Source: Oscillospiraceae bacterium
Lineage (GTDB): Bacteria; Bacillota; Clostridia; Oscillospirales; CAG-272
NCBI GenBank assembly: GCA_015063955.1
Contig: SVTD01000003.1
Span: 1 to 64,000, forward strand
Length of the DNA: 64,000 bases
Reading direction: 5' to 3'
The position numbers were made by a program, and so were the translations under genes. The notes beneath the pieces were generated by a model, which searched no databases, had not been told where the DNA came from, and saw only the letters and a program-made list of their open reading frames with translations. How positions within the stretch are numbered: the stretch's first letter is position 1; each line of letters opens with the position of its first letter. This document shows, piece by piece, positions 1 through 64,000 of the stretch.

Positions 1-1509
1 ACCGTAGAGGAAAACGTCATTCTCTGAAAGAATGCCCTCATAGCCGTCAGTTATATCCTCCCATACGATACCTGTTGTTACGTCACCGTATTCGCCCTGC
101 CAGTATACGGGGTCAAGTATTTCAGCTGAATAGTCGGGATATGCTCCACCTACGGGCGGGCTTATCCATAAATCTACAGTATCGATAACATATTCGGGAA
201 CATAGAATTCCATATATACACATACGTACTGAGGATTATCACCGTAAAAGTAAACGCTGCCCTCGTAATTATCAAAGTTACAGGTGAGATTTTCAGTATC
301 AAAGGTATATCCGTCATCAGCTTTAAGGAATACAACCGCGGTATACGAATTTTCGGGAACCACACGGCTCGTTTCGGGGTTAAAGATAACGCCGTTTGTG
401 CTGTCATACCAGAGAACACCGTTATATGTATGAGAATATACGGGATCATTCGTATTCACGCTGTAATTTACAAAATCGTAAACGCTTGCTAAGTATTCGG
501 GAACACCGAATGCCTGCGGCTCAAAAACATCGCCGATGCTTACGTGATGGATAACAGTATCATCAGGCTCCTCAGGAGCCGCAACCGTCTCGGGAAGAGT
601 ATAGTATACGTATACCAGGCTCGATGAAGAACGGTATACCTCGTCCCATCCGCCGTCACTGACCACGTACTCGCCGTCCAACATTGCCTCAACGCCTGAA
701 ATGAAGTTAGAAACGTCCTTGCCGTTTTTCTTAGCCGACTCTATTGCTATCTGTATCTGATAGGTTTCACCCTCTACAAACTTTGAATTTTCGGAAAGCT
801 GTGTTCCTGCTGAGTTTACCCATCTGATACCGTTAACGAAGCCTATAAGATCGTTATCGAGAACGTAATATTCGGGGTATGCGGGGGTAATAGAGTAATC
901 TGCGGGAGTCTCTCCTGCAACGGGAGCATCTACGTTATTCAGCATAATAAGCTCGATCGAGGTAGCATCGCAAAAGAAATCATAGGTGAGGCAGATCCTT
1001 TCTGTGGGGCGCTCCTCATCAGGGGTAACGGTAGCTTTTTCTCCCAAAAAAACGGCGTTCATATTCGCGGTATCAAACTTGCAACCCTCAGCGGCTACGA
1101 GATAAACGTATATCGTATAGGTATGGCCCGCTGAGAAGGTGCCGTTGTAATAATCAAACCATTCACAGCCTGTCTTATCATAAAAGCCTACACCGTTTTT
1201 AACGCAACACATGTCGTAAAGGGTATAATCGCCGATTGAAACAGTCTCGTAATAGGAATAGGACGTGTCAATGCTGTAGCCTATTCCGCTGGTGCTCAGA
1301 GTTCCGAGATCTGCCACATAATCTCCCACGGAGGGCTTTTGAAGGCCCTTTAGGCTAACGTAGGAGAGAATCAGCTCATAATCCTCCGCATAGGACTCCG
1401 GAAGATCCATAGGTTCAGCAGGCTGTACGTTCGCAGCCATAGAAGCCACAGGCAGACTGCCGACTATCAGCAAGAGGCTGATAACAATTGCGATAATTCT
1501 TTTTTTCAT
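1..1509 (-). CDS. Secreted multi-repeat surface protein (C-terminus outside window)
   Basis: The minus-strand frame is open from an ATG at 1509 to the left edge (503 codons), so only the N-terminal part is present. It begins with a clear signal peptide (MKKRIIAIV, a hydrophobic stretch, then a VASMAA-like cleavage region). The rest is rich in Tyr, Asp, Gly and Thr and contains at least three degenerate repeats of roughly 90-130 residues built on the same pattern: a VSIGD-like strand, a G(I/V)xW(Y/V)(D/N) strand, then FxxGxxYTxxVxLxAxxGxxFDT. This looks like beta-sandwich repeats of clostridial cell-surface proteins. No catalytic motif or anchor is visible in the part present. Function unknown; probably an exported wall-associated or adhesive protein. 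The ORF track missed it because it has no stop inside the window. Confidence 0.8.
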   Translation of the reverse strand, partial: MKKRIIAIVISLLLIVGSLPVASMAANVQPAEPMDLPESYAEDYELILSYVSLKGLQKPSVGDYVADLGTLSTSGIGYSIDTSYSYYETVSIGDYTLYDMCCVKNGVGFYDKTGCEWFDYYNGTFSAGHTYTIYVYLVAAEGCKFDTANMNAVFLGEKATVTPDEERPTERICLTYDFFCDATSIELIMLNNVDAPVAGETPADYSITPAYPEYYVLDNDLIGFVNGIRWVNSAGTQLSENSKFVEGETYQIQIAIESAKKNGKDVSNFISGVEAMLDGEYVVSDGGWDEVYRSSSSLVYVYYTLPETVAAPEEPDDTVIHHVSIGDVFEPQAFGVPEYLASVYDFVNYSVNTNDPVYSHTYNGVLWYDSTNGVIFNPETSRVVPENSYTAVVFLKADDGYTFDTENLTCNFDNYEGSVYFYGDNPQYVCVYMEFYVPEYVIDTVDLWISPPVGGAYPDYSAEILDPVYWQGEYGDVTTGIVWEDITDGYEGILSENDVFLYG

Positions 1510-1569
1510 AGAAATCCGTTCTGCCGCCAAAGTGACGGCATAAATTTGCAAAATTATATTTACCAGAGC

Positions 1570-2007
1570 TCACTCAGGCTCTGAAATTTTAATACTTGAA
1601 ATAACAGCTTCCACGTCACAGTCACCGAGAGAGATCCGGCTGTCGCCGTTTTCCTCAAGGATCATTATCTGCAGAGCACAGCCTTTATCGCTCCATTCGA
1701 GCATTGTATAGGGATAACCGAGGCTTTTACACTTAAAGCCTGAAAAGACGCGCTCTCCCATCGTTACGGGATTTATGTCACACACATCGTCATAAAAGAA
1801 CTTTGGAGAAAAATATACTATATCCCTTCCAAAAAAGCTTACGGTAATTCCCGCTTTTGTGAAAATATCCGTTGCGATCTCAGCGCCCTTGTATATATGC
1901 AGCTTTCGGGGAGTTTCCTTTCCGTCCGAATCGATACCCGGAAAGCACCCCCATCCCTCGGGGACAAAAATGCGAATCACGCCGTTATCAAAAAAAGCAC
2001 CGTTCAT
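1570..2007 (-). CDS. Hypothetical protein (145 aa)
   Basis: A small soluble protein without signal peptide or membrane segment. The N-terminal part (IRIFVPEGW) and a central segment (TKAGITVSFFG, then SPKFFYDDV) look like a compact alpha/beta fold. I do not recognise a characterised family. It lies 4 nt downstream of the 203-aa gene and clearly belongs to the same minus-strand operon (3068 to 1570). The sequence gives no direct hint of function; the three operon genes are probably functionally linked but none is informative. Confidence 0.75.
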   Translation of the reverse strand: MNGAFFDNGVIRIFVPEGWGCFPGIDSDGKETPRKLHIYKGAEIATDIFTKAGITVSFFGRDIVYFSPKFFYDDVCDINPVTMGERVFSGFKCKSLGYPYTMLEWSDKGCALQIMILEENGDSRISLGDCDVEAVISSIKISEPE

Positions 2008-2011
2008 TCAC

Positions 2012-2623
2012 TTAAGCCCAAGGGTCCTCCGCAACGGGGATGCGAATATCGGAGAGGCATTGAATGTCATTCAGGAACCATTGACCCGTGGAGGGCTTTT
2101 TCCTGAGCTTGATCTGCCTCATATTGTCGGCACCGCTGCTTTTTACGTAAAGGGTCGCCCAGTTTTCCTCATCGAAGGAATAGGGCGTTTCGTATACCGT
2201 GATCTTATAGGGGCGGGAGGGCTCATATCCGTTCTCGGGAGCTGCTCCCTCAAAATAAGAAAATGGCTTATAGGTCTTTCCCTCAAGCCTCTCCCGGATG
2301 AACTGCTTCTCATAAGTGCTGAGATCTGCAGGACCCTTGAGAAAATCAAGCATTTCATATGCAGACTCAACGTTTTCTCTGTATCTGCACAGAACGAGGA
2401 CCGTCAGCGCCGTCGTTTTGAATGCAGAATCAAGGCTTATCTCGGGAAGTGCCTGAAGCTCTGCTACACTCGCGGGAATCTTTTCAAAGGTAAAGCTCTC
2501 CGAGCGGTTTGAGCCCTTACCCACAGCCTTAGTCGCATCGCTGACGGCACCCTGCACTATCTTGGAGGCCTCCTTTTTCGCGTAGGACTTAGCCATATTT
2601 TTTAAAGAATCAAAAATACCCAT
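2012..2623 (-). CDS. Hypothetical protein (203 aa), DUF6935-like
   Basis: Starts MGIFDSLKNMAKSYAKKEASK, an amphipathic Lys-rich helix, followed by an alpha/beta body with a long helix around residues 65-100 and a strand-rich C-terminus (YKITVYETPYSF, then LRKKPSTGQWFLND). The pattern resembles small clostridial proteins annotated DUF6935, but this is from memory and uncertain. ATG at 2623 is preceded by an AGGAGG-type site. It is the middle gene of a three-gene operon, 10 nt after the upstream gene and 4 nt before the downstream one. No enzyme motif is seen. Confidence 0.7.
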   Translation of the reverse strand: MGIFDSLKNMAKSYAKKEASKIVQGAVSDATKAVGKGSNRSESFTFEKIPASVAELQALPEISLDSAFKTTALTVLVLCRYRENVESAYEMLDFLKGPADLSTYEKQFIRERLEGKTYKPFSYFEGAAPENGYEPSRPYKITVYETPYSFDEENWATLYVKSSGADNMRQIKLRKKPSTGQWFLNDIQCLSDIRIPVAEDPWA

Positions 2624-2633
2624 ATTTTCCTCC

Positions 2634-3068
2634 TTACCGTACCTTAACGTACCTTGTTGTCATAATCGAAACGAACTCGCCGTCGCTGATCTTCACAAAG
2701 CCGTCATCGCTCATTCCAAGCTCAGCAAAGATTTCTCCGTCGCGCTCCTCCCATGCTACGGGAGCCTGAGTCATCATTCCGCCTCTCAAGGCTATCTCTC
2801 CTGCCTTGACTGCCTCATCCACCTCCTCACGGGATACACCCTCGGGAAGAGGCATAAGCATATAAAAGCTTCCGTCCTCGCATATTTCAACGAAAGATCC
2901 CGCCATCTGCTTTCTTTCATTAAGCTCGCCAAGGACAGCCTCGGGGTCGTCCTCATCGATGTAAGGCATAGGAGAATTTATATACTCCTCTGCCGCAAGA
3001 TAGACCAGCTCGTCGCTGTCATCAACAGTTCCTATTGAATGAAATTTCCATAGTCCGATATAGTTCAT
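2634..3068 (-). CDS. Hypothetical acidic protein (144 aa)
   Basis: The start is placed at the ATG at 3068 (MNYIGLWKFHSIG), preceded on the minus strand by GGAGGTAAAAC, rather than at the longer track start at 3230, whose extra residues have no ribosome-binding site and unconvincing sequence. The protein is acidic with alternating strands (GSFVEICEDGSFYMLMPLP, then FVKISDGEFVSIMTTRYVKV), resembling small lipocalin-like or DUF-type proteins of Clostridia that report effects of small molecules. No known family is assigned. First gene of the 3068-1570 operon; divergent from the LuxR-type regulator at 3416, with a large palindrome in between. Confidence 0.7.
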   Translation of the reverse strand: MNYIGLWKFHSIGTVDDSDELVYLAAEEYINSPMPYIDEDDPEAVLGELNERKQMAGSFVEICEDGSFYMLMPLPEGVSREEVDEAVKAGEIALRGGMMTQAPVAWEERDGEIFAELGMSDDGFVKISDGEFVSIMTTRYVKVR

Positions 3069-3274
3069 AGTTTTACCTCCGGAATTATAATAAATTTGTT
3101 CAAAAAAACAATGTTGCCACCCTTGAACGCATTGCAAAAGTGTGGTAGAATAAAATATCAGGGGGTGACTCTGCGTCAGTTGGCGCTCTCGCAGAGCTTT
3201 GGTGTTTTTTCGCCAAACAGGGCACCCCAAAACAATATATCAACGCAAGGATCTATACCTTCCTTCGATACCCT

Positions 3275-3308
3275 ACAATTATATAATAAAGCATTATTAT
3301 ATAATTGT
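3275..3308. promoter_or_regulatory. 34-bp near-perfect palindrome between divergent genes
   Basis: Two perfect 15-nt arms (ACAATTATATAATAA and its complement) flank a 4-nt loop. It is extremely AT-rich and has no T-tract positioned like a terminator. It sits in the 347-bp gap between the minus operon start (3068) and the LuxR-type gene start (3416), so an operator or cruciform-forming site is more likely than a terminator. Inference only. Confidence 0.5.
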
Positions 3309-3326
3309 CCCCACCCTTTTTAAAAA

Positions 3327-3380
3327 CAAAAGTGTGGGATGGCATATTTTTCTTTGAAAAAGTGTGGGAAAAAGTGTGGG
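3327..3380 (+). repeat. Tandem AAAAGTGTGGG motifs upstream of LuxR-type gene
   Basis: AAAAGTGTGGG occurs at 3328-3338, 3358-3368 and 3370-3380. A related CAAAAGTGTGGT lies at 3135-3146, and AAAAGGGTGGG is found on the opposite strand near 3311-3320. The motifs end 35 bp before the start codon at 3416. Clustered direct repeats of one 11-mer suggest binding sites for a regulator, possibly the HTH protein encoded just downstream (autoregulation). Not experimentally supported. Confidence 0.45.
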
Positions 3381-3415
3381 GTCTCGTGTTTTTTATATAC
3401 GTGAAGGAGAACTCT

Positions 3416-4456
3416 ATGAATAAACATATCATTCTCTTGCTGACGGCTCTCACCCTGCCCTTTCTCGGCGGCTGCTCAAAGGTAGGAGACCGTTCCTCAA
3501 GCATTTCTGTAGTCTATCTCGTGGCGGCAATACTTTCGTTGCTTTTTCTTTTGTGCTGCATTTTTCTTTTCAAAAAAAAGGAGCCCTGGCTGCTCCTGCT
3601 CTTCTCTTCAGTTCTCGTTATCAATATAGGCTATTATGCTCTTTCCGTGTCTCAGACTCTCGAAGCCGCACTTTGGGCAAACCGCGTATCATATCTCGGC
3701 TCCACCGTTCTCCCGATATCGATGCTCATGATAATACTGAAGGTGGCAGGAATTAAAGCTCCCCGCTGGCTTCCCTACGTTCTTATGGGAATTGCCGCCT
3801 GTATATTTTTGGTTGCCGCAAGCCCGGGAATGCTTGACATTTACTATAAAGAGGTGTCCCTCGGAACGTACAACGGAGCAACCGTTCTTGAAAAGGTATA
3901 CGGGCCTCTTCATCCTCTGAACCTGTTCTATCTTCTCGGCTATACTGTAGTAACGGCGGTGATCGCCACAAATACTGCCGCAAAGCGTGAGCTGATATCC
4001 GGGATCAAGACCTTCGTTCTCGTGGCGTCTGTTTTCATAAATATCGGAGTATGGCTTCTTGAGCAGTTCGTTCGTATCGATTTCGAGCTTCTTTCTCTTT
4101 CATACATTATGAGCGAGCTGTTTCTTCTCTGTCTTTTCCTGATGATAAGAGATGGTGATGATCAGAACGTCGAGGAGCCCGTAACAGCAGAATACGAAAA
4201 ACAGGAGCAGATACCCACTCAAAAAGAGCGTGAAAACGAAACGTTCGTAACGTTCAAGGACGGTCTCTCAAAGCTTACTCCCACCGAAAAGGTGATATAT
4301 GGCTATTATCTTGAAAAAAAGACCACCAAGGAAATAATGGCGATCCTGAATATTACGGAAAACACCTTGAAATACCATAACAAAAATCTTTATTCAAAGC
4401 TCGGAGTATCCTCACGAAAGCGACTAATTGAGATCGCCGAAGAGCTTGATAAGTAA
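3416..4456 (+). CDS. Membrane sensor with C-terminal LuxR-type HTH
   Basis: ATG at 3416 is preceded by GAAGGAGAACTCT; the earlier track start at 3305 has no such site. The 346-aa protein has a signal-like N-terminus with a lipobox-like LGGC (residues 16-19), about seven hydrophobic helices (residues 30-245) resembling the 7TM sensor domain of some histidine kinases (GYYALSVSQTLEAALWANRVSYLG), a charged linker, then a LuxR/GerE helix-turn-helix (LTPTEKVIYGYYLEKKTTKEIMAILNITENTLKYHNKNLYSKLG). It is probably a one-component membrane-tethered transcription factor whose ligand is sensed in or at the membrane. Target unknown; neighbours are a GH35 glycosidase and unknown genes. Repeated motifs in its own promoter region suggest autoregulation. 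Confidence 0.8.
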   Translation: MNKHIILLLTALTLPFLGGCSKVGDRSSSISVVYLVAAILSLLFLLCCIFLFKKKEPWLLLLFSSVLVINIGYYALSVSQTLEAALWANRVSYLGSTVLPISMLMIILKVAGIKAPRWLPYVLMGIAACIFLVAASPGMLDIYYKEVSLGTYNGATVLEKVYGPLHPLNLFYLLGYTVVTAVIATNTAAKRELISGIKTFVLVASVFINIGVWLLEQFVRIDFELLSLSYIMSELFLLCLFLMIRDGDDQNVEEPVTAEYEKQEQIPTQKERENETFVTFKDGLSKLTPTEKVIYGYYLEKKTTKEIMAILNITENTLKYHNKNLYSKLGVSSRKRLIEIAEELDK

Positions 4457-4465
4457 CCAAACCGG

Positions 4466-4500
4466 GGCTGTCGTTATCAAATAACGACAGCCTCTTTCTT
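4466..4500 (+). terminator. Intrinsic terminator after LuxR-type gene
   Basis: A 12-bp stem GGCTGTCGTTAT / ATAACGACAGCC with a 3-nt loop, followed by the T-rich tail TCTTTCTT. It lies 9 nt after the stop codon. Confidence 0.9.
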
Positions 4501-4505
4501 ATGTA

Positions 4506-4543
4506 TTGATATTATCAAAAAACAGTGGTATACTGTAAACAGT
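4506..4543 (+). promoter_or_regulatory. Promoter with overlapping small palindrome, upstream of GH35 gene
   Basis: TTGATA (4506-4511) and TATACT (4529-4534) are separated by 17 bp, near consensus for the housekeeping sigma factor. ACTGT-AA-ACAGT (4532-4543) overlaps the -10 element and would suit a repressor operator, in line with sugar-controlled expression. The operator role is inferred. Confidence 0.7.
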
Positions 4544-4561
4544 AAAAACTGAGGAGAAGCT

Positions 4562-6325
4562 ATGGGAATACTGACCTTTAACAACGGCAAATTTTATATG
4601 GATCAAAAGCCCTACACCGTAATGTCCGGTGCAATGCATTATTTCCGTATCCCCCGCGAATACTGGCGCGACAGACTTTTGAAGCTTCTGGAATGCGGAC
4701 TCAATACCGTAGAGACCTACACCCCCTGGAATCTTCACGAGCCGAGGGAGGGGGAGTTTGATTTCTCGGGCAATCTGGATATTGAAGCGTATATTGATAC
4801 GGCAGCATCTCTCGGGCTGAACGTTATCCTCCGTCCGGGGCCTTATATCTGTGCCGAATGGGATATGGGCGGTCTGCCCTCCTGGCTCCTTACCTACGAA
4901 AAAATGTCTTTGAGATGCAACGATCCCGCATTTCTGTCTAAGGTAGAGCGGTATTACAAAGAGCTTCTTCCCCGTATCCGCCCCCGTCTTTCCACCAACG
5001 GCGGAAACGTTTTTATGCTCCAGATAGAAAACGAATACGGCAGCTTCGGCGATGACAAGGAATACCTTCGCGCCGTTGCCGATATATACCGCAACGAAGG
5101 AATGGACTGCCTTCTCTTCACCTCGGACGGCCCCTGCCTTTCAATGCTTTCCGGCGGAAGCCTTGAGGGTTATCTGTGCACGAGCAACTTCGGCTCAAGA
5201 CCTTGGGAGAATTTTCAGGCTGTCAGCGCCTTTCGCCCCGGCGAGCCCTCCATGTGCTGTGAATACTGGTGCGGCTGGTTTGACCATTGGGGAGAGGAGC
5301 ACCACGTCCGTCCCCCCGAGGAGGTAAGAGACGATATCCTTGAATTTACAAAGCTTTGTGCATCCTTTAATATTTATATGTTCCACGGCGGCACCAACTT
5401 TGCATTCACAAACGGAGCTAACCACGATAAGGGCTATCAGCCCACGGTAACGAGCTACGATTACAACGCTCCTCTTTCCGAGGCGGGAGACAGAACGCCT
5501 CTTTACTATCAGATAAGAGAGATCATAAAAAAAAGCGGCGCTCCCGTGCCCGAAATGACGGCAAGAGACTCAAAAAAAGCGGCGTACGGCAAGGTGCGTC
5601 TTACAAGAAGGGCTTTGCTTTTTGACAACCTCGATAATCTTTCCAGACCTGTTTTCAGCCCCGAGCCCAAGGATATGGAGGAGCTTTTTCAGGACTTCGG
5701 ATATATCCTTTACAGAACGAAGATGGCTCATCCCTCCGACGGATGGGAGCTGCATTTCGACCGCGTCAGCGACAGGGCGCAGATATTCGTAAACGGAGAG
5801 CTTCGGGGAATTGCAGAAAGACAGCGCCCCGAAAGTCTTGAAAGCACTCATATAGGTATCCCTCTTTCAAAGGGCGAGTCTGCAAGGCTCGATATTCTTT
5901 GTGAGAATATGGGCAGAGTGAATTACGGGCCGAAGATCCGCGATCCCAAGGGCATCAAGGGCGTAAGATTCGGAAATCAGTACCATTTCGGATGGGAGAT
6001 GTATCCCCTTCCGATGAAGGATCTTTCCCGTCTTTGCTTTGAGGAAAGCGATGCCATACCCGATTCACCCGCGTTTTTCGAGGGAAATCTAAGGATAGAT
6101 GAAGAGCCCTGCGATACTTTCCTGCGGCTTGACGGCTTTACAAAGGGCTTCGTTACGGTAAACGGCACAAATATCGGAAGATATTTCAATCCTCCCGGAC
6201 CGCAGAAGACGCTTTACGTTCCCGCCCCCTTCCTCAGAAAGGGTGACAACAGAATAATAGTATTTGAATCCGATAAAACCGACCGTCTTGAAATTGAGTT
6301 CACAGACAGTCACGACCTTGGATAG
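4562..6325 (+). CDS. Beta-galactosidase, glycoside hydrolase family 35
   Basis: Hydrolyses terminal beta-linked galactose. The 587-aa protein matches GH35: the N-terminal TIM barrel has SGAMHYFRIPREYWRDRL, NTVETYTPWNLHEP, the acid/base region QIENEYGSFG (about residue 155) and a nucleophile-region Glu in CCEYWCGWFDHWG (about 230), plus MFHGGTNFAFTNGA. C-terminal jelly-roll domains follow (WELHFDRVSDRAQIFVNGE; TKGFVTVNGTNIGRYF). There is no signal peptide, so it is cytoplasmic and would act on imported oligosaccharides. ATG at 4562 follows GAGGAG. It is monocistronic, with its own promoter. A second glycosidase (GH2) at 24879-26612 is also leaderless, suggesting intracellular use of galactosides or glycans. 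Confidence 0.93.
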   Translation: MGILTFNNGKFYMDQKPYTVMSGAMHYFRIPREYWRDRLLKLLECGLNTVETYTPWNLHEPREGEFDFSGNLDIEAYIDTAASLGLNVILRPGPYICAEWDMGGLPSWLLTYEKMSLRCNDPAFLSKVERYYKELLPRIRPRLSTNGGNVFMLQIENEYGSFGDDKEYLRAVADIYRNEGMDCLLFTSDGPCLSMLSGGSLEGYLCTSNFGSRPWENFQAVSAFRPGEPSMCCEYWCGWFDHWGEEHHVRPPEEVRDDILEFTKLCASFNIYMFHGGTNFAFTNGANHDKGYQPTVTSYDYNAPLSEAGDRTPLYYQIREIIKKSGAPVPEMTARDSKKAAYGKVRLTRRALLFDNLDNLSRPVFSPEPKDMEELFQDFGYILYRTKMAHPSDGWELHFDRVSDRAQIFVNGELRGIAERQRPESLESTHIGIPLSKGESARLDILCENMGRVNYGPKIRDPKGIKGVRFGNQYHFGWEMYPLPMKDLSRLCFEESDAIPDSPAFFEGNLRIDEEPCDTFLRLDGFTKGFVTVNGTNIGRYFNPPGPQKTLYVPAPFLRKGDNRIIVFESDKTDRLEIEFTDSHDLG

Positions 6326-6351
6326 AAGAAAAAAAGAATAGAGAATAAATA

Positions 6352-6380
6352 TTGACACGGGGAAGGACTTATGTTATAAT
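6352..6380 (+). promoter_or_regulatory. Consensus promoter of the lysine-biosynthesis operon
   Basis: TTGACA (6352-6357), 17-bp spacer, TATAAT (6375-6380): both hexamers match consensus exactly. Predicted start near 6387, directly before the riboswitch. Confidence 0.9.
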
Positions 6381-6386
6381 TTGCTA

Positions 6387-6598
6387 TCGGTAGAGGTGCA
6401 TTATGCCAAAAGTATTGCAGATGTAAGGGGTGACCGCCCGTTGTCTGTAAAAAAGGGGCAGGTGCCGAGGGCAGGCGGCGGTCTCGTCTGTGCCGGTTTG
6501 AGCGAATAAGATCGCTCCGACTGTCGCTTTTTTTGCGGAGAGCTATCTGACTATTCCCACACGGGGATTTTCGTTTGCCGACCGCTGTCGGCTTTTTT
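6387..6598 (+). promoter_or_regulatory. Lysine riboswitch (L box) leader
   Basis: The leader carries L-box hallmarks: GGTAGAGGTGC at the 5' P1/P2 junction (from 6389), AAGGGGCAGGTGCCGAGG-like core sequence (about 6453) comparable to the usual GGGG...GCCGAAG, and the 3' P1 strand GAGCTATCTGAC (about 6540-6551), which pairs with the 5' GGTAG. An intrinsic terminator ends at 6598, upstream of dapA, as in transcription-attenuating L boxes. Lysine binding should favour termination and shut off dapA-dapB-lysA. The core GCCGAGG differs slightly from the commonest form. Class assignment rests on these motifs and on the downstream pathway. Confidence 0.85.
6577..6598 (+). terminator. Riboswitch-controlled terminator
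   Basis: GCCGAC-CGCT-GTCGGC followed by six T. This is the likely off-state terminator of the L-box expression platform, about 50 nt before the dapA start. Confidence 0.85.
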
Positions 6599-6649
6599 AA
6601 TTGCTTTTTGTTAATTTTGCATCGCCCTTCGGCGGAAAGGATATATATT

Positions 6650-7537
6650 ATGAAAAAGACTATTTTTAAGGGTATTGCAACTGCTCTTATCACCCCCTTC
6701 AACGAGGACGGTATCAACTACGATCAGTTCGGAAAGCTTATCGACTGGCAGATAGATTCCGGTATCAACGCTCTTGTTATTGCAGGAACCACAGGTGAGG
6801 CCTCCACCCTTACCGACGATGAGCACCGCGATGCCATCGCATATGCGGTTAAGCGCGCAGGCGGACGCGTTCCGATCATTGCGGGAACCGGCTCAAACGA
6901 CACAGGCTACGCTCTTGACCTTACAAGATGCGCGTGCGAGGCAGGTGCTGACGCAGTTCTCGTAGTAACCCCCTACTACAACAAGGCAACTCAGAAGGGT
7001 CTCGTTAAGATGTTCACAGAGATCGCGGACAAGTCAACCGCTCCCGTTATCCTTTACAACGTTCCCTCCCGCACAGGCGTAAACATCGAGCCCGATACTT
7101 ACCGTATTCTTGCAGATCACGAGAACATCGTCGGCATCAAGGAGGCAAACGGCAACCTTTCCAAGATCGTTGAGACAATGCACTACGTTCACGAGAAGCT
7201 TGACCTTTACTCCGGCAACGACGACCAGATCGTTCCCCTTATGTCTCTCGGCGGCGTTGGCGCCATCTCCGTTCTTTCCAACATCATGCCCCGCGAAACG
7301 GTTGAGATCTGCGACAAGTTCTTCGCAGGTGATATTGCAGGCGCTGCAAAGCTGCAGTACAAGTACCACTCCATTATCGACGCCCTCTTCTCCGAGGTCA
7401 ACCCCATTCCCGTTAAGGCTGCTATGGCTAAGATGGGCTTTTGCGAAAATTCTCTCCGCCTTCCCCTTACCGAAATGGACGAGGCTAAGGCTGAGAAGAT
7501 GTACGCAATCATGAGAGGTCACGGCCTTATCAAGTAA
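6650..7537 (+). CDS. dapA: 4-hydroxy-tetrahydrodipicolinate synthase
   Basis: Condenses pyruvate with aspartate semialdehyde, the first committed step of the diaminopimelate/lysine branch. The 295-aa protein has family hallmarks: GIATALITPF at the start, INALVIAGTTGEASTLT, VTPYYNK with the Tyr of the catalytic triad, LYNVPSRTG with the second Tyr, and GIKEANG with the Schiff-base Lys (about residue 163). ATG at 6650 follows GGAAAGG; the longer track start at 6575 lies inside the riboswitch terminator and is rejected. First gene of a dapA-dapB-lysA operon (10-nt gaps). Control by the upstream lysine riboswitch fits the pathway. Confidence 0.96.
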   Translation: MKKTIFKGIATALITPFNEDGINYDQFGKLIDWQIDSGINALVIAGTTGEASTLTDDEHRDAIAYAVKRAGGRVPIIAGTGSNDTGYALDLTRCACEAGADAVLVVTPYYNKATQKGLVKMFTEIADKSTAPVILYNVPSRTGVNIEPDTYRILADHENIVGIKEANGNLSKIVETMHYVHEKLDLYSGNDDQIVPLMSLGGVGAISVLSNIMPRETVEICDKFFAGDIAGAAKLQYKYHSIIDALFSEVNPIPVKAAMAKMGFCENSLRLPLTEMDEAKAEKMYAIMRGHGLIK

Positions 7538-7547
7538 GAGGTGAAAT

Positions 7548-8279
7548 ATGAACGTAATTCTTTACGGTGCAGGCGGTAGAATGGGCAAGGAGGTCAACGC
7601 TCTCATCGAGGCGAGCGATAACTGTACTCTCTGTGCCGCTGTTGACAAGATAAGCGAGGATGTTGCTCTTCACGACCTTGCAGACTATCAGGGCGATGCC
7701 GACGTAATCATCGACTTTTCCCACCACTCCCTGACAAAGGAAGTTATTGCATACGCTATAAGCCGTTCTCTTCCCCTCGTTATGTGCACAACAGGTCACA
7801 CCGAGGAGGAAAAGGCGCTGATATTTGAGGCGGCAAAGTCTATTCCCGTATTCTACTCCGCCAATATGTCTCTCGGCATTGCAACGCTCTGCGATTTTGC
7901 CCGCCGTGCCGCAGCTCTTTTCCCCGATGCGGACATTGAGATCGTAGAGGCTCATCACAACCGCAAGCTGGATGCCCCCAGCGGCACCGCTCTTATGATC
8001 GCCGATACAATTAAAGAGGTGCGCCCCGAGGCTCAGTACGTTTTCGGCCGCCACGGTATGGCAAAGCGTGCCCCCGAGGAGATCGGCATCCACTCTCTCA
8101 GATGCGGAAACGAGCCCGGTATGCACGAGGTCATCATCTCCACAGACTATCAGTGCCTCTCCCTCAAGCATAACGCAGAGTCAAGAGCCGTGTTTGCAGA
8201 GGGCGCACTTTCTGCGGCTAAGTTCATAAACCGCCGCATTGCAGGACTTTACAATATGTACAGCCTTATCGATGGCTGA
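7548..8279 (+). CDS. dapB: 4-hydroxy-tetrahydrodipicolinate reductase
   Basis: NAD(P)H-dependent reduction of the DapA product to tetrahydrodipicolinate. The 243-aa protein starts MNVILYGAGGRMGKEV, the Rossmann nucleotide-binding loop, and has VIIDFSHH, the CTTGH segment and the substrate-binding and catalytic motif EAHHNRKLDAPSGTAL. It lies 10 nt after dapA, with AGAGGTG before the ATG. The stop overlaps a possible upstream start of lysA. No dapD/dapL or dapF genes lie in this window, so the middle of the pathway is encoded elsewhere. Confidence 0.95.
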   Translation: MNVILYGAGGRMGKEVNALIEASDNCTLCAAVDKISEDVALHDLADYQGDADVIIDFSHHSLTKEVIAYAISRSLPLVMCTTGHTEEEKALIFEAAKSIPVFYSANMSLGIATLCDFARRAAALFPDADIEIVEAHHNRKLDAPSGTALMIADTIKEVRPEAQYVFGRHGMAKRAPEEIGIHSLRCGNEPGMHEVIISTDYQCLSLKHNAESRAVFAEGALSAAKFINRRIAGLYNMYSLIDG

Positions 8280-8289
8280 CGAGGAAATT

Positions 8290-9585
8290 ATGCTACACAC
8301 TAATCTTTCAATAAACGAAAAAGGTCACCTTTGCCTTGCAGGGCAGGACGTTTGCGACCTTGCAGAAAAGCACGGCACTCCCCTTTTCCTTATGGATGAG
8401 GAGCGTATCCGCTCCAATGCGAGGACCTATATCGACGCTATGGCGGAGTTTATGCCCGAGGGCAGCCGCCCCCTTCTTGCAAGCAAGTCCTGCTGCTTCA
8501 AAAAGCTTTACTCCATCGTTGCAGAGGAGGGTATGGGAACAGACCTTGTTTCCCCCGGCGAGCTTTACACGGCGGCGGCGGCAGGGTTCCCCCTGGAAAA
8601 CGCCTTTTTCCACGGAAACAATAAGACGGACGCCGATATTGCTTACGCTATCGACTCCGGCGTCGGCTACTTCGTGGTGGACAACCGCGAGGAGCTTGAT
8701 TCCGTAAACGAAACGGCAGGAAAAAAGGGTATCACACAAAATATCCTCCTCCGTCTCTCCCCCGGAATCGACCCTCATACCCAGAAAAAGATCTCCACGG
8801 GCAAGGTAGACTCAAAGTTCGGTACTGCTATAGAGACGGGACAGGCGCTTGAGATGTGCCGCTACGCACTCACCCTTAAAAACGTTTCCCTCAAGGGCTT
8901 CCACTGCCATATCGGCTCTCAGATATTCGAGTACGAGTCCTTTGCCGATGCGGCAGAGATCATGCTCCGCTTTATCCGCACACTTTTCGACGACTGCGGC
9001 TTCACCACCGAAATGCTCAACCTCGGCGGCGGCTTCGGCGTGCGCTACGTTGAGTCTGACCCCATTATCGACTACCGCGAAAATATCAAGGGTCTTGCAG
9101 GCGAGATCAAGAGAATTTGCCGTGAGCTTTCAATAAAGGAGCCCGCAATTCTTATGGAGCCCGGACGAAGCATCGTTGCTGATTCCGGTCTGACAGTCTA
9201 TTCCGTAGGAAGCGTCAAGACCATAACGGGCTACAAGAGCTACGTATCCGTTGACGGCGGTATGCCCGACAACCCCCGCTACGCTCTTTACGAGTCCGAT
9301 TACACCTGCCTTATCGCAAACAAGGCAGACCGCGAGCCTGATTTCTCGGCAACCGTTGCGGGACGCTGCTGCGAAAGCGGCGACCTTATTCAGGAGGACG
9401 TGATGCTTACACGTCCCGAGCGCGGCGATTATCTTGCAGTCCTCGTAACAGGCGCATATAATTTCTCCATGGCCTCAAACTATAACCGCATCCCCCGTCC
9501 TCCCGTGGTCATGCTTCGGGACGGCGAGAGCTACGTTGCGGTAAAGCGCGAGACCTATGAGGATCTTTTAAGAAACGATATGTAA
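8290..9585 (+). CDS. lysA: Diaminopimelate decarboxylase
   Basis: PLP-dependent decarboxylation of meso-DAP to lysine. The 431-aa protein has the fold-III decarboxylase pattern: LLASKSCCFKKLY with the PLP Lys, GTDLVSPGELYTA, FHGNNKT, GFHCHIGSQIF, the glycine-rich phosphate loop LNLGGGFG, EPGRSIVADSG, CCESGDLI and GAYNFSMASNYN. Start chosen at ATG 8290 (GAGGAAATT in front); an ATG at 8272 overlapping the dapB stop is an alternative. Last enzyme of the riboswitch-controlled operon. The absence of a terminator before the next gene leaves read-through into the zinc-ribbon gene possible. Confidence 0.95.
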   Translation: MLHTNLSINEKGHLCLAGQDVCDLAEKHGTPLFLMDEERIRSNARTYIDAMAEFMPEGSRPLLASKSCCFKKLYSIVAEEGMGTDLVSPGELYTAAAAGFPLENAFFHGNNKTDADIAYAIDSGVGYFVVDNREELDSVNETAGKKGITQNILLRLSPGIDPHTQKKISTGKVDSKFGTAIETGQALEMCRYALTLKNVSLKGFHCHIGSQIFEYESFADAAEIMLRFIRTLFDDCGFTTEMLNLGGGFGVRYVESDPIIDYRENIKGLAGEIKRICRELSIKEPAILMEPGRSIVADSGLTVYSVGSVKTITGYKSYVSVDGGMPDNPRYALYESDYTCLIANKADREPDFSATVAGRCCESGDLIQEDVMLTRPERGDYLAVLVTGAYNFSMASNYNRIPRPPVVMLRDGESYVAVKRETYEDLLRNDM

Positions 9586-9623
9586 GCCGTTAGTCTTACG
9601 AATCTAAAGAATTGGTGTTAATT

Positions 9624-10478
9624 ATGAACTTTTGTCCGAATTGTAATACTCCTGCAGGCGAAAACCACACGTTCTGCGCATCCTGCGGAGCAAGCCTGAT
9701 AAAAGAGACACAACAGCCGAAGGCTCCCCATTGCCCAAATTGCGGAGCTGAAGTTGGCGATAATCATTCCTTCTGTCCTTTTTGCGGTACTGAAGTGGCG
9801 AAGCCGCAACCCCGTCTGTGTCCAAACTGCGGCGCCGCGGCTGAGGGTAATCACACCTTCTGCCCCTTCTGCGGCACGGGGCTCAACGCAGCCCCCAAAA
9901 GACCTGCCGGAGGAGAATCCATAACCTGTCCTAACTGTGACTCAATAGTAAGACCGTATAACGGTCTTTGCCCCTTCTGCGGAACAGAGCTTCTTTCTCC
10001 CGCATATAAAACGAATCCCACGCCCCGTCCCTCAGCTGCTGAAAAAAACAGACATAAGCTCCATTGTCCTTCCTGCAAATCGAATAATCTTGACAATGCC
10101 ACAGAATCAAACGTAAGCGCCGGAATGGGAATCACCAAAGGCAATTATACCGGAATGGTTTTTAGCAACGAGCATAAGCATTACTGGATCTGCCGAGACT
10201 GCGGAGAAAAATTCAGAAATATCCAGAGCCTTGAGGAAGAGATCAAAAGCGAGAGCTTTGTTCCCAATTGTTGCAAGGTTTGCTTCTTTTTTATGCTGTT
10301 TGCCGTTCTGTTTTTCGGATTTACGGCAATGGCTATGCAGATCGAGATCCTTCGGTACTGTACCGTGTTTGCACTGGTAGGCTGCGCCATCACACTCCTT
10401 TTGTGGGCGGTTTTTGCAAAACACGTGAATAAGCTCAAGGACGAGCTTGATTACCTTAAAACAGAATGCTTTAATTAA
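9624..10478 (+). CDS. Multi-zinc-ribbon membrane protein
   Basis: The start is the ATG at 9624 (MNFCPNCNTPAGENHTFC); the track's TTG start is weaker. The 284-aa protein carries four tandem zinc ribbons of CPxC...CPFCG type (about residues 4-25, 36-57, 63-84 and 99-118), a fifth longer CPSC...CRDCG pair (about 147-195), and two hydrophobic C-terminal helices (CCKVCFFFMLFAVLFFGFTAMAM; YCTVFALVGCAITLLLWAVF). It probably anchors an array of cytoplasmic rubredoxin-like knuckles to the membrane. Such double-zinc-ribbon proteins are common in Clostridia and mostly uncharacterised; nucleic-acid or protein binding is plausible but not shown. Confidence 0.8.
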   Translation: MNFCPNCNTPAGENHTFCASCGASLIKETQQPKAPHCPNCGAEVGDNHSFCPFCGTEVAKPQPRLCPNCGAAAEGNHTFCPFCGTGLNAAPKRPAGGESITCPNCDSIVRPYNGLCPFCGTELLSPAYKTNPTPRPSAAEKNRHKLHCPSCKSNNLDNATESNVSAGMGITKGNYTGMVFSNEHKHYWICRDCGEKFRNIQSLEEEIKSESFVPNCCKVCFFFMLFAVLFFGFTAMAMQIEILRYCTVFALVGCAITLLLWAVFAKHVNKLKDELDYLKTECFN

Positions 10479-10484
10479 AGAATC

Positions 10485-10517
10485 AAGGCTGTTGTATTCC
10501 CACAACAGCCTTTACTC
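10485..10517 (+). terminator. Intrinsic terminator after zinc-ribbon gene
   Basis: AAGGCTGTTGT / ACAACAGCCTT, 11-bp stem with a 6-nt loop and a short T-rich tail. Confidence 0.75.
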
Positions 10518-10629
10518 TGTCAAAAGACACCTGTCTTCGCTAAAATCACCCGATATGTTCGGGAACTATATCCAATCATCAGCAAATCATAAATGATTTT
10601 TCCTTATTTCGTATTAAAAAAGCAGGGAG

Positions 10630-11343
10630 ATGATGAACATTAAGAAAATAAAGGCCTATCTCGGCTTTGAGGTGCTTATGATCGTTTCGGTGGTCGGACT
10701 GAATATAGCGTTCTTTTTCGATCATGCCGCAGAGGCGATCATTTTTAAATCGGCTGCCGGTCTGTTTTTCGTTGCGGCAGGCTTGTGCGGATACCTGCAA
10801 AATAAAGATAACCGTGCCTTTTTCCGCCCGGTATTTATCGCAATTCTTTGCTGTATGGCAGGGGACGTATTCCTTGCCCTTGATAGCGACGGACTTCTTT
10901 TTCTCCTTGGCGTAGTAAGCTTTGGTGCTGCCCACGTACTGTTTTCCGTTGCCTTTTGCAAAAAGTCTCCCGTAAAAAAAACAGATATTGTCGCCGCGGC
11001 CGTGCTGCTGCTTGGATTCACACTAAGCCTGTTTTTCGTTGATCTTGAATTCAGGGGGCTGCTCCCGGTCGTTATCCTGTATGCGGCGATCATTGCTTTT
11101 ATGGCAATAAAGGCGCTGTCTCTGTGGCCATACCGCAAAGAAGAGCCTGCCTGCATAAAGCTGCTGACCGTCGGGGGAGTTTTGTTTCTCATCTCGGATC
11201 TTGTGCTTCTGTTCTGGCTGTTCGGAACTGATCCCCAAAAGCCCGTCCAGTCTGTAAACTGGGTGCTCTACTATTCATCACAGCTCTGCACCACCGCCGC
11301 ACTTAACGAATACGTAAGCGTTACATCAAATCAAAAAGCGTGA
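10630..11343 (+). CDS. YhhN/TMEM86-family membrane protein
   Basis: A 237-aa protein with about eight membrane helices. Family landmarks: CMAGDVFLAL followed by FLLGVVSFGAAHVLF (residues about 77-100), VLFLISDLVLLF (about 178-190) and WVLYYSSQLC near the C-terminus. These match the GD, SF..AH, SD and YY..Q signature of YhhN proteins, some of which (TMEM86) are lysoplasmalogenases that cleave vinyl-ether lysolipids. Plasmalogens are typical of anaerobic clostridia, so a role in ether-lipid turnover is attractive, but the bacterial family is largely uncharacterised. GGGAGATG precedes the start; ATG at 10633 is an alternative. Convergent with the spoIVB-tail array. Confidence 0.82.
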   Translation: MMNIKKIKAYLGFEVLMIVSVVGLNIAFFFDHAAEAIIFKSAAGLFFVAAGLCGYLQNKDNRAFFRPVFIAILCCMAGDVFLALDSDGLLFLLGVVSFGAAHVLFSVAFCKKSPVKKTDIVAAAVLLLGFTLSLFFVDLEFRGLLPVVILYAAIIAFMAIKALSLWPYRKEEPACIKLLTVGGVLFLISDLVLLFWLFGTDPQKPVQSVNWVLYYSSQLCTTAALNEYVSVTSNQKA

Positions 11344-11368
11344 GCCCATCAAAGGCTCACGCTTTTTC
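11333..11368. terminator. Bidirectional terminator shared by yhhN-like gene and spoIVB tail 1
   Basis: AAAAAGCGTGAGCC / GGCTCACGCTTTTT, 14-bp stem. It overlaps the stop codon of the plus-strand gene and abuts the stop codon of spoIVB tail copy 1 on the minus strand, with T-tracts in both directions. Confidence 0.88.
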
Positions 11369-11515
11369 TTACCCCGCCGCGTCCATCATATTCTCGATAA
11401 ATATCCCATACCCGCGGCAGGGATCGGATACGAGGACGCGGATGACGGCGCCGATAAGCTTTCCGTCCTGCACTACGGGAGAGCCTGACACGAGTGTGTC
11501 AATATAGGACCAACA
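11369..11515 (-). pseudogene. Detached 3' end of spoIVB, copy 1
   Basis: Minus-strand translation gives VSGSPVVQDGKLIGAVIRVLV and on to GYGIFIENMMDAAG-stop, nearly identical to the C-terminus of the intact SpoIVB at 14177-15193 (GMSGSPVVQDGKLVGAVTHV; MMDAAE-stop). At DNA level the match runs from the stop codon to GAGCCTGACA, then breaks off. The copy has no start codon or ribosome-binding site; upstream lies a junction sequence (TGTTGGTCCTATATTGACAC) also found at copy 2. It is followed by its own terminator. It is the closer of the two copies to the intact 3' end, by eye. Confidence 0.85.
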
Positions 11516-11517
11516 AA

Positions 11518-12075
11518 TCAGGAAGCAGAATCGTCATCATTTTCCTTGTTTTCACGCAGATATTTTTGCCAGGCTTCAGTATATCGACATTCCCATTTTA
11601 CAGTGGTGATTGCGCTATAATTGATTTCCCAGCCATCATCCCAAACACCGTTTGCATCAAAGGACTTGAAATGAAGCTTGTTTTTAAGGGCTTTTTCCAC
11701 AACGCCAATTAAGAATTTATCCTCTATCTCATCTTCAATAATTACGAAGCAACCCATTTCCTTGAGGGAAGAAAAAATGCTTTGCCAACTGGAAATATCC
11801 ACCTGCGGCATTTTGATTTTCTCGTGAGTGCCATTGAATTTGTTGATGATATTACATAGATCGTCTTTAATCTCAACTTTCTTCAATTGCGATATCTTTC
11901 GTATGCAATAACCGTCCAAAATAAAATCGTCTTCTTCCTGTCCTAACAGAAATTTATCGTTTACGGCATTCGGGTAGTAATAGTGGTAGTTCTTATCGTA
12001 ACTAAAGTAACAACGACAAATTTCCGTTTCCGAGATCCCTCTGCTTATAATATCTATTTTTTCTTGCTTCTTCAT
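11518..12075 (-). CDS. Orphan hypothetical protein in spoIVB-tail cassette
   Basis: The 185-aa protein is soluble, charged and AT-rich in codon use compared with its neighbours. It contains DDFILDGYCIRKISQLKKVEIKDD (about residues 50-73) and a C-terminal aromatic segment (ANGVWDDGWEINYSAITTVKW). I recall similar unnamed Firmicute proteins but no function; an immunity- or antitoxin-like role is only a guess from its accessory context. It has its own promoter (12097-12124) and GAAAAGGCGGTG before the ATG, and ends 2 nt before the junction that leads into spoIVB tail 1. Base composition and position suggest acquisition. Confidence 0.72.
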   Translation of the reverse strand: MKKQEKIDIISRGISETEICRCYFSYDKNYHYYYPNAVNDKFLLGQEEDDFILDGYCIRKISQLKKVEIKDDLCNIINKFNGTHEKIKMPQVDISSWQSIFSSLKEMGCFVIIEDEIEDKFLIGVVEKALKNKLHFKSFDANGVWDDGWEINYSAITTVKWECRYTEAWQKYLRENKENDDDSAS

Positions 12076-12096
12076 ATTTTCACCGCCTTTTCTTTA

Positions 12097-12124
12097 ATTA
12101 TAGCACAAGGTGGTGAAATAGCAA
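12097..12124 (-). promoter_or_regulatory. Promoter of the orphan cassette gene
   Basis: On the minus strand TTGCTA and TATAAT are 16 bp apart, ending about 20 nt before the start codon of the 185-aa gene. It lies just past the terminator of spoIVB tail 2, so the cassette is transcribed independently. Confidence 0.6.
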
Positions 12125-12154
12125 TAAAAAACAGGCGGGAATTTACTCCCGCCT
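12124..12154 (-). terminator. Terminator after spoIVB tail 2
   Basis: AGGCGGGA / TCCCGCCT stem with an 8-nt loop and a minus-strand T-run (TTTTTTATT). Confidence 0.8.
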
Positions 12155-12159
12155 TATGA

Positions 12160-12307
12160 TCATGATGCCGCATCCATCATATTTTCTACAAAAATTCCGT
12201 AGCCCTTAGTAGGATCGGAGACGAGGACGTGGGTGACGGCGCCGACGAGCTTTCCGTCCTGCACTACGGGAGAGCCTGACACGGACGTGTCAATATAGGA
12301 CCAACAC
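12160..12307 (-). pseudogene. Detached 3' end of spoIVB, copy 2
   Basis: Minus-strand translation reads VSGSPVVQDGKLVGAVTHVL then TKGYGIFVENMMDAAS-stop. It is homologous to the last ~40 codons of SpoIVB but more diverged than copy 1 in its final third. As in copy 1, homology stops at GAGCCTGACA and the same junction (TGTTGGTCCTATATTGACAC) follows. No start codon with a ribosome-binding site is present. It ends with its own terminator at 12124-12154 and sits 13 nt after the DUF2442 gene. Confidence 0.85.
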
Positions 12308-12320
12308 ACGTCTGTTAATT

Positions 12321-12758
12321 TTAGGTGTTTACGGGTTCTCCGTATTCACGCTTCATCGCATCTACGGAAACGATCCACTGCTTACCGAATTTGCAAACAT
12401 CAACACCGTTTACAAGCTTTCCGTATGAGATCGCCTTTCTCAGCGTGCTCTCGTTAAGATTCCATAAGAACGTGGCATCGCTGAAGGCCATAAGTCCGTC
12501 AAAGGGTGTTTCTATCGTTTTTCCGTTGGCCCACAGTTCATCGCAGGAAATGTCTATATCATCATTCCAGACGATTCCGTATCCGCCCTGATCTACCGTA
12601 ACGTTATAAAACAAGGAACGGTCCTCCTTAAGGGGAGAAAACATTTTGTATTTTTCAAAAAGCTGACCAACTTCATACACCTTGGTAACACCCTCTGAAA
12701 ACTGAATGGTGAGCCTGTACTCAGGCAGCGCAGTTACACTTTTAACCTTATGAAACAT
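12321..12758 (-). CDS. DUF2442 protein, putative antitoxin partner
   Basis: The N-terminal ~75 residues (YRLTIQFSEGVTKVYEVGQLF, then YGIVWNDDIDISCDELWANG) match DUF2442, a small beta-rich domain commonly paired with DUF4160 in predicted type II toxin-antitoxin loci. The C-terminus (FSDATFLWNLNESTLRKAISYG) looks like an excisionase/MerR-type helix-turn-helix, so the 145-aa protein may bind DNA and autoregulate. It lies 10 nt downstream of the DUF4160 gene in the same transcript; a perfect palindrome sits in the promoter. Function is inferred from family context only. Confidence 0.82.
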   Translation of the reverse strand: MFHKVKSVTALPEYRLTIQFSEGVTKVYEVGQLFEKYKMFSPLKEDRSLFYNVTVDQGGYGIVWNDDIDISCDELWANGKTIETPFDGLMAFSDATFLWNLNESTLRKAISYGKLVNGVDVCKFGKQWIVSVDAMKREYGEPVNT

Positions 12759-12768
12759 AAATTCCTCC

Positions 12769-13023
12769 TTATTCCAAAGGACTAAGAGCTATAAACTCCT
12801 GTGTTTCCCAGATCTTCATAAGCTCATCTCTGTGAAGATCATTCCACTCAAGAACCATTTCAAGCGCCTTTCGCGGCAATTCACCCTCAAGCACCTTTCC
12901 GTCCTGAATACATATTGCCGCCATATGTTCACCGTATATTGCGTGAAAATGGGGCGGATTGTGTTCCGATTGCTGAAAATACATTCTGATTATTATTCCG
13001 TAAAACCGCGCAAGCACAGGCAT
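12769..13023 (-). CDS. DUF4160 protein, putative toxin partner
   Basis: An 84-aa protein with the DUF4160 signature: RFYGIIIRMYFQQSEHNPPHFHAIYGEHMAAICI, then a C-terminal helix with WNDLHRDELMKIW. DUF4160 and DUF2442 genes occur as pairs and are predicted toxin-antitoxin modules; the HxPPHFHA segment is the conserved feature. First gene of a two-gene operon with a consensus promoter. AAAGGAG lies 10 nt before the ATG. Its biochemical activity is unknown. Confidence 0.85.
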   Translation of the reverse strand: MPVLARFYGIIIRMYFQQSEHNPPHFHAIYGEHMAAICIQDGKVLEGELPRKALEMVLEWNDLHRDELMKIWETQEFIALSPLE

Positions 13024-13055
13024 TGTGACACCGCTCCTTTCTATTCTTCAACCTA

Positions 13056-13084
13056 ATTATATCACGGTACCGTGATGCTGTCAA
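13056..13084 (-). promoter_or_regulatory. Consensus promoter with palindromic operator for the DUF4160/DUF2442 pair
   Basis: On the minus strand TTGACA and TATAAT are exactly 17 bp apart. The perfect 16-bp palindrome ATCACGGTACCGTGAT (13061-13076) fills the spacer. A bound repressor would block RNA polymerase directly, the usual arrangement of toxin-antitoxin autoregulation. Promoter by consensus; operator role inferred. Confidence 0.8.
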
Positions 13085-13132
13085 TAGCTTATTATTACAC
13101 ACGATTCAAGAGTCCACACACAAAATAAGACG

Positions 13133-13161
13133 TTGCCATTACCGTCGGGCAGGGTTATAAT
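13133..13161 (+). promoter_or_regulatory. Promoter of HTH-TPR regulator
   Basis: TTGCCA, 17 bp, TATAAT. It is divergent from the DUF4160 promoter, about 50 bp away. Confidence 0.72.
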
Positions 13162-13200
13162 ATTACCGTAAGCTTACAAAATACGTTTTTGGAGATATTT

Positions 13201-14124
13201 ATGAATACAACTGTTTTTTCCGAGAATTTAAAGAAATTCCGAATTGCCAAGAATATGACGCAGGAACAGGTAGCAGAAATACTTTGCGTTAATGCTCAGA
13301 CCGTTTCAAGGTGGGAATGCTCTAGCACTATGCCTGACGTTATGACACTTCCCGTGCTTGCGAAGCTTTACGGCGTGACTGTGGACGATCTCTACAAAAA
13401 GCATTCCGTTGCTTATGATAACTATGCACAGCGACTGTCCTCCGTTTATGAAAAAAGCCGCGATCCCGAGGATTTTTTGCGCTGTGTGCTTGAATACAAA
13501 AAGCTGATAAAAAACGGAGAGCTCTCTATGTCAGACAAATGGAACTATGCCACGGTTCACCATTTTATGCTGCGCCACTGTAAAAACGTTGCGTTGGAAT
13601 GGTATGACAAGGCAATAGCAGACGGTCCCAATGAGGACCCACACATCTACAGTCGGGCGCGTGCGCTGAGAGCAGACCTTATGAATGAGCTCGGAAAGAT
13701 CGACACGGTGATCGCAGAACAGACAGAAAAATGCAATCAATTTCCCGACAACGGAATGGAATGGGAATACCTCATTGAATCATATCTTATCGCGGGGAAA
13801 TACGAAGATGCTTTTAAAATTTACGAAGAGGCTGTAAAGCGTTTTCCCGAAAGCTGGAGGCTTTATTTCCACGGCGGCGAGATCTACGAGCATATGCAGA
13901 AATACGATGAGGCTTTTTACTGTTGGGATAAGGCAGGAGAACTTGGCACAGATTTTTATGACGAATACTACGCAAAGGCATCCTGCTACGACGATATGGG
14001 AGAGTATGAGAAAGCCTCTAAGATATATCAGGAAATTGCAGAAAAGCTTTTGGCAGACGGCTATGATGAGGAAGCTGAAATGGCAAAAGAAGAATCCTTA
14101 CGCATCAAGCTGAAAATAAAGTAA
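13201..14124 (+). CDS. XRE-family HTH regulator with TPR repeats
   Basis: ATG at 13201 with GGAG 6 nt before it; the track start (TTG 13189) is rejected. The 307-aa protein has an N-terminal Cro/CI-type HTH (LKKFRIAKNMTQEQVAEILCVNAQTVSRWECSSTMPD, residues 9-45) followed by helical TPR-like repeats (YLIAGKYEDAFKIYEEAVKRFP; YEHMQKYDEAFYCWDKAGELG; YDDMGEYEKASKIYQEIAEKL). This architecture resembles peptide-responsive or protein-responsive RNPP/Rgg-like regulators, but no cognate peptide gene is visible beside it. It may regulate the divergent DUF4160/DUF2442 pair. It lies between the spoIVB gene and its detached tails, on the opposite strand. Confidence 0.85.
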   Translation: MNTTVFSENLKKFRIAKNMTQEQVAEILCVNAQTVSRWECSSTMPDVMTLPVLAKLYGVTVDDLYKKHSVAYDNYAQRLSSVYEKSRDPEDFLRCVLEYKKLIKNGELSMSDKWNYATVHHFMLRHCKNVALEWYDKAIADGPNEDPHIYSRARALRADLMNELGKIDTVIAEQTEKCNQFPDNGMEWEYLIESYLIAGKYEDAFKIYEEAVKRFPESWRLYFHGGEIYEHMQKYDEAFYCWDKAGELGTDFYDEYYAKASCYDDMGEYEKASKIYQEIAEKLLADGYDEEAEMAKEESLRIKLKIK

Positions 14125-14145
14125 TCCTGAAAGTATTTGGCAAAA

Positions 14146-14175
14146 GAATGGGGCAGTTGAAAAACCGCCCCATTC
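14146..14175. terminator. Bidirectional terminator between HTH-TPR gene and spoIVB
   Basis: GAATGGGGC / GCCCCATTC stem, 9 bp with a 12-nt loop. A T-run follows on the minus side, so it serves mainly spoIVB. Confidence 0.65.
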
Positions 14176-14176
14176 G

Positions 14177-15193
14177 TTATTCAGCCGCGTCCATCATATT
14201 ATCGATAAATATCCCATACCCGCGGCAGGGATCGGAGACGAGGACGTGAGTGACGGCGCCGACGAGCTTTCCGTCCTGCACTACGGGAGAGCCTGACATT
14301 CCGCGGACTATTCCTCCGGTTTTTTCAATAAGGGAGGTATCGCTGACCGTTATGAGAAAATTCTTATTCTTTTCCCCCGAGTCCTCAAGGCAGGTGATCT
14401 CTACGCTGTATTCACAGACGCCCTCACCGTCCACCGTTGAAAGGATGGTTGCACCGCCGTTCTTTACCTGCCCCTTTGGCATAAGCTCTATTTCCCGTGC
14501 TTCAAACCCTTCCGGAAGAACAGTGATATATCCGAATACTCCTCTCTGAGTATTCTTATTCACAACTCCAAGCTTTTCGGAATGAAAATCTCCTTTAAGC
14601 TCTCCCGGCTCTCCTTCCTTTCCCTTTATAACACCGGAAACTGTTACCTCAGAAACAACTCCCTTTGAAAAATCGCACAGCTCTCCCGTATCGCTTTTCA
14701 GAATACCGTGACCGAGTCCGCCGAATCTGCCCGTGTCCTTTTCTATATAGGTAACGGTGCCAAGCCCGGCCGTGGAATCCTCAAGCCATATGCCAAGGCG
14801 CCATTCTCCCGTTTCCTTTGACAGTACCGGCTCAACCTCTACGGACAGCTCCTCTTTTCCCCTCAGTATACCAAATCTTACAGACGCACCGTTACCGCCT
14901 TTTACGGCTACAGTCACGTCGTGGGCGCAGGTTACCTCTTTGCCGTCTATCATTTTTATAATATCGTTTTCCATAAGCCCCGCATCCTTTGCAGGTGACA
15001 GGATACCGTTTTCGGTTTCTATTTCGTCAAAGCCGCCGATCTTCAGCTCCCCCGTCTGAAAGCTTACTCCGAAGGGCATACCGCCGAGGATCACCGTTTT
15101 CTTCTTTCCCTTAGCCGAAGCCGCAGGACATAAAAGAATGAGAAGTGCCAAGGATACGGCAACTGCGCTCCTCACTTTATTTATATATTTCAT
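14177..15193 (-). CDS. spoIVB: SpoIVB-type sporulation serine peptidase (S55)
   Basis: SpoIVB is made in the forespore, crosses into the intermembrane space and cleaves SpoIVFA to activate pro-sigma-K processing. The 338-aa protein starts at ATG 15193 (GGAGGCAAT before it; the longer track start is rejected) with a signal peptide (VAVSLALLILLCPAASA). A PDZ domain follows (GILSPAKDAGLMENDIIKMIDGKEV, about residues 65-100), then the S55 peptidase domain with FGGLGHGI (catalytic His) and GMSGSPVVQDGKLVGAVTHV (catalytic Ser, about 310). It is somewhat shorter than the B. subtilis enzyme. Its last ~40 codons recur twice downstream as detached copies, which makes this locus unusual. Confidence 0.93.
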   Translation of the reverse strand: MKYINKVRSAVAVSLALLILLCPAASAKGKKKTVILGGMPFGVSFQTGELKIGGFDEIETENGILSPAKDAGLMENDIIKMIDGKEVTCAHDVTVAVKGGNGASVRFGILRGKEELSVEVEPVLSKETGEWRLGIWLEDSTAGLGTVTYIEKDTGRFGGLGHGILKSDTGELCDFSKGVVSEVTVSGVIKGKEGEPGELKGDFHSEKLGVVNKNTQRGVFGYITVLPEGFEAREIELMPKGQVKNGGATILSTVDGEGVCEYSVEITCLEDSGEKNKNFLITVSDTSLIEKTGGIVRGMSGSPVVQDGKLVGAVTHVLVSDPCRGYGIFIDNMMDAAE

Positions 15194-15475
15194 ATTGCCT
15201 CCATTCTGGACTTTATGATTATTTCGTACAGCTTTAATTTGTGCAGAACTCATCCTTTGTATGAATTGAAAAATTATAGACCGCTTCAAAACTTATCCAT
15301 TTTGCTTTTCTACATCCATTTTAGTCAATTGTATAAATTGTATTCAAGCCGGTTGCTTTTAGTCAATCACCTAAAACCCGTATCCCCTGATTTCATTGGA
15401 GATTTTTCTTTCAGTAATATTTTTTATCACGCGAGAATACAGTATATAAATCTCATTATTTCGGAGGCTTACCTG

Positions 15476-15760
15476 ATGGCTTGCAACACAAACGCTCTTT
15501 CGGGCAAAATAGTTATAAATATTTGCGATGCCCGAAAGCTCGGGCACATAATAAACTACGAGATAGACCTTTGCGACGGGCGGATAACTGCCGTTTTCGT
15601 TCCCGGTGAGGGCGGATTTCTCGGTCTTTCCAGAAGGAACGACATCCGCATCCCCTGGGACAGGATAAAGAAGATCGGAGAGGACGCCATTCTCGTTGAC
15701 GTTCCTCCGCGCCCCGCAGAATGCGCTCACCCTCCTCAGAAAAAGCATATTTTTCATTGA
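15476..15760 (+). CDS. YlmC/YmxH-family PRC-barrel sporulation protein
   Basis: A 94-aa protein starting at ATG 15476 (TCGGAGGCTTACCTG before it; the 181-aa track extension has no support). LSGKIVINICDARKLGHIINYEIDLCDGRITAVFVPG and RNDIRIPWDRIKKIGEDAILVDV match the small PRC-barrel family YlmC/YmxH, found in endospore formers. Exact role unknown. It is divergent from spoIVB; the 282-bp gap holds a repeated TTTTAGTCAAT (near 15321 and 15357) but no clear sigma-factor site that I would assign. Confidence 0.85.
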   Translation: MACNTNALSGKIVINICDARKLGHIINYEIDLCDGRITAVFVPGEGGFLGLSRRNDIRIPWDRIKKIGEDAILVDVPPRPAECAHPPQKKHIFH

Positions 15761-15766
15761 AATCAC

Positions 15767-15798
15767 GGTCACAGCTCTTTGCTGTGACCTGTTTTTTA
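15767..15798 (+). terminator. Intrinsic terminator after ylmC-like gene
   Basis: GGTCACAGC-TCTTT-GCTGTGACC followed by TGTTTTTT. Confidence 0.92.
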
Positions 15799-15803
15799 TT
15801 AGA

Positions 15804-15832
15804 TTGACAAACGGGGGAATATATAGTATAAT
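15804..15832 (+). promoter_or_regulatory. Consensus promoter of the wecB polysaccharide operon
   Basis: TTGACA (15804-15809), 17 bp, TATAAT (15827-15832), both exact. It begins a few bases after the preceding terminator. Confidence 0.9.
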
Positions 15833-15869
15833 AGCTTATATATATTTATTTTTAAGGATGGGTTACGTT

Positions 15870-16970
15870 ATGATCAAAGTACTTTCCGTTTTCGGTACAA
15901 GACCTGAAACTATAAAGATGGCTCCCCTGGTTAAGGAGCTTGCTACACGTCCCGAGATCGAAAGCATCGTTTGCGTTACCGGTCAGCACCGTCAGATGCT
16001 GGATCAGGTTCTCTCGGCTTTTGATATCAAGCCCGATTACGACCTCGATATTATGCGCGACGGACAGACTCTTACCGACATCACCGTCCGTGTTCTTGAG
16101 GGCATGAACAAGGTCATCGCCGAGGTTCAGCCCCACATCGTTCTCGTTCACGGCGATACATCCACAGCATTTGCTTCAGCAATGTCTGCTTTCTATAACA
16201 GAGTACCCATAGGCCACGTTGAGGCAGGCCTTCGTACCTACAACAAGTACTCCCCCTATCCCGAGGAGATCAACCGTCAGTTCATCGGCACCGTTGCGGA
16301 TATGAACTTCTCTCCCACGGAGAAGGCAAAGCAGAACCTTATCAATGAGGGCAAGGATGCCTCTACCATCTACGTTACCGGTAACACCGCCATCGATACG
16401 ATGAAGCTCACCGTCCGCGAGGATTATTCCGACGAGACGGTCGAGTGGGCAAAGGATTCCCGCCTTATCGTTCTCACAGCTCACCGCCGCGAGAACATCG
16501 GAGAGACGATGAGAGGTATGTTCCGTGCTATCAAGCGCATCTGCGAAAAGCATACCGACGTTAAGGTAGTTTATCCCGTTCACCTTAATCCCGCAGTCGT
16601 AGCTGCTGCAAACGAGGTTCTCGGAGATATGGACCGCGTCCGTCTCATCAAGCCCCTTGAGGTATTTGAATTCCACAATCTTCTTGCGAAGTCCTATATC
16701 ATCCTTACAGACTCCGGCGGAATCCAGGAGGAGGCTCCCTCTCTCCATAAGCCCGTTATCGTTCTCCGCGATACCACCGAGCGCCCCGAGGGCGTTGAGG
16801 CAGGAACACTCAAGCTTGCGGGTACTGACGAAAATGTTATCTACGGTATGATCGACGAGCTTCTTACAAGCTCAGAGCAGTACGAAAAAATGGCAAGTGC
16901 AAAGAACCCCTACGGCGACGGCTACGCTTCCAGAAGAATTGCCGATGCCATTATCGAAAAATTTTCATAA
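15870..16970 (+). CDS. wecB: UDP-N-acetylglucosamine 2-epimerase (non-hydrolysing)
   Basis: Interconverts UDP-GlcNAc and UDP-ManNAc for wall polysaccharide or teichoic-acid linkage units. The 366-aa protein has VFGTRPETIKMAPLV, CVTGQHRQMLDQVL, VHGDTSTAFASAMSAFYNRVPIGHVEAGLRT, PYPEEINRQFIG, TAHRRENIG, VYPVHLNP and LTDSGGIQEEAPSL, all typical of the family including the catalytic Glu/His set. Start ATG 15870; an in-frame ATG at 15858 is possible. First gene of an operon with an O-antigen polymerase-like protein and a GT2 glycosyltransferase. Confidence 0.95.
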   Translation: MIKVLSVFGTRPETIKMAPLVKELATRPEIESIVCVTGQHRQMLDQVLSAFDIKPDYDLDIMRDGQTLTDITVRVLEGMNKVIAEVQPHIVLVHGDTSTAFASAMSAFYNRVPIGHVEAGLRTYNKYSPYPEEINRQFIGTVADMNFSPTEKAKQNLINEGKDASTIYVTGNTAIDTMKLTVREDYSDETVEWAKDSRLIVLTAHRRENIGETMRGMFRAIKRICEKHTDVKVVYPVHLNPAVVAAANEVLGDMDRVRLIKPLEVFEFHNLLAKSYIILTDSGGIQEEAPSLHKPVIVLRDTTERPEGVEAGTLKLAGTDENVIYGMIDELLTSSEQYEKMASAKNPYGDGYASRRIADAIIEKFS

Positions 16971-16985
16971 TTTCAAGGAGGCAAT

Positions 16986-18527
16986 ATGACCGGCGCAGTC
17001 CAGCTTTATAAAAAAGCAAAGCTCGGCATGACGAATATCGCTCCTGCCGCTCTCTTTGCACTTCTCATAATCCAGCCCCTCCTTGATATTATTTCCTACT
17101 GGGCAAACGAGTGGAGCTTCACCGCTCTCACTACCCTCGTCCGCTTCGGAATGTTTGCTTTCGTGATGGTATACTGCTATATCATCTCCGACAAGAAGAA
17201 GGTATACGTTATCGGCTCTGCCGTTATGCTGTTATACTGGATATTCCACATGATAGCCTGCTTCAGGGCTGAGGGCGGCTACGTTTCCATCGTGGGTGAT
17301 ATCAGCAATTTTTTCCGCACAGTCCATCTGCCCTATTTCACCTTCGCCTTCATAACCGTTTTCAGAAAGAGTGATAAGGTACCGGAATACGTGCAGAAGG
17401 CCTTCTGCATCAATATGATAATTATGATGCACGCTCTCGTCATCTCATATATGACGGGCACCCAGATATACACCTATGGCGATAAGGGCCTTATGAGCTG
17501 GGCAAGCGTTCACAATTCCCAGAGCGCGATCCTTGCCTTTATCGTTCCCCTCATGCTTCTCTACGCTTACAATAAGAAAAACAAGATAATGTACTACGTT
17601 ATCGCAACGGTATGCCTTATCAACCTGTTTTTCGTAGGCACGAAGGTGGACTATTTCTCCATCTTTATCATCGCCATCGGTATGATGGTGCTTCTCCTTA
17701 TCGAAAAGGAGAAGGATCTGTTCTATTACGTTACCCTCTTTCTCATCGCAATACTCTGCGCCCTCTGCTATAATCAGTCCATCGCCTTTGACGTAAAGAT
17801 CACACACGAGGTAGCAATGGACGTAAAGCAGGATTACGTTGAGGAGGTTGTTGAGCAGGATCCCGGCGAGGCACCTCTTCCCGACCATATAAGCTGGGAG
17901 ATCTTCGATTCTCTTTCTCCCAAGGAAAGATTCGATATCCGCAAGGTATACGATCTCTATCTCGGCCCAATGGTCCAGCGGTACGGCTTTGAAAGAGTGT
18001 TCGAGCGGTATAACTTCAGCCTTGTGGTAAAGGAGCTTACCGCCGCGCGGCAAATGAAGGTCCATTTTGCTGAAATGGCATTTGAGGATGCCAACACTAT
18101 GACAAAGCTCTTCGGCTATGAATATAAGACTCTGGTCTATGATTATACAAGAGTCAATAGCGAGGGAAAGACTGTAACCACACAGCACAATTACGATCTT
18201 GAAAACGACTTCCCCTCCGTATTCTATTACAGCGGATACGTGGGCTTTGCGATCTATATGCTCTTTATCGCATACTTCGTGGGACTGATAATCGTTGCAG
18301 TCATCACGAAATTCAAAAAGTGCGTCAACCTTGAAAACGGTCTTCTTGCCATCACGTTTGCGCTGGCACTGGGCTGCAGCCAGTTCTCAGGAAACGTACT
18401 GCGCCGTCCCAATGCTTCCATCTATATGTCCGTCATACTTGCCTACATCTATTATGTGACGGTGGTTCGTGAAAATGTCCGTTTCCGTGATCTTTTCTCA
18501 ATTTTTAAAAGAAAGAAAAAAAGCTGA
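16986..18527 (+). CDS. O-antigen ligase/polymerase-like membrane protein
   Basis: A 513-aa protein with about ten to twelve hydrophobic helices and a large hydrophilic loop of ~150 residues (about 270-420: DVKQDYVEEVVEQDPGEAPL, then FDSLSPKERFDIRKVYDLYL), the layout of Wzy polymerases and WaaL ligases, which join undecaprenyl-linked saccharides on the outer membrane face. No short universal motif exists, so the call is by topology and gene context (between wecB and a GT2 enzyme). AAGGAGGCAAT precedes the ATG. It overlaps the next gene by one base (TGATG). Confidence 0.75.
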   Translation: MTGAVQLYKKAKLGMTNIAPAALFALLIIQPLLDIISYWANEWSFTALTTLVRFGMFAFVMVYCYIISDKKKVYVIGSAVMLLYWIFHMIACFRAEGGYVSIVGDISNFFRTVHLPYFTFAFITVFRKSDKVPEYVQKAFCINMIIMMHALVISYMTGTQIYTYGDKGLMSWASVHNSQSAILAFIVPLMLLYAYNKKNKIMYYVIATVCLINLFFVGTKVDYFSIFIIAIGMMVLLLIEKEKDLFYYVTLFLIAILCALCYNQSIAFDVKITHEVAMDVKQDYVEEVVEQDPGEAPLPDHISWEIFDSLSPKERFDIRKVYDLYLGPMVQRYGFERVFERYNFSLVVKELTAARQMKVHFAEMAFEDANTMTKLFGYEYKTLVYDYTRVNSEGKTVTTQHNYDLENDFPSVFYYSGYVGFAIYMLFIAYFVGLIIVAVITKFKKCVNLENGLLAITFALALGCSQFSGNVLRRPNASIYMSVILAYIYYVTVVRENVRFRDLFSIFKRKKKS

Positions 18528-19516
18528 TGTATAAGTTAAGTATTATCGTTCCCATATACGGAGTTGAAAAATATCTGAACACCTGTCTTGATTCTATTTA
18601 TTCACAGGCAACGGACGAATGTCAGATCATCCTTGTAGACGACCAGTCTCCCGACAAATGCGGCGAGATCTGCGAGGAATATAAGGCAAAGTATCCCGAG
18701 CATACCACGGTCATCCATCAGGAGAACCGCGGTCTCGGCGGCGCCCGCAATGCGGGAATGGAGAGGGCGCAGGGCGAGTATCTGTTCTTCATCGACAGCG
18801 ATGACTATCTGCCCGATGATACTATCCCCCACATTCTTCACAACATAAAAAGATTCGGTGCTGACGTTTTCGTGTTCCCCTTTAATCTCGTGGATGAGGC
18901 AGGGAATATTCTCGGCAAATACAGAGACGATTTTGTTCCCAAAACTCCCATAAGCGTAAAGGATGACAAGGCTGTTCTTACAGGCATCCCCAGCGCGTGG
19001 AATAAGGTATGTAAAACAGATCTGTACCGCAGGCTCAATATTACTTTTCCCTCACGTGTGTGGTATGAGGATATAAGAACTACTCCAAAGCTCCTCTCAA
19101 AGGCAGACAGCGTAGTATTCCTTGAACGCGAGATGTATAATTATCTTCAGAGAGAGGGCTCCATCATGTCCAGCACAAAGGTGGAAAGAAACGTTGAGAT
19201 CATCGAAGCCCTTGAGGACCTTCTGGATTGGTTTAAGAAGGAAGGTACGTACGAGGAATTTCGCGAAGAGATCGATTATCTCATAATCGATCACGTTCTG
19301 GTTTCTGCAACGGTTCGCGTTCTGAGAAGCGCAGGCAAAAAGCATCCTCTCATCGAACAGCTTAGAAGCTTTACAAAGGAAAACTGCCCTTCCTTTACCA
19401 GCGGCAAAAACTACTACGTAAAGCACCGTATGCCCCGCTCGAGAAAGATCATCTACAGTCTTCTCAGAAAGAAGATGTACTCGGCAGTCAAGCTTATTTT
19501 CAGAATAAAGAAATAA
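18527..19516 (+). CDS. Family 2 glycosyltransferase
   Basis: The 329-aa protein begins with the GT-A fold of GT2 enzymes: LSIIVPIYGVEKYLNTCLDSI, LVDDQSPDKCGEI, QENRGLGGARNAGMERAQGEYLFFIDSDDYL (the DSD Mg-nucleotide motif, about residue 90), then VWYEDIRTTPKLL. The C-terminal ~110 residues are helical and basic, probably membrane-associated. It would add one sugar to a lipid-linked repeat unit on the cytoplasmic side. Its start overlaps the stop of the polymerase-like gene, indicating translational coupling. Donor and acceptor cannot be read from sequence. Confidence 0.92.
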   Translation: MYKLSIIVPIYGVEKYLNTCLDSIYSQATDECQIILVDDQSPDKCGEICEEYKAKYPEHTTVIHQENRGLGGARNAGMERAQGEYLFFIDSDDYLPDDTIPHILHNIKRFGADVFVFPFNLVDEAGNILGKYRDDFVPKTPISVKDDKAVLTGIPSAWNKVCKTDLYRRLNITFPSRVWYEDIRTTPKLLSKADSVVFLEREMYNYLQREGSIMSSTKVERNVEIIEALEDLLDWFKKEGTYEEFREEIDYLIIDHVLVSATVRVLRSAGKKHPLIEQLRSFTKENCPSFTSGKNYYVKHRMPRSRKIIYSLLRKKMYSAVKLIFRIKK

Positions 19517-19524
19517 AAGACAAA

Positions 19525-19554
19525 AAAGCCTCCGTTTTTTCCCGGAGGCTTTCT
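19525..19554 (+). terminator. Terminator after the glycosyltransferase operon
   Basis: AAAGCCTCCG / CGGAGGCTTT with an 8-nt loop and a T-rich tail. Confidence 0.9.
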
Positions 19555-19560
19555 TACTTG

Positions 19561-20295
19561 TTAATTATTATTTATTATCCTCAGAAATCTCTCAACGTAG
19601 CAGGAATCAAGCTTGCAGTTTTCGTATCCTGCGGTGCTTGCTTTCTTGGGAATATCAAGGGCAGTCAGCGCAAGGTCAAGCTCCTCAAGCTCAAGATACG
19701 TGTCCTCGTATCTCTCGATATCGGAGTTTGTCGTAGGCGCTGTAAATACGGTCATCTCACCGTCCAGATATATTTTGTAGTAGAAGCTGCCCTTTTTATC
19801 GTATTCCGTAAGGGAATGCTTCTTCTTTCCAAAGCCCGTTTCTATCCTTTCAACGTCCGAGTAGCCGTACTCCTCGCCGGAAAGATTGAAGGGAGAGACC
19901 TTGACGATCCTTTCGGGCGTTACGTATGTAAAGCTTGTAAAGCAGCAGTATCCGATGAACAGCCAGACCAGCGCAATAAGGATATTCCACTTTCCAAGCT
20001 TTTTTAGTATCGCAAACCAGGCAGGATCCTCGGGGTCCTCACTCTTTGGCAAAAGCTTGCCCTTTATAAGGGGAATAACGGTGCAAACCCCAATGCACAC
20101 GGGCACTGCAACGATTATTGCCAGCATATTTGAGCACAGAGGGGTATTTTCAAAAAACAGATAATCCTTTGGGAGGATCGTGCTTTCCAAAAGAAGATCT
20201 ATTGCAATGAATCCGCCTATCGTTACGGCAATGGCAACAAGGACCACAGCCACGGAAATAAGTATAAATAAAACATATCTCAGAGTATTTTTCAT
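19561..20295 (-). CDS. Hypothetical membrane protein (244 aa)
   Basis: There are three hydrophobic helices: residues about 8-32, 52-76 and 100-120. A C-terminal soluble domain of ~120 residues follows (VTPERIVKVSPFNLSGEEYGYSDVERIETGFG), reminiscent of the PH-like domains on small membrane proteins of Firmicutes. I do not recognise a named family. It is transcribed behind the related-looking 173-aa membrane protein (12-nt gap); together they may form a membrane pair. Confidence 0.7.
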   Translation of the reverse strand: MKNTLRYVLFILISVAVVLVAIAVTIGGFIAIDLLLESTILPKDYLFFENTPLCSNMLAIIVAVPVCIGVCTVIPLIKGKLLPKSEDPEDPAWFAILKKLGKWNILIALVWLFIGYCCFTSFTYVTPERIVKVSPFNLSGEEYGYSDVERIETGFGKKKHSLTEYDKKGSFYYKIYLDGEMTVFTAPTTNSDIERYEDTYLELEELDLALTALDIPKKASTAGYENCKLDSCYVERFLRIINNN

Positions 20296-20307
20296 ATGCC
20301 TTGTCCT

Positions 20308-20829
20308 TTATTGCGCCTTGACCGTTACCGACAGTTCGCCGGAAAGCTCAAAGTGCTTTTTATTGTAAACTGCCAGTATCTCACCCTTGCCGTCCTTCCC
20401 AACGACGAGATAGAACCCGTCGCCCTCCGTACAGCAGGAGTAAAGCTTTTCGGCGCTGACCTTCTTTTTCCAACGGTAAACGGAATTCGGGATCTCATAT
20501 CTTCCGTATTCCGAAAACTTAAGGACGTATTGTGTGTCGTAACGGCCGATGGGGCCATCACTTTTTTCGGAGAGCCGATCCGTCACTATGATAAACTCTC
20601 CCTTTGAGCTTTTTCTTAGCTTCAGGATATAAAAAACCGAGTAAAGGATTACCACGGCATCAAGACCGAGAGTTATCTGAGTTATGGAAGTAAAGCCGTA
20701 TTCCAGATACCCCATAACGGCTATCAAAGTGCAAAAGACGGCGGCAAACGCAAAAAACCATACGTATCTTACAACTAAGTCGCCAAGGTCCCTTTTTACG
20801 TTTTTTGCAGTCAACAGCTCTTTTCCCAT
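20308..20829 (-). CDS. Hypothetical two-helix membrane protein (173 aa)
   Basis: Start moved to the ATG at 20829 (MGKELLTAKNVKRDLGDL), which has AAAGGATATG in front. Two adjacent hydrophobic helices (VWFFAFAAVFCTLIAVMGYL; ITLGLDAVVILYSVFYIL) are followed by a soluble beta-rich domain (KGEFIIVTDRLSEK, then YVLKFSEYGRYEIPNSVYRW). The overall plan is similar to the downstream 244-aa gene, suggesting a PH-like cytoplasmic domain on a membrane hairpin. Function unknown. It is divergent from the prpC-prkC-rsgA operon. Confidence 0.7.
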   Translation of the reverse strand: MGKELLTAKNVKRDLGDLVVRYVWFFAFAAVFCTLIAVMGYLEYGFTSITQITLGLDAVVILYSVFYILKLRKSSKGEFIIVTDRLSEKSDGPIGRYDTQYVLKFSEYGRYEIPNSVYRWKKKVSAEKLYSCCTEGDGFYLVVGKDGKGEILAVYNKKHFELSGELSVTVKAQ

Positions 20830-21010
20830 AAAACATATCCTTTCAATTTTTCTATATCCTATCACATTTCCGGCAAAAAATCAAACAAAAAAGTAACAAA
20901 ACGGGACAAAAACGGCTTTTTGGGTAAAAGCACCCTAAGGCCCGAATTATGAAGGAGCTTGAGAGGCTGTCACCGGTTTTTATAAATTTGATAAATAAAA
21001 ACAAAAGTTA

Positions 21011-21039
21011 TTTACAAAAGCAGGAAAAAGTAGTATAAT
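21011..21039 (+). promoter_or_regulatory. Promoter of prpC-prkC-rsgA operon
   Basis: TTTACA (21011-21016), 17 bp, TATAAT (21034-21039), 49 bp before the prpC start. Confidence 0.78.
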
Positions 21040-21088
21040 AAAGTGAATATTTTTATCTATATCTCCATATAAGAAGGAGGGGTGCTCT

Positions 21089-21883
21089 ATGCTTTGCTGC
21101 GGACGTACCGACGTGGGCAAAAAAAGAAAAGTTAATCAGGACAGCTTTTTTTGCGAATATTTTGATAACGGAATGATGCTTTGCGTCGTTTGCGACGGTA
21201 TGGGCGGTGCTGCCGGCGGCGGTATCGCTTCCGGTCTTGCCTGCACAAGCTTCGTTGACAGCATTACTGATTTTGCCGAGGGCTACACCCCGCCCGAAAA
21301 GCTTACCCGAACTGACGAGCGCATTATCCGCAAGGTTCTGGCTGATGCCGTTGACTGCGCCAACAAGGCTGTTTTTGAAAAAGCCCTGGAGGATATCTCT
21401 CTCACCGGAATGGGTACGACCCTCGTTGCCACCCTCGCCGTCAACAGAACTCTTTTCACCGTCAACGTAGGCGACTCGAGAATGTATCTCATCAAGGACG
21501 GTGTCGCCCAGCAGATCACCAAGGATCACTCCTACGTGCAGTACCTCGTTGATACCGGCAAGATGACGGAGGAGGAGGCAAAAAGCTCCCTCAACAGAAA
21601 CATCATCACGAGAGCTGTCGGCACGGATACCGTGGTGGAGCCCGACATCTACCTTACCCGTCTTCCCGAGACAGCGCCCGGAGCTCTGCGGGACTACGTA
21701 GGTCTTCTCTGCTCCGACGGTCTTACCAACCACGTTTCTCCGGAGGATATCGGCGCCTGCGTCAAGCACGCCTGCGCGGTGGACTCGGACAGACAGCTCG
21801 GCCCTCTTTGCGAGATACTTATCGATATGGCAAACGAAGGCGGCGGAAGCGACAATATCACGGCAGTAGTTCTCACCGTCTGA
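21089..21883 (+). CDS. prpC: PP2C-type Ser/Thr protein phosphatase
   Basis: Dephosphorylates targets of the neighbouring PASTA kinase. The 264-aa protein has metal-binding and PP2C motifs: RTDVGKKRKVNQDSF, CDGMGGAAGGG (metal Asp), GMGTTLV, NVGDSRMYLI, QITKDHSYVQ, NIITRAVGTD, LCSDGLTNHV and SDNITAVVL. The size fits PrpC/Stp. GAAGGAGGGGTG precedes the ATG. It is followed by prkC and rsgA in the order conserved in Firmicutes. Confidence 0.95.
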   Translation: MLCCGRTDVGKKRKVNQDSFFCEYFDNGMMLCVVCDGMGGAAGGGIASGLACTSFVDSITDFAEGYTPPEKLTRTDERIIRKVLADAVDCANKAVFEKALEDISLTGMGTTLVATLAVNRTLFTVNVGDSRMYLIKDGVAQQITKDHSYVQYLVDTGKMTEEEAKSSLNRNIITRAVGTDTVVEPDIYLTRLPETAPGALRDYVGLLCSDGLTNHVSPEDIGACVKHACAVDSDRQLGPLCEILIDMANEGGGSDNITAVVLTV

Positions 21884-21904
21884 TGATTGCCTATAGGAGG
21901 TCAA

Positions 21905-23782
21905 ATGGAACTTTACGATAAATATGTCGGCGCCGTTCTTTCAGGTCGATACAGAATAGAACGGATCATCGGCGTTGGCGGTATGGCTGTGGTGTTCAAG
22001 GCCTTCGACCTGCTTATGAACAAGCACGTTGCCATTAAGCTCCTCAAGGAGGAGATAGCCGGCGAGGAGGACAGCGTCAAGCGCTTCGTCAACGAATCAA
22101 AGGCCGTTGCGATGATGTCTCACAGAAACGTTGTCAGCATTTACGACGTCAACGTCAGCGACGATATCAAGTATATCGTTATGGAATACATCGAGGGCAT
22201 CACCCTGCGCAATTATATGACCAAAAGAGGCAGGCTTACCCTCAGAGAAATCATCAGCTATACGGAGCAGATCCTTCTTGCTCTCAGTCATACGCATTCA
22301 AAGGGACTGGTCCACCGCGACATCAAGCCCCAGAACATTATGCTTCTCAAAAGCGGTATCATCAAGGTCACAGACTTCGGTATCGCAAAGCTGCCCAATG
22401 CCGAGACCGTCACTATGACGGACAAGGCTATCGGCACAGTATACTACATCAGCCCCGAGCAGGCAAGCGGTCACCCCATCGACAGGCGAAGCGACCTTTA
22501 CTCCCTCGGCGTTATGATGTACGAAATGGCAACAGGCGAGCTGCCCTTTACGGCAGACACCCCCGTTTCCGTTGCAATGATGCAGATCAACGATCAGGCA
22601 AAGGCTCCTTCCGAGCTCAACCCCGATATCCCCAAGGGACTTGAGCAGATCATCGGCATCGCTATGGAAAAGGACCCTCAGTACCGCTATCAGTCGGCTG
22701 AGGATATGCTCCGCCATATACGCCGTCTCAAGGAAAACCCCGGCGTTATCTTCAAGATCCCCAAAAAGCACGAGGAGGGCGAGCCCAAGAGCGTTCTCTC
22801 TCTCCTTACCGGCGGAGGCCCCGCATTCCCTATGATCGCAGGAGTTGCCCTCGCATTCTTTATAGTTTTCGCCATCGGCGCCGCCTTTGTTCTGGGCAAA
22901 GCGTCGGATGCAATGTCGCAAACGGTGGAAACCATCGAGGTAGATGATTTCGAGGGGCGGAATTACGACGCCACCCTGGCAGAAGCCTTGGAAAATTCAG
23001 ACAAATATACCGTTAAAATTGAATACGAATACTCCGATGCCTACGAGGCAGGAGTGATCATGGAGCAGTCCCCTGCCGCAGGCTCCTCCAAAAAGGTAAA
23101 GGTGGAGCTGACTCTCACAGTCTGCTCGGGAAATCGGGAGATCGATATGCCCTCCCTTTCCGACTACAACTATAAGGCGGCCATCAAGGAGCTCCGCAAC
23201 CGCGGACTTGATTACGCCATCGAGTACAAAAAGGATAATATCCGCTCCTCGGGTCAGGTCATCTCAACCTCTCCCGCCGCAGGCGAAAAGGTAAAGGTGG
23301 GAAGCACCGTTACAGTCTACGTGTGCGACGGCTTTGAGGACGGAGATATCAAGGTTCCCGATTTCGTTGGCATGACGGAAAAGAAGGCATTCAAAAAGCT
23401 CGTTGAGCTTGATCTTCTCCCCGGTGCCGTTTCCTACGTCAAGGATAAGGCAGACCGCGGAACCGTTATCAAGCAGTCTGTTGAAAAGGACAAGGAGGTC
23501 CTCCCGAACACCCGTATCGGTCTCACCATCAGCGGAGGCCCCGATTACGATCCTGCAAATCCCGACGGAACCACGGCTCCCGAGGAAACTACAGAGCCGC
23601 CCGAAACAACTGCTCCCGACACAACGACCGTGGATACCACCGATGCCGAGACCACGGAAGCTGAAACCACTGATCCTGTAACCGAGGATACTACCGATTC
23701 AGAAACCACGGGAGACGGCGCAGCAGAGGAAACTACGGGACCTGCAGACAACGAAAGCGCCGATAACAGTCAGTCAAACTAA
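21905..23782 (+). CDS. prkC: PASTA-domain Ser/Thr protein kinase
   Basis: Membrane kinase that senses muropeptides and peptidoglycan and controls wall growth and germination. The 625-aa protein starts at ATG 21905 (TAGGAGGTCAA). Order: kinase domain with GVGGMAVVF, AIKLLKEE, HRDIKPQN (about 139) and DFGIAK, and SPEQA; one membrane helix (about 308-330: IAGVALAFFIVFAIGAAFVLG); three extracellular PASTA repeats (about 345-545); and a low-complexity Thr/Glu tail (ETTEPPETTAPDTTT, about 555-625), probably wall-spanning. The Thr-rich tail is unusual for the family in length, but such extensions occur in Clostridia. Confidence 0.96.
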   Translation: MELYDKYVGAVLSGRYRIERIIGVGGMAVVFKAFDLLMNKHVAIKLLKEEIAGEEDSVKRFVNESKAVAMMSHRNVVSIYDVNVSDDIKYIVMEYIEGITLRNYMTKRGRLTLREIISYTEQILLALSHTHSKGLVHRDIKPQNIMLLKSGIIKVTDFGIAKLPNAETVTMTDKAIGTVYYISPEQASGHPIDRRSDLYSLGVMMYEMATGELPFTADTPVSVAMMQINDQAKAPSELNPDIPKGLEQIIGIAMEKDPQYRYQSAEDMLRHIRRLKENPGVIFKIPKKHEEGEPKSVLSLLTGGGPAFPMIAGVALAFFIVFAIGAAFVLGKASDAMSQTVETIEVDDFEGRNYDATLAEALENSDKYTVKIEYEYSDAYEAGVIMEQSPAAGSSKKVKVELTLTVCSGNREIDMPSLSDYNYKAAIKELRNRGLDYAIEYKKDNIRSSGQVISTSPAAGEKVKVGSTVTVYVCDGFEDGDIKVPDFVGMTEKKAFKKLVELDLLPGAVSYVKDKADRGTVIKQSVEKDKEVLPNTRIGLTISGGPDYDPANPDGTTAPEETTEPPETTAPDTTTVDTTDAETTEAETTDPVTEDTTDSETTGDGAAEETTGPADNESADNSQSN

Positions 23783-23783
23783 A

Positions 23784-24740
23784 ATGAACGAAAAACAGTT
23801 TAAAGGAATTATAATCAAAGGGATCGGCGGACTGTACAACGTCCGCCCGATCCTGCCCGAGAGCACAGCTACGGTTGAGGACGGCACCGTTCCCTGCCGC
23901 GCAAGAGGCGTTTTCCGTCACGACGGAATAACTCCCCTCCCCGGAGATTCAGTCATCTGCGAGATTATCTCGGAGGAGCCCTGCGAGGGCGTGATCAATG
24001 AGATCGAGGAGCGCTCAAACTGCCTTATCCGTCCCGCTCTTGCCAACCTTACCCATCTCTTCATAGTTATCCCCGCAACCAAGCCCCGACCTGACCTGCT
24101 GACGGCAGACAAGCTCGTTTCCGCAGCAGAGGACAAGGGTATCGAGCCGGTCATCGTCATCACAAAGGAAGACCTTGACGAAGCCGAAACCGAGCGCATC
24201 GCAATGATATACCGCACCGGAGGCTTTTCCGTGTTCACCCTTTCGGGTCACACGGGAGACGGTGTGGCACAGCTTCTTTCCTACATGGAGGAGAATGCCA
24301 AAACCAGACTGACCGCCGCCTTTGCGGGAGTTTCAGGGGCGGGAAAATCGACACTTATGGCAAAGCTTTTTCCCACACTTTCTTTGAAAACGGGAGAGGT
24401 TAGCCGAAAGATCGAGCGCGGAAAGCATACCACCCGCCACGCAGAGCTTTACCCCCTGAAGGTGCTTGACAGCATGTGCTATATCGCCGACACCCCCGGC
24501 TTTTCAATGATAGACTTTGCCCGGTTTAACTTCACGGACAGAGAGGGCCTTCCCTATACCTTCAGAGAATTTGCCCCCCTTATGGGAGAATGCAGATATA
24601 CGAAATGCACCCACACGAAGGAAGAGGGCTGCGCCGTTCTTGAAAAGGTGAAAAGCGGAGAAATATCAAAAAACCGCCACGAAAGCTATATCGCAATGCT
24701 GGAGGAGATCAACAAGAATCCCCCCTGGAAGAAGAGATAA
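23784..24740 (+). CDS. rsgA: Ribosome small subunit-dependent GTPase
   Basis: Circularly permuted GTPase that assists late 30S maturation. The 318-aa protein has an N-terminal OB fold (GIIIKGIGGLYNV, then RGVFRHDGITPLPGDSV), G4 ITKEDL before the P-loop GVSGAGKST (about 183), G3 DTPGF, and the C-terminal zinc knuckle CRYTKCTHTKEEGC. It starts 1 nt after the prkC stop, so it is translationally coupled. The cluster with prpC and prkC is the usual Firmicute arrangement; here the operon ends at a strong terminator. Confidence 0.95.
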   Translation: MNEKQFKGIIIKGIGGLYNVRPILPESTATVEDGTVPCRARGVFRHDGITPLPGDSVICEIISEEPCEGVINEIEERSNCLIRPALANLTHLFIVIPATKPRPDLLTADKLVSAAEDKGIEPVIVITKEDLDEAETERIAMIYRTGGFSVFTLSGHTGDGVAQLLSYMEENAKTRLTAAFAGVSGAGKSTLMAKLFPTLSLKTGEVSRKIERGKHTTRHAELYPLKVLDSMCYIADTPGFSMIDFARFNFTDREGLPYTFREFAPLMGECRYTKCTHTKEEGCAVLEKVKSGEISKNRHESYIAMLEEINKNPPWKKR

Positions 24741-24778
24741 CGAAAAAGAGATCCGCGAACGCGGATCTCTTTTTCGTT
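24739..24778 (+). terminator. Terminator after rsgA
   Basis: An 18-bp perfect stem AACGAAAAAGAGATCCGC / GCGGATCTCTTTTTCGTT with a GAAC loop; symmetric enough to work in both directions. Confidence 0.9.
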
Positions 24779-24835
24779 CCAATTCGAGTTTGTAGGAGAG
24801 TGGAACGGTCGCTTTTTTGTGCGAAAGCAAAGAAA
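24779..24835 (+). repeat. Truncated copy of the hairpin intergenic element
   Basis: AATTCGAGTTTGTAGGAGAG...GGAACGGTCGCTTTTTTG resembles the left end of the element at 33158-33473 (AATTCGGGTTTATCGGGGAG...GGAACGGTCGCTTTTTTT). The rest of the element is missing. As with the full copies, it lies directly after a gene's terminator. Confidence 0.6.
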
Positions 24836-24878
24836 ACAATAATTGTGTCTTCAGCTCTTTCGCACTAAAGTACCCGCA

Positions 24879-26612
24879 TCAGTCTTCGTCGGGAAAGCTC
24901 TTCGAAAAGGCCTCGTAAAGCTTTTCCCAAATGCTCTTCATCGTGTCCTCATCAACCTTGACGATCTGTCTGTCATAGGTGCAAAGTCCGTTAGTCTCGT
25001 CCTCAACGTCGGAAAGCTGGGTGAGAACTGCGGCGCAAAGCCCGCTCTCTTCGATCTGGGGTACTATCTCCGAAAGGTAAAGCTCTTCAAGTCCTGCGGT
25101 CAGCTCCTCGGGGCTACGGAAGGTCTTATAGCCGTAGTTATCCGCAAGATTGAAGGAATGACCCCAAACCTTGTACGAATATCCCCCGAACTCGGAAAGA
25201 ACCAAGGGCTTTTTTGGGTGGGGCTTCAGCTTGATCTTTCTGAAATAAACGTGCTCGCTTTTTACGTCGCTTTCGCCCCCGTCAAACCAGCCGCTGGCGC
25301 TGTCCCAGATCCTTGTGGGATCAAGGGCCTTCAGCTCTTTGTATATCCTTCCCGTATCGTACTGTCCCCAGCCCTCGTTGAAAATGGTATAGTAGCAGAC
25401 CGAGGGGTGATTATACAAAAGAGCCACCGTTTTTCTTGAATCCTCTTCAAAATGACGGGCACGGCGGGGAGATGCCTTTCTCGGAAGGCTTTTTTTAATG
25501 CCTATCGTGGGAAGCACCGTATCCTGAATATATCTGTAGACTCCGGAATTGACCATATCCTGAAAGACCGCCATTCCGTACAGATCGCAATAGTAGTAGA
25601 AAATATCCGGCTCTGTTTTTATGTGCTTGCGAAGCATATTGAAGCCCAGGCGCTTCATGGTCAGAACGTCCCACTTATAGCCCTCGGGGCTGGCGGGAAG
25701 GTATATTCCGTCTGAAAAATACCCCTGATCCAGAAGTCCGTGGAAGAAATAGGGCTCGCCGTTCAGACAGATAACTGCCCTGCCCTTTCGCTTTTCAACG
25801 GTGACGGTTCTCAGGGCAAAATATGATTCTATCCTGTCCTCGCCGCAGGTAAGGGTGAAGTAATAAAGATAGGGCTCCTCGGGAGTCCAGTTTTTGGCGT
25901 TATCTATCCTTACGGTAATGCTGTCGCCCTCGTAGAGCCTTTCTATATCGCCCCTCTCCGTATGGATAACGAGCTTTTTTTGCCCCGTCCCGCCCTCGCT
26001 CTCTATTGTGATGCTGTCGAGGGTTGGGGTGAGCTTTACGGATTTTATATAGTCCTTTGCCACACCCTCAAGCCACACGGGCTGCCATATTCCGGAAATT
26101 GGGGTGTACCACATTCCGCCCCTCTTTTCCCTCTGCTTTCCGTAGGCAAGCTCACGGTCAAGAGTGTCGGTGATCTCCACCGTCAGAGTATTTTCTCTCT
26201 GCAAAAGCTCTCCGACCTCGTAGGAAAAGGGCAGATAGCCGCCAACGTGCTCAGATAGCTCCGTTCCGTTGAGCCATACCCTTGCCGTCTGGTCTGCGGC
26301 GCCGAAATGAAGAAGCGCCTGACTGCTGCCAATCTCGCCGTTCAGCTTGAAGGTCTTTTTATAGATATACTTTTCGTCCCTTTCCTTTTTTCGCCCGATA
26401 TTTGAAAGACGGGACTCGGGAACGAAGGGGACCTTTATTTTCCCAAGGTACTCCTCTCCCCCGTCGGTGCGCGAGAAAAGCTCCCACTCTCCGCAAAGGG
26501 AAAGGTAGGATTCTCTTTTCATCTGGGGGCGTGGATACTCCTCCCAGCCGGCACCTCCGCTTTTTTCAAAGGGGGTAAAAAGATCGCAAAAGGAAGTGTT
26601 TTTCGCTTTCAT
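24879..26612 (-). CDS. Glycoside hydrolase family 2 protein (beta-galactosidase/glucuronidase-like)
   Basis: The 577-aa protein has the GH2 layout: an N-terminal sugar-binding jelly roll (LCGEWELFSRTDGGEEYLG; LLHFGAADQTARVWLNG), an immunoglobulin-like domain, and a TIM barrel with MLRKHIKTEPDIFYYYCD, the acid/base Glu in IFNEGWGQYD (about residue 410) and the nucleophile Glu in VLSEFGGYS (about 475). There is no signal peptide, so the substrate is probably an imported glycoside. Substrate (beta-galactoside, glucuronide or mannoside) cannot be fixed from sequence. Start taken at ATG 26612 with AAAGGTGAG in front. Monocistronic, convergent with rsgA. Confidence 0.9.
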   Translation of the reverse strand: MKAKNTSFCDLFTPFEKSGGAGWEEYPRPQMKRESYLSLCGEWELFSRTDGGEEYLGKIKVPFVPESRLSNIGRKKERDEKYIYKKTFKLNGEIGSSQALLHFGAADQTARVWLNGTELSEHVGGYLPFSYEVGELLQRENTLTVEITDTLDRELAYGKQREKRGGMWYTPISGIWQPVWLEGVAKDYIKSVKLTPTLDSITIESEGGTGQKKLVIHTERGDIERLYEGDSITVRIDNAKNWTPEEPYLYYFTLTCGEDRIESYFALRTVTVEKRKGRAVICLNGEPYFFHGLLDQGYFSDGIYLPASPEGYKWDVLTMKRLGFNMLRKHIKTEPDIFYYYCDLYGMAVFQDMVNSGVYRYIQDTVLPTIGIKKSLPRKASPRRARHFEEDSRKTVALLYNHPSVCYYTIFNEGWGQYDTGRIYKELKALDPTRIWDSASGWFDGGESDVKSEHVYFRKIKLKPHPKKPLVLSEFGGYSYKVWGHSFNLADNYGYKTFRSPEELTAGLEELYLSEIVPQIEESGLCAAVLTQLSDVEDETNGLCTYDRQIVKVDEDTMKSIWEKLYEAFSKSFPDED

Positions 26613-26698
26613 CGGGCTCACCTTTACGTTTTTTTATAAGTATACCATATTTCGCCCGATTTTCCTATATCTGCAACCCTCTTTTCTTAAAAAAAGGG

Positions 26699-26727
26699 TT
26701 GAAATTCTTTCCTCAATCGTATATAAT
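26699..26727 (+). promoter_or_regulatory. Promoter of the 78-aa gene
   Basis: TTGAAA (26699-26704), 17 bp, TATAAT (26722-26727). Confidence 0.75.
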
Positions 26728-26776
26728 GACTCTCGGCGATTTTTTTACATAACAAGTTTCAGAAAGGAGAAATACA

Positions 26777-27013
26777 ATGAAGAAGATCATTTGCAAGGTT
26801 GAATACGATACCGAGGCATCCGAGATCGTTGCAAAGTTCACAAGCGGTGAGCTTGGCGATCCCGCAGGCTATGAAGAAACTCTCTACGTAACAGCAGAGG
26901 GCAAGTACTTCATTTACACAAACGGCGGCGCTGAATCCATTTATCCCGAGGAGAACATCAAGAGAATCGCGAAGGATAAGATCGACGCCTGGAAGACAGA
27001 GCACTCTCTCTGA
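26777..27013 (+). CDS. Small hypothetical protein (78 aa)
   Basis: A soluble protein MKKIICKVEYDTEASEIVAKF with YVTAEGKYFIYTNGGAESIYP in the middle and an amphipathic C-terminal helix. It has its own near-consensus promoter, a strong AAAGGAG site and a strong terminator, so it is a genuine, probably well expressed gene. I do not recognise a characterised family. Confidence 0.78.
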   Translation: MKKIICKVEYDTEASEIVAKFTSGELGDPAGYEETLYVTAEGKYFIYTNGGAESIYPEENIKRIAKDKIDAWKTEHSL

Positions 27014-27024
27014 TAAGTATATCA

Positions 27025-27064
27025 AAAACAGCCTTGCTGCCAATGCAGCAAGGCTGTTTTTTTA
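27025..27064. terminator. Bidirectional terminator
   Basis: AAAACAGCCTTGCTGC / GCAGCAAGGCTGTTTT with a CAAT loop; serves the 78-aa gene and the convergent 210-aa membrane gene. Confidence 0.92.
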
Positions 27065-27694
27065 CTGTTTTTTACCGTCTTTATTATAAGCCGCAACTGC
27101 GCGGAGATAGGAAAAAAGCTTTCCGTCCTTCTCAAGATATATCTTGACTCTTCCCGCAGGGGTGCTTGAAATTATCGCTATCTGGTCGGAGACTGACATA
27201 TTTCTGAAATATTTATATTTCACAAGTCTGCGCTCCTTGGCAGATACCTCCTCCCAGGCTTCCTTTTCCTCGGGGAGAGAATAGCAGCATTCTATATCGG
27301 TAAGCTTGATCAGGCACTCCGTTACCCATTCGCCCTTGCCCTGTCTTCTGTCTACTGTAAGCTCAAGCATTTCGGGTGGGACTGCAGTCACAGGGAGCTT
27401 TGCCGCCTCATCATAGCTGATGCCGCCCTCGGGAACGGTCTCCTCGTCATCCTCGTGGTGGAGACTGCTCTTCGGCTTCTGAGATACTCTTATGCTGTAT
27501 CTGAATGCCGTCATCTTATATCTGATAAAAACAAAGAGCATCGCACAAAGCAGCACCATTGCCAGAAGCTGCAAAAAGCCCTGGCCGGGTATAAGCTCAA
27601 CGGCTGAAAACGCAAAGGCAACACCCGCAGAGATAAACAGGCAAAGCACCGCTATCTCGGGGACCTTATTCTTTTGCTTCGGTTCAAAAGTCAT
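27062..27694 (-). CDS. Hypothetical membrane protein (210 aa)
   Basis: Start moved to ATG 27694 (MTFEPKQKNKVPEIAVLC) with GTGAGGAAAAAT in front. Two N-terminal hydrophobic helices (about 12-28 and 35-55) are followed by a linker rich in Glu/Pro and a soluble domain (LELTVDRRQGKGEWVTECLIKLTDIECCYSL, then RLVKYKYFRNMSV). The tail is similar in plan to the membrane proteins at 19561-20829. Function unknown. It follows rpmF but a terminator separates them. Confidence 0.7.
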   Translation of the reverse strand: MTFEPKQKNKVPEIAVLCLFISAGVAFAFSAVELIPGQGFLQLLAMVLLCAMLFVFIRYKMTAFRYSIRVSQKPKSSLHHEDDEETVPEGGISYDEAAKLPVTAVPPEMLELTVDRRQGKGEWVTECLIKLTDIECCYSLPEEKEAWEEVSAKERRLVKYKYFRNMSVSDQIAIISSTPAGRVKIYLEKDGKLFSYLRAVAAYNKDGKKQ

Positions 27695-27710
27695 ATTTTT
27701 CCTCACTATT

Positions 27711-27740
27711 GAAAAAATGGGAGCCAAGGCTCCCATTTTC
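27711..27740 (-). terminator. Terminator after rpmF
   Basis: AAAATGGGAGCC-AA-GGCTCCCATTTT, with a T-run on the minus strand. Confidence 0.85.
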
Positions 27741-27769
27741 ATCATTTTCCATTAACACGAAAAATCAGC

Positions 27770-27955
27770 TTATGCCTCTTCCTTTGCGATTACCTGCTTG
27801 CCGTTGTAATAGCCGCAAGCGCTGCAAACTCTGTGAGAAAGATTGTACTCACCACAGTTGGGGCACTTTGCCATGCCGGGCATGGACAGCTTCCAAACAT
27901 TGGAACGTCTCTTATCTCTGCGTGCCTTGGATACTTTTCTCTTCGGTACTGCCAT
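27770..27955 (-). CDS. rpmF: 50S ribosomal protein L32 (zinc-binding form)
   Basis: The 61-aa protein [21 protein letters not shown] with the C-terminal zinc ribbon [22 protein letters not shown] is bL32 in its cysteine-containing (C+) form. Start at ATG 27955 with AAGGAGGTGTG before it; the track's upstream MFS extension is not used. It lies downstream of yceD, the classical yceD-rpmF pair. Confidence 0.97.
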
Positions 27956-28019
27956 CGAAAACACACCTCCTTGAAGACATTAAGGGTTAATTTAAAAATC
28001 TACATCTGCTATTATAACA

Positions 28020-28550
28020 CTACTTATTCATATTTTCAAGTAGTTTTTTAAAAGTTTCCATCCTCGGATCGATTTCTTTTTCTTTTTTGCAGCTGCAATC
28101 GCTGCCGATCTTCTTTCCGCAGACGGAGCACAGGCCCGGACAGTCCTCATCGCAGAGGTGATAAACGGGAAGCTCGAGAGACAGCTCCTCAATTATATCT
28201 CTGTCAAAATCTATACCGCCCTCTTTGACTGTGAGCATCTCATCCTCGTCCACACCCTCAAGAACGGAACGGTTGAGAGTTACGACGCGCTCAAAGACAA
28301 ACTCTGCCCTGCCGAAAATATCTGCAAGACATCTGTCGCAAACGGTTCTGTAGCCTACACTGACGTCAGCCGTAAGGCTCATATATCCGTCCTTATCCGT
28401 GATCCTACCCTTTACGCTGATATCCTCCGTAAGAGCGATCTCCTCGGATATATCGGGGGCATCGGGAACAGACTCGGGTGCGACAGTAAAGTCAAAGCTT
28501 ATAACAGGGACTCTTCTGTTGAGAATTGGTGTAAGATCTATCTTCATCAT
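28020..28550 (-). CDS. yceD: YceD family protein (DUF177)
   Basis: The 176-aa protein is linked to rpmF across bacteria and implicated in 23S rRNA accumulation. The core CDRCLADIFGRAEFVFERVV (about residues 80-100) and the C-terminal Cys-rich segment CDEDCPGLCSVCGKKIGSDCSC match the family and suggest metal binding. Start at ATG 28550 (GAAGGGAGAAAA in front); a second ATG follows immediately. Co-transcribed with rpmF. Confidence 0.92.
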   Translation of the reverse strand: MMKIDLTPILNRRVPVISFDFTVAPESVPDAPDISEEIALTEDISVKGRITDKDGYMSLTADVSVGYRTVCDRCLADIFGRAEFVFERVVTLNRSVLEGVDEDEMLTVKEGGIDFDRDIIEELSLELPVYHLCDEDCPGLCSVCGKKIGSDCSCKKEKEIDPRMETFKKLLENMNK

Positions 28551-28665
28551 TTTTCTCCCTTCAAGATTCCTGCAATTGATTATTATATATGTATTCTTTC
28601 CGATTGTCAATGATAAAAACGAAAATATTTCCCTATATTTTTGATTCTTTCTTATAAAAAAACTA

Positions 28666-28694
28666 TTGAATCTGAAAGTAGGGTTTGTTATAAT
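28666..28694 (+). promoter_or_regulatory. Promoter upstream of the 193-aa gene and glnN
   Basis: TTGAAT, 17 bp, TATAAT. The ~100-nt leader holds two small GC hairpins (AGCCCCGTCGGGCT and GCCGCTCCGTGCGGC), possibly controlling expression. Confidence 0.72.
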
Positions 28695-28803
28695 GAAATG
28701 TGATGAAAAATCCCGTTTTTTCAGGTATAGTATTTTGTATTCAGAAGCCCCGTCGGGCTGTACTGCTTTTTATGCCGCTCCGTGCGGCGGAATGGAGGTA
28801 TTA

Positions 28804-29385
28804 ATGAAGCTCGGAAAAATTCTGAAAATATGCTTCATTTCGATGCTCGTGATCTTTCTGTCATTTATTGCCATTCGTATTTTCATGAGCTCGGACAGAT
28901 CCTGCCTTGATTCCGTATTCCCCACAGATGCGGCAAAGACAGCCTACGAAAGCTATGGAGAAAGCGCGTTCACAACGAATCCCATCCCCTCTGATATGAG
29001 CGCCGACGGCTATTTCACAGCCTATGCCCTCGCTTACTGCGAAAGCGAAAAAGAGCTACAGATAACCGTTCGATACAACGAAAGCCTCCCTGAAAATTAT
29101 CTCATAGGCTCAGACCCGGATAAGTATTACTTTGAGCTTCGCGATGCTGAGGGAAACACCGTTTCAAGCTCCCGTACCGTTGATACCAAAGACCGGTACT
29201 TCTACCGTCATCTGCGCCTTGCATTTTCCGACGTTGAGAGCGACAGCGAGCTTTATCTTTTCCTCATCTGTGAGGAATGTGCTTACCCCGCAGACCACAC
29301 CGACGGCATTCTCGTCCGTCATCCTTCACTTGAATCCAAGCACTTAAAGCTTTCAAAAAACGAAAAATCCGCCCTTTCAGAATAA
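28804..29385 (+). CDS. Hypothetical membrane-anchored protein (193 aa)
   Basis: Start at ATG 28804 with GGAGGT in front; the longer track start at 28666 overlaps the promoter. One N-terminal membrane helix (ICFISMLVIFLSFIAIRIFM) is followed by an extracytoplasmic domain (ELQITVRYNESLPENYL; KYYFELRDAEGNTVSSSRT; SELYLFLICEEC) that looks like an Ig-like beta-sandwich. I do not recognise the family. It is 11 nt upstream of glnN and probably shares its transcript, an odd partner for a nitrogen-assimilation enzyme. Confidence 0.72.
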   Translation: MKLGKILKICFISMLVIFLSFIAIRIFMSSDRSCLDSVFPTDAAKTAYESYGESAFTTNPIPSDMSADGYFTAYALAYCESEKELQITVRYNESLPENYLIGSDPDKYYFELRDAEGNTVSSSRTVDTKDRYFYRHLRLAFSDVESDSELYLFLICEECAYPADHTDGILVRHPSLESKHLKLSKNEKSALSE

Positions 29386-29396
29386 AAGTAAAAAAT

Positions 29397-31487
29397 ATGA
29401 AAAGTATTAACGTACCCGAAATATTCGCAAGCCTCGTTTTTAACGAGACCGTTATGCAGGAGCGTCTCCCTGCCGATATTTACGAAATAGTAAAAAAGAC
29501 TCTTACCGTGGGTAAGAGAATGACACTTGAAGTAGCAAACGTAGTTGCCGACGCAATGAAGGACTGGGCAATAGAAAACGGCGCCACCCACTATACCCAT
29601 TGGTTCCAGCCTATGACCGGAATTACCGCAGAAAAGCACGACAGCTTCATTTCTCCTACCTCCGACGGCAAGGTGATAATGGAGTTTTCAGGCAAGGCGC
29701 TGGTTCGCGGTGAATCTGACGCATCCTCCTTCCCCTCCGGCGGCATCCGCTCCACCTTCGAGGCCCGCGGCTACACAGCCTGGGACCCCACCTCCTACGC
29801 CTTTATCAAGGACGGTACCCTTTGTATCCCCACAGCCTTCTGCTCCTACGGCGGCGAGGCCCTTGACCAGAAGACTCCTCTTCTTCGCTCGATGGAGACT
29901 CTTTCAAAGCAGACCGTTCGCATCCTGAAGCTTTTCGGCCACGAGGATATTACGAACGTAAAGGCCACCGTTGGTGCCGAGCAGGAGTACTTCCTTATCT
30001 CAAAGGAGGTGTTTGAAAAGAGAAAGGACCTTATCTACACGGGCAGAACTCTTTTCGGACAGAAGCCTCCCAAGGGTCAGGAGCTTGACGACCACTATTC
30101 CGGCAGTCTTAAATCCCCCGTTGCGGCTTATATGAAGGACCTTGACGAAACCCTCTGGAAAATGGGAGTTCTCTCAAAAACGAAGCACAACGAGGCGGCT
30201 CCCGCACAGCACGAGCTTGCCCCCATATTCTCAAGCGCCAACGTTGCCGTTGACCAGAACCAGATAACCATGGAAATGATGAAGAAGGTTGCCGACCGCC
30301 ACGGTATGGTCTGCCTTCTCCACGAAAAGCCTTTCGCAGGCGTTAACGGAAGCGGCAAGCACAATAACTGGTCTCTTACGGCAAACACGGGACTCAATCT
30401 TCTTGAGCCCGGTGACACTCCTCACGAAAACGCTCAGTTCCTTCTGATGCTTGTTGCCACCGTGAAGGCTGTTGACGATTATCAGGAAATGATGCGTATC
30501 TCCGTTGCCGATGCAGGAAACGACCTGCGTCTGGGCGCAGCAGAGGCACCTCCTGCAATTATGTCCATCTTCCTTGGTGATGAGCTTACAGAGATCCTTG
30601 AATCCATCGAGGAGGGCAGACCATACGACGCCCGCGACACCGTTCAGATGAAGATCGGCGTTCACGCCCTGCCAAAGTTCCCCAAGGATAATACCGACAG
30701 AAACCGTACGAGCCCCTTTGCCTTTACCGGTAACAAATTCGAGTTCCGTATGGCAGGCTCATCCCAGTCTATCGCAACTGCAAACGCAGTTCTCAACACA
30801 GCCTTTGCAGAGGTTATCCGTCAGTTTGCAGATATCCTTGAAAATGCTGATAATTTCAACGAAACACTCCACAATCTTATCAAGGATACCATAAAAAACC
30901 ACAAGCGCATCATCTTTAACGGTAACGGATATGACGATAAATGGGTCAAGGAGGCAGAGGAGCGCGGTCTTGCAAATCTGAGAGCCACACCCGATGCCCT
31001 TCCCCATATGCTTGACCGAAAAAATATCGAGCTTTTCTCCCGCCACGGAGTTTTCTCCGAGGATGAAATGCGCGCACGCCTTGAAATACAGCTTGAAAAC
31101 TATACGAAGATCATTCATATAGAAGCGCTGACGATGCTTGATATGGCACGCCACGATATTCTTCCCGCCGCAAGCGACTACGCCGCGCGCATAGCAAAGA
31201 ACGCAGAGCTTAAATCAAAATACGGCTCCTGCGAGGCAGAAAAGAAGCTTCTTTCAAAGCTCTCCTCTCTGACAGACTCCTTCTATGGAAATATCGAGCG
31301 CCTTGAAGCAGCATGCGCTGAGGGCGAAAAGAATATCGGAAATCCTGATAACGCCTCCTTCTACAAAAACGAGGTCATCTCGGCAATGGAAGCACTCCGC
31401 GCCGACGGAGACGCCCTTGAGGAGCTTTGCGACGCATCCCTCTGGCCCTTCCCCTCCTACGGCGAAATGCTTTTCTCCATCAAATAA
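29397..31487 (+). CDS. glnN: Glutamine synthetase type III
   Basis: ATP-dependent amidation of glutamate. The 696-aa length and sequence fit the GSIII class of anaerobes and cyanobacteria, not the ~450-aa GSI: VFNETVMQERLPADIYE, THYTHWFQPMTGITAEKHDSF, the SFPSGGIRSTFEARGYTAWDP segment, VGAEQEYFL, GVLSKTKHNEAAPAQHELAPI (metal/ammonium region), HEKPFAGVNGSGKHNNWS and NRTSPFAFTGNKFEFR. The ribosome-binding site is poor, suggesting coupling to the upstream gene. No GlnR or other nitrogen-regulator site was recognised. Confidence 0.95.
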   Translation: MKSINVPEIFASLVFNETVMQERLPADIYEIVKKTLTVGKRMTLEVANVVADAMKDWAIENGATHYTHWFQPMTGITAEKHDSFISPTSDGKVIMEFSGKALVRGESDASSFPSGGIRSTFEARGYTAWDPTSYAFIKDGTLCIPTAFCSYGGEALDQKTPLLRSMETLSKQTVRILKLFGHEDITNVKATVGAEQEYFLISKEVFEKRKDLIYTGRTLFGQKPPKGQELDDHYSGSLKSPVAAYMKDLDETLWKMGVLSKTKHNEAAPAQHELAPIFSSANVAVDQNQITMEMMKKVADRHGMVCLLHEKPFAGVNGSGKHNNWSLTANTGLNLLEPGDTPHENAQFLLMLVATVKAVDDYQEMMRISVADAGNDLRLGAAEAPPAIMSIFLGDELTEILESIEEGRPYDARDTVQMKIGVHALPKFPKDNTDRNRTSPFAFTGNKFEFRMAGSSQSIATANAVLNTAFAEVIRQFADILENADNFNETLHNLIKDTIKNHKRIIFNGNGYDDKWVKEAEERGLANLRATPDALPHMLDRKNIELFSRHGVFSEDEMRARLEIQLENYTKIIHIEALTMLDMARHDILPAASDYAARIAKNAELKSKYGSCEAEKKLLSKLSSLTDSFYGNIERLEAACAEGEKNIGNPDNASFYKNEVISAMEALRADGDALEELCDASLWPFPSYGEMLFSIK

Positions 31488-31496
31488 TCATCACAT

Positions 31497-31533
31497 AACA
31501 CCGCAGGAATTGACATTCTGCGGTGTTTATTTT
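31497..31533 (+). terminator. Terminator after glnN
   Basis: AACACCGCAG / CTGCGGTGTT with an 11-nt loop and a T-rich tail. The loop carries the -35 element of the next promoter. Confidence 0.82.
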
Positions 31534-31538
31534 ATAAT
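31510..31538 (+). promoter_or_regulatory. Consensus promoter of Nudix gene, nested in terminator
   Basis: TTGACA (31510-31515), 17 bp, TATAAT (31533-31538), both exact. The -35 lies in the loop of the glnN terminator and the spacer contains its 3' arm. Confidence 0.85.
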
Positions 31539-31568
31539 AGAGTATAAAGCGAAAAAGGAGGTACCGTA

Positions 31569-31988
31569 ATGCTTGAACTGTCTTGCGGAACTGTACCGTT
31601 TAAAATAAAGGATAATACCGTTTATTATCTCCTGATAGAAGGAAAGCCCTTCGGATACGTCGGTTTTCCCAAGGGCCATATGGAGGCAGGAGAAACAGAA
31701 GAAGAAACTGCCATCCGCGAAACCTATGAGGAAACCAGCATCACAGCAAACATTATCGATGGCTTCAAGGGCCATACCCACTACCGCCTTTCAAACGGAA
31801 ACGAAAAAAAGGTCGTTTATTTTCTCTGCGATTTTTCAGGCCAGACCCCGAAGCATAACGAATCCTTCGAGGATTTCTATTACCATATAAAGCCCTTTGA
31901 TAAGGCATACAGCGCCCTCAGATTTGAAAGCGACAGGGCAGTGCTGAAGGCAGCCGATGAATATATCAGAAAGAATATTTTAAAATAA
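31569..31988 (+). CDS. Nudix hydrolase (Ap4A hydrolase-like)
   Basis: The 139-aa protein has a complete Nudix box, GHMEAGETEEETAIRETYEETSI (about residues 36-58), preceded by YVGFPK, and FDKAYSALRFESDRAVL near the end. Together with the short N-terminus this resembles bis(5'-nucleosyl)-tetraphosphatases, but other nucleoside-diphosphate substrates are possible. AAAGGAGGTACCGTA precedes the ATG. It is followed 28 nt later by an aldo/keto reductase. Confidence 0.9.
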   Translation: MLELSCGTVPFKIKDNTVYYLLIEGKPFGYVGFPKGHMEAGETEEETAIRETYEETSITANIIDGFKGHTHYRLSNGNEKKVVYFLCDFSGQTPKHNESFEDFYYHIKPFDKAYSALRFESDRAVLKAADEYIRKNILK

Positions 31989-32015
31989 ATCATTCAGAAA
32001 CCGGGAGAACTGAAA

Positions 32016-33122
32016 ATGAAAAAGCTTGGATTCGGACTTATGAGACTTCCCCTCCTTGAGGACGGAAAAACTATTGATATTGAAAGAGTAAAGGCTATGG
32101 CGGACAGCTTTATGGAGGCAGGCTTTACTTATTTTGATACTGCCGCCCCCTATCACGGCGGCGAAAGCGAGGTCGCCTTCAGAGAGGCGGTTGCAAAGCG
32201 CTATCCCCGCGATTCTTATATCCTTGCCGATAAGCTGAGCCTTTTTAAGATCGGCTCCGCTGAAGATATCCCCCCTTTCTTTGATAATCAGCTCACCGCC
32301 CTCGGGGTCGATTACATCGATTATTATCTCGTTCACGCTCTCGGTGCCGACCGCCACGAAACGGCAAAATCCTACGGGGTTTACGAGTTCGTTCAGGAAA
32401 AGAAGAAAGAGGGAAAGGTGCGTCACGTAGGCTTTTCCTTCCACGACTCCCCCGAGGTGCTTGACCGCATCCTTACGGAGCAGCCTGAAATGGAATTCGT
32501 TCAGCTCCAGATCAATTATCTTGACTGGCTTGACGAGGGAGTTCGGGCAAAGGACTGCTACGAGGTCGCAAGAAAGCACAAAAAGCCCGTCATCGTTATG
32601 GAGCCCGTCAAGGGCGGCGCCCTTGCAAGCGTCTCCCCCGATGCCGCTTCTCTTTTCAAAGGTGCCCGTCCCGACCTTTCCTGCGCAGGCTGGGCTATCA
32701 GCTACGCCGCAAGCCTTGAGGGTGTGTTTATGGTCCTTTCCGGTATGTCTACAGAGGATCAGATGGCAGAGAATATCGGCTTTATGAAGGATTTCGTGCC
32801 CTTCTCTGCCGAGGAGCTTGCCCTTTCAGAAAGGGCGGCAGAGATCGTCAAGAACGATAACGCTATCCCCTGCACAGCCTGCCGCTACTGCACCGACGAC
32901 TGCCCCCAAAAGATCGCGATACCCGATATTTTCAAAACCTATAACAATTTCCGCCGCTTCCAAAGCTCAAATCTCGACGGCGCAAAATGGCGCTATAATT
33001 CCGTAACCGAAAACGGTGGCAAAGCATCCGCCTGCATCGGATGCGGACTCTGCGAGTCCGTCTGCCCCCAGCACATCGATATAAGAGCCGCTCTTCAGTC
33101 AATCAGCGAAATATTTGAATAA
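32016..33122 (+). CDS. Aldo/keto reductase with C-terminal 4Fe-4S domain
   Basis: The 368-aa protein carries an AKR barrel: GFGLMRLPLLEDG, FDTAAPYHGGESE (catalytic Asp and Tyr), ILADKLS (Lys), YLVHAL (His) and QLQINYLDW. A ferredoxin-like tail with CTACRYCTDDCPQ (about 288-300) and CIGCGLCESVCPQ (about 340-352) could hold two clusters. This fused form is widespread in anaerobes; the Fe-S part may let ferredoxin supply electrons, but the substrate is unknown. Follows the Nudix gene, probably in the same transcript, and ends at a strong terminator. Confidence 0.92.
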   Translation: MKKLGFGLMRLPLLEDGKTIDIERVKAMADSFMEAGFTYFDTAAPYHGGESEVAFREAVAKRYPRDSYILADKLSLFKIGSAEDIPPFFDNQLTALGVDYIDYYLVHALGADRHETAKSYGVYEFVQEKKKEGKVRHVGFSFHDSPEVLDRILTEQPEMEFVQLQINYLDWLDEGVRAKDCYEVARKHKKPVIVMEPVKGGALASVSPDAASLFKGARPDLSCAGWAISYAASLEGVFMVLSGMSTEDQMAENIGFMKDFVPFSAEELALSERAAEIVKNDNAIPCTACRYCTDDCPQKIAIPDIFKTYNNFRRFQSSNLDGAKWRYNSVTENGGKASACIGCGLCESVCPQHIDIRAALQSISEIFE

Positions 33123-33156
33123 CAAAAGGAATCCGCCTCGGCGGATTCCTTTTGTT
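33121..33156 (+). terminator. Terminator after aldo/keto reductase
   Basis: AACAAAAGGAATCCGCC-TC-GGCGGATTCCTTTTGTT, a 17-bp perfect stem directly before the repeat element. Confidence 0.92.
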
Positions 33157-33157
33157 A

Positions 33158-33473
33158 TTCAAATTCGGGTTTATCGGGGAGGAGGAACGGTCGCTTTTTT
33201 TGAAAAAAAGCTCCGCAAAAAACTTCAACAAAACAAAGATAGCGAAAAGGCAAAAACCAACGCTTTAGGATAAAAAACCGAAAATAAACTTGTTCATTTT
33301 CGGTTTTTTACCCTAAAGCGTGGCTGGCGCTGTAAGCGCCGCAGGGCTTTGCCCTGCAACTTTTGCCTTGTAAACTTCAGCTACACCAATAGTTCAAAGT
33401 TTTTTGAGAGTTCAGAGAACTTTTTTCCAAAAAAAGTTCTTTGCATCAACCCACCGATAAACCCGAATTTGAA
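33158..33473. repeat. Hairpin-rich intergenic element A with 20-bp terminal inverted repeats
   Basis: The ends TTCAAATTCGGGTTTATCGG (33158-33177) and its exact complement (33454-33473) bound a non-coding ~316-bp unit. Inside are a large central stem (ACCGAAAAT / ATTTTCGGT flanked by CTTTAGG / CCTAAAG), GGCGCTGTAAGCGCC, GCAGGGCTTTGCCCTGC and a GAACTTTTTTCCAAAAAAAGTTC stem. A second full copy in inverted orientation lies at 61681-62011. No ORF. It looks like a miniature inverted-repeat element or a structured repeat that acts as a downstream RNA element; no transposase is visible. Confidence 0.8.
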
Positions 33474-33501
33474 GATTGTGGCGGACTGTAATTTTTACTA
33501 C

Positions 33502-33530
33502 TTGCACATATAGAAAAAATATGTTATTAT
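33502..33530 (+). promoter_or_regulatory. Promoter of hemW
   Basis: TTGCAC, 17 bp, TATTAT, 33 bp before the hemW start. Confidence 0.65.
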
Positions 33531-33562
33531 AAAGGGTAAACTATAGAAAGGTAGGTGTTCGT

Positions 33563-34759
33563 ATGTACGGAGAGCTGCAGAAAAAGCTTGGCATCTATAT
33601 CCACATTCCCTTTTGTCGCACAAAATGCGCTTACTGCGACTTTTATTCCTTCATTCCCAAGAGTGAGGGCATATACGAGCGCTATACCGACGCCGTCATT
33701 GCCCATATGGAGGCTTACCGCGAGGCGGCGCGCGACCGACTGCCCGATTCCGTCTACATCGGCGGCGGCACTCCCACCGCTATGCCCATAGAGCAGCTGC
33801 TGAGGATAGTCCGTGCGGTAAAGAAAAACTTCAAGCTTTCAAAGAATACTGAGTTCACCGTTGAGGTGAATCCCAAAACTGCAGACGCAAAGACCTTCCG
33901 CGCCCTTCGCCGTGCGGGAGTAAACCGAATAAGCATCGGTCTGCAGTCTGCTGATGCCGCAGAGCTGAAGGCACTCACCCGCACTCATTCGAGAGTGGAT
34001 TTTGAGGAATGCTTCATGGATGCAAGGGCGGCGAAAATACAGAATATAAGCGTTGACCTTATGTTCGGCATCCCCAATCAGACTACTCAGACTCTGCTTT
34101 CATCCATAGACTACGTAACGAGGCTCCATCCCGACCATATCTCTCTGTACGATCTCAAGATCGAGGAGGGCACCCCCCTTGCCCGCATTGCATCAAGGCT
34201 CGTCCTTCCCGATGAGGATACGGAGTTTGAGATGTATACAAACGCCATCAGAATGCTTGAAAAGCGTGGCTACAAGCAGTATGAGATATCGAATTTTGCC
34301 CGCCCCGGCAAGATGAGCCGCCATAATCTGAAATACTGGAACTGCGAGGAATATCTGGGATTCGGCCCCGGAGCTTATTCCTATTTCAACTCCACCCGCT
34401 TCTCCTTTGTACGCAGCATTGAGGCGTATATAAAGGGAGTCGCCGACCCTCAGAGCCGCGTGAATCTCACGGTGGGACTTGAGGAGATCAGCGGCAGAGC
34501 ACAGCTCGGAGAATATATAATGCTTGGACTCAGGCTTAACGAGGGGATCTCGATTTCCGAGGTTTCAAGACGCTACGGCGTGGATTTTGCCTCCCTTTAC
34601 GGAAAAAAGGCAGATAAGTATATCAAATACGGCTATATGGTCTGCAAGGGTGACCGCGTATACCTGACGCCCTCGGGAATGTTTATATCGAACTACATAC
34701 TTTCCGATCTTCTTTCCTTCGAGGATCTTGGAGCGCTTTCCCCTGCGGGAAGGTTTTAA
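33563..34759 (+). CDS. hemW: HemW-type radical SAM protein
   Basis: The 398-aa protein is a radical SAM enzyme related to coproporphyrinogen dehydrogenase, now regarded as a heme chaperone. IYIHIPFCRTKCAYCDFYSF carries the CxxxCxxC cluster motif with the extra F of HemW, followed by YIGGGTPTAM, VNRISIGLQSADAAELKAL and DLMFGIPNQT, and the C-terminal HemW domain (SRHNLKYWNCEEYLGFGPGAYSY). Many clostridia without heme synthesis keep the gene. ATG 33563 follows GAAAGGTAGGTG. Monocistronic, between its own promoter and terminator. Confidence 0.93.
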   Translation: MYGELQKKLGIYIHIPFCRTKCAYCDFYSFIPKSEGIYERYTDAVIAHMEAYREAARDRLPDSVYIGGGTPTAMPIEQLLRIVRAVKKNFKLSKNTEFTVEVNPKTADAKTFRALRRAGVNRISIGLQSADAAELKALTRTHSRVDFEECFMDARAAKIQNISVDLMFGIPNQTTQTLLSSIDYVTRLHPDHISLYDLKIEEGTPLARIASRLVLPDEDTEFEMYTNAIRMLEKRGYKQYEISNFARPGKMSRHNLKYWNCEEYLGFGPGAYSYFNSTRFSFVRSIEAYIKGVADPQSRVNLTVGLEEISGRAQLGEYIMLGLRLNEGISISEVSRRYGVDFASLYGKKADKYIKYGYMVCKGDRVYLTPSGMFISNYILSDLLSFEDLGALSPAGRF

Positions 34760-34788
34760 AAAAGGACTGCCTGGGCAGTCCTTTTTTA
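34758..34788. terminator. Terminator between hemW and azlD
   Basis: AAAAAAGGACTGCC-TG-GGCAGTCCTTTTTT; overlaps the hemW stop codon and works on both strands. Confidence 0.92.
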
Positions 34789-35100
34789 AGTTAATGAAAA
34801 TATAAGCTGTGTGACGTACGCTACGGCGCAGGAGGAAAGTGCTACAACGATGAGCGATCGCTCAAAATACGCCAGAACAAAGGCGCACACCGTGCCTGCG
34901 GCGGCACCGACAAAGCTTCCCGTTGAGTAGAATATCCACGGGATAGTCATAGCACCCAGAACCGCGTAGGGAATATAATAGAAAAAGCTTTTTAGAAATG
35001 GGTTTTTTATCTTTTTTCTGAAAAGCGTGAAGGGCAACATCCTTATAAGATACGTCGTCAGCGCCATTACGAGGATATACAAAAGGAGCTTAACCGTCAT
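34786..35100 (-). CDS. azlD: AzlD-family branched-chain amino acid exporter subunit
   Basis: The 104-aa protein has four predicted helices; LVMALTTYLIRMLPFTLFRKK and FFYYIPYAVLGAMTIPWIFY are typical of AzlD, the small partner of AzlC in branched-chain amino acid (or analogue) export. Its start overlaps the azlC stop by 11 bp, in line with a coupled two-subunit complex. No Lrp-type regulator is adjacent. Confidence 0.93.
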   Translation of the reverse strand: MTVKLLLYILVMALTTYLIRMLPFTLFRKKIKNPFLKSFFYYIPYAVLGAMTIPWIFYSTGSFVGAAAGTVCAFVLAYFERSLIVVALSSCAVAYVTQLIFSLT

Positions 35101-35815
35101 TCTCGCAGTCCTCCTTTACGGGAAAGATAAGAGCTGCCACAGCGGCGGCAAGAAGGGCGCAGATGATTATTGCAAAGCCCTGAGTAATAAATGAAAACCA
35201 TTTCACGTATTTTATCAGGCAGCTTACGGCGGCGGCAAGGACTACCGCAAAAAGTATGCCGCAGTCCCGCTTTGCAGGAGGCACTATGATGGCTACGAAC
35301 ATTCCGTATATGGCAATTCCCAGTGCCGATGAAATATCGGCGGGAAGAAGGGAGCCTGCAACGGCGCCGAGAAGTGTTCCCGCCGCCCAGCCCAGGTAGG
35401 GCAAAAGCCCGAGGCCGTACATATACCGCGTATTGACCCCTCCCGTTTTTGAAGAGGAAACGGCGTATATCTCGTCAGTTATGAAAAACGCAACTGCCAT
35501 TCTGTGCAGAGTTGAAAAGGTATCGTCAAGCTTTTGCGTGAGAGAAAGCCCCATGAGAGAATACCTGAGATTTATTATGAGCTGGGTCATTATCATCTCG
35601 ATAATGGCGCCCGATGCGGCTATTACCGAAAGCCCCGCCACCTGACCGGCGGAGGTCAGATTCGTCATTGATATGAGAAGCGCCGGAAGGGTCTCAAGCC
35701 CCTTTGCCACGGCACTTATGCCGAATCCGAAGGATACGGAAAGATAGCCGAGGGCTATGGGAAGTCCGTCCCGAAGTCCGTTTCTGAATTTAAGCTTTGA
35801 TGCGCGAATTTCCAT
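35090..35815 (-). CDS. azlC: AzlC-family branched-chain amino acid exporter subunit
   Basis: The 241-aa membrane protein has the AzlC pattern: FRNGLRDGLPIALGYLSVSFGFGISA, SLTNLTSAGQ-like SMTNLTSAGQVAG, NLRYSLMGLSL and FFITDEIYAVSS. With AzlD it forms a branched-chain amino acid exporter in the cytoplasmic membrane. The gene is 15 nt downstream of the PadR-associated membrane protein and may be part of that transcript, which would put export under PadR control. Confidence 0.93.
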   Translation of the reverse strand: MEIRASKLKFRNGLRDGLPIALGYLSVSFGFGISAVAKGLETLPALLISMTNLTSAGQVAGLSVIAASGAIIEMIMTQLIINLRYSLMGLSLTQKLDDTFSTLHRMAVAFFITDEIYAVSSSKTGGVNTRYMYGLGLLPYLGWAAGTLLGAVAGSLLPADISSALGIAIYGMFVAIIVPPAKRDCGILFAVVLAAAVSCLIKYVKWFSFITQGFAIIICALLAAAVAALIFPVKEDCENDG

Positions 35816-35830
35816 GATATTGCCGATTTT

Positions 35831-36877
35831 TTACTCCTTACCGAGGGTTGCGCGCCGCTTGCTTTCGATCCATCTGCGGCGCATTGCTATGCTGTTTTTC
35901 GTAAGGGACCACATTCCCATCATTACCGCGTACTGAACGCAAAGCTGGATCGCAACGAATACTGCCACGTCCACAAATCCTTCAAACTCCGTTACGAGGG
36001 TTGCGATAATGCACAGGGGAATGGGCAGAAGGAAATAGAAAAGGCGGGTCTTTTCACCTTTTTCGCATTCCTTTTCCTGCATATCCAAAAATTCCTCCCA
36101 TGTCAGAGATGCTTTTCCCTTTTTGGCTCTTTTGCGGTTCTTTGACTCGAATATCCTCTCCATCTCATTTGCAAAGGCCGCATCCGTTTCGTTTGTCATC
36201 ACGTCTGACATTTTTATGCTTTTGCGTCCGTCTTCTTTTTTTCTTTTGTGATTCAGGATAAAGTACAAAACAAGGAAGGCCAGGCATACGGCGCCGACGA
36301 TCCAGAGAGGAACCGATACTTCACTAAAGGGACTGAAAAATATTATCAAAAGACATATCCCAAGGGATACGGCCGCCGCAGCGTACCACACTGCCCGGAA
36401 TGCCGAAAGGCTCAGCCTTTTTCTTTTGAACATCATAGCCCTCACCGCCATTCCGCAAGCCTCGCTGATCGCAACGGATATAAGGATCGCAAGAAACAGT
36501 CCGCCGTAATCGTATTCTCCCGTGGCGGTAAAGAAGCTTACCTTTGAATAGTCGGCAAACAGAAGATCAAGGATAACGAATATAAGCTCGATTATGAAAA
36601 ACACCTTCAGCGAATCGAGAAATCTGAGTATCTTATTCCTGATGCCCATATCAGAGCAGAAGGTGCGGGAAAACTCCTCAACGCTTCTGCCCACTATCTT
36701 TTCAGCAGGCTTGCCCTCCTCCTGAGCCGTGAGAAAGACCTCAACAAGCTGCAATAGCCTTTCCTCCTTTGAAGGCTCGTCGATGTAAAGGGAATTTACG
36801 TAAAGCTCCACCTCTGAAAAAACGGAAATGTAGCTGCCCTTTAATTTATCTTTATAAAACAAATAGCTGTCCTTCAT
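35831..36877 (-). CDS. PadR-associated membrane protein (DUF1048/DUF1700-like)
   Basis: A 348-aa protein: the N-terminal helical region (YKDKLKGSYISVFSEVELYVNSLYIDEPSKEERLLQLVEVFLTAQEEGKPAEKIVG) matches the pattern of DUF1048/DUF1700-type proteins encoded next to PadR regulators. About six hydrophobic helices follow (residues about 90-215 and 285-325) around a charged loop. ATG overlaps the padR stop (ATGA). Such proteins are assumed to act in membrane stress or transport under PadR control; activity unknown. Confidence 0.8.
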   Translation of the reverse strand: MKDSYLFYKDKLKGSYISVFSEVELYVNSLYIDEPSKEERLLQLVEVFLTAQEEGKPAEKIVGRSVEEFSRTFCSDMGIRNKILRFLDSLKVFFIIELIFVILDLLFADYSKVSFFTATGEYDYGGLFLAILISVAISEACGMAVRAMMFKRKRLSLSAFRAVWYAAAAVSLGICLLIIFFSPFSEVSVPLWIVGAVCLAFLVLYFILNHKRKKEDGRKSIKMSDVMTNETDAAFANEMERIFESKNRKRAKKGKASLTWEEFLDMQEKECEKGEKTRLFYFLLPIPLCIIATLVTEFEGFVDVAVFVAIQLCVQYAVMMGMWSLTKNSIAMRRRWIESKRRATLGKE

Positions 36878-37203
36878 TTTTCTTCCTCCGTTGTCAATAC
36901 CTTTTCACAAGCTCCCGTGATTCTGTTATAGCTCTCCCTGAAAGAAAGAAGCGCCTCCCTGCCCTCGCCCGTAACGGAATAATATTTTCTTACGGGGCCG
37001 AAGGGTGATTTTTCACGGCGGCAGGAAATATAACCCCGCTTTTCAAGTCGGGTAAGAACGGGATAGAGAGTACCCTCGAAAAGATCCTCGAAGCCGCTCC
37101 TCTGAAGCTCGTCAAGTATAAGATAGCCGTAGGTCTCGCCCCTTGCAATGACCGAGAGAACACAGCCCTCAAGTATTCCTCTCAAAAGCTGAGAATCATC
37201 CAT
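36874..37203 (-). CDS. PadR-family transcriptional regulator
   Basis: The 109-aa winged-helix protein starts at ATG 37203 (MDDSQLLRGILEGCVLSVIARG; GGAAGGGGAT before it) and has TYGYLILDELQRSGF, EGTLYPVLTRLEKRGYI and GPVRKYYSVTGEG, the classic PadR pattern, with the short C-terminus of subfamily 2. It overlaps the downstream membrane gene by 4 nt. Two inverted repeats in its promoter (AGCTACTAT.. and CACAGCTACTT..) are very likely its own operators, giving autorepression of the operon. Confidence 0.93.
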   Translation of the reverse strand: MDDSQLLRGILEGCVLSVIARGETYGYLILDELQRSGFEDLFEGTLYPVLTRLEKRGYISCRREKSPFGPVRKYYSVTGEGREALLSFRESYNRITGACEKVLTTEEEK

Positions 37204-37220
37204 TTCTTCATCCCCTTCCG

Positions 37221-37291
37221 AGCTACTATACGTCACATAGTAGCTGCGGATATTATATCACAGCTACTTTGCATTGTCAAGTAGCTGTGAT
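37221..37291 (-). promoter_or_regulatory. Consensus promoter with two PadR-operator-like inverted repeats
   Basis: Minus-strand TTGACA (37275-37280) and TATAAT (37252-37257) are 17 bp apart. Inverted repeat 1 has AGCTACTAT / ATAGTAGCT arms at 37221-37245. Inverted repeat 2 has 13-bp arms (ATCACAGCTACTT and its complement) at 37257-37291 and covers the promoter. Both share the AGCTACT core and would let one repressor dimer block -35/-10 and another the transcript start. The operator role is inferred from family habits. Confidence 0.82.
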
Positions 37292-37367
37292 TTTTTATTG
37301 AACAAGCTTGCTTTTTTCATTTTATTTCATTAAATTATATAATAATATACAATAATTCCTCAAATCC

Positions 37368-37396
37368 TTGAAATCAGAAAAGGTTTGTAGTATAAT
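37368..37396 (+). promoter_or_regulatory. Promoter of the glycopolymer cluster
   Basis: TTGAAA, 17 bp, TATAAT, 39 bp before the TTG start at 37435. Confidence 0.75.
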
Positions 37397-37434
37397 ACAC
37401 TATGTATAGTTGTGCATAGAAAGGAGGAACGAGC

Positions 37435-39207
37435 TTGAAAAACGCAGACAAAAAAACGGCTCCACTGAAGTTTATATCGGACAGGCTTTTCAGCCTTGAT
37501 ACAGCATTTTGCCGTCTTTACGATAACAGCCTTTTCTCCCACCTTGCGTCTAAGGTGCGCCACGGCTTTCTAACTCTTTATACGAGAGTGATCGGCGTGT
37601 TCTTCTTCACCTTCGGAATATACGCGTTTCTCATCGCTATGCTCACGAATCTGTTTTCAGACGCCGTTGCACATTCCTCCTCCCTTTACGGAGGCGCCGC
37701 TCTCGCAGTTGCCTCGATCCCCCTGCTCTTTTCAAAGGGCAACGTTTCAACCGTCCTTACTGACAGCAATTTCGGCGCAGTTATCTGCGAGTATCTTGAT
37801 ATAAGGCAGGAGACCCTCACTACCCACAGCTTTTCAGGACATCTCAACATAGCCTTTATTCTGGGAGTTGCGGCAGGAGGAGCCACCGTGATCTTCCCCC
37901 TCTCCTCCATAGTGTCGGCGATGGTCCTCGTCACGGTATTCTGCATAATTATGGCGCGTCCCGAGGCGGGCATCACCTTTATGACCGTTCTCATCTTCGT
38001 CTCTGATATGGGACTGTTGTACACGGTGCTCGGCGTTACCGCCATATCATACGCCTTCAAGCTTATCCGCAGAAAAAGAAAGCTCTGCCTGAAAAGAACG
38101 GACACGATCCTTGCGATCTTTGCCGTTTCTGTATTTTTCGGCGTGTTTATTACGGAGGGCGAGGCTGTCAGCCTTTCCTCTCTCAAATATTTTCTGCTTC
38201 TCTTTGCATATTTTCTTACGGTAAGTCTTATGCGCGACCGCAAAAAGCTGCTCCGCGTTCTCTATACCGCAATTATGGCGGCAGGTATCCTCGGCTCACT
38301 TTATATCCTCGCAAGGGCATTCGCCTCCCTGCTTCCCGCAGGAATCTTTGCCCGTCCCGATCTGCTTTACGGCTACGTTCTTTCCCTCCCCATCTTTTCC
38401 GGAGGACTTGCCCCTCTTGCTTTTGCGGCACTGATACCTGTTTGTACATCATTCATCATCAAGGCGCGCTCGGACGGATACCGCTTCACCTCCTGCCTCT
38501 GCCTTATCGCAATGGTAGGCTACCTTATCCTTTCCGGTGAGCTTGCATATGCCCTTGCGGCGGCTGTCGCAACGGCACTCTTCCTTTTCGTAACGGGCTC
38601 GAGAGGCGTTTACCTTACCATCAGCGCTCTTTTGGCGGGATCTGTAGTGCTTGCCTTTTCCGGCTCCTTCGGAGACAGGCTTTACAGATACGTTTTCAGC
38701 CGCCTTTCCGATGCCTTCAACCAGGCGAGGGACCTTTCCTATATTTCACAGAACGCATTTTCTGCTGAATACGCCGTCTGCGGACACGGCTTTTCCGGCT
38801 TTGCCGATCAGGGCTCCAACTCTTATTTCACCCTGATCTCACAGCTCGGCATTACGGGCTTCGTTATTCTCTGCTTCTTCGTTGCTTTGATTCTTGCACA
38901 GGCGGCGTCTCTTATTATAAAGACCTACCGCTCAAGCGAATGCGAGGAGGCAATGAACCGCTTCTCCTCCCTCGGCTCCCCCGCAGAGGCGAGGGCATGC
39001 GCTCTTTCCGTTTCATGCTCGGTTATCGTTTGCATGATCTGTGCAACCTTCTTTAATTTCTTTTCAAATCCCACAGCGTATCTTCTCTTCTTTATGCTTT
39101 GCGGCTTCTGTGCGGCGTACGCAAGAAGCGCAAAAAGCGAGATAAGCTCCGCCGCAGGCTCTCTCGCCTGCCATCAGTCGGAGGACCGCTGTCAGACAAG
39201 GCTTTAA
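37435..39207 (+). CDS. O-antigen ligase/polymerase-family membrane protein
   Basis: A 590-aa protein starting at TTG 37435 (AAAGGAGGAACGAGC in front). About twelve hydrophobic helices, with SVSLMRDRKKLLRVLYTAIMA and the pre-loop GHGFSGFADQGSNSYFTLISQLGITGF near residue 450, which resembles the conserved H/G/N-S region of Wzy/WaaL-family proteins. It probably polymerises or transfers undecaprenyl-linked glycans outside the membrane. It heads a cluster with two DUF4330 proteins, a WecA/TagO-type transferase and an LCP-like protein, a plausible wall-glycopolymer assembly set. Confidence 0.78.
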   Translation: MKNADKKTAPLKFISDRLFSLDTAFCRLYDNSLFSHLASKVRHGFLTLYTRVIGVFFFTFGIYAFLIAMLTNLFSDAVAHSSSLYGGAALAVASIPLLFSKGNVSTVLTDSNFGAVICEYLDIRQETLTTHSFSGHLNIAFILGVAAGGATVIFPLSSIVSAMVLVTVFCIIMARPEAGITFMTVLIFVSDMGLLYTVLGVTAISYAFKLIRRKRKLCLKRTDTILAIFAVSVFFGVFITEGEAVSLSSLKYFLLLFAYFLTVSLMRDRKKLLRVLYTAIMAAGILGSLYILARAFASLLPAGIFARPDLLYGYVLSLPIFSGGLAPLAFAALIPVCTSFIIKARSDGYRFTSCLCLIAMVGYLILSGELAYALAAAVATALFLFVTGSRGVYLTISALLAGSVVLAFSGSFGDRLYRYVFSRLSDAFNQARDLSYISQNAFSAEYAVCGHGFSGFADQGSNSYFTLISQLGITGFVILCFFVALILAQAASLIIKTYRSSECEEAMNRFSSLGSPAEARACALSVSCSVIVCMICATFFNFFSNPTAYLLFFMLCGFCAAYARSAKSEISSAAGSLACHQSEDRCQTRL

Positions 39208-39233
39208 GGCCGCCGAAAAAGGAGTGATCCGTT

Positions 39234-39707
39234 TTGAATACGAAAAACAAAAAAAGAATAAACGCCGTTGACATAATCATTCTTCTGGCAATGCTTGGCG
39301 CCATTATCTGCGCAGGATTCGTCATTATCAGAGGCCTCGGCACCTTCGGAGAAAAGGTCACCGTCAGCTACACAGTGGCTATCGACCCTATAGACAGCGA
39401 TTTTGTTTCCAAGGTCGCTGAGGGAGACGGCCTTTATGAGTACCGTACTGCCGAGCATATCGGCACGGTAAGAGCCGTTTCCGATGCTCAGGCATACCGC
39501 AAATCCTACCGCGACGGCGCAGACCCCAGAGGAAGCGCCATTGAAGGAATGAGCGTGCTCTACGTTACTCTCACGGCAGAGGCAACGAAGACTGACACGG
39601 GCTACGCCGTAGGCAACACCGTTCTCGGCATCGGCCGCCAATTAGAAATGAGATTCCCGAATCTTTACTGCATCGGAGAGTGCGTAAGGATCGAAGTAAT
39701 CGAATAA
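39234..39707 (+). CDS. DUF4330 protein (copy 1)
   Basis: A 157-aa protein from a TTG start at 39234 with GGAGTG in front. One N-terminal helix (VDIIILLAMLGAIICAGFVII) and a soluble extracytoplasmic part (KVTVSYTVAIDPIDSDFVSKVAEGDGLYE; GMSVLYVTLTAEATKTDTGYAVGNTVLGIG) fit DUF4330. Function unknown, but the family tends to occur beside polysaccharide genes in Firmicutes. A second copy lies at 41017, on the other side of the WecA/TagO-type gene. Confidence 0.8.
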   Translation: MNTKNKKRINAVDIIILLAMLGAIICAGFVIIRGLGTFGEKVTVSYTVAIDPIDSDFVSKVAEGDGLYEYRTAEHIGTVRAVSDAQAYRKSYRDGADPRGSAIEGMSVLYVTLTAEATKTDTGYAVGNTVLGIGRQLEMRFPNLYCIGECVRIEVIE

Positions 39708-39757
39708 AAAACGCTTGACTTGCGAAATAGTGTAAAAAGAAAGGATCGGTCACAGCT

Positions 39758-41002
39758 ATGGAAATCACCTCTCTCGTAACCGCTGAATTAACCTCGATCA
39801 TAACCTCCCTTATCATCGCGATAGTTGCAGTAGCCTGCGCGGCTCTCGTTTCTTACACGACCACTCCCCCCGTAAGACTTCTTGCATTCCGTATCGGCGC
39901 CATCGACATCCCCACTGACGCAAGACGTATGCACAAAAAGCCTATGCCCCGTATCGGCGGACTTGCGATCTTTGCAGGCTTTCTCGTTGCTACCCTCGTT
40001 TTCTGCGAGCCCTCCTCACAGCTTTTCGCTATATGGATCGGCGGCGGCATCCTCGTTGTTCTCGGTATCCTTGACGATATCTTCCGCCTCCCCGCCCTTA
40101 TAAAGCTGATAGTACAGCTCTGCGTTGCAGGTATTGCAGTTTCATTCGGAATACTTATCGAGCATATCACCCTTTTCGGTGCACATATCGAGTTTGGCTA
40201 TTTCGCGATCCCCATTACCATGCTCTGGATCGTAGGTCTTTCCAACGCCATCAACCTTATTGACGGACTTGACGGTCTTTCCTGCGGAGTAAGCGCCATC
40301 ACCTCCATCTCTATCTTTATGGTAATGCTTATCACAGGAGATTACACAGCGGCTCTCATCACGGCGATCCTCACAGGCTCCTGCCTCGGATTCCTCCCCT
40401 ACAATAAGAACCCCGCTAAGATCTTTATGGGAGATACGGGCGCTCTGTTCCTCGGATATACTCTTTCCATCATCTCCGTACAGGGACTTTTCAAGCTCCA
40501 TACGATGCTTTCATTCCTTGTACCCGTTTCCATTTTTGCACTTCCCATTTTCGATACTCTTATTGCAATCATCCGCCGTCTGCTCCACGGACAGAGCCCC
40601 TTTCATCCCGACCGCGGACACTTCCATCATAAGCTGGTGGATATGGGCTTCTCCCACAAGGAGGCAGTTAAGATCCTTTACGCTATAAGCGGACTTATGG
40701 GTCTCGTTGCGGCAACCTATACCGAGGCTATGTTCCAGGAATCCTCTACGAGAATCTGGAAGACCGTTATCCTCCTCGTTGCGGCAGTCATCATTCTCGT
40801 GCTTATCTTTATCTGTATGAAGAAGCCCAGCACAAGAATCCTTTCCGGCCTTGCAGAGCACGTCAGCGAGATCAGGCTGGAGGCTGAAAAGCAGGAGCGC
40901 GAGGCAAAGGAAAAGGCCGAGGCTGAGGCTGAGGCTCACGAAAAGGCTGCCCTCGTTGAAAAAAAGCGTCAAAAAAAAGAAAACAAAAAAGCTGATAAAT
41001 AA
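39758..41002 (+). CDS. Undecaprenyl-phosphate GlcNAc-1-phosphate transferase (WecA/TagO type)
   Basis: The 414-aa protein starts lipid-linked glycan synthesis by moving a sugar-1-phosphate from UDP-sugar to undecaprenyl phosphate. Motifs: DARRMHKKPMPRIGGLAIF, GGGILVVLGILDDIFRLP (Mg-binding DD), SNAINLIDGLDGLSCG (nucleophile Asp region), PAKIFMGDTGALFLG and the C-terminal HPDRGHFHHKL histidine motif of WecA/TagO. It has about eleven membrane helices. A Glu/Lys-rich C-terminal extension (~45 residues) is unusual. Positioned between two DUF4330 genes, it probably supplies the first step for this cluster; the wecB operon may supply ManNAc. Confidence 0.93.
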   Translation: MEITSLVTAELTSIITSLIIAIVAVACAALVSYTTTPPVRLLAFRIGAIDIPTDARRMHKKPMPRIGGLAIFAGFLVATLVFCEPSSQLFAIWIGGGILVVLGILDDIFRLPALIKLIVQLCVAGIAVSFGILIEHITLFGAHIEFGYFAIPITMLWIVGLSNAINLIDGLDGLSCGVSAITSISIFMVMLITGDYTAALITAILTGSCLGFLPYNKNPAKIFMGDTGALFLGYTLSIISVQGLFKLHTMLSFLVPVSIFALPIFDTLIAIIRRLLHGQSPFHPDRGHFHHKLVDMGFSHKEAVKILYAISGLMGLVAATYTEAMFQESSTRIWKTVILLVAAVIILVLIFICMKKPSTRILSGLAEHVSEIRLEAEKQEREAKEKAEAEAEAHEKAALVEKKRQKKENKKADK

Positions 41003-41016
41003 CGGTTTGAATAAAT

Positions 41017-41514
41017 ATGAATAAAAAAGAAGAAATTAAATCTAAGAAAAAGATCGCCGCGGTTGACGTGATGATCGCGATCCTTCTGATACTTTGTGTG
41101 GCAGGCATCGTTATTCGCGTAGCTGTGGGAGACAGCGGGATTTTCGCCTCCGGCAAGGGAGAGTATATCGTTTCCTACGTGGTGCGCGGAGAGGACGATG
41201 AATACAGTCCCTACTTTGCCGAGGGACGAGAGTTCTTCCTTGAAAGCGGAGAGAAGTTCGGCACTCTTATTGCAGACGCAGAGCTCCCCCCTGCTGAGAT
41301 CTACGAGGAAAACCCCAACGGAGATCTTGAGCTTTATTACGCTCAGGACGGTACCGTGGATTTTAAGGGTACGCTCCTCGTTAAGGGAACCATGACGGAT
41401 TCCGGCTTTCTCCTTAACTCAAACACCTATATCGCCCCCAATATGACCGTTACCGTATCAAGCTCCGATATAACCGTAGAGCTTCTTATAACCGACATCA
41501 CAAAGGCTCAGTGA
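41017..41514 (+). CDS. DUF4330 protein (copy 2)
   Basis: A 165-aa paralogue of 39234-39707: a basic start (MNKKEEIKSKKKIAAVDVM), one membrane helix (IAILLILCVAGIVIRVAVG) and a soluble domain (GEYIVSYVVRGEDDEYSPYFAEGREFFLESGEKFG; GTMTDSGFLLNSNTYIAPNM). The YVV and LSS-like spacing follows copy 1, though side-by-side identity is low. The ribosome-binding site is weak. Two DUF4330 copies flanking one WecA-type transferase suggest a heteromeric accessory complex at the outer membrane face; inferred only. Confidence 0.78.
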   Translation: MNKKEEIKSKKKIAAVDVMIAILLILCVAGIVIRVAVGDSGIFASGKGEYIVSYVVRGEDDEYSPYFAEGREFFLESGEKFGTLIADAELPPAEIYEENPNGDLELYYAQDGTVDFKGTLLVKGTMTDSGFLLNSNTYIAPNMTVTVSSSDITVELLITDITKAQ

Positions 41515-41547
41515 TCCTCCTGAGCACAAAGAAAGGTTGGTATTTTA

Positions 41548-42690
41548 TTGAACAATCTCAGAAATTTCGGAATAGTTTTTGCAGTTTCCTTCGTTATTCT
41601 CGGAATAATCGCTCTTTTTGCCTGCGGCTACGTTGCAGACACCGTAGCCGGCATCTTCACCGATGACGGCGATGATCTCGATGCGATCCTTACCCCCTCC
41701 GAAACTACGGGAATCGGAAACGAGGGCGAGGACGACAGACTGACGAGGAAGCTCAACGGCGAAAGCTTTACCTGGCTTATGATAGTCTCCGATTACCGCC
41801 CCAACGTTTTTGACAACTACTATCCCCAGTCTGAAAAGGACGTTGACAAGATCAAGGAGGATTTCGGTATCCTTGACGATGAGTATAAGCTTATCGAGGC
41901 AACGAATATCGTTATCGTCCGCGCCGACGTCAAAACGAGAGAATACGTTATTATGACAGTCCCCACCGCCACGAAGGTGGATACCCCCTCCGGCAAGATA
42001 TCTCTCGGCGAGGTATACGCTCTCGGCGGTGCCGAAACTCTTTCTGCAGAGATCGGCAGCATGACGGGACTTACGGTGGATTACTACTCCGTGATCCACG
42101 CAACGGAGCTTCAAAGCGTTGCAAACGCCGTGGGAAGCATCCAGTGCAACATCCCCGTTGATATCGCCTTCGACGGAAAGAACTACGTTACCGCTCCCGA
42201 AGAGGTGACGACGGACAAGGACGATAAAAAAGAGACCACGGCAAAAAAGGATAATGACAAAGATAAGGACAAGGATAAGGACGAGACCACCGAGGCCGAG
42301 ACCACCTACGTTGTGGAGCTTGACCGCGCCTCCTCCGTAAACCTTGCAAAGAAGCTGACCGCAGCTCTCCTTTTCTACGACGATGCCGACGGCATTGACG
42401 ATGAGATGCTCATTCTCCAGAGCTTTGCCAACGGTCTTATGGTCAATCTCTCGGAAAAATCCGACGGAGACCTTACAAGCGCCTTCACAAGCATCAACAA
42501 AAAGCTTGTTAAAACAAATATCACAAAGGAAGACGTGCTGGCTCATACCGAGGTCATCCGCGGCTACAGCTGGTTCAAGATCCAGACCCTCACCTACCCC
42601 GGCAAATATATCACAGGCAGACAGGGCCGTGAGGGCTACTACAATCCCGATATCGATGCGGCGATCAGCTTCTTTGCCGACTACCGCTGA
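41548..42690 (+). CDS. LytR-CpsA-Psr (LCP)-like protein with degenerate active site
   Basis: A 380-aa protein from TTG 41548 (GAAAGGTTGG before it) with one N-terminal helix, then an LCP-like domain: FTWLMIVSDYRPNVFD, TNIVIVRADVKTREYVIMTVPTA, SLGEVYALGGAETLSAEIGSMTGLTVDYYSVI and VANAVGSIQCNIPVDI. LCP enzymes attach glycopolymers to peptidoglycan. The usual SIPRD catalytic segment reads TVPTA here, so the key Arg and Asp are missing. A Lys/Asp/Thr-rich low-complexity insert (about 225-250) interrupts the fold. It is last in the glycopolymer cluster; catalytically inactive or altered function is possible. Confidence 0.72.
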   Translation: MNNLRNFGIVFAVSFVILGIIALFACGYVADTVAGIFTDDGDDLDAILTPSETTGIGNEGEDDRLTRKLNGESFTWLMIVSDYRPNVFDNYYPQSEKDVDKIKEDFGILDDEYKLIEATNIVIVRADVKTREYVIMTVPTATKVDTPSGKISLGEVYALGGAETLSAEIGSMTGLTVDYYSVIHATELQSVANAVGSIQCNIPVDIAFDGKNYVTAPEEVTTDKDDKKETTAKKDNDKDKDKDKDETTEAETTYVVELDRASSVNLAKKLTAALLFYDDADGIDDEMLILQSFANGLMVNLSEKSDGDLTSAFTSINKKLVKTNITKEDVLAHTEVIRGYSWFKIQTLTYPGKYITGRQGREGYYNPDIDAAISFFADYR

Positions 42691-42727
42691 AATAATATAA
42701 GCTAATAACCGAAAGGACATAAATATC

Positions 42728-44134
42728 ATGGCAAGAATGAAAAACACAGACAAGACGATGGATAAGATCGTCGCACTTTGTAAGAACCGCGGCTTTGTAT
42801 ACGCGGGCAGTGAGATCTACGGCGGTCTCGCTAACTCCTGGGACTACGGCCCTCTCGGCGTTGAGTTCAAGAATAACGTAAAGCGAGCTTGGTGGAAGAA
42901 GTTCGTTCAGGAATCAAAGTACAACGTAGGCCTCGATGCAGGTATCCTTATGAACCCCCGCACCTGGGTCGCATCCGGCCACGTAGTTAACTTCAACGAC
43001 CCCCTTATCGACTGCCACTCCTGCAAGATGCGTCACCGCGCTGACAAGCTCATCGAGGACTGGAACGCTGAAAACGGCATCGACATGGTAGTTGAGGCTC
43101 TCTCAAATGAAGAAATGACAGCATACATCCGCGAGAAGGGCGTTCCCTGCCCCGGCTGCGGCAAGTGCGATTTTACAGATATCCGTAAGTTCAATATGAT
43201 GTTCAAGACCTTCCAGGGCGTTACAGAGGACTCCTCCACTGAGCTTTACCTCCGTCCCGAGACTGCTCAGGGTATCTTCGTAAACTTCAAGAACGTTCAG
43301 AGAACTACAAGAAAGAAGGTCCCCTTCGGCGTTTGCCAGATCGGTAAGTCCTTCCGTAACGAGATCACTCCCGGTAACTTCACATTCCGTACCCGCGAGT
43401 TCGAGCAGATGGAGCTTGAGTTCTACTGCAAGCCCGGAACCGACCTTGAATGGTTCAACTACTGGAAGGATTACTGCCACAAGTGGCTCCTGGATCTCGG
43501 CATGAGAGAGGAAAACCTTAAGCTCCGTGACCACGAGCAGGCAGAGCTTTCTCACTACTCTAAGGCTACTACAGACTTCGAGTTTATGTTCCCCTTCGGA
43601 TGGGGCGAGCTCTGGGGTATTGCCGACAGAACTGACTTCGACCTCAAGTCTCACCAGAACGAGTCCGGCGAGGCTATGGATTACTTCGACCCCGAAACGA
43701 ACGAAAAGTATATCCCCTACGTTGTAGAGCCCTCCCTCGGCGCTGACCGCGTTGCTCTCGCTTTCCTTATCGAGGCATACGACGAGGAGGTAGTTGATGA
43801 GGCAAAGAACGACGTAAGAGTTGTTCTCCACCTCCATCCCGCACTTGCACCCATTAAGGCTGCTATCCTTCCCCTCTCCAAGAAGCTCTCTCCCCAGGCT
43901 GAGGAGGTATTTGCAGAGCTTTCCAAGTACTACAGAGTTGACTTCGACGAGGCAGGCTCTATTGGTAAGCGCTACCGCCGTCAGGACGAGATCGGTACTC
44001 CCTACTGCATTACATACGACTTTGACTCCCTCGAGGACGGCTGCGTAACGGTTCGTGAGCGTGACTCTATGGAGCAGGTTCGTCTCCCCATCGCTGAGCT
44101 TAAGGCATACCTCGACGAGAAGCTTTACTTCTAA
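42728..44134 (+). CDS. glyQS: Glycyl-tRNA synthetase (class II, homodimeric type)
   Basis: Charges tRNA-Gly. The 468-aa protein has the alpha2-type features: [67 protein letters not shown], class II motif 2 [16 protein letters not shown] and motif 3 [12 protein letters not shown], plus the C-terminal anticodon-binding domain ([22 protein letters not shown]). A Cys-rich knuckle ([15 protein letters not shown]) sits in the insertion. AAAGGACATAAAT lies before the ATG. No T-box leader is seen, unlike many Firmicute glyQS genes; it may be read from the upstream promoter. Confidence 0.97.
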
Positions 44135-44151
44135 GGTTAGCACTATGCAAA

Positions 44152-44345
44152 ACCTTTTTTGAAAAAAAGGTTCTGCACTCCAAAAAACTTTAAAAAGGAC
44201 TTTGTCTTATTAAAGTTTTACTCGATTTTTTTCAAAAAATCGCGGATTCTTAAGGCAGAGCCTTAAGTCGCCTCCACAGAGGCGAAACACCTTTTGCCTT
44301 CCCGGATTCCAAAGGTTTGCCTTTGGTCGCCCACCGCTTGTGGGC
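44152..44345. repeat. Hairpin-string intergenic element (related family)
   Basis: The 313-bp glyQS/epimerase gap is filled by successive stems: AACCTTTTTTGAAAAAAAGGTT, CGATTTTTTTCAAAAAATCG, CTTAAGGCAGAGCCTTAAG, CGCCTCCACAGAGGCG, CCAAAGGTTTGCCTTTGG and CGCCCACCGCTTGTGGGCG. The first stem and the following TGCACTCCAAAAAACTTT resemble the end of the 61681-62011 element. No ORF. It probably belongs to the same or a sister repeat family. Confidence 0.72.
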
Positions 44346-44447
44346 GAAATTCGCAAAGGATAAACTAAACAATAAACCAACCGACCAGGGGAGGGGCAAC
44401 CCCTCCCCTAAGATTTAATTTTACCTTTTACAGAAAGGACGAAAATT

Positions 44448-45329
44448 ATGGAATTCATTATCTCTAAGGGCGAAACTGTTGCTAAGTGCACTTCTGTCGG
44501 CGGTGAGCTTACGTCCTTCGTTAAGAACGGCACAGAGTACGTCTGGTACGGTCACGCAGAGCATTGGAGCGGCCAGGCTCCCTGTCTTTTCCCCGTTGTT
44601 TGCCGTCCCAAGGACGACTGCGTTATTATCGACGGTGTGACCTATCCTATGAAGAAGCACGGCTTTGCAAGAAAGGCTCCCTTTACACCTATCGAGGTAA
44701 AGCCCGACAGCGTTACCTTCCGTATCACCGAAACTGAAGAAACGAAGGCGATCTACCCCTTTGATTTCAATCTTGATATCACTCACTCCGTTACAGAGGA
44801 CAGCTTTACTACTGAATACAAGGTAACGAACCGTTCTGATAAGGAAATGATCTTCTGCATCGGCGGACACCCCGGCTTCAACTGCCCTATTTTCGAGGGT
44901 GAGAAGTTTGAGGACTATTCCCTTGTATTTGACAACGCCGAGGGCGCTGTGGCACACAACTGCGATCTTGACGCCGGCGGATACATGAGCCCCGATATGC
45001 CCGAGCTTGATTATATCAAGGACGGTGCAATCGATCTTATCTACGACCGCTTTGACTTTGACGCTATCGTTGTTGAAAACCTTCCCGTAAAGAAGGTTAA
45101 CCTCGTTAACCGCAGTACCGGTCACGGCGTTCGCTTTGAGTTTGATTCCTTCGACGCTATCGGCTTCTGGACTCCCATCAAGATGTCCTCTCCCTTCATC
45201 TGCCTCGAGCCCTGGAACGGTCTGCCCGGCGGTCTCGACGAGACAAGTGATTTCACCTCCAAGAAGTACGTAAAGACTCTCGCTCCCGGCGAAAGCTTCG
45301 TTACAGCCTATAAGGCATCCGTTATCTGA
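44448..45329 (+). CDS. Aldose 1-epimerase family protein (LacX-like)
   Basis: A 293-aa protein of the galactose-mutarotase superfamily: VGGELTSFVKNGTEYVWYGHAEHWSGQAPCLFPVVCR, KKHGFARKAPF (active-site His), IGGHPGFNCP (second His) and LEPWNGLPGG. It resembles the LacX/YihR-like branch that acts on hexoses or phosphohexoses; exact sugar unknown. GAAAGGAC precedes the ATG. Its stop overlaps the rsmA start (TGATG). Pairing with rsmA has no obvious functional logic. Confidence 0.88.
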   Translation: MEFIISKGETVAKCTSVGGELTSFVKNGTEYVWYGHAEHWSGQAPCLFPVVCRPKDDCVIIDGVTYPMKKHGFARKAPFTPIEVKPDSVTFRITETEETKAIYPFDFNLDITHSVTEDSFTTEYKVTNRSDKEMIFCIGGHPGFNCPIFEGEKFEDYSLVFDNAEGAVAHNCDLDAGGYMSPDMPELDYIKDGAIDLIYDRFDFDAIVVENLPVKKVNLVNRSTGHGVRFEFDSFDAIGFWTPIKMSSPFICLEPWNGLPGGLDETSDFTSKKYVKTLAPGESFVTAYKASVI

Positions 45330-46279
45330 TGAATCTTTGTAATCTTTCCACCGTCCGCGAGCTTCTTGACCGATACGGTCTTGCTCCCCGAAAGGGCTTC
45401 GGACAGAACTTTCTCATAAATCCCGACGTTCCTGCCCGTATTGCAGGCTCCTCCGCTCTCGGCTTTGATTGCGGCTGGGGAGGGGCAGACAGTACGGCAC
45501 CCGAGGGTGTATGCGCCCTTGAGATAGGCCCCGGAATCGGAGCGATGACGAGAGAGCTGTCCGGTCTTTTCGAAAAGGTCCTTGCCGTCGAGATCGACCG
45601 CGGACTGATACCTCTGCTCTCGGAAACTCTTGAGGACTGCGATAACGTCACCGTCATCAACGAGGACTTTATGAACCTCTCTCTCAAGGATCTTCTCCGA
45701 GAGAATTTCGGCGACAGCCCCGTTCGCATCTGCGCAAATCTTCCTTACTATATAACCTCTCCCATCCTTATGGCAGTGCTTGAGGCTTATAAGCCCTCAG
45801 AGCGGCCTCAGGTGGAGTCTATCACCGTTCTCGTGCAGAACGAGGTGGCAGACCGCCTTTGCGCCGAGGCAGGAAGCAACGAGTACGGCTCTATCACCGC
45901 CGCCGTAAACCTTTGCGGCGAGGCGAAAAAGCTCTTTACGGTTCCCGCAGGATGCTTCTATCCCGCTCCCAAGGTAACCAGCGCAGTCGTTCAGATAACC
46001 CTTTACAAAAACGGAGTACGCGCAGCATTTGATTCTCTCCCAGAGGATGACGGCGAGCTTGATAAGCTTATCGCTCTTGCAAAGCGTCTTATTGCCGCCG
46101 CATTTGCACAGAGAAGAAAAACTCTTACAAATGCCCTATCATCCGTTTCTCCCAAGGAAAAAACAGAGGCGGCTCTGGAGGCTCTGGGACTTCGCACGGA
46201 TATCCGCGGAGAAAAGCTCTCTGCCAAGGATTTCGTTGCCATCGCAAAGTATATAAGAGGTGATGACAATGACAAATAA
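45329..46279 (+). CDS. rsmA: 16S rRNA dimethyladenosine methyltransferase
   Basis: Dimethylates two adjacent adenines in the 3' hairpin of 16S rRNA. The 316-aa protein has KGFGQNFLINPDV, the SAM-binding motif ALEIGPGIGAMTREL, VLAVEIDRGLI, the catalytic NLPYYITSPIL and a C-terminal helical domain with FAQRRKTLTNAL. An insert after the N-terminal motif (GFDCGWGGADSTAPEG) is longer than usual. It overlaps the epimerase stop by one base and the next gene's start region by 11 bp. Confidence 0.95.
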   Translation: MNLCNLSTVRELLDRYGLAPRKGFGQNFLINPDVPARIAGSSALGFDCGWGGADSTAPEGVCALEIGPGIGAMTRELSGLFEKVLAVEIDRGLIPLLSETLEDCDNVTVINEDFMNLSLKDLLRENFGDSPVRICANLPYYITSPILMAVLEAYKPSERPQVESITVLVQNEVADRLCAEAGSNEYGSITAAVNLCGEAKKLFTVPAGCFYPAPKVTSAVVQITLYKNGVRAAFDSLPEDDGELDKLIALAKRLIAAAFAQRRKTLTNALSSVSPKEKTEAALEALGLRTDIRGEKLSAKDFVAIAKYIRGDDNDK

Positions 46280-46757
46280 ATTCAATCTTTATTCCCGAAC
46301 AGAGGAAGAAAAGACCCGCGACATCATAATGTACGAAAAAAAGGCTCATGCACGGGAGATATGCGAGCTTTTCGAAAAAAAGAAAAAGCGGGCAGATATT
46401 GTGACAGTATGCTCGGCAGTAGTCTTTGCGGCTGCGGCTTTTCCCCTGTTCTATAAGGCATACGACTCGGAAAGCATCATAGGTATGCTTTCGGTAATAC
46501 TTTCGGCAGTTCTTCTCACAGTGCTGGCAAGGCTTGTTGCAGGGGCCGTTCTCACTCGCTCCTTAAAGGTGTTTCTTAAATGGGGCTCCCTTTGCACAAG
46601 ATGGAAGGAAGCTCGAAAGGAAATGCACGATTACGAGGCAAAATTTACCGACCAGACCGTGTTTGAGGCTGACATGAAAAAGGCAGAAAAGCGCCTTATG
46701 GATGCCTGCGACGCACTTAATTCCTTTGCTGAAAAGCACGGAATCACCGTAGATTGA
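46269..46757 (+). CDS. Hypothetical two-helix membrane protein (162 aa)
   Basis: The start is placed at ATG 46269, where AGAGGTG is best spaced; GTG 46260 and ATG 46263 are alternatives. A Lys/Glu-rich N-terminal helix is followed by two membrane helices (VTVCSAVVFAAAAFPLFYKAY; IIGMLSVILSAVLLTVLARLVAGAV) and a charged C-terminal coiled coil (KEARKEMHDYEAKFTDQTVFEADMKKAEKRLMDACDAL). No family recognised. It lies between rsmA and the ZIP transporter in one transcript. Confidence 0.72.
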   Translation: MTNKFNLYSRTEEEKTRDIIMYEKKAHAREICELFEKKKKRADIVTVCSAVVFAAAAFPLFYKAYDSESIIGMLSVILSAVLLTVLARLVAGAVLTRSLKVFLKWGSLCTRWKEARKEMHDYEAKFTDQTVFEADMKKAEKRLMDACDALNSFAEKHGITVD

Positions 46758-46767
46758 CGGAGGAGCT

Positions 46768-47520
46768 ATGGAAGCTGTAATTCTCACAGCCCTGGGAGTA
46801 GGCGGTGCAACCGTTTTCGGCTCCCTGCTTGGCTTTGTATTTAAAAGAATATCCCACCGCTTTTCCGATATCGTTCTGTCCTTTGCGGCGGGAGTAATGC
46901 TTTCTGCAGCGGTTCTCGGGCTGATACTCCCCTCCCTTGAATACGGCGGCAGGTTCGGAATAATCATAACCGTTGCAGGCATATTTGCGGGAGCGCTTTT
47001 CCTTAACGTTATCGATAAGCTCGTACCTCATTTGCATAAAATGGTAGGGGCGGATATTGAAGAGCATCATAAAACGAGCCTTTCCAGGGTACTTTTGTTC
47101 GTACTCGCCATCGCCATTCATAACCTTCCCGAGGGTATTGCAGCCGGTGTCGGCTTCGGTGCCGGAGACACATCTCAGGCGCTTCTTATCGCAGGAGGCA
47201 TAGCTCTCCAGAATATCCCCGAGGGTATGGTCATCATCGGACCTTTGCTTTCTGCGGGAGTGTCTGCAAAAAAGACCTTCCTGCTGGCACTGATGACGGG
47301 AGCGGTTGAGGTTCTGGGAACCTTTATCGGCTACTTTGCAGTCAGTATCGCCTCCTTCATCCTCCCCTTTGCACTTGCCTTTGCAGGAGGAACGATGCTT
47401 TACGTAATAAGCGATGAAATGATCCCCGAGACCCACGCCCACGGAAGCGAGCGCGGCGCAACCTACGCCCTCCTCGCAGGCTTTTCCGTAATGCTTATAA
47501 GCGACGTTCTTCTTGGCTAA
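46768..47520 (+). CDS. zupT: ZIP-family divalent metal transporter
   Basis: The 250-aa protein has about eight helices and the two metal-site motifs of the ZupT/ZIP group: AIAIHNLPEGIAAGVGFG (about residues 112-130) and GIALQNIPEGMVI (about 145-158), separated by a short loop. A His-containing segment (IEEHHKT) lies between helices III and IV. It likely imports zinc or iron. GGAGGAGCT precedes the ATG. The operon ends in a long symmetric terminator shared with spoIIE. Confidence 0.93.
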   Translation: MEAVILTALGVGGATVFGSLLGFVFKRISHRFSDIVLSFAAGVMLSAAVLGLILPSLEYGGRFGIIITVAGIFAGALFLNVIDKLVPHLHKMVGADIEEHHKTSLSRVLLFVLAIAIHNLPEGIAAGVGFGAGDTSQALLIAGGIALQNIPEGMVIIGPLLSAGVSAKKTFLLALMTGAVEVLGTFIGYFAVSIASFILPFALAFAGGTMLYVISDEMIPETHAHGSERGATYALLAGFSVMLISDVLLG

Positions 47521-47564
47521 ATAAAAATGCTGTTGCATTGTTGCAACAGCATTTTTATTTAGCC
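47515..47564. terminator. Long bidirectional terminator shared by zupT and spoIIE
   Basis: A 22-bp perfect stem (GGCTAAATAAAAATGCTGTTGC and its complement, loop ATTGTT) that includes both stop codons. Confidence 0.92.
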
Positions 47565-49895
47565 TTCATCCACTTTTATTACGCAAACGGTTATGTCGTC
47601 CTCTCTGCCTGTGTTTTCGGCAGCGGTCTCGGCTACGGTGCGGGCAAGAACTGAAGGAGATTCTATCCCCCGTATTCCCTCGGAAAGAAGCTCGTAGAGC
47701 CAGGGGCTCTCCTCATAGGAGCCCGTTACCCCGTCGGTCATCATTATGACCGTATCCCCTGCTTTCAGGTCAAAGGACACCGACTCTGCATCGAGGGCTC
47801 TCATTATCCCCACGGGAACAGTTTTTGAGTGGATGCGGTATAGCTGTCCGCCTCTTATGACAAAGGTGGGTGCGGCGCCGCTTTTTATAAATCTCGCTCT
47901 GCCCGTATAAAGGTCTGCCTCCATAAGATCCACGGTTGTAAAGCATTCCCCCGCCGCTCCTCTGACAAAGCAGTTGAGAAGCTCAAGGGCGCTTCTCATG
48001 GGGCATCCTGCCGACAGAAGCTTTTCGAGGAAATACGCCGTGATACCGCTGGTCTGCGCAGCCTCCGTGCCTGAGCCCATACCGTCGGATACGAGGGTAT
48101 AGAAATAACCCTCCTCGTTTTCAAAGGAGCAGACGCTGTCGCCGCTGCGGTTGTCCCTTCCCGAGCGAAGGCTGAAGCGTCCGTGGGAAAGTGAAATTAC
48201 AGGCAAGGAATGCATCGATGCCGATATATGCTTTCCGTCTATGGAAAACTCAGGCGATGACAGTCGGGCAGACAGTACCCTCTGGGCGCAAATGCGTATA
48301 TCGTTTTCGCCGGCACCCGCTCCCGAGGGATCTATTCCTCGAAGGTACACTCTTCTCAGGCGCTTGCCCCATACGGAGCACGCGGAAAAGGTAAAGCCCT
48401 CCGAGGTCAGCTCGCCCGACAGGCGTTTTTCCCCATCCTCATCACGTAGGGCGATCTCCGCCTCTCCCATCTCTCGCATAAGATTTGCCACGGCTGAATA
48501 ATCCGAGGCGAAAAGCTCGCTCTTTTTTGCGCTTTCCGAAAGGCTCCTCGCCCTTCTTACGGCACCGTTTATGCTTTCGATTATGGGATCGATATTGAAG
48601 CATCGGCGGGCAACGGATTCGGGCACTATCCGCGCCGTGATCTTTCCGTTCTGGCACAGCCTGTATGCCATATTTGAAAACATGGAGTCTACGGTGGCGG
48701 CGTCGATCCCCGAGCATTCCTTTTCGTGTACACATCCGCTGCAATACTTTGCCCGTGCAGAGGCACAGATGCGCTGTGATTCACGGCTCGTAGGCAGGCG
48801 GAGCCTGTCTCCTACCTCCCGTATCAATTGCGAAAGAGAATCAAGGGCTTCTCCGATCCTCGGAAGTCTCTCATCCTTTACCGAGCCCTCCTTTTCCCAT
48901 ATTCCCCTTCGCTCAAAGTCAAGAAAGGCAGGCAGAGCATCGGGCAGAGGCCCGAGGCTTACGAAGGGGGATGCCACTGCCGCCGCAAGGGCGATCTCGG
49001 GGATAACGTCGGAAAGGGCTGAAAGCCCACCCGAAAAAAGAGAGATCACCGATGCTGCAAGGGCCGCGATTATTACAGACGCTACCTTGCTGTACTCCCA
49101 GAAAAGTGAGGTTACAAGTCCGACGACTCCGAAGGCGGGGGCGTAAGCGCCTCCCATCGCAAGTCCTCCCGCAAGACCTACGACGCTTCCCATTGCAGCA
49201 CCGCCGGCGTAGCTGAAATAAACTGCGGCAATAAAGGTAAGAGTCGCGCATAGATTAAAGGGAAGCCTTACAAGGGATACCGATGCAAAAAGCCCCAGGG
49301 CAAGAACGAAAAGTCCTGCCATTCTTTTTGATCTTCCCGCACTCCTGTCAGAAAGAAAAACGAAGGCTGCTGCTCCGATAACTGCCTCACCGATACCCAA
49401 AAGTGCTGAAAACAGCCCGTAGTAAAGGCTCTCGCTCTCAACGATGGCTACCACGCCTGCCGCCGCGGCTCCCGCGGCGCAGACCGTTATCTTCATATAT
49501 CCCCGTTCTCTGAAAAGCCTTCTGAAAAGTGCGTTCTTTTCCTTGAAATCACCCTTGAAAACGCAGACCCACAGGCGTATGAGAAGCATTGACAAAAGTA
49601 TGAGTATCTGCCACAGAGCGCCGGTATCCATAGTCACCGTTGCAAGGACAGCCCCCATAAAGCAAAGTGCCGTGCTCATTCCCCCCGAGGATGCGGCGAG
49701 AACCGCAAAGCTTAATGGGTAGGTGCCCATCGGCGCTCTGACGGCGCTGAGAAGGAATGACAGCGCAAGAGTTACTCCATAACCGGCCACCGCTCTGATT
49801 TTTGATATATCGGCAACGCTTTTTGCTTTCGTAATTCCCACGTCTCCCGAAAGGAATCCCCTTCCGAGGCCTGATCTTATCTTTTTTCTTTTCAT
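47559..49895 (-). CDS. spoIIE: Stage II sporulation protein E
   Basis: Membrane phosphatase at the polar septum that dephosphorylates SpoIIAA and so activates sigma-F in the forespore. The 778-aa protein has about ten N-terminal helices (about 35-320), a central region with CSGCVHEKECSG-like Cys motifs (about 385-400) and a C-terminal PP2C domain with YTLVSDGMGSGTEAAQTSG (metal Asp, about 600), MRSALELLNCF, DTVIMMTDGVTGS and GREDDITVCVIKV. Length and order match clostridial SpoIIE. ATG at 49895; upstream promoter elements were not identified with confidence. Confidence 0.95.
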   Translation of the reverse strand: MKRKKIRSGLGRGFLSGDVGITKAKSVADISKIRAVAGYGVTLALSFLLSAVRAPMGTYPLSFAVLAASSGGMSTALCFMGAVLATVTMDTGALWQILILLSMLLIRLWVCVFKGDFKEKNALFRRLFRERGYMKITVCAAGAAAAGVVAIVESESLYYGLFSALLGIGEAVIGAAAFVFLSDRSAGRSKRMAGLFVLALGLFASVSLVRLPFNLCATLTFIAAVYFSYAGGAAMGSVVGLAGGLAMGGAYAPAFGVVGLVTSLFWEYSKVASVIIAALAASVISLFSGGLSALSDVIPEIALAAAVASPFVSLGPLPDALPAFLDFERRGIWEKEGSVKDERLPRIGEALDSLSQLIREVGDRLRLPTSRESQRICASARAKYCSGCVHEKECSGIDAATVDSMFSNMAYRLCQNGKITARIVPESVARRCFNIDPIIESINGAVRRARSLSESAKKSELFASDYSAVANLMREMGEAEIALRDEDGEKRLSGELTSEGFTFSACSVWGKRLRRVYLRGIDPSGAGAGENDIRICAQRVLSARLSSPEFSIDGKHISASMHSLPVISLSHGRFSLRSGRDNRSGDSVCSFENEEGYFYTLVSDGMGSGTEAAQTSGITAYFLEKLLSAGCPMRSALELLNCFVRGAAGECFTTVDLMEADLYTGRARFIKSGAAPTFVIRGGQLYRIHSKTVPVGIMRALDAESVSFDLKAGDTVIMMTDGVTGSYEESPWLYELLSEGIRGIESPSVLARTVAETAAENTGREDDITVCVIKVDEG

Positions 49896-50023
49896 TTCTA
49901 CTTCCGTTTCCTTTTCATTTTGTAAAAGGATTTTACGCTTTTCCCTTCAAAAAGTGCGTCGCATAAGGGGCTTGAAATATAGCTTTTTTATTCGTATTTT
50001 TGCGGGAATTGAAAAGAAAAAAG

Positions 50024-50071
50024 ATTCCCCGCAATTCTTTGGTCGAAGAAGCTCTGAGAATTGCGGGGAAT
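50024..50071 (-). terminator. Terminator after the AbrB-type gene
   Basis: Arms ATTCCCCGCAATTCT / AGAATTGCGGGGAAT are 15 bp each with an 18-nt loop and a minus-strand T-rich tail (CTTTTTTCTTTT). Confidence 0.85.
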
Positions 50072-50094
50072 TTTCGGAAATACTATTCGGTTTT

Positions 50095-50337
50095 TCAGAT
50101 GTTTTTCATTTCCTCAAGGCAGGAGGTGCATATTTTCTTATCCTTGTACGTAACGATGCCGTCCGCCTCACCGCAGAAGATGCAGGAGGGTGCGTATTTC
50201 TGAAGGATGATCCTGTCCTTATCGGAAAACATTTCAACTCCGTCGCCGGAATTGATATCAAGCATTCTTCTGATCTCAATGGGGAGAACGATTCTGCCAA
50301 GCTCGTCGATCTTTCTTACCATGCCAAGTGATTTCAT
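50095..50337 (-). CDS. AbrB/SpoVT-type transition-state regulator with Cys-rich tail
   Basis: The 80-aa protein has a swapped-hairpin AbrB DNA-binding domain (SLGMVRKIDELGRIVLPIEIRRMLDINSGDGVEMFSDKDRIIL, residues 3-46) and a C-terminal CIFCG...CTSC zinc knuckle (about 52-74) in place of the usual multimerisation segment. AbrB-type proteins repress transition-phase and sporulation genes. The promoter at 50427-50455 and nearby Spo0A-box-like sequences fit this role. It is divergent from the LRR/radical SAM operon, which it could regulate. Confidence 0.88.
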   Translation of the reverse strand: MKSLGMVRKIDELGRIVLPIEIRRMLDINSGDGVEMFSDKDRIILQKYAPSCIFCGEADGIVTYKDKKICTSCLEEMKNI

Positions 50338-50426
50338 ATTATTTACCGTCCCTTTCTTTTGGCAAAGGGCGACATTTTATTTCCTGTTATCGCCTCAAAT
50401 TACCATATATTGTATATTGCAACATT

Positions 50427-50462
50427 ATTGTAACTCAATTTACAGATTTTGTCAATAACTCG
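50427..50462 (-). promoter_or_regulatory. Promoter of the AbrB-type gene
   Basis: Minus-strand TTGACA (50450-50455), 17 bp, TACAAT (50427-50432). CTCGACA at 50457-50463 resembles a Spo0A half-site next to the -35 element. Confidence 0.72.
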
Positions 50463-50505
50463 ACAGCATTTTCTGAAATAAACCGTTTTCCACCGTTCGC
50501 CACTT

Positions 50506-50513
50506 TTCGACAA
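50506..50513. promoter_or_regulatory. Spo0A-box-like site between abrB-type gene and LRR/rSAM operon
   Basis: TTCGACAA is the exact complement of TTGTCGAA, matching the 0A-box core TGTCGAA. It lies 10 bp upstream of the plus-strand -35 at 50523 and upstream of the minus-strand abrB-type promoter. A second, imperfect CTCGACA is at 50457-50463. Binding is inferred from the motif only. Confidence 0.55.
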
Positions 50514-50522
50514 GCCCCTGTG

Positions 50523-50551
50523 TTGACTTCACTTTCATATTAGTATATAAT
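50523..50551 (+). promoter_or_regulatory. Promoter of the LRR/radical SAM/Asn-rich peptide operon
   Basis: TTGACT (50523-50528), 17 bp, TATAAT (50546-50551), 30 bp before the start codon. Confidence 0.78.
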
Positions 50552-50580
50552 TATATCAATATTATATAATGGAGAAAACT

Positions 50581-51945
50581 ATGAGTTCTAAATCAAAAAA
50601 TAACAAAAGCGCCGGCACTATAGGGTGCATCGTACTCATGCTTATTTCATTCGGCCCGGTTATTGTGCCTCTCTTTCTCTTATTTACCGAAGCGCCCCCC
50701 GCGGTAGTGGCGGTTTTATCAGCTATAGCATTCGTTCTGATACTTTCACATCACAATAAATCATTTAAGAACGCCGGCACCGCGAAAGCAGCGCTTGATC
50801 CCAATGCCTCCGAAAAGGCTTTTGCACGCAGGATAGTCCTTTCAAGGCTGCGCGAAATGACGACGGATACCTACAGACCCGTTGCAAAAAAGCTTATCCG
50901 GGACAGATTTATCGTTTGCGGCGCTTATGCCTTGTTTATCATCCTGTTTCTTGGATTCGGCGGGCTTTACGTTTCCCGCTTATTCATAAATATTTGCATT
51001 ATTCTTGCCGTTGTGACTGAGGCGATATTTCTCTCCCTCTCTACGGAGAAATATATCGTACGGGCTATGAAAAAGAACCCTCAGAAAAAGATCACAGAGA
51101 TCGTCGGTGAGGTGACCTTCAACGACGCTGAGACTCCGAAGCTCAAGGGACGGACGGTTGCGGCCGTTCTCCTTATCCCCGTGGCACTCGGCGTTTCCCT
51201 TGCATTCAATTCAACTCCTTACATAACCACAGAGTCCTGCATTGGCGGAGTATCCGTCGTTGAATACCGTCCTGCATTTTTCGCTATGGATACGATTTCC
51301 ATCCCCGAAAAGATCGACGGAAATACCGTCGTCAGCATTGGGGAAAATGCATTCTCCGGCAACTCCTACGTAAAGGAGATCCGTCTCCCGGATACGGTCA
51401 AGGATATAGGCTCCTATGCCTTCAAGGACTGCCGCGCCCTTACAAGGATCACTCTTCCCAAAAGCCTTGAAGCCCTTGGCGGCGAAGCATTTATGGACTG
51501 CAAAAGCCTCAGCTTCATCTCGATTCCCGAGGGAGTGAAGGAGATACGAGGCAGCACCTTTGAGGGCTGCTCCGCGCTTTCAAGCATCAATCTTTGTGAC
51601 AGCATTACCGACATTCACGCGAGAGCCTTCTTCGGCTGCTCCTCTCTCAGATCCATAGATCTTCCCGAGGGCATCACAGAGATCCACGCCAATACCTTCG
51701 AGGAGTGCTCAGCTCTCCGCAGCGTGACTATTCCCGAGGGCGTTACGAGGATCGCAGCCCACGCCTTTTACGGCTGCTCCTCTCTCAGCGAGGTCAACGT
51801 GCCCGATTCCGTCAAGGAGATCGGAAGCTCCGCATTCCGTCTTTGCACCTCACTTGACGAAATAACTATCCCCAAAGACTGTATCGTTAACGAAAGAGCC
51901 TTCAAGGAAAGCCCCACAAACGTAACAAGGAAGATTCATGAATAA
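50581..51945 (+). CDS. Membrane protein with BspA-type leucine-rich repeats
   Basis: Start chosen at ATG 50581, six bases after GGAG; the track's 50569 ATG is too close to the promoter. The 454-aa protein has two N-terminal helices (IVLMLISFGPVIVPLFLLF; AVVAVLSAIAFVLIL), two more around residues 118-160, another at about 195-215, and then about seven LRR_5 repeats (residues 240-440) of the form IPEGVKEIRGSTFEGCSALS. BspA repeats mediate protein or surface binding. The gene overlaps the radical SAM gene by 8 nt, so the two are translationally coupled; it may dock the maturase substrate or product at the membrane. Confidence 0.85.
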   Translation: MSSKSKNNKSAGTIGCIVLMLISFGPVIVPLFLLFTEAPPAVVAVLSAIAFVLILSHHNKSFKNAGTAKAALDPNASEKAFARRIVLSRLREMTTDTYRPVAKKLIRDRFIVCGAYALFIILFLGFGGLYVSRLFINICIILAVVTEAIFLSLSTEKYIVRAMKKNPQKKITEIVGEVTFNDAETPKLKGRTVAAVLLIPVALGVSLAFNSTPYITTESCIGGVSVVEYRPAFFAMDTISIPEKIDGNTVVSIGENAFSGNSYVKEIRLPDTVKDIGSYAFKDCRALTRITLPKSLEALGGEAFMDCKSLSFISIPEGVKEIRGSTFEGCSALSSINLCDSITDIHARAFFGCSSLRSIDLPEGITEIHANTFEECSALRSVTIPEGVTRIAAHAFYGCSSLSEVNVPDSVKEIGSSAFRLCTSLDEITIPKDCIVNERAFKESPTNVTRKIHE

Positions 51946-53692
51946 ATTTATCCATCTTTTATACGTCCCCACGAAAAACTGCAATATGCAGTGCAGCTAC
52001 TGCTATCTCGGAGACTCAACAAGGGACGGTGACTGCGACCGCAGTCCCCTTGAGACCCTTGACTACGCAGTTCGGAAATTCAAAGAATGTGAGATAATTC
52101 CCTTTAATATCTCCCTCCACGGCGGCGAAGTCACAACCCTTTCAAAAGAGGATTTTGCCTCCCTTGTCCGTTACATAAGGGACTATTACGAAGAAAACCG
52201 CACACTTATTACGGAAAACGGCTTCAAGGTGGGAAATCCCCATATCAAAACGAACCTTTTCGGCATCGACAGGCATCTTGACGCCATAAGAGAGTATAAC
52301 GTCAGCATTAGCGGAAGCCTTGACCTGCCCCTCTCCCTTCACCGTGAATACAGACTGACAAAGGGCGGCGGCGATACCCTTCCGAAGATCCTTGAAAATA
52401 TCGCCCTCCTTGAAAGCCTGCCAAACAGGAAAAAGGTCTCTGCCACCATTTTCCGCGAGCATTTTCTCCGTATGGACGAGATGATCAGAGATATAAAATT
52501 TCTCCACGAAAGCACCTGCCTTGATATGAACGATTTCAACTTCATGATAGGCTTTGCATCATCCAATATCCACCCCTCCTGCCGCCCCCTCACTCCTCTC
52601 TCCGAGGATGAGCAGGTGGAGCTTTTCAGAAGGATGAACGAGGAGTTTGAAAACACAGACCTGAAAAAAGGACTTGACGGCGCCTGGTTTGCCGAATTTA
52701 CTCAGGCTTACTGCACAAACTGCGATCTCTGCTCGGAGAAGTTCTTTCTCCTTGAGAGAAACGGAGACGTCTACTCCTGCGTCAGAGGTCAGGGAGACCG
52801 TGACTTCTATTACGGCAACGTATACGAGGACACCCCCGAGGAGATCATGAACCGGGCAAGGCTCAAGATCTATAACGTTCACAATCTTACCCCCTTTCCC
52901 GAGGAATGCGCCGAATGCGGATATCTTCACCTTTGCAAAACGGGCTGTCCCTTCGTTAAAAAGGAATACGGCTCAGGCAAATCCTATACCTGCCGTCTGC
53001 AAAAGGAGATCTACAAGAAAAACGGCGAGGCCGAGGAGCGGGAGGCATACCCCTTCGAATATCTCAGACGCGTTCATCCGCAGCTTTGCAAGGATCATCT
53101 CCCAAAAGCAAATGCGCCTGAAAACTCTCTTGAGGATCTGATTTCAAGGGATGAAAAGCTGCAGCGTGTCTACGATCCCGATGCATTCATCCTCGTATGC
53201 GACGGTAACGAGTACCGCCTTGAGTCTCAGCTGACAAAATCCCTGCGTGATTTCATCTTTATCGGCAATCACTCAAAGATTACCCTTTATACGAGAAAGG
53301 ACGTGATAGACGCCCTTTCCGATTACCCCGTAAACAACGCCCTTTATATGATGCTTCTCAGCGGAGATACGGTGGTGTACGGTGACGAGGGACGTGAAAA
53401 GCAGGAGCATATCATGACTCATCTCATCTACAAAAGCACCCTTGCGCGCCGGGAAAGCGACAGAGAGGGATATTATAGGACAGATCTTACAAAGATACTC
53501 CGTCCCTATCTTCCCCATCTTTCAAGGGAGCGGGAAAACAATCTGTTTTTCACCACCTCTGCCCTCAGAGACTACCATTATACAAAGCAGAAAAATAACG
53601 GCTACTATCATATAGCCGCAATGGATCTGCCATTTCAGAATATAGAGTTTTACTACATCGATACGGAGGAATCAGGCCATGAGCTTCAATAA
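51938..53692 (+). CDS. Radical SAM/SPASM peptide maturase
   Basis: A 584-aa enzyme. The N-terminal radical SAM domain has the cluster motif CNMQCSYC (residues 14-21) in the context LLYVPTKNCNMQCSYCYLGD and the SLHGGEVTTL segment. The SPASM region has CTNCDLCSEKFFLLERNGDVYSC (about 260-283) and CAECGYLHLCKTGCPF (about 327-342) for auxiliary Fe-S clusters. A further ~190-residue C-terminal domain is unrecognised. SPASM maturases modify ribosomally made peptides, for example by forming thioether or C-C links. It overlaps both neighbours (8 nt upstream, 14 nt downstream), and the downstream gene encodes a small protein with a repetitive tail, the likely substrate. Confidence 0.9.
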   Translation: MNKFIHLLYVPTKNCNMQCSYCYLGDSTRDGDCDRSPLETLDYAVRKFKECEIIPFNISLHGGEVTTLSKEDFASLVRYIRDYYEENRTLITENGFKVGNPHIKTNLFGIDRHLDAIREYNVSISGSLDLPLSLHREYRLTKGGGDTLPKILENIALLESLPNRKKVSATIFREHFLRMDEMIRDIKFLHESTCLDMNDFNFMIGFASSNIHPSCRPLTPLSEDEQVELFRRMNEEFENTDLKKGLDGAWFAEFTQAYCTNCDLCSEKFFLLERNGDVYSCVRGQGDRDFYYGNVYEDTPEEIMNRARLKIYNVHNLTPFPEECAECGYLHLCKTGCPFVKKEYGSGKSYTCRLQKEIYKKNGEAEEREAYPFEYLRRVHPQLCKDHLPKANAPENSLEDLISRDEKLQRVYDPDAFILVCDGNEYRLESQLTKSLRDFIFIGNHSKITLYTRKDVIDALSDYPVNNALYMMLLSGDTVVYGDEGREKQEHIMTHLIYKSTLARRESDREGYYRTDLTKILRPYLPHLSRERENNLFFTTSALRDYHYTKQKNNGYYHIAAMDLPFQNIEFYYIDTEESGHELQ

Positions 53693-54035
53693 CCCCGAAA
53701 CCTATAACGAGATCGTTGCATACAGAATCTGTCTTCAGCTGAAGGTGAATATACCTAATCTGAACGATAGCCTCCTCACAGAGGTCTTTGACCATATAAC
53801 CGTTCCCGGAAACACCGCTCACGTTGCAAACGGGATCCTTTCCCTCTGCACAGGTCCTGACATTGTCAAGACCTTCAACGTTGAATCCTTCATTAATCCC
53901 GCAGTTACAGCTATAGGAATGTCTCTTTCAGGCATAAATATCGCAAGACAGAATAACGGCTACTCCGGCGGCGATTATTCCGGAGGCAGCTCAAACAACA
54001 ATAATAACAACAATAACAACAATAACAACGCATAA
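53679..54035 (+). CDS. Putative RiPP precursor: small protein with Gly/Tyr and poly-Asn C-terminus
   Basis: A 118-aa protein beginning 14 nt inside the maturase gene. Residues 1-85 form a helical leader-like region (MSFNNPETYNEIVAYRICLQ; PGNTAHVANGILSLCTGPDIV). The C-terminus is low-complexity: NNGYSGGDYSGGSS followed by twelve consecutive Asn (mixed AAC/AAT codons) and Ala-stop. Two YSGG units could be the modification sites. Leader-plus-core layout and tight coupling to a SPASM maturase fit a RiPP precursor. No cognate protease or transporter is adjacent. A structural partner protein with a slippage-prone tail is the alternative. Confidence 0.68.
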   Translation: MSFNNPETYNEIVAYRICLQLKVNIPNLNDSLLTEVFDHITVPGNTAHVANGILSLCTGPDIVKTFNVESFINPAVTAIGMSLSGINIARQNNGYSGGDYSGGSSNNNNNNNNNNNNA

Positions 54036-54190
54036 TAAAAAAAGGCGGTACGTCTTGAATCCTAAATAAAAGAAAAGATACTTGACTCTGCCATCAGCGG
54101 GAAGTGCAGTATGAAAGCAAAGCCCGCGGCATCGTGATCCCCTCCCGGCGGATTCGGTAACGGATTATAAAAAAGATTGCCCGATTTGGC

Positions 54191-54227
54191 AAAAAACGGC
54201 TGACGGAAACCGTCAGCCGTTTTTTTA
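54191..54227. terminator. Bidirectional terminator between RiPP-like operon and spoVM
   Basis: AACGGCTGACGG-AAA-CCGTCAGCCGTT with T-runs on both strands. The 189-bp gap before it (54036-54224) holds nothing else I can support. Confidence 0.92.
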
Positions 54228-54296
54228 TTTAAGCTTAAATATCCTTGCAAGGATCGGTGCAAGAAATCTCGGAGAGCGTACAAGTTTTATTTTCAT
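54225..54296 (-). CDS. spoVM: Stage V sporulation protein M (23 aa)
   Basis: Minus-strand ATG at 54296 opens a 23-codon ORF (MKIKLVRSPRFLAPILARIF...) ending at the terminator. SpoVM is a ~25-residue amphipathic helix that binds the curved outer forespore membrane and anchors SpoIVA; family members share a Lys-rich start, a P(R/K)FL core and a basic end, e.g. KLPKFLGGIVR in B. subtilis. This ORF has KLVRSPRFLAPILARIFKLK, a close fit. GGAAAGG lies about 10 nt before the ATG and the terminator directly follows the stop. Missing from the ORF track because of length. It may be transcribed alone or behind the symporter gene (68-nt gap). Confidence 0.85.
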   Translation of the reverse strand: MKIKLVRSPRFLAPILARIFKLK

Positions 54297-54364
54297 ATGT
54301 ATAAAGCCTTTCCAAGGCAAGTCTGCCTTTACTTTATAATATGCACCTTCCGCCCTGCCTGACA

Positions 54365-55951
54365 TCAGTTTCCGAGGGACTTCGTAGTCTTAACGGTAAC
54401 GTTTTCGTCAAAGCAGACGAACATCCTGTCAACGGTATCCTTCTTCATTTTAGGTGTGATAAGGCTCACGACGGGAACTATTACAAGTCCGCCCAACATA
54501 GCAAACACGCCTGAATAGAGGGAGTTTGTGAATACGAAGGAGAGAACGGGGACGTCTGCAACGGAGAATACTCCGAGAGAGATTAAAAGCTGGCACATCA
54601 TCAGCACGGTGCCGAAAATGAAGCTTGCAACAACGGACGCCTTGGTGGTCTTCTTCCAGTAGAGACCGTAGAGGAATGGTGCGAGGAACGCTCCTGCAAG
54701 AGCGCCCCAGGATACGCCCATCATCTGTGCGATAGCGGAAAAGTTGAAGGTATCCTTGAGAATGGCGATAACTGCGGAAAGAACGATAAACACCATAACG
54801 AACACGCGGAGGATAAAGAGCTTCTTCTTTTCGCTTGGAGCCTTTTTCATTGCGGGAACGATCATATCAAGGGTGAGAGTTGAGCTTGAGGTAAGTACAA
54901 GGCTTGAAAGAGTGGACATTGATGCACTCAGTACAAGCACCATAACGATGGCAATAACTACGCCGGGAAGAGTTGAGAGCATTGCGGGAACTATGCTGTC
55001 AAATACGATCATATCGCCTACCTTCTTGATAGCGGGGCTGTCTGCATAGAGACGTGCAAAGGAGCCGAGGAAGTAGCAGCCTCCGGAAACAACGATAGCA
55101 AAGACCGTAGAAATAATGGTTCCCTTTTTGATAGCGTCCTCATTCTTGATGGAATAGAACTTACCAACCATCTGAGGAAGGCCCCAGGTGCCGAGAGATG
55201 TCAGCATGACTACGAAGAAGAGGAACGTAGGCTGAGGGCCGAGGAAGGATGCAAATGCTCCGTTAAGATCGGGATTTGACTCTGCAGTATTCTGAGAAAG
55301 CTCAGCGATAGCCGCGCCAAGGCCTCCGTTGTCGGCAAGAACTGCACCGATAACGACAACGATACCGATAAGCATGATAATGCCCTGAATGAAGTCGTTG
55401 ATTGCAGTTGCCATATAGCCGCCGAAAATAACGTAAAGACCGGTAAGAAGGGCCATAACTACGATAACTACCCAGTAGGGGATGTCAAATGCAATATTGA
55501 AAAGACTGGAAAGACCGTTATAAAGAGATGCGGTGTAGGGGATAAGGAATATGAATACGATGGCGCTTGCAGCGATCTTGAGACCGTTGGATTCAAAGCG
55601 CTTGCCAAAGAAATCGGGCATAGTCTTTGATTCGATGTGCTGAGTCATAACGCGGGTGCGGCGTCCGAGAACTACCCAGGCAAGCAGGGAGCCGATAAAG
55701 GCGTTACCGAGACCGATCCACGTGGAGGCAAGGCCGAAATTCCATCCGAACTGTCCTGCGTAGCCGACAAAAACAACGGCGGAGAAATAAGACGTACCGA
55801 AGGCAAAGGCGGTAAGCCAGGGTCCAACGCTTCTGCCGCCGAGAACGAATCCGTTAACGTCGGTGGAATGCTTACGGCAATAGAGACCGATGCCTATCAT
55901 AACTGCGAAAAAAATTACAAGTAAAACTGCTGTCAGGATTTTGGTAAACAT
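54365..55951 (-). CDS. Sodium:solute symporter (SSS family)
   Basis: A 528-aa membrane protein with about 13 helices: FVLGGRSVGPWLTAFAFGTSYFSAVVFVGYAG near the N-terminus, ALLTGLYVIFGGYMATAINDFIQGIIMLIG (the sodium-site region), LPQMVGKFYSIKNE and VLVLSASMSTLSSLVLTSSSTL. This is the SSS pattern (PutP/PanF-like). Substrate is not evident; amino acids or organic acids are typical. It is downstream of the acyl-CoA ligase gene (34-nt gap), so probably under the same T-box, which would suggest an amino-acid-linked substrate. Confidence 0.92.
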   Translation of the reverse strand: MFTKILTAVLLVIFFAVMIGIGLYCRKHSTDVNGFVLGGRSVGPWLTAFAFGTSYFSAVVFVGYAGQFGWNFGLASTWIGLGNAFIGSLLAWVVLGRRTRVMTQHIESKTMPDFFGKRFESNGLKIAASAIVFIFLIPYTASLYNGLSSLFNIAFDIPYWVVIVVMALLTGLYVIFGGYMATAINDFIQGIIMLIGIVVVIGAVLADNGGLGAAIAELSQNTAESNPDLNGAFASFLGPQPTFLFFVVMLTSLGTWGLPQMVGKFYSIKNEDAIKKGTIISTVFAIVVSGGCYFLGSFARLYADSPAIKKVGDMIVFDSIVPAMLSTLPGVVIAIVMVLVLSASMSTLSSLVLTSSSTLTLDMIVPAMKKAPSEKKKLFILRVFVMVFIVLSAVIAILKDTFNFSAIAQMMGVSWGALAGAFLAPFLYGLYWKKTTKASVVASFIFGTVLMMCQLLISLGVFSVADVPVLSFVFTNSLYSGVFAMLGGLVIVPVVSLITPKMKKDTVDRMFVCFDENVTVKTTKSLGN

Positions 55952-55985
55952 AGCTTTATTTCTCCTTTTCTTTAATATTTAGAGT

Positions 55986-57623
55986 TTACTTTGTGATCTG
56001 ACTTTCAACGAGAGTCACGCCGCCGCAGTATATCTCGCGGAGACGAGGCTTCTCAATTTTTCCTGTAGGATTGCGGGGAACGGAGGCAAAAATGATCTTT
56101 CGGGGACGCTTGTAGCGGGGAAGATCCTCGCAGAATGCGTTGATCTCATCCTCGGTAGCGCTTCCCTCCACCTTGAGCTCGATAATTGCTGCGGCGATCT
56201 CGCCGAGACGCTCGTGGGGAAGACCGATAACTGCAACGTCCTTGATCTTGTCGTTTGCACGGAGGTAATCCTCGATCTGTACGGGATAGAGATTCTCACC
56301 TCCGGAGATGATAACGTCCTTCTTACGGTCAACGAGGAAGATGAATCCGTCTTCGTCCTCCTTTGCCATATCTCCCGTCCAGAGCCAGCCGTCGTGAAGG
56401 ATCTCGGCGGTAGCCTCGGGATTCTTATAATAGCATTTCATAACGCCGGGGCCGCGGACTGCAAGCTCGCCCACCTCGCCACGCTCAACGGGTGTTCCGT
56501 CGGGGCGGATGATGGCGGTTTCCCAATGGTATCCTGCGATACCGATGGCGCCAACCTTATGGATGTTCTCAACGCCGAGATGCACGCATCCGGGGCCGAT
56601 GGACTCTGAAAGACCGTAGTTCGTATCGTAATCGTGGTTCGGGAACTGCTCCTTCCAGCGCTTGATAAGGCTGGGGGGAACGGGCTGAGCACCTATGTGC
56701 ATAAGGCGCCACTGGGATAGTCTGTATTCCTTCGGATCAATATCGCCACGGTCGATGGCATCAAGAATATCCTGAGCCCACGGAACGAGGAGCCATACGA
56801 TGGTTGCTTTTTCCTCGCTGACAGCCTGCATGATCCATTCGGGGCTGACACCTCGGAGGATAACTGCCTTACTTGCGGAAAGGAGGCTTCCGAACCAGTG
56901 CATCTTAGCACCTGTATGGTAGAGGGGAGGAATGCAGAGGAAAACGTCGTCTCTTGTCTGGGAATGGTGACGCTGCTCAGTCTCGCAGGAGCAGATAAGC
57001 GCGCGGTGGGCGTGGAGGATGGCCTTAGGAAAGCCCGTAGTACCCGATGAGAAGTAGATTGCAGCATCGTCATCCTCGGTGATGGTTACAGGAGGGGGAG
57101 TCGACGTGCAGTAGGTGGAGTATACCGTATAGCTGTCAGCTCCCTCGGGAACGTCGTTACCCACGAAGAAGAAATTCTTGATGCCGCAAAGCTGATCCTT
57201 CACGGCTGCCACACGGTCGATAAACTCGGGACCGTATATGAGCATACAGGAATCGGAAAGATCAAGACAGTATTTGATCTCGTCTGCTGTATAGCGGTAG
57301 TTCATGGGAACTGCAAGGGCGCCGCATTTGAGGATACCGAAGTATACGGGCAGCCATTCAAGGCAGTTCATAAGAAGTATGGCCACCTTATCGCCCTTTT
57401 TGATTCCGCGGGTGAGAAGAAGGTTTGCACAGCGGTTTGCCTGACGGTCGAAATCCTTCCAGGTCATGGTGCGGCGGTATTTGTCACCTTCTGCAGTTTC
57501 GATAAGATTGTATTCTCTCCAGGTAGTAGTCTTGGAGGGCTGATTTGCAGGGTTTATCTCAACGAGCGCCTCGTCGTTAGGATAAAGTCTTGCGTTTTTT
57601 TCAAGTACGTCAACGATTGTCAT
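55986..57623 (-). CDS. AMP-binding acyl-CoA synthetase-like ligase
   Basis: A 545-aa member of the ANL superfamily that activates a carboxylate as acyl-AMP and usually transfers it to CoA. Motifs: IYFSSGTTGFPKAILHAHRA (A3 phosphate loop), NYGLSESIGPG, GWLWTGDMAKEDEDGFIFLVDRKKDVIISGGENLYP (A7/A8 hinge) and the C-terminal PTGKIEKPRLR with the adenylation Lys. Length and motifs fit medium/long-chain or aryl-CoA ligases. Substrate unknown. It lies 40 nt after a complete T-box leader, so its expression should respond to an uncharged tRNA, which is unusual for this family. Confidence 0.92.
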   Translation of the reverse strand: MTIVDVLEKNARLYPNDEALVEINPANQPSKTTTWREYNLIETAEGDKYRRTMTWKDFDRQANRCANLLLTRGIKKGDKVAILLMNCLEWLPVYFGILKCGALAVPMNYRYTADEIKYCLDLSDSCMLIYGPEFIDRVAAVKDQLCGIKNFFFVGNDVPEGADSYTVYSTYCTSTPPPVTITEDDDAAIYFSSGTTGFPKAILHAHRALICSCETEQRHHSQTRDDVFLCIPPLYHTGAKMHWFGSLLSASKAVILRGVSPEWIMQAVSEEKATIVWLLVPWAQDILDAIDRGDIDPKEYRLSQWRLMHIGAQPVPPSLIKRWKEQFPNHDYDTNYGLSESIGPGCVHLGVENIHKVGAIGIAGYHWETAIIRPDGTPVERGEVGELAVRGPGVMKCYYKNPEATAEILHDGWLWTGDMAKEDEDGFIFLVDRKKDVIISGGENLYPVQIEDYLRANDKIKDVAVIGLPHERLGEIAAAIIELKVEGSATEDEINAFCEDLPRYKRPRKIIFASVPRNPTGKIEKPRLREIYCGGVTLVESQITK

Positions 57624-57668
57624 ATGGGTTTCCTTTATATAAATAAAAAATAATTACAATTAAAAAAC

Positions 57669-57702
57669 AAAAAAGCCTCTTGAAACAGTCGTTTCAAGAG
57701 GA
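57669..57702 (-). terminator. T-box terminator
   Basis: An 11-bp stem (CCTCTTGAAAC / GTTTCAAGAGG) and CTTTTTTG tail on the minus strand; the off-state terminator of the T-box. Confidence 0.88.
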
Positions 57703-57929
57703 CGGAAAATCCGCGGTACCACCTCAATTGCCTGTAAGGCCACTCAAAGCACGGCATAAGCGATGCTCGTCTGCTGTAACGGGCAGACCCGTCAACCCCT
57801 ACTCAGTTTCGGGACGAAGCTCTCGGAATGTATTTCGAAAAAGGGACTCTTACCGCCTTTCACCAACCGACGGCTCTCTGAAAGAGCAAAACCTTTACTA
57901 CTTATTTCCGGTCATTGCCTTTTAACTTG
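57669..57929 (-). promoter_or_regulatory. T-box riboswitch leader
   Basis: Minus-strand leader with the T-box sequence AGGTGGTACCGCGG (about 57710-57724), which pairs with the tRNA acceptor end, followed by the terminator CCTCTTGAAAC-GACT-GTTTCAAGAGG and a T-run. Upstream elements fit stem I: AGTA-type specifier-loop side (AAGTAGTAAAGG), AGAGAG with GGTTGGTG-like apical motif, and GAGAGCTTCG further on. The specifier loop seems to contain GAAATACATT; UAC (Tyr) is a tentative reading. Uncharged tRNA would prevent termination and switch on the ligase-symporter operon. Confidence 0.9.
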
Positions 57930-57935
57930 TTTAGT

Positions 57936-57964
57936 AGTTTATCACAATAAAGTACTGATGTCAA
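57936..57964 (-). promoter_or_regulatory. Promoter of the T-box operon
   Basis: Minus-strand TTGACA, 17 bp, TAAACT; transcript start expected near 57929. Confidence 0.75.
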
Positions 57965-58023
57965 GTCTTTTTTTATAAAAACCGACAATATTTATTTTTC
58001 AAAAAAGAGAGAACTCCAAAAGG

Positions 58024-58057
58024 AAGGAGCCGTCGCATCCGGATGCGACAGCTCCTT
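58024..58057 (-). terminator. Terminator after DUF1508 gene
   Basis: AAGGAGC.GTCGCATCC / GGATGCGAC.GCTCCTT stem with one internal mismatch; minus-strand tail CCTTTT. Confidence 0.8.
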
Positions 58058-58064
58058 CACTTTT

Positions 58065-58433
58065 TTATTCTGCTTCTACGATCTCAGCGTCGGGAGCGTT
58101 CTTTTTAACGCTTGCAATGCCGTTTTCGCAGCTTGCCTTTGCCTTGTAGCCTTCGCCTGTTGCGATGATCTCGCCGTTCTTTGCCTTGAGACGGAAGCGG
58201 TACTCGCCTGCCTTGTCCTGATAAAGCTCGAACTTAGGATGCTTAACGGCAACAACGGGATCCTGTGTCTGATCCTCGATCTCGCCTACGCAGTTGTTCT
58301 TAACGGATTTGATTCCGTTAAGGCAAGCAGCCTTTGTTGTGTAGACCTCACTTGTTGCGATAACCTCGCCGTTACCTGCCTTAAGATCGAACTTGAAGCC
58401 GGTAGCAGTTTCCTTAACTACGAATTTTCCCAT
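58065..58433 (-). CDS. DUF1508 (YegP-type) tandem-repeat protein
   Basis: A 122-aa protein of two DUF1508 repeats: FKFDLKAGNGEVIATSEVYTTKAACLNGIKSVKNN (about residues 12-47) and YRFRLKAKNGEIIATGEGYKAKASCENGIASVKKN (about 77-112). This small beta-alpha domain is widespread (YegP in E. coli) with no firm biochemical role. It has a consensus promoter, strong ribosome-binding site and terminator, indicating a well expressed monocistronic gene. Confidence 0.92.
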   Translation of the reverse strand: MGKFVVKETATGFKFDLKAGNGEVIATSEVYTTKAACLNGIKSVKNNCVGEIEDQTQDPVVAVKHPKFELYQDKAGEYRFRLKAKNGEIIATGEGYKAKASCENGIASVKKNAPDAEIVEAE

Positions 58434-58518
58434 TTTTCTTTCCTTTCATGTTATTTATTTTGAAAAAGAGCCTGTGCGAAAGCTCTTTTAACATTTAACG
58501 AAAAGTTCTTCTACTAAA

Positions 58519-58547
58519 ATAATAACAAGAAATCGACGTTTTGTCAA
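58519..58547 (-). promoter_or_regulatory. Promoter of DUF1508 gene
   Basis: Minus-strand TTGACA, 17 bp, TATTAT. The ~75-nt leader has no clear structure. Confidence 0.75.
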
Positions 58548-58655
58548 TAGACTGCTTTATGTGCTTTTGATATCTCAGTGTTTTTTATAAGATTATTGAT
58601 TTATCCTGCTATTTGCGTTAAAATAGAAATATATTTGTGTAAGGAAAGGTATTAT

Positions 58656-60278
58656 ATGATCAAAACGGCACTGGCAATCGGCAGATGGATGCCTATCCAT
58701 CTTGGACACAAGCAGTTTCTCACAGACCTTGCAAGAAAGTTTGACAGGCTCGTTATAGGAATCGGCTCGTGCTACGAAAACGGCACCCCCAGAAACTGCA
58801 TCCCCGCTATCGAAAGAGAGAAGCTTTTGAGAAGGATATTCAAAAGCGAGGGACTCACAAACGTGATAATCGTTCCGGTGGAGGACAGACCCACCTTTGA
58901 GGAATGGTTTTCTGACGTTATCAAGCTTTGCGAAAAATACGACGTCACCCATTTCTGCACCGGAAACAAGGAGGATATCCTGAACGTAATGAAGGAAAAG
59001 GACCTTACTCTGAATGCAGAAATGATAAATCCCGAGGATAAAAGCAACTTTCCCTATCATGCAACTGACGTTCGCAACGCTATCCTCAGAGGAGACATGG
59101 AGCTTGTGGATTCAATGCTCCCCTCGGAGATAAAGGATATGGTCCTCAGTCAGGTGGCAAGGGAGATACGTATGGCTTCCGAGGGACGGGGACAGGAGTT
59201 CATTCCCGGAAGGCAGACGGTGGATCTCATATTCATCGTCACACAGAAGAGCACGGCAAATCATTATCTTCTCATAGGAAAAAGGAACGGCGAAAAGATA
59301 GATTTCCCCGGATGCTGGGGTATTCCCGGAGGAAAGATACTGGAGTTTGAATCTCCCGTGGATGCCGCCGTCAGATGCTTTGAGATGGAGGCAGGCATAG
59401 ATATCCGCGTGGCGGACAACAGCTGCGAGCCTGCTCTTGTTACCGTGGAGAGTCTTGACGGGATGGAAAGCCTTTTGCATTTTTCGGGAATATACGCATC
59501 GGAGGACGAGCGCATAAACGGGACCCGCGGAGGCGGCTCCCAGTGCTTTGCTGTCTGCGTTGAGGGGGACGTTTCTGAAATCTCCCGCCTTCTTCACTCA
59601 AGACACGATATGGACGAGCTTAAATTTATCGACGTCGACAGCATCCACTCCATTGAGCTGGCGTACGACCAGAAGAGGATGGTACTTGATGCTCTGAATA
59701 AGCTTGGCATAGCATACGATAACGGAGAGATGCTCTGTACCCTTGACGAGAACGGTGTCGCCCTTCGTGAGGGAGTATCCAGATCCCGCGCCCACAGCGA
59801 GGGCATCCTTCACGGAGCTGCTCACACCTACATATATAAGTGGGAGGAGGAGGAGCTCTACATCCTTCTCCAGCGCAGAAGCCTCAATAAGGACAGCTTC
59901 CCCGGCTGCCTTGACTCTTCAAGTGCAGGGCACATAGAGCTTGGCTCAGACTTTTTGCAGACAGCCAAAAAGGAGCTTTTTGAGGAGCTGGGACTTGAGG
60001 CAGGCGAGGAGCTTTTCCGGGAGCTTTTTGAGCAGAGGATCCATTCGGAAAACGTTTTCCACGGCAGAGCCTTTATCGATAACGAGATCAACAAGGTCTA
60101 CGCGATAGAAATGCCCGTGGATATATCGACCCTTGCGTTTCAGCCCTCCGAGGTATCTGAGGTAGTATGGCTGAGCGCAGACCGCATACTTGCAATGCTC
60201 ACATCCGGAGACGGCGAGCTTTGTATGGATGATGCCGAAATAAAAAGGGTTATTGAAATTCTTAAAGAGAAAAAATAG
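58656..60278 (+). CDS. NMN adenylyltransferase-like domain fused to two Nudix domains
   Basis: A 540-aa three-part protein starting at ATG 58656 (AAGGAAAGGTATTAT in front). Residues 1-175: nucleotidylyltransferase with AIGRWMPIHLGHKQF (HxGH) and an FPYHATDVRNAI-like ISTTxxR position, as in archaeal-type NMNAT. Residues ~185-340: a Nudix domain whose box (GIPGGKILEFESPVDAAVRCFEMEAGI) lacks parts of the REUxEE motif. Residues ~385-540: a second Nudix domain of isopentenyl-diphosphate-isomerase-like type (SSAGHIELGSDFLQTAKKELFEELGL) with EE kept. NMNAT-Nudix fusions are known in NAD turnover; the second Nudix domain is unusual. Confidence 0.85.
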   Translation: MIKTALAIGRWMPIHLGHKQFLTDLARKFDRLVIGIGSCYENGTPRNCIPAIEREKLLRRIFKSEGLTNVIIVPVEDRPTFEEWFSDVIKLCEKYDVTHFCTGNKEDILNVMKEKDLTLNAEMINPEDKSNFPYHATDVRNAILRGDMELVDSMLPSEIKDMVLSQVAREIRMASEGRGQEFIPGRQTVDLIFIVTQKSTANHYLLIGKRNGEKIDFPGCWGIPGGKILEFESPVDAAVRCFEMEAGIDIRVADNSCEPALVTVESLDGMESLLHFSGIYASEDERINGTRGGGSQCFAVCVEGDVSEISRLLHSRHDMDELKFIDVDSIHSIELAYDQKRMVLDALNKLGIAYDNGEMLCTLDENGVALREGVSRSRAHSEGILHGAAHTYIYKWEEEELYILLQRRSLNKDSFPGCLDSSSAGHIELGSDFLQTAKKELFEELGLEAGEELFRELFEQRIHSENVFHGRAFIDNEINKVYAIEMPVDISTLAFQPSEVSEVVWLSADRILAMLTSGDGELCMDDAEIKRVIEILKEKK

Positions 60279-60296
60279 CAGGAGGGAGGTGTCCTG

Positions 60297-60818
60297 ATGG
60301 ATAAGGAAAAGACCGCTTTTTTCACCGGTCACAGAGCTATACCTGAGTCAAGTGTCCGACCTATGCTCTCTGAGCTTTATTCCACCGTTTGCCGTCTTAT
60401 TCTTGAAGGGTACGATAGCTTTATCTGCGGAGGCGCCGTTGGCTTCGATACCTACAGCGCAGAATGCGTTCTTTCCTTTCGGGAAAGATTTCCCGATATC
60501 CGTCTGACACTCGCTCTCCCCTGCCGCGATCAGACTATGAAATGGAATAGTCTCAAGGATCTTAATAAATACAAAAGCATTCTCGGCAGAGCTGACAGCG
60601 TCGTTTACGTGAGAGACTTCTACTGTGACGGATGTATGCTTGAACGAAACAGATGGATGGCAGACCACTCCTCCTTATGTATCGCCTATCTCACAAAATC
60701 CAAGGGCGGATCTGCATATACATACAACTATTCAAAAAAAATCGGAATCCGGATCATTAATATTGCAGAAAAAACAGAAAACCCACAGCTTCCCCTCGAA
60801 ATTCCTATGAAAGGCTGA
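60297..60818 (+). CDS. SLOG-family protein (DUF1273/YpsA-like)
   Basis: A 173-aa Rossmann-like protein: KTAFFTGHRAIPE at the start, FICGGAVGFDTYSAECVL (the glycine-rich ligand loop), LALPCRDQTMKWN and ADSVVYVRDFYCDGCMLERNRWM. This fits the SLOG/DUF1273 group, proposed to bind nucleotides or NAD derivatives. Its place directly after the NMNAT-Nudix-Nudix gene (18-nt gap) supports a shared link to NAD or ADP-ribose-type nucleotides. AGGAGGGAGGTG precedes the ATG. Confidence 0.88.
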   Translation: MDKEKTAFFTGHRAIPESSVRPMLSELYSTVCRLILEGYDSFICGGAVGFDTYSAECVLSFRERFPDIRLTLALPCRDQTMKWNSLKDLNKYKSILGRADSVVYVRDFYCDGCMLERNRWMADHSSLCIAYLTKSKGGSAYTYNYSKKIGIRIINIAEKTENPQLPLEIPMKG

Positions 60819-60824
60819 AAAATT

Positions 60825-61667
60825 ATGAAAGAAATGCTTGAAAGAATATTTACTCCCGATACGCTTGATGCGCTTATTAAGTTCCTTGCAAACACAGGCG
60901 TGAAAATACTGATCTCTATACTGATCCTTTTCATCGGATTCAGACTGGTCAATTCTATCCTCAAAAAAATCAAGAAATCAAAGGCTGCCGCAAAGATCGA
61001 CAGCTCAGCAAACAGCTTTATTCTGAGCTTTGCATCTATTGCTCTTAAGGCGATAATACTCATTACCGTTGCAGCATATCTGGGCGTTCCCATATCGTCA
61101 ATGGTAGCGCTTGTTGCAAGTGCAGGCGTTGCCATCGGCCTTGCTCTTCAGGGAGGACTTTCCAATATCGCCAGCGGACTTATGATAATCATCTTCCGCC
61201 CCTTCGTTCTCGGTGATTATATTGAAAATGCAGGGCAGTCGGGAACGGTTGACTCCATCGGCATTTTCCATACTACCCTTGCCACGGTAGACAATAAAAA
61301 GATCGTCATTCCCAACAGCATCCTCACAAGCCAGACGCTTATCAACTACTCTGCAGAAAAGACCCGCCGTGTTGATCTTGAGTATACGGCGGCATACGAA
61401 TGTGATATTGATAAGGTGAAATCCATAATTCTCGAAACTGCAAAGGCGATCCCTGCCGCCCTGAAAAGAGAGGACATCGCTCCCATCGAGGTCATGGTAG
61501 TCGCCCACGATGCAAGCGCAATAAGATACCGCATCCGTATCTGGTGCAATTCAGAGGATTACTGGACTATCGCCTTCGCCATGAACGAGAACGTCAAAAA
61601 AGCCTTCGACCGCGAGGGCATCGAGATCCCCTATAATAAAATGGACGTTAACGTCGTTAATAAATAA
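60825..61667 (+). CDS. mscS: Small-conductance mechanosensitive channel
   Basis: A 280-aa MscS-type channel that opens on hypo-osmotic shock. Three N-terminal helices; the pore helix carries the Gly/Ala pattern VALVASAGVAIGLALQGGLSNIASGLMIIIFRPF (about 90-122), followed by the beta domain (GDYIENAGQSGTVDSIGIFHTTLATVDNKKIVIPNSIL) and the alpha/beta C-terminal domain. Length equals the classical MscS. It starts 6 nt after the SLOG gene and ends the operon; no hairpin terminator precedes the repeat element, which itself may terminate transcription. Confidence 0.94.
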   Translation: MKEMLERIFTPDTLDALIKFLANTGVKILISILILFIGFRLVNSILKKIKKSKAAAKIDSSANSFILSFASIALKAIILITVAAYLGVPISSMVALVASAGVAIGLALQGGLSNIASGLMIIIFRPFVLGDYIENAGQSGTVDSIGIFHTTLATVDNKKIVIPNSILTSQTLINYSAEKTRRVDLEYTAAYECDIDKVKSIILETAKAIPAALKREDIAPIEVMVVAHDASAIRYRIRIWCNSEDYWTIAFAMNENVKKAFDREGIEIPYNKMDVNVVNK

Positions 61668-61680
61668 CAAAAAAATAAAT

Positions 61681-62011
61681 AAATCCGGGTTTGTCGGGGA
61701 GGGGGAACGGGGGATGCAAAGAACTTTTTTGAAAAAAAGTTCTCTGCACTCTCAAAAAACTTTGAACTATTGGTGTAGCTGAAGTTTACAAGGCAAAAGT
61801 TGCAGGGCAAAGCCCTGCGGCGCTTACAGCGCCAACCAACGCTTTAGGGTAAAAACCCGAAAATAAACTTGTTCATTTTCGGGTTTTTACCCTAAAGCGT
61901 TGGCTTTTGCCTTTTCGCTATCTTTGTTTTTTGAAGTTTTTTGCGGAGCTTTTTTTCAAAAAAGCGACCGTTTCCTTATTACTTGAACTGTTCTATAAAC
62001 CCGTATTTGAA
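61681..62011. repeat. Hairpin-rich intergenic element B (inverted relative to A)
   Basis: Corresponds almost entirely to element A (33158-33473) read on the other strand: GCAAAGAACTTTTTTGAAAAAAAGTTC, CAAAAAACTTTGAACTATTG, GTGTAGCTGAAGTTTAC, GCAGGGCAAAGCCCTGC, GGCGCTTACAGCGCC and the central ACCCTAAAGCG stem around ACCCGAAAAT / ATTTTCGGGT, then CTTTTGCCTTTTCGCTATC. Ends (AAATCCGGGTTTGTCGG and ATAAACCCGTATTTGAAG) are imperfect. It begins 13 bp after the mscS stop codon. No ORF. Confidence 0.8.
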
Positions 62012-62154
62012 GAATTTTACAGGCACAAAATGTGGTATGTGATAGGATATATTGTGTAAAAAATACCGGTCGGAGTACTGTATAAAGCATTGCGGCAGCG
62101 CGTTTTTTGCCCGCTCTTTTTTTATCACTTTTTAGGCACTCGCAGAAACTTCAA

Positions 62155-62170
62155 CCACAATATATTGTGT
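62155..62170. promoter_or_regulatory. NrdR box (distal)
   Basis: CCACAATATATTGTGT matches the NrdR consensus acaCWAtATaTWGtgt. Another partial site (GGATATATTGTGT) lies near 62045-62057. Confidence 0.75.
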
Positions 62171-62291
62171 TTTCGAACTTTTCGACACCCATATATGCCA
62201 CAATGAACAAATTTTTAACCAAATAAAGGGTGCGATCTTTGGTTATTGTGCCGATTCGTTCCAAAAACAAATATATCTTGTTGCATCCCTA

Positions 62292-62320
62292 TTGACTAAA
62301 CACAATATATAGTGTATAAT
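62292..62320 (+). promoter_or_regulatory. nrdD promoter with NrdR box in the spacer
   Basis: TTGACT (62292-62297), 17 bp, TATAAT (62315-62320). The NrdR box ACACAATATATAGTGT (62300-62315) fills the spacer, so ATP/dATP-bound NrdR would block polymerase. Paired boxes upstream of an anaerobic reductase are typical; helical phasing with the distal box (145 bp away) is unclear. Confidence 0.85.
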
Positions 62321-62370
62321 ACGTTTGCTTCGAAAATAACAAACCACTAATAAGACAGGAGAAACAACTA

Positions 62371-64000
62371 TGTATCAGGTTCTGAAAAGAGACGGCAAGG
62401 TCACAGATTTTGACCTTTCAAAGATCACACAGGCGATCACAATGGCGTTTGAGGCGCAGGAAAAGAATTACGTTCCCTCCGTCATTGACTTTCTCGCACT
62501 TAAGGTTACCGCAAACTTCGAGTCCAAGATAAAGGAAAACCTCATCTCCGTTGAGGACATCCAGGACTCCGTTGAGTCTGTTCTCGTACAGGCAGGCTAC
62601 GATGACGTTGCTAAGGCATACATCATCTACCGCCGTCAGAGAGAAAAGGTTCGTAACATCGAAAACACCACACTCGACTACAAGGAGCTCGTTGACAACT
62701 ACGTTAAGATCAACGACTGGCGCGTTAAGGAAAACTCCACAGTTACTTACTCCGTCGGCGGACTTATCCTTTCAAACTCCGGTGCTATCACTGCAAACTA
62801 CTGGCTGAGCGAGATCTACGACGACGAGATCGCAAACGCTCACAGAAATGCAGACATCCACCTCCACGACCTTTCCATGCTCACAGGCTACTGTGCAGGC
62901 TGGTCTCTTAAGCAGCTCATTCAGGAGGGTCTCGGCGGCGTTCCCGGAAAGATCACATCCGCTCCCGCAAGTCACCTCGCAACTCTCTGCAACCAGATGG
63001 TCAACTTCCTCGGTATTATGCAGAACGAGTGGGCAGGCGCTCAGGCATTCTCCTCCTTCGACACATACCTCGCCCCCTTCGTTAAGGTTGATAACCTCAC
63101 CTACGATCAGGTAAAGAAGTGTATCGAGAGCTTCATCTACGGTGTAAACACCCCCTCCCGTTGGGGTACTCAGGCTCCCTTCTCCAACATCACCCTTGAC
63201 TGGGTTGTTCCCGCAGACCTTGCAGAAATGAACTGTATCGTCGGCGGTAAGGAGATGGACTTCAAGTATAAGGACTGTAAGGCTGAAATGGATATGGTAA
63301 ACCGTGCCTTCATCGAGATCATGATCGAGGGAGACGCCAACGGCCGCGGCTTCCAGTATCCTATCCCCACCTACTCCATCACCCGTGACTTCGACTGGTC
63401 TGAGACAGAGAACAATAAGCTTCTCTTCGAGATGACATCCAAGTACGGTACTCCCTACTTCTCCAACTACATCAACTCCGATATGGAGCCCAGCGACGTT
63501 CGTTCCATGTGCTGCCGTCTCCGCCTTGACCTCAGAGAGCTTCGCAAGAAGTCCGGCGGCTTCTTCGGCAGCGGTGAGTCCACAGGTTCTATCGGCGTTG
63601 TTACGGTAAATATGCCCCGTATCGCTTACCTTGCTGCTGACGAGGCTGACTTCTACAAGAGACTTGACCGCATCATGGACATCTCTGCTCGAAGCCTCAA
63701 GATCAAGCGTCAGGTAGTTACAAAGCTCCTTGACGAGGGTCTCTATCCTTACACAAAGCGTTATCTCGGCACCTTCGCTAACCACTTCTCCACCATCGGT
63801 CTTGTTGGTATGAACGAAGCTTGCCTTAACGCTAAGTGGCTCGGAAAGGATCTCACAAACGAAGAGGCTCAGAAGTTTACTCAGGAGGTTCTCGATCATA
63901 TGAGAGAGCGCCTCTCCGACTACCAGGAAATGTACGGCGACCTCTACAACCTTGAGGCAACACCTGCTGAGTCCACAAGCTTCCGTCTTGCAAAGCACGA
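62371..64000 (+). CDS. nrdD: Anaerobic ribonucleoside-triphosphate reductase (3' part outside window)
   Basis: Glycyl-radical enzyme making dNTPs under anaerobiosis. The visible 543 codons start at ATG 62371 (ACAGGAGAAACAACT in front) with an ATP-cone (YQVLKRDGKVTDFDLSKITQAITMAFEAQ; YIIYRRQREKVRNIE), the barrel region (IHLHDLSMLTGYCAGWSLKQLI; TPSRWGTQAPFSNITLDW; GRGFQYPIPTYSIT), MCCRLRLDLRELRKKSGG with the active-site Cys, and GVVTVNMPRIAYL. The C-terminal zinc site and glycyl loop lie beyond the edge. No stop codon is met, so it is missing from the ORF track. NrdR boxes control it. Confidence 0.95.

Follow-up and report, generated by a model that had tools for sequence, protein, structure and literature searches.

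A T-box leader with a tyrosine specifier precedes the genes of an AMP-forming acyl-CoA ligase and an SSS-family sodium/solute symporter in a 64,000-nt stretch of the genome of an Oscillospiraceae bacterium from gut or rumen (GCA_015063955.1, contig SVTD01000003.1; hereafter the window, to which coordinates refer unless another contig is named, and the window genome, G000). The pairing of leader and ligase is conserved in relatives, the ligase gene occurs there in a neighbourhood with genes for indolepyruvate:ferredoxin oxidoreductase (IOR; subunits IorA and IorB, together IorAB), and IorAB is encoded in the window genome. We infer the substrate, the direction of flux and the response to tyrosine, and consider it probable that the operon is a tyrosine-responsive route for arylacetate salvage running through the symporter, the ligase and IorAB.

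The operon lies on the minus strand and reads, in this order:

57936 to 57964, minus strand: promoter-like site TTGACA-17-TAAACT with an extended -10 TG (10/12 matches, a consensus match only)
57695 to 57924, minus strand: T-box leader RNA (RF00230, 128.5 bits, full length)
57676 to 57701, minus strand: intrinsic terminator CCUCUUGAAAC-GACU-GUUUCAAGAGG followed by a T-run (11-bp stem, 4-nt loop)
55986 to 57623, minus strand: AMP-forming acyl-CoA ligase of 545 aa, putative arylacetate--CoA ligase (Pfam AMP-binding, 241 bits)
54365 to 55951, minus strand: SSS-family sodium/solute symporter of 528 aa, putative aryl-acid importer (Pfam SSF, 184 bits)

The promoter-like site was the sole one within 57500-58100. 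The symporter gene starts 34 bp past the ligase stop, and the gene past the symporter lies on the opposite strand, so the operon seems to consist of ligase and symporter only. A T-box with terminator ahead of an AMP-binding ligase and an SSS transporter had been proposed in a first-pass annotation of this DNA, and the RF00230 match, the stem-loop and the Pfam domains confirm it; the span assigned to it there (55986-57929) left the symporter gene itself (55951-54365) outside.

By all sequence tests made, the leader is a member of the T-box family. The covariance-model match to RF00230 (57924-57695, minus strand) exceeded the gathering cut-off across the full length of the model (positions 1-219 of 219, 128.5 bits versus a cut-off of 93, E 3.5e-28). 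With RF00230 T-boxes such as the tyrS leaders, which carry UAC, it shares stem I, the specifier loop, the AGAGAG motif, an antiterminator with a UGGU bulge (core AGGUGGUACCGCG) and a terminator. The terminator (57701-57676) and the 3' side of the T-box overlap directly, as expected if it competes with the antiterminator, and the last 86 nt of the leader gave a folding z-score of -2.57.

The specifier had been tentatively given as UAC (Tyr), and this reading was borne out by the helix register and by all 13 leaders found in the same genus. The specifier loop reads GAA-A-UAC-A; the UUCCG that follows forms a helix with the 5' CGGAA. TBDB prioritises the triplet lying 2-4 bases before the specifier bulge ends (PMC7778990), and this rule yields UAC for the window leader. 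Applied to other T-boxes of the window genome, it gave GUA for valS, UGG for trpB, UUC for pheST and AUC for ileS, and in a relative (locus L052) AAC for asnA; these control genes were identified by Pfam (ileS, trpB) or by protein sequence features or locus names (the rest). The helix flanking the specifier covaries in relatives (CGGGA/UCCCG, GGAAC/GUUCC, CGAAA/UUUCG and CAAAA/UUUUG versus CGGAA/UUCCG in the window). In addition, the tRNA-Tyr of the window genome has the anticodon GUA, which matches UAC, and its 3' end (...CCCCC-A-CCA) carries a discriminator A that fits the UGGU bulge. Thus, as read from sequence, helix register and conservation, the UAC specifier is confirmed, and from the mechanism of the T-box family antitermination by uncharged tRNA-Tyr is predicted for this leader.

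An alternative reading as AUA (Ile), within GAAAUAC, was rejected because pairing of CGGAA with UUCCG puts a single base after UAC, and because the 13 genus leaders agree. A generic specifier caller produced noisy calls and was replaced by one that takes the k-turn GA and the lower helix as anchors. For several leaders the second caller did not rank the correct frame first; one of them is a second ligase leader of the window genome (G000:C44), where AUC was read by eye and is the second frame, as used for its relatives. Some leaders (G020:C1, G005:C43 and G011:C33:12755) gave no safe specifier reading.

Orthologues of the ligase were 68-77% identical across 80 loci, most of them in Clostridia of gut and rumen; the genomes compared are MAGs of uneven completeness. 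Within the genus, every leader found ahead of the orthologous ligase carried UAC (13/13, ahead of 11 full-length and 2 partial gene copies, with the duplicate members L009, L010 and L012 counted once). The mean pairwise identity of these leaders was 0.71 (minimum 0.62), so that near-identical leaders alone do not account for the conservation of UAC. Among 17 unambiguous leaders outside the genus, 13 carried UAC (two of them, L025 and L084, the latter from the cultured relative Angelakisella massiliensis, read by eye) and four UUC (Phe); L023, where 2.8 kb and another gene separate the T-box from the ligase downstream, was excluded from the counts. Three further leaders (L027, L029, L046) could be read as UAC or ACA. 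They form a clade of ligase leaders with GAAUACAG before the helix, where the register decides between the two triplets. At the remaining ligase loci outside the genus, the T-box core was not recognisable or the upstream sequence was missing. In a tree of the ligase, the Phe leaders were nested within a branch containing Tyr leaders, which indicates that the specifier moved between the two aromatic amino acids. No T-box core was recognisable at tyrS in the same relatives. That is, the Tyr T-box sits on the ligase operon and not on tyrS.

Domain matches (PF00501, 241 bits; PF13193, AMP-binding_C, 44 bits) place the ligase among the AMP-forming acyl-CoA ligases. It stayed under every equivalog cut-off among the NCBIfam matches listed; its substrate is therefore named by no curated family, which leaves room for other acids. 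The phenylacetate--CoA ligase PaaK (TIGR02155) was absent from its 25 best NCBIfam matches, so the window ligase was not assigned to PaaK; relatives encode a PaaK-like protein as well, distinct from this ligase (515 bits, below the cut-off of 646). The nearest solved relatives of the ligase are labelled fatty-acyl, feruloyl and coumarate ligases, which counts against an arylacetate substrate. Only the IOR neighbourhood and the specifiers suggest that the enzyme is an arylacetate--CoA ligase. The symporter belongs to the SSS family by Pfam (SSF, 184 bits versus a cut-off of 22.8) and fell just under the cut-off of TIGR00813 (179.8 versus 184).

To describe the neighbourhood, we counted genes in the same strand run as the ligase at 81 loci, including the window. 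The symporter was found at 37/81, IorA at 27/81, IorB at 22/81, PaaK at 18/81, a tandem ACT protein at 17/81 and an aminotransferase at 6/81, all of which are lower bounds because many contigs end early. T-box operons with the whole gene set carried UAC in L025 and L033 and UUC in L037, L038 and L039. In G017, the genes are packed with overlaps in the order SSS-ligase-IorA-IorB, and ligase and IorA overlap by 4 bp. The first-pass annotation had suggested that the symporter imports, and the ligase activates, a precursor acid. Ligase runs that include IorA, mostly IorB, PaaK and ACT support this idea, and the presence of IOR in them supplies the missing step, a reductive carboxylation of aryl-CoA to arylpyruvate. 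Against the salvage reading, most of the other ligase orthologues (54 of the 81 loci) share no run with IorA and many have no recognisable T-box, and some runs contain PaaK as a second ligase, which this reading does not explain.

IorAB is absent from the window operon, which holds ligase and SSS only. The window genome, searched family by family, encodes both subunits on another contig, C32 (IorA at C32:9123-10853, 695 bits versus a cut-off of 650.9; IorB, 252 bits versus 230), with no T-box core nearby. It also keeps chorismate synthase, tyrA and pheA, so that salvage would be an alternative rather than essential in this genome. In a genome of the same order that is 98% complete (G020), the ligase, IorA and VOR are present; chorismate synthase and prephenate dehydratase had no match in our search, and for prephenate dehydrogenase no match exceeded the cut-off. 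With these gaps in aromatic synthesis, G020 may obtain its aromatic residues by salvage, unless amino acids are imported.

4-Hydroxyphenylacetate and phenylacetate are common products of gut amino-acid fermenters, and IOR interconverts arylpyruvate and aryl-acetyl-CoA. We propose the following sequence of events. By analogy with the T-box family, uncharged tRNA-Tyr would pair with UAC and with the UGGU bulge and stabilise the antiterminator, the terminator would be bypassed, and read-through would allow transcription of the ligase and symporter genes. The symporter would then import an arylacetate together with sodium, most likely 4-hydroxyphenylacetate and possibly phenylacetate, and the ligase would convert it with ATP to aryl-acetyl-CoA. 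IorAB, encoded on contig C32 in the window genome and, in relatives, within the ligase operon, would use reduced ferredoxin to carboxylate this product, yielding 4-hydroxyphenylpyruvate or phenylpyruvate, from which an aminotransferase would make Tyr or Phe.

The window genome contains T-boxes ahead of two other AMP-binding ligases (G000:C7:56928-57159 and C44:3653-3875; L116, L118), a point that goes beyond the first-pass annotation. A CUC (Leu) T-box precedes a fusion of AP_endonuc_2, a TIM barrel, with AMP-binding, and an AUC (Ile) T-box precedes an XRE-cupin+AMP-binding fusion. In relatives, the former fusion is again preceded by CUC (G012, G016, G004, G013, G007, G008, G027) and the latter by AUC (G016, G004, G006, G007, G008, G002, G027, G019, G011), where several AUC readings are the second-ranked frame of the script, chosen because it keeps the GAAG/CUUC helix. 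GUA (Val) was found ahead of AMP-binding ligases in G011, G005 and G020 (sister T-boxes in relatives: L185-L206). VOR genes lie near sister T-box ligases in G005, G027 and G028, and VOR-like genes are present on contig C12 of the window genome. MbcS (methylbutyryl-CoA synthetase) was the best NCBIfam match of the Val and Ile ligases that were scanned (L185, L193), at 400-441 bits versus a cut-off of 850. MbcS of Staphylococcus aureus activates 2-methylbutyrate and isobutyrate, and isovalerate poorly (PMC10026030), which fits a separate ligase family for Leu. It feeds fatty-acid synthesis, whereas the GUA and AUC T-boxes found here point to amino acids; several of the GUA/AUC-type ligases are also fused to XRE-cupin, and the window ligase belongs to another family. 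For Leu, acid salvage may not be the whole story: the T-box runs of two relatives include a 2-isopropylmalate-synthase-like gene as well. This gene lies between T-box and TIM-barrel ligase (L185:11305-12699 and L189:4843-6297); the L185 copy was scanned, with its best match below the cut-off, and the L189 copy was called by sequence similarity.

On balance, we favour the view that T-boxes for Tyr/Phe, Leu, Ile and Val each control their own acyl-CoA ligase and form a regulon that salvages fermentation acids via IOR and VOR. If so, the specifier codon would name the acid that each ligase activates, that is, arylacetates, isovalerate, 2-methylbutyrate or isobutyrate.

The nearest solved relatives of the window ligase include feruloyl-CoA synthetase and 4-coumarate--CoA ligases, and a PaaI-type thioesterase adjoins the ligase in some relatives. 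Both would suit an operon that handles another aromatic or phenylpropanoid acid, such as phenylpropionate or a hydroxycinnamate, with a tyrosine link that is regulatory only. We consider this unlikely: IorAB in the run at about one third of the loci points to a 2-oxo acid/acyl-CoA pair and to two-carbon side chains, and the specifiers stay with Tyr and Phe, the amino acids made from arylpyruvates. It is very unlikely that the symporter imports tyrosine or another amino acid, with the ligase as a passenger acting on some unrelated acid. The pair of T-box and ligase occurs without the symporter in L013, L024, L030, L032, L041, L051 and L069, and its persistence there makes the ligase the constant partner. 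However, amino-acid transporters are often under T-box control (PMC2494555), and the best NCBIfam matches of the symporter, far below cut-off, were PutP (proline) and PanF (pantothenate).

The steps proposed for arylacetate salvage are reversible, and a pathway from Tyr to 4-hydroxyphenylacetate has been described in Clostridium (PMC13285125). Tyrosine could thus be converted via arylpyruvate and aryl-acetyl-CoA to an exported arylacetate, yielding ATP and reduced ferredoxin. Such a reverse flux is highly improbable here. The Clostridium pathway relies on a phosphotransferase together with an ADP-dependent kinase, while an AMP-forming ligase such as this one favours acyl-CoA synthesis (PMC13285125); a T-box that is on when tyrosine is scarce has the wrong sign for degradation, and import is the expected direction for an SSS symporter. 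T-boxes are known to move and to switch specificity (PMC2494555), and the leader could in principle be the remnant of a lost tyrosine gene, irrelevant to ligase and symporter. We give this almost no weight: the same pairing and specifier occur in 13 members of the genus and in distant Clostridia, and terminator and antiterminator are intact, with covarying helices. Both outcomes named in advance as speaking against a T-box-controlled salvage operon, an unrelated specifier and a leader belonging to a lost gene, were looked for and not found.

The arylacetate salvage that we favour has counterparts. For an AMP-forming ligase adjoining IOR in Bacteroides, assays of arylacetate-CoA ligase activity have been published together with a proposed biosynthetic role (PMC13285125). 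The Bacteroides and methanogen systems likewise combine an AMP-forming ligase with IorAB, and aromatic amino acids were proposed to be made from arylacetates. In contrast to these, the genes described here occur in Clostridia, with a T-box and often with a sodium symporter, PaaK and an ACT protein, and the T-box regulation supports the biosynthetic direction. The proposal also matches rumen physiology (Allison and others, cited in PMC7356843), where Leu is formed from isovalerate, Ile from 2-methylbutyrate, Val from isobutyrate and Phe from phenylacetate (PMC7356843). The rumen work consisted of tracer studies, whereas here candidate ligases, an importer and a regulator are proposed from genomes. 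While T-boxes usually control a synthetase, de novo biosynthesis or one of the usual transporters, the window leader controls an acyl-CoA ligase and an SSS symporter. One survey of T-box-controlled transporter families names ABC, APC, DAACS, LIVCS, MFS, NHAC and NSS but no SSS, and the term 'CoA' is absent from its text (PMC2494555).

T-boxes, IOR-based arylacetate assimilation and the rumen carboxylation of branched-chain acids (PMC7356843) are already known. For a T-box on an acid-activating ligase with a matching specifier, we found no description in open papers; Vitreschak 2008 and Gutierrez-Preciado 2009 may mention one. Barring such an earlier mention, what is new is the combination, T-boxes on acid-activating ligases whose specifier matches the expected amino acid. 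It is long established that branched-chain acids and phenylacetate are required by rumen and gut bacteria for growth and that these bacteria carboxylate them to amino acids. If the pattern holds, the specifier codon would predict the acid for each ligase and give a direction to the reversible IOR and VOR steps, and there would be concrete genes with which to test cross-feeding between amino-acid fermenters and fibre degraders.

Three other loci in the window deserve mention. At 51938-54035 (plus strand), the reading frame of a radical SAM/SPASM protein and a 118-aa ORF that has a Gly/Ser/poly-Asn tail overlap, an arrangement like that of a peptide maturase and its precursor. A lysine riboswitch (6383-6553, plus strand, 73.1 bits) lies ahead of ORFs that resemble dapA, dapB and lysA by sequence. 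Finally, a 566-aa protein (58578-60278, plus strand) resembles, by the look of its sequence, a nucleotidyltransferase joined to Nudix-like parts.
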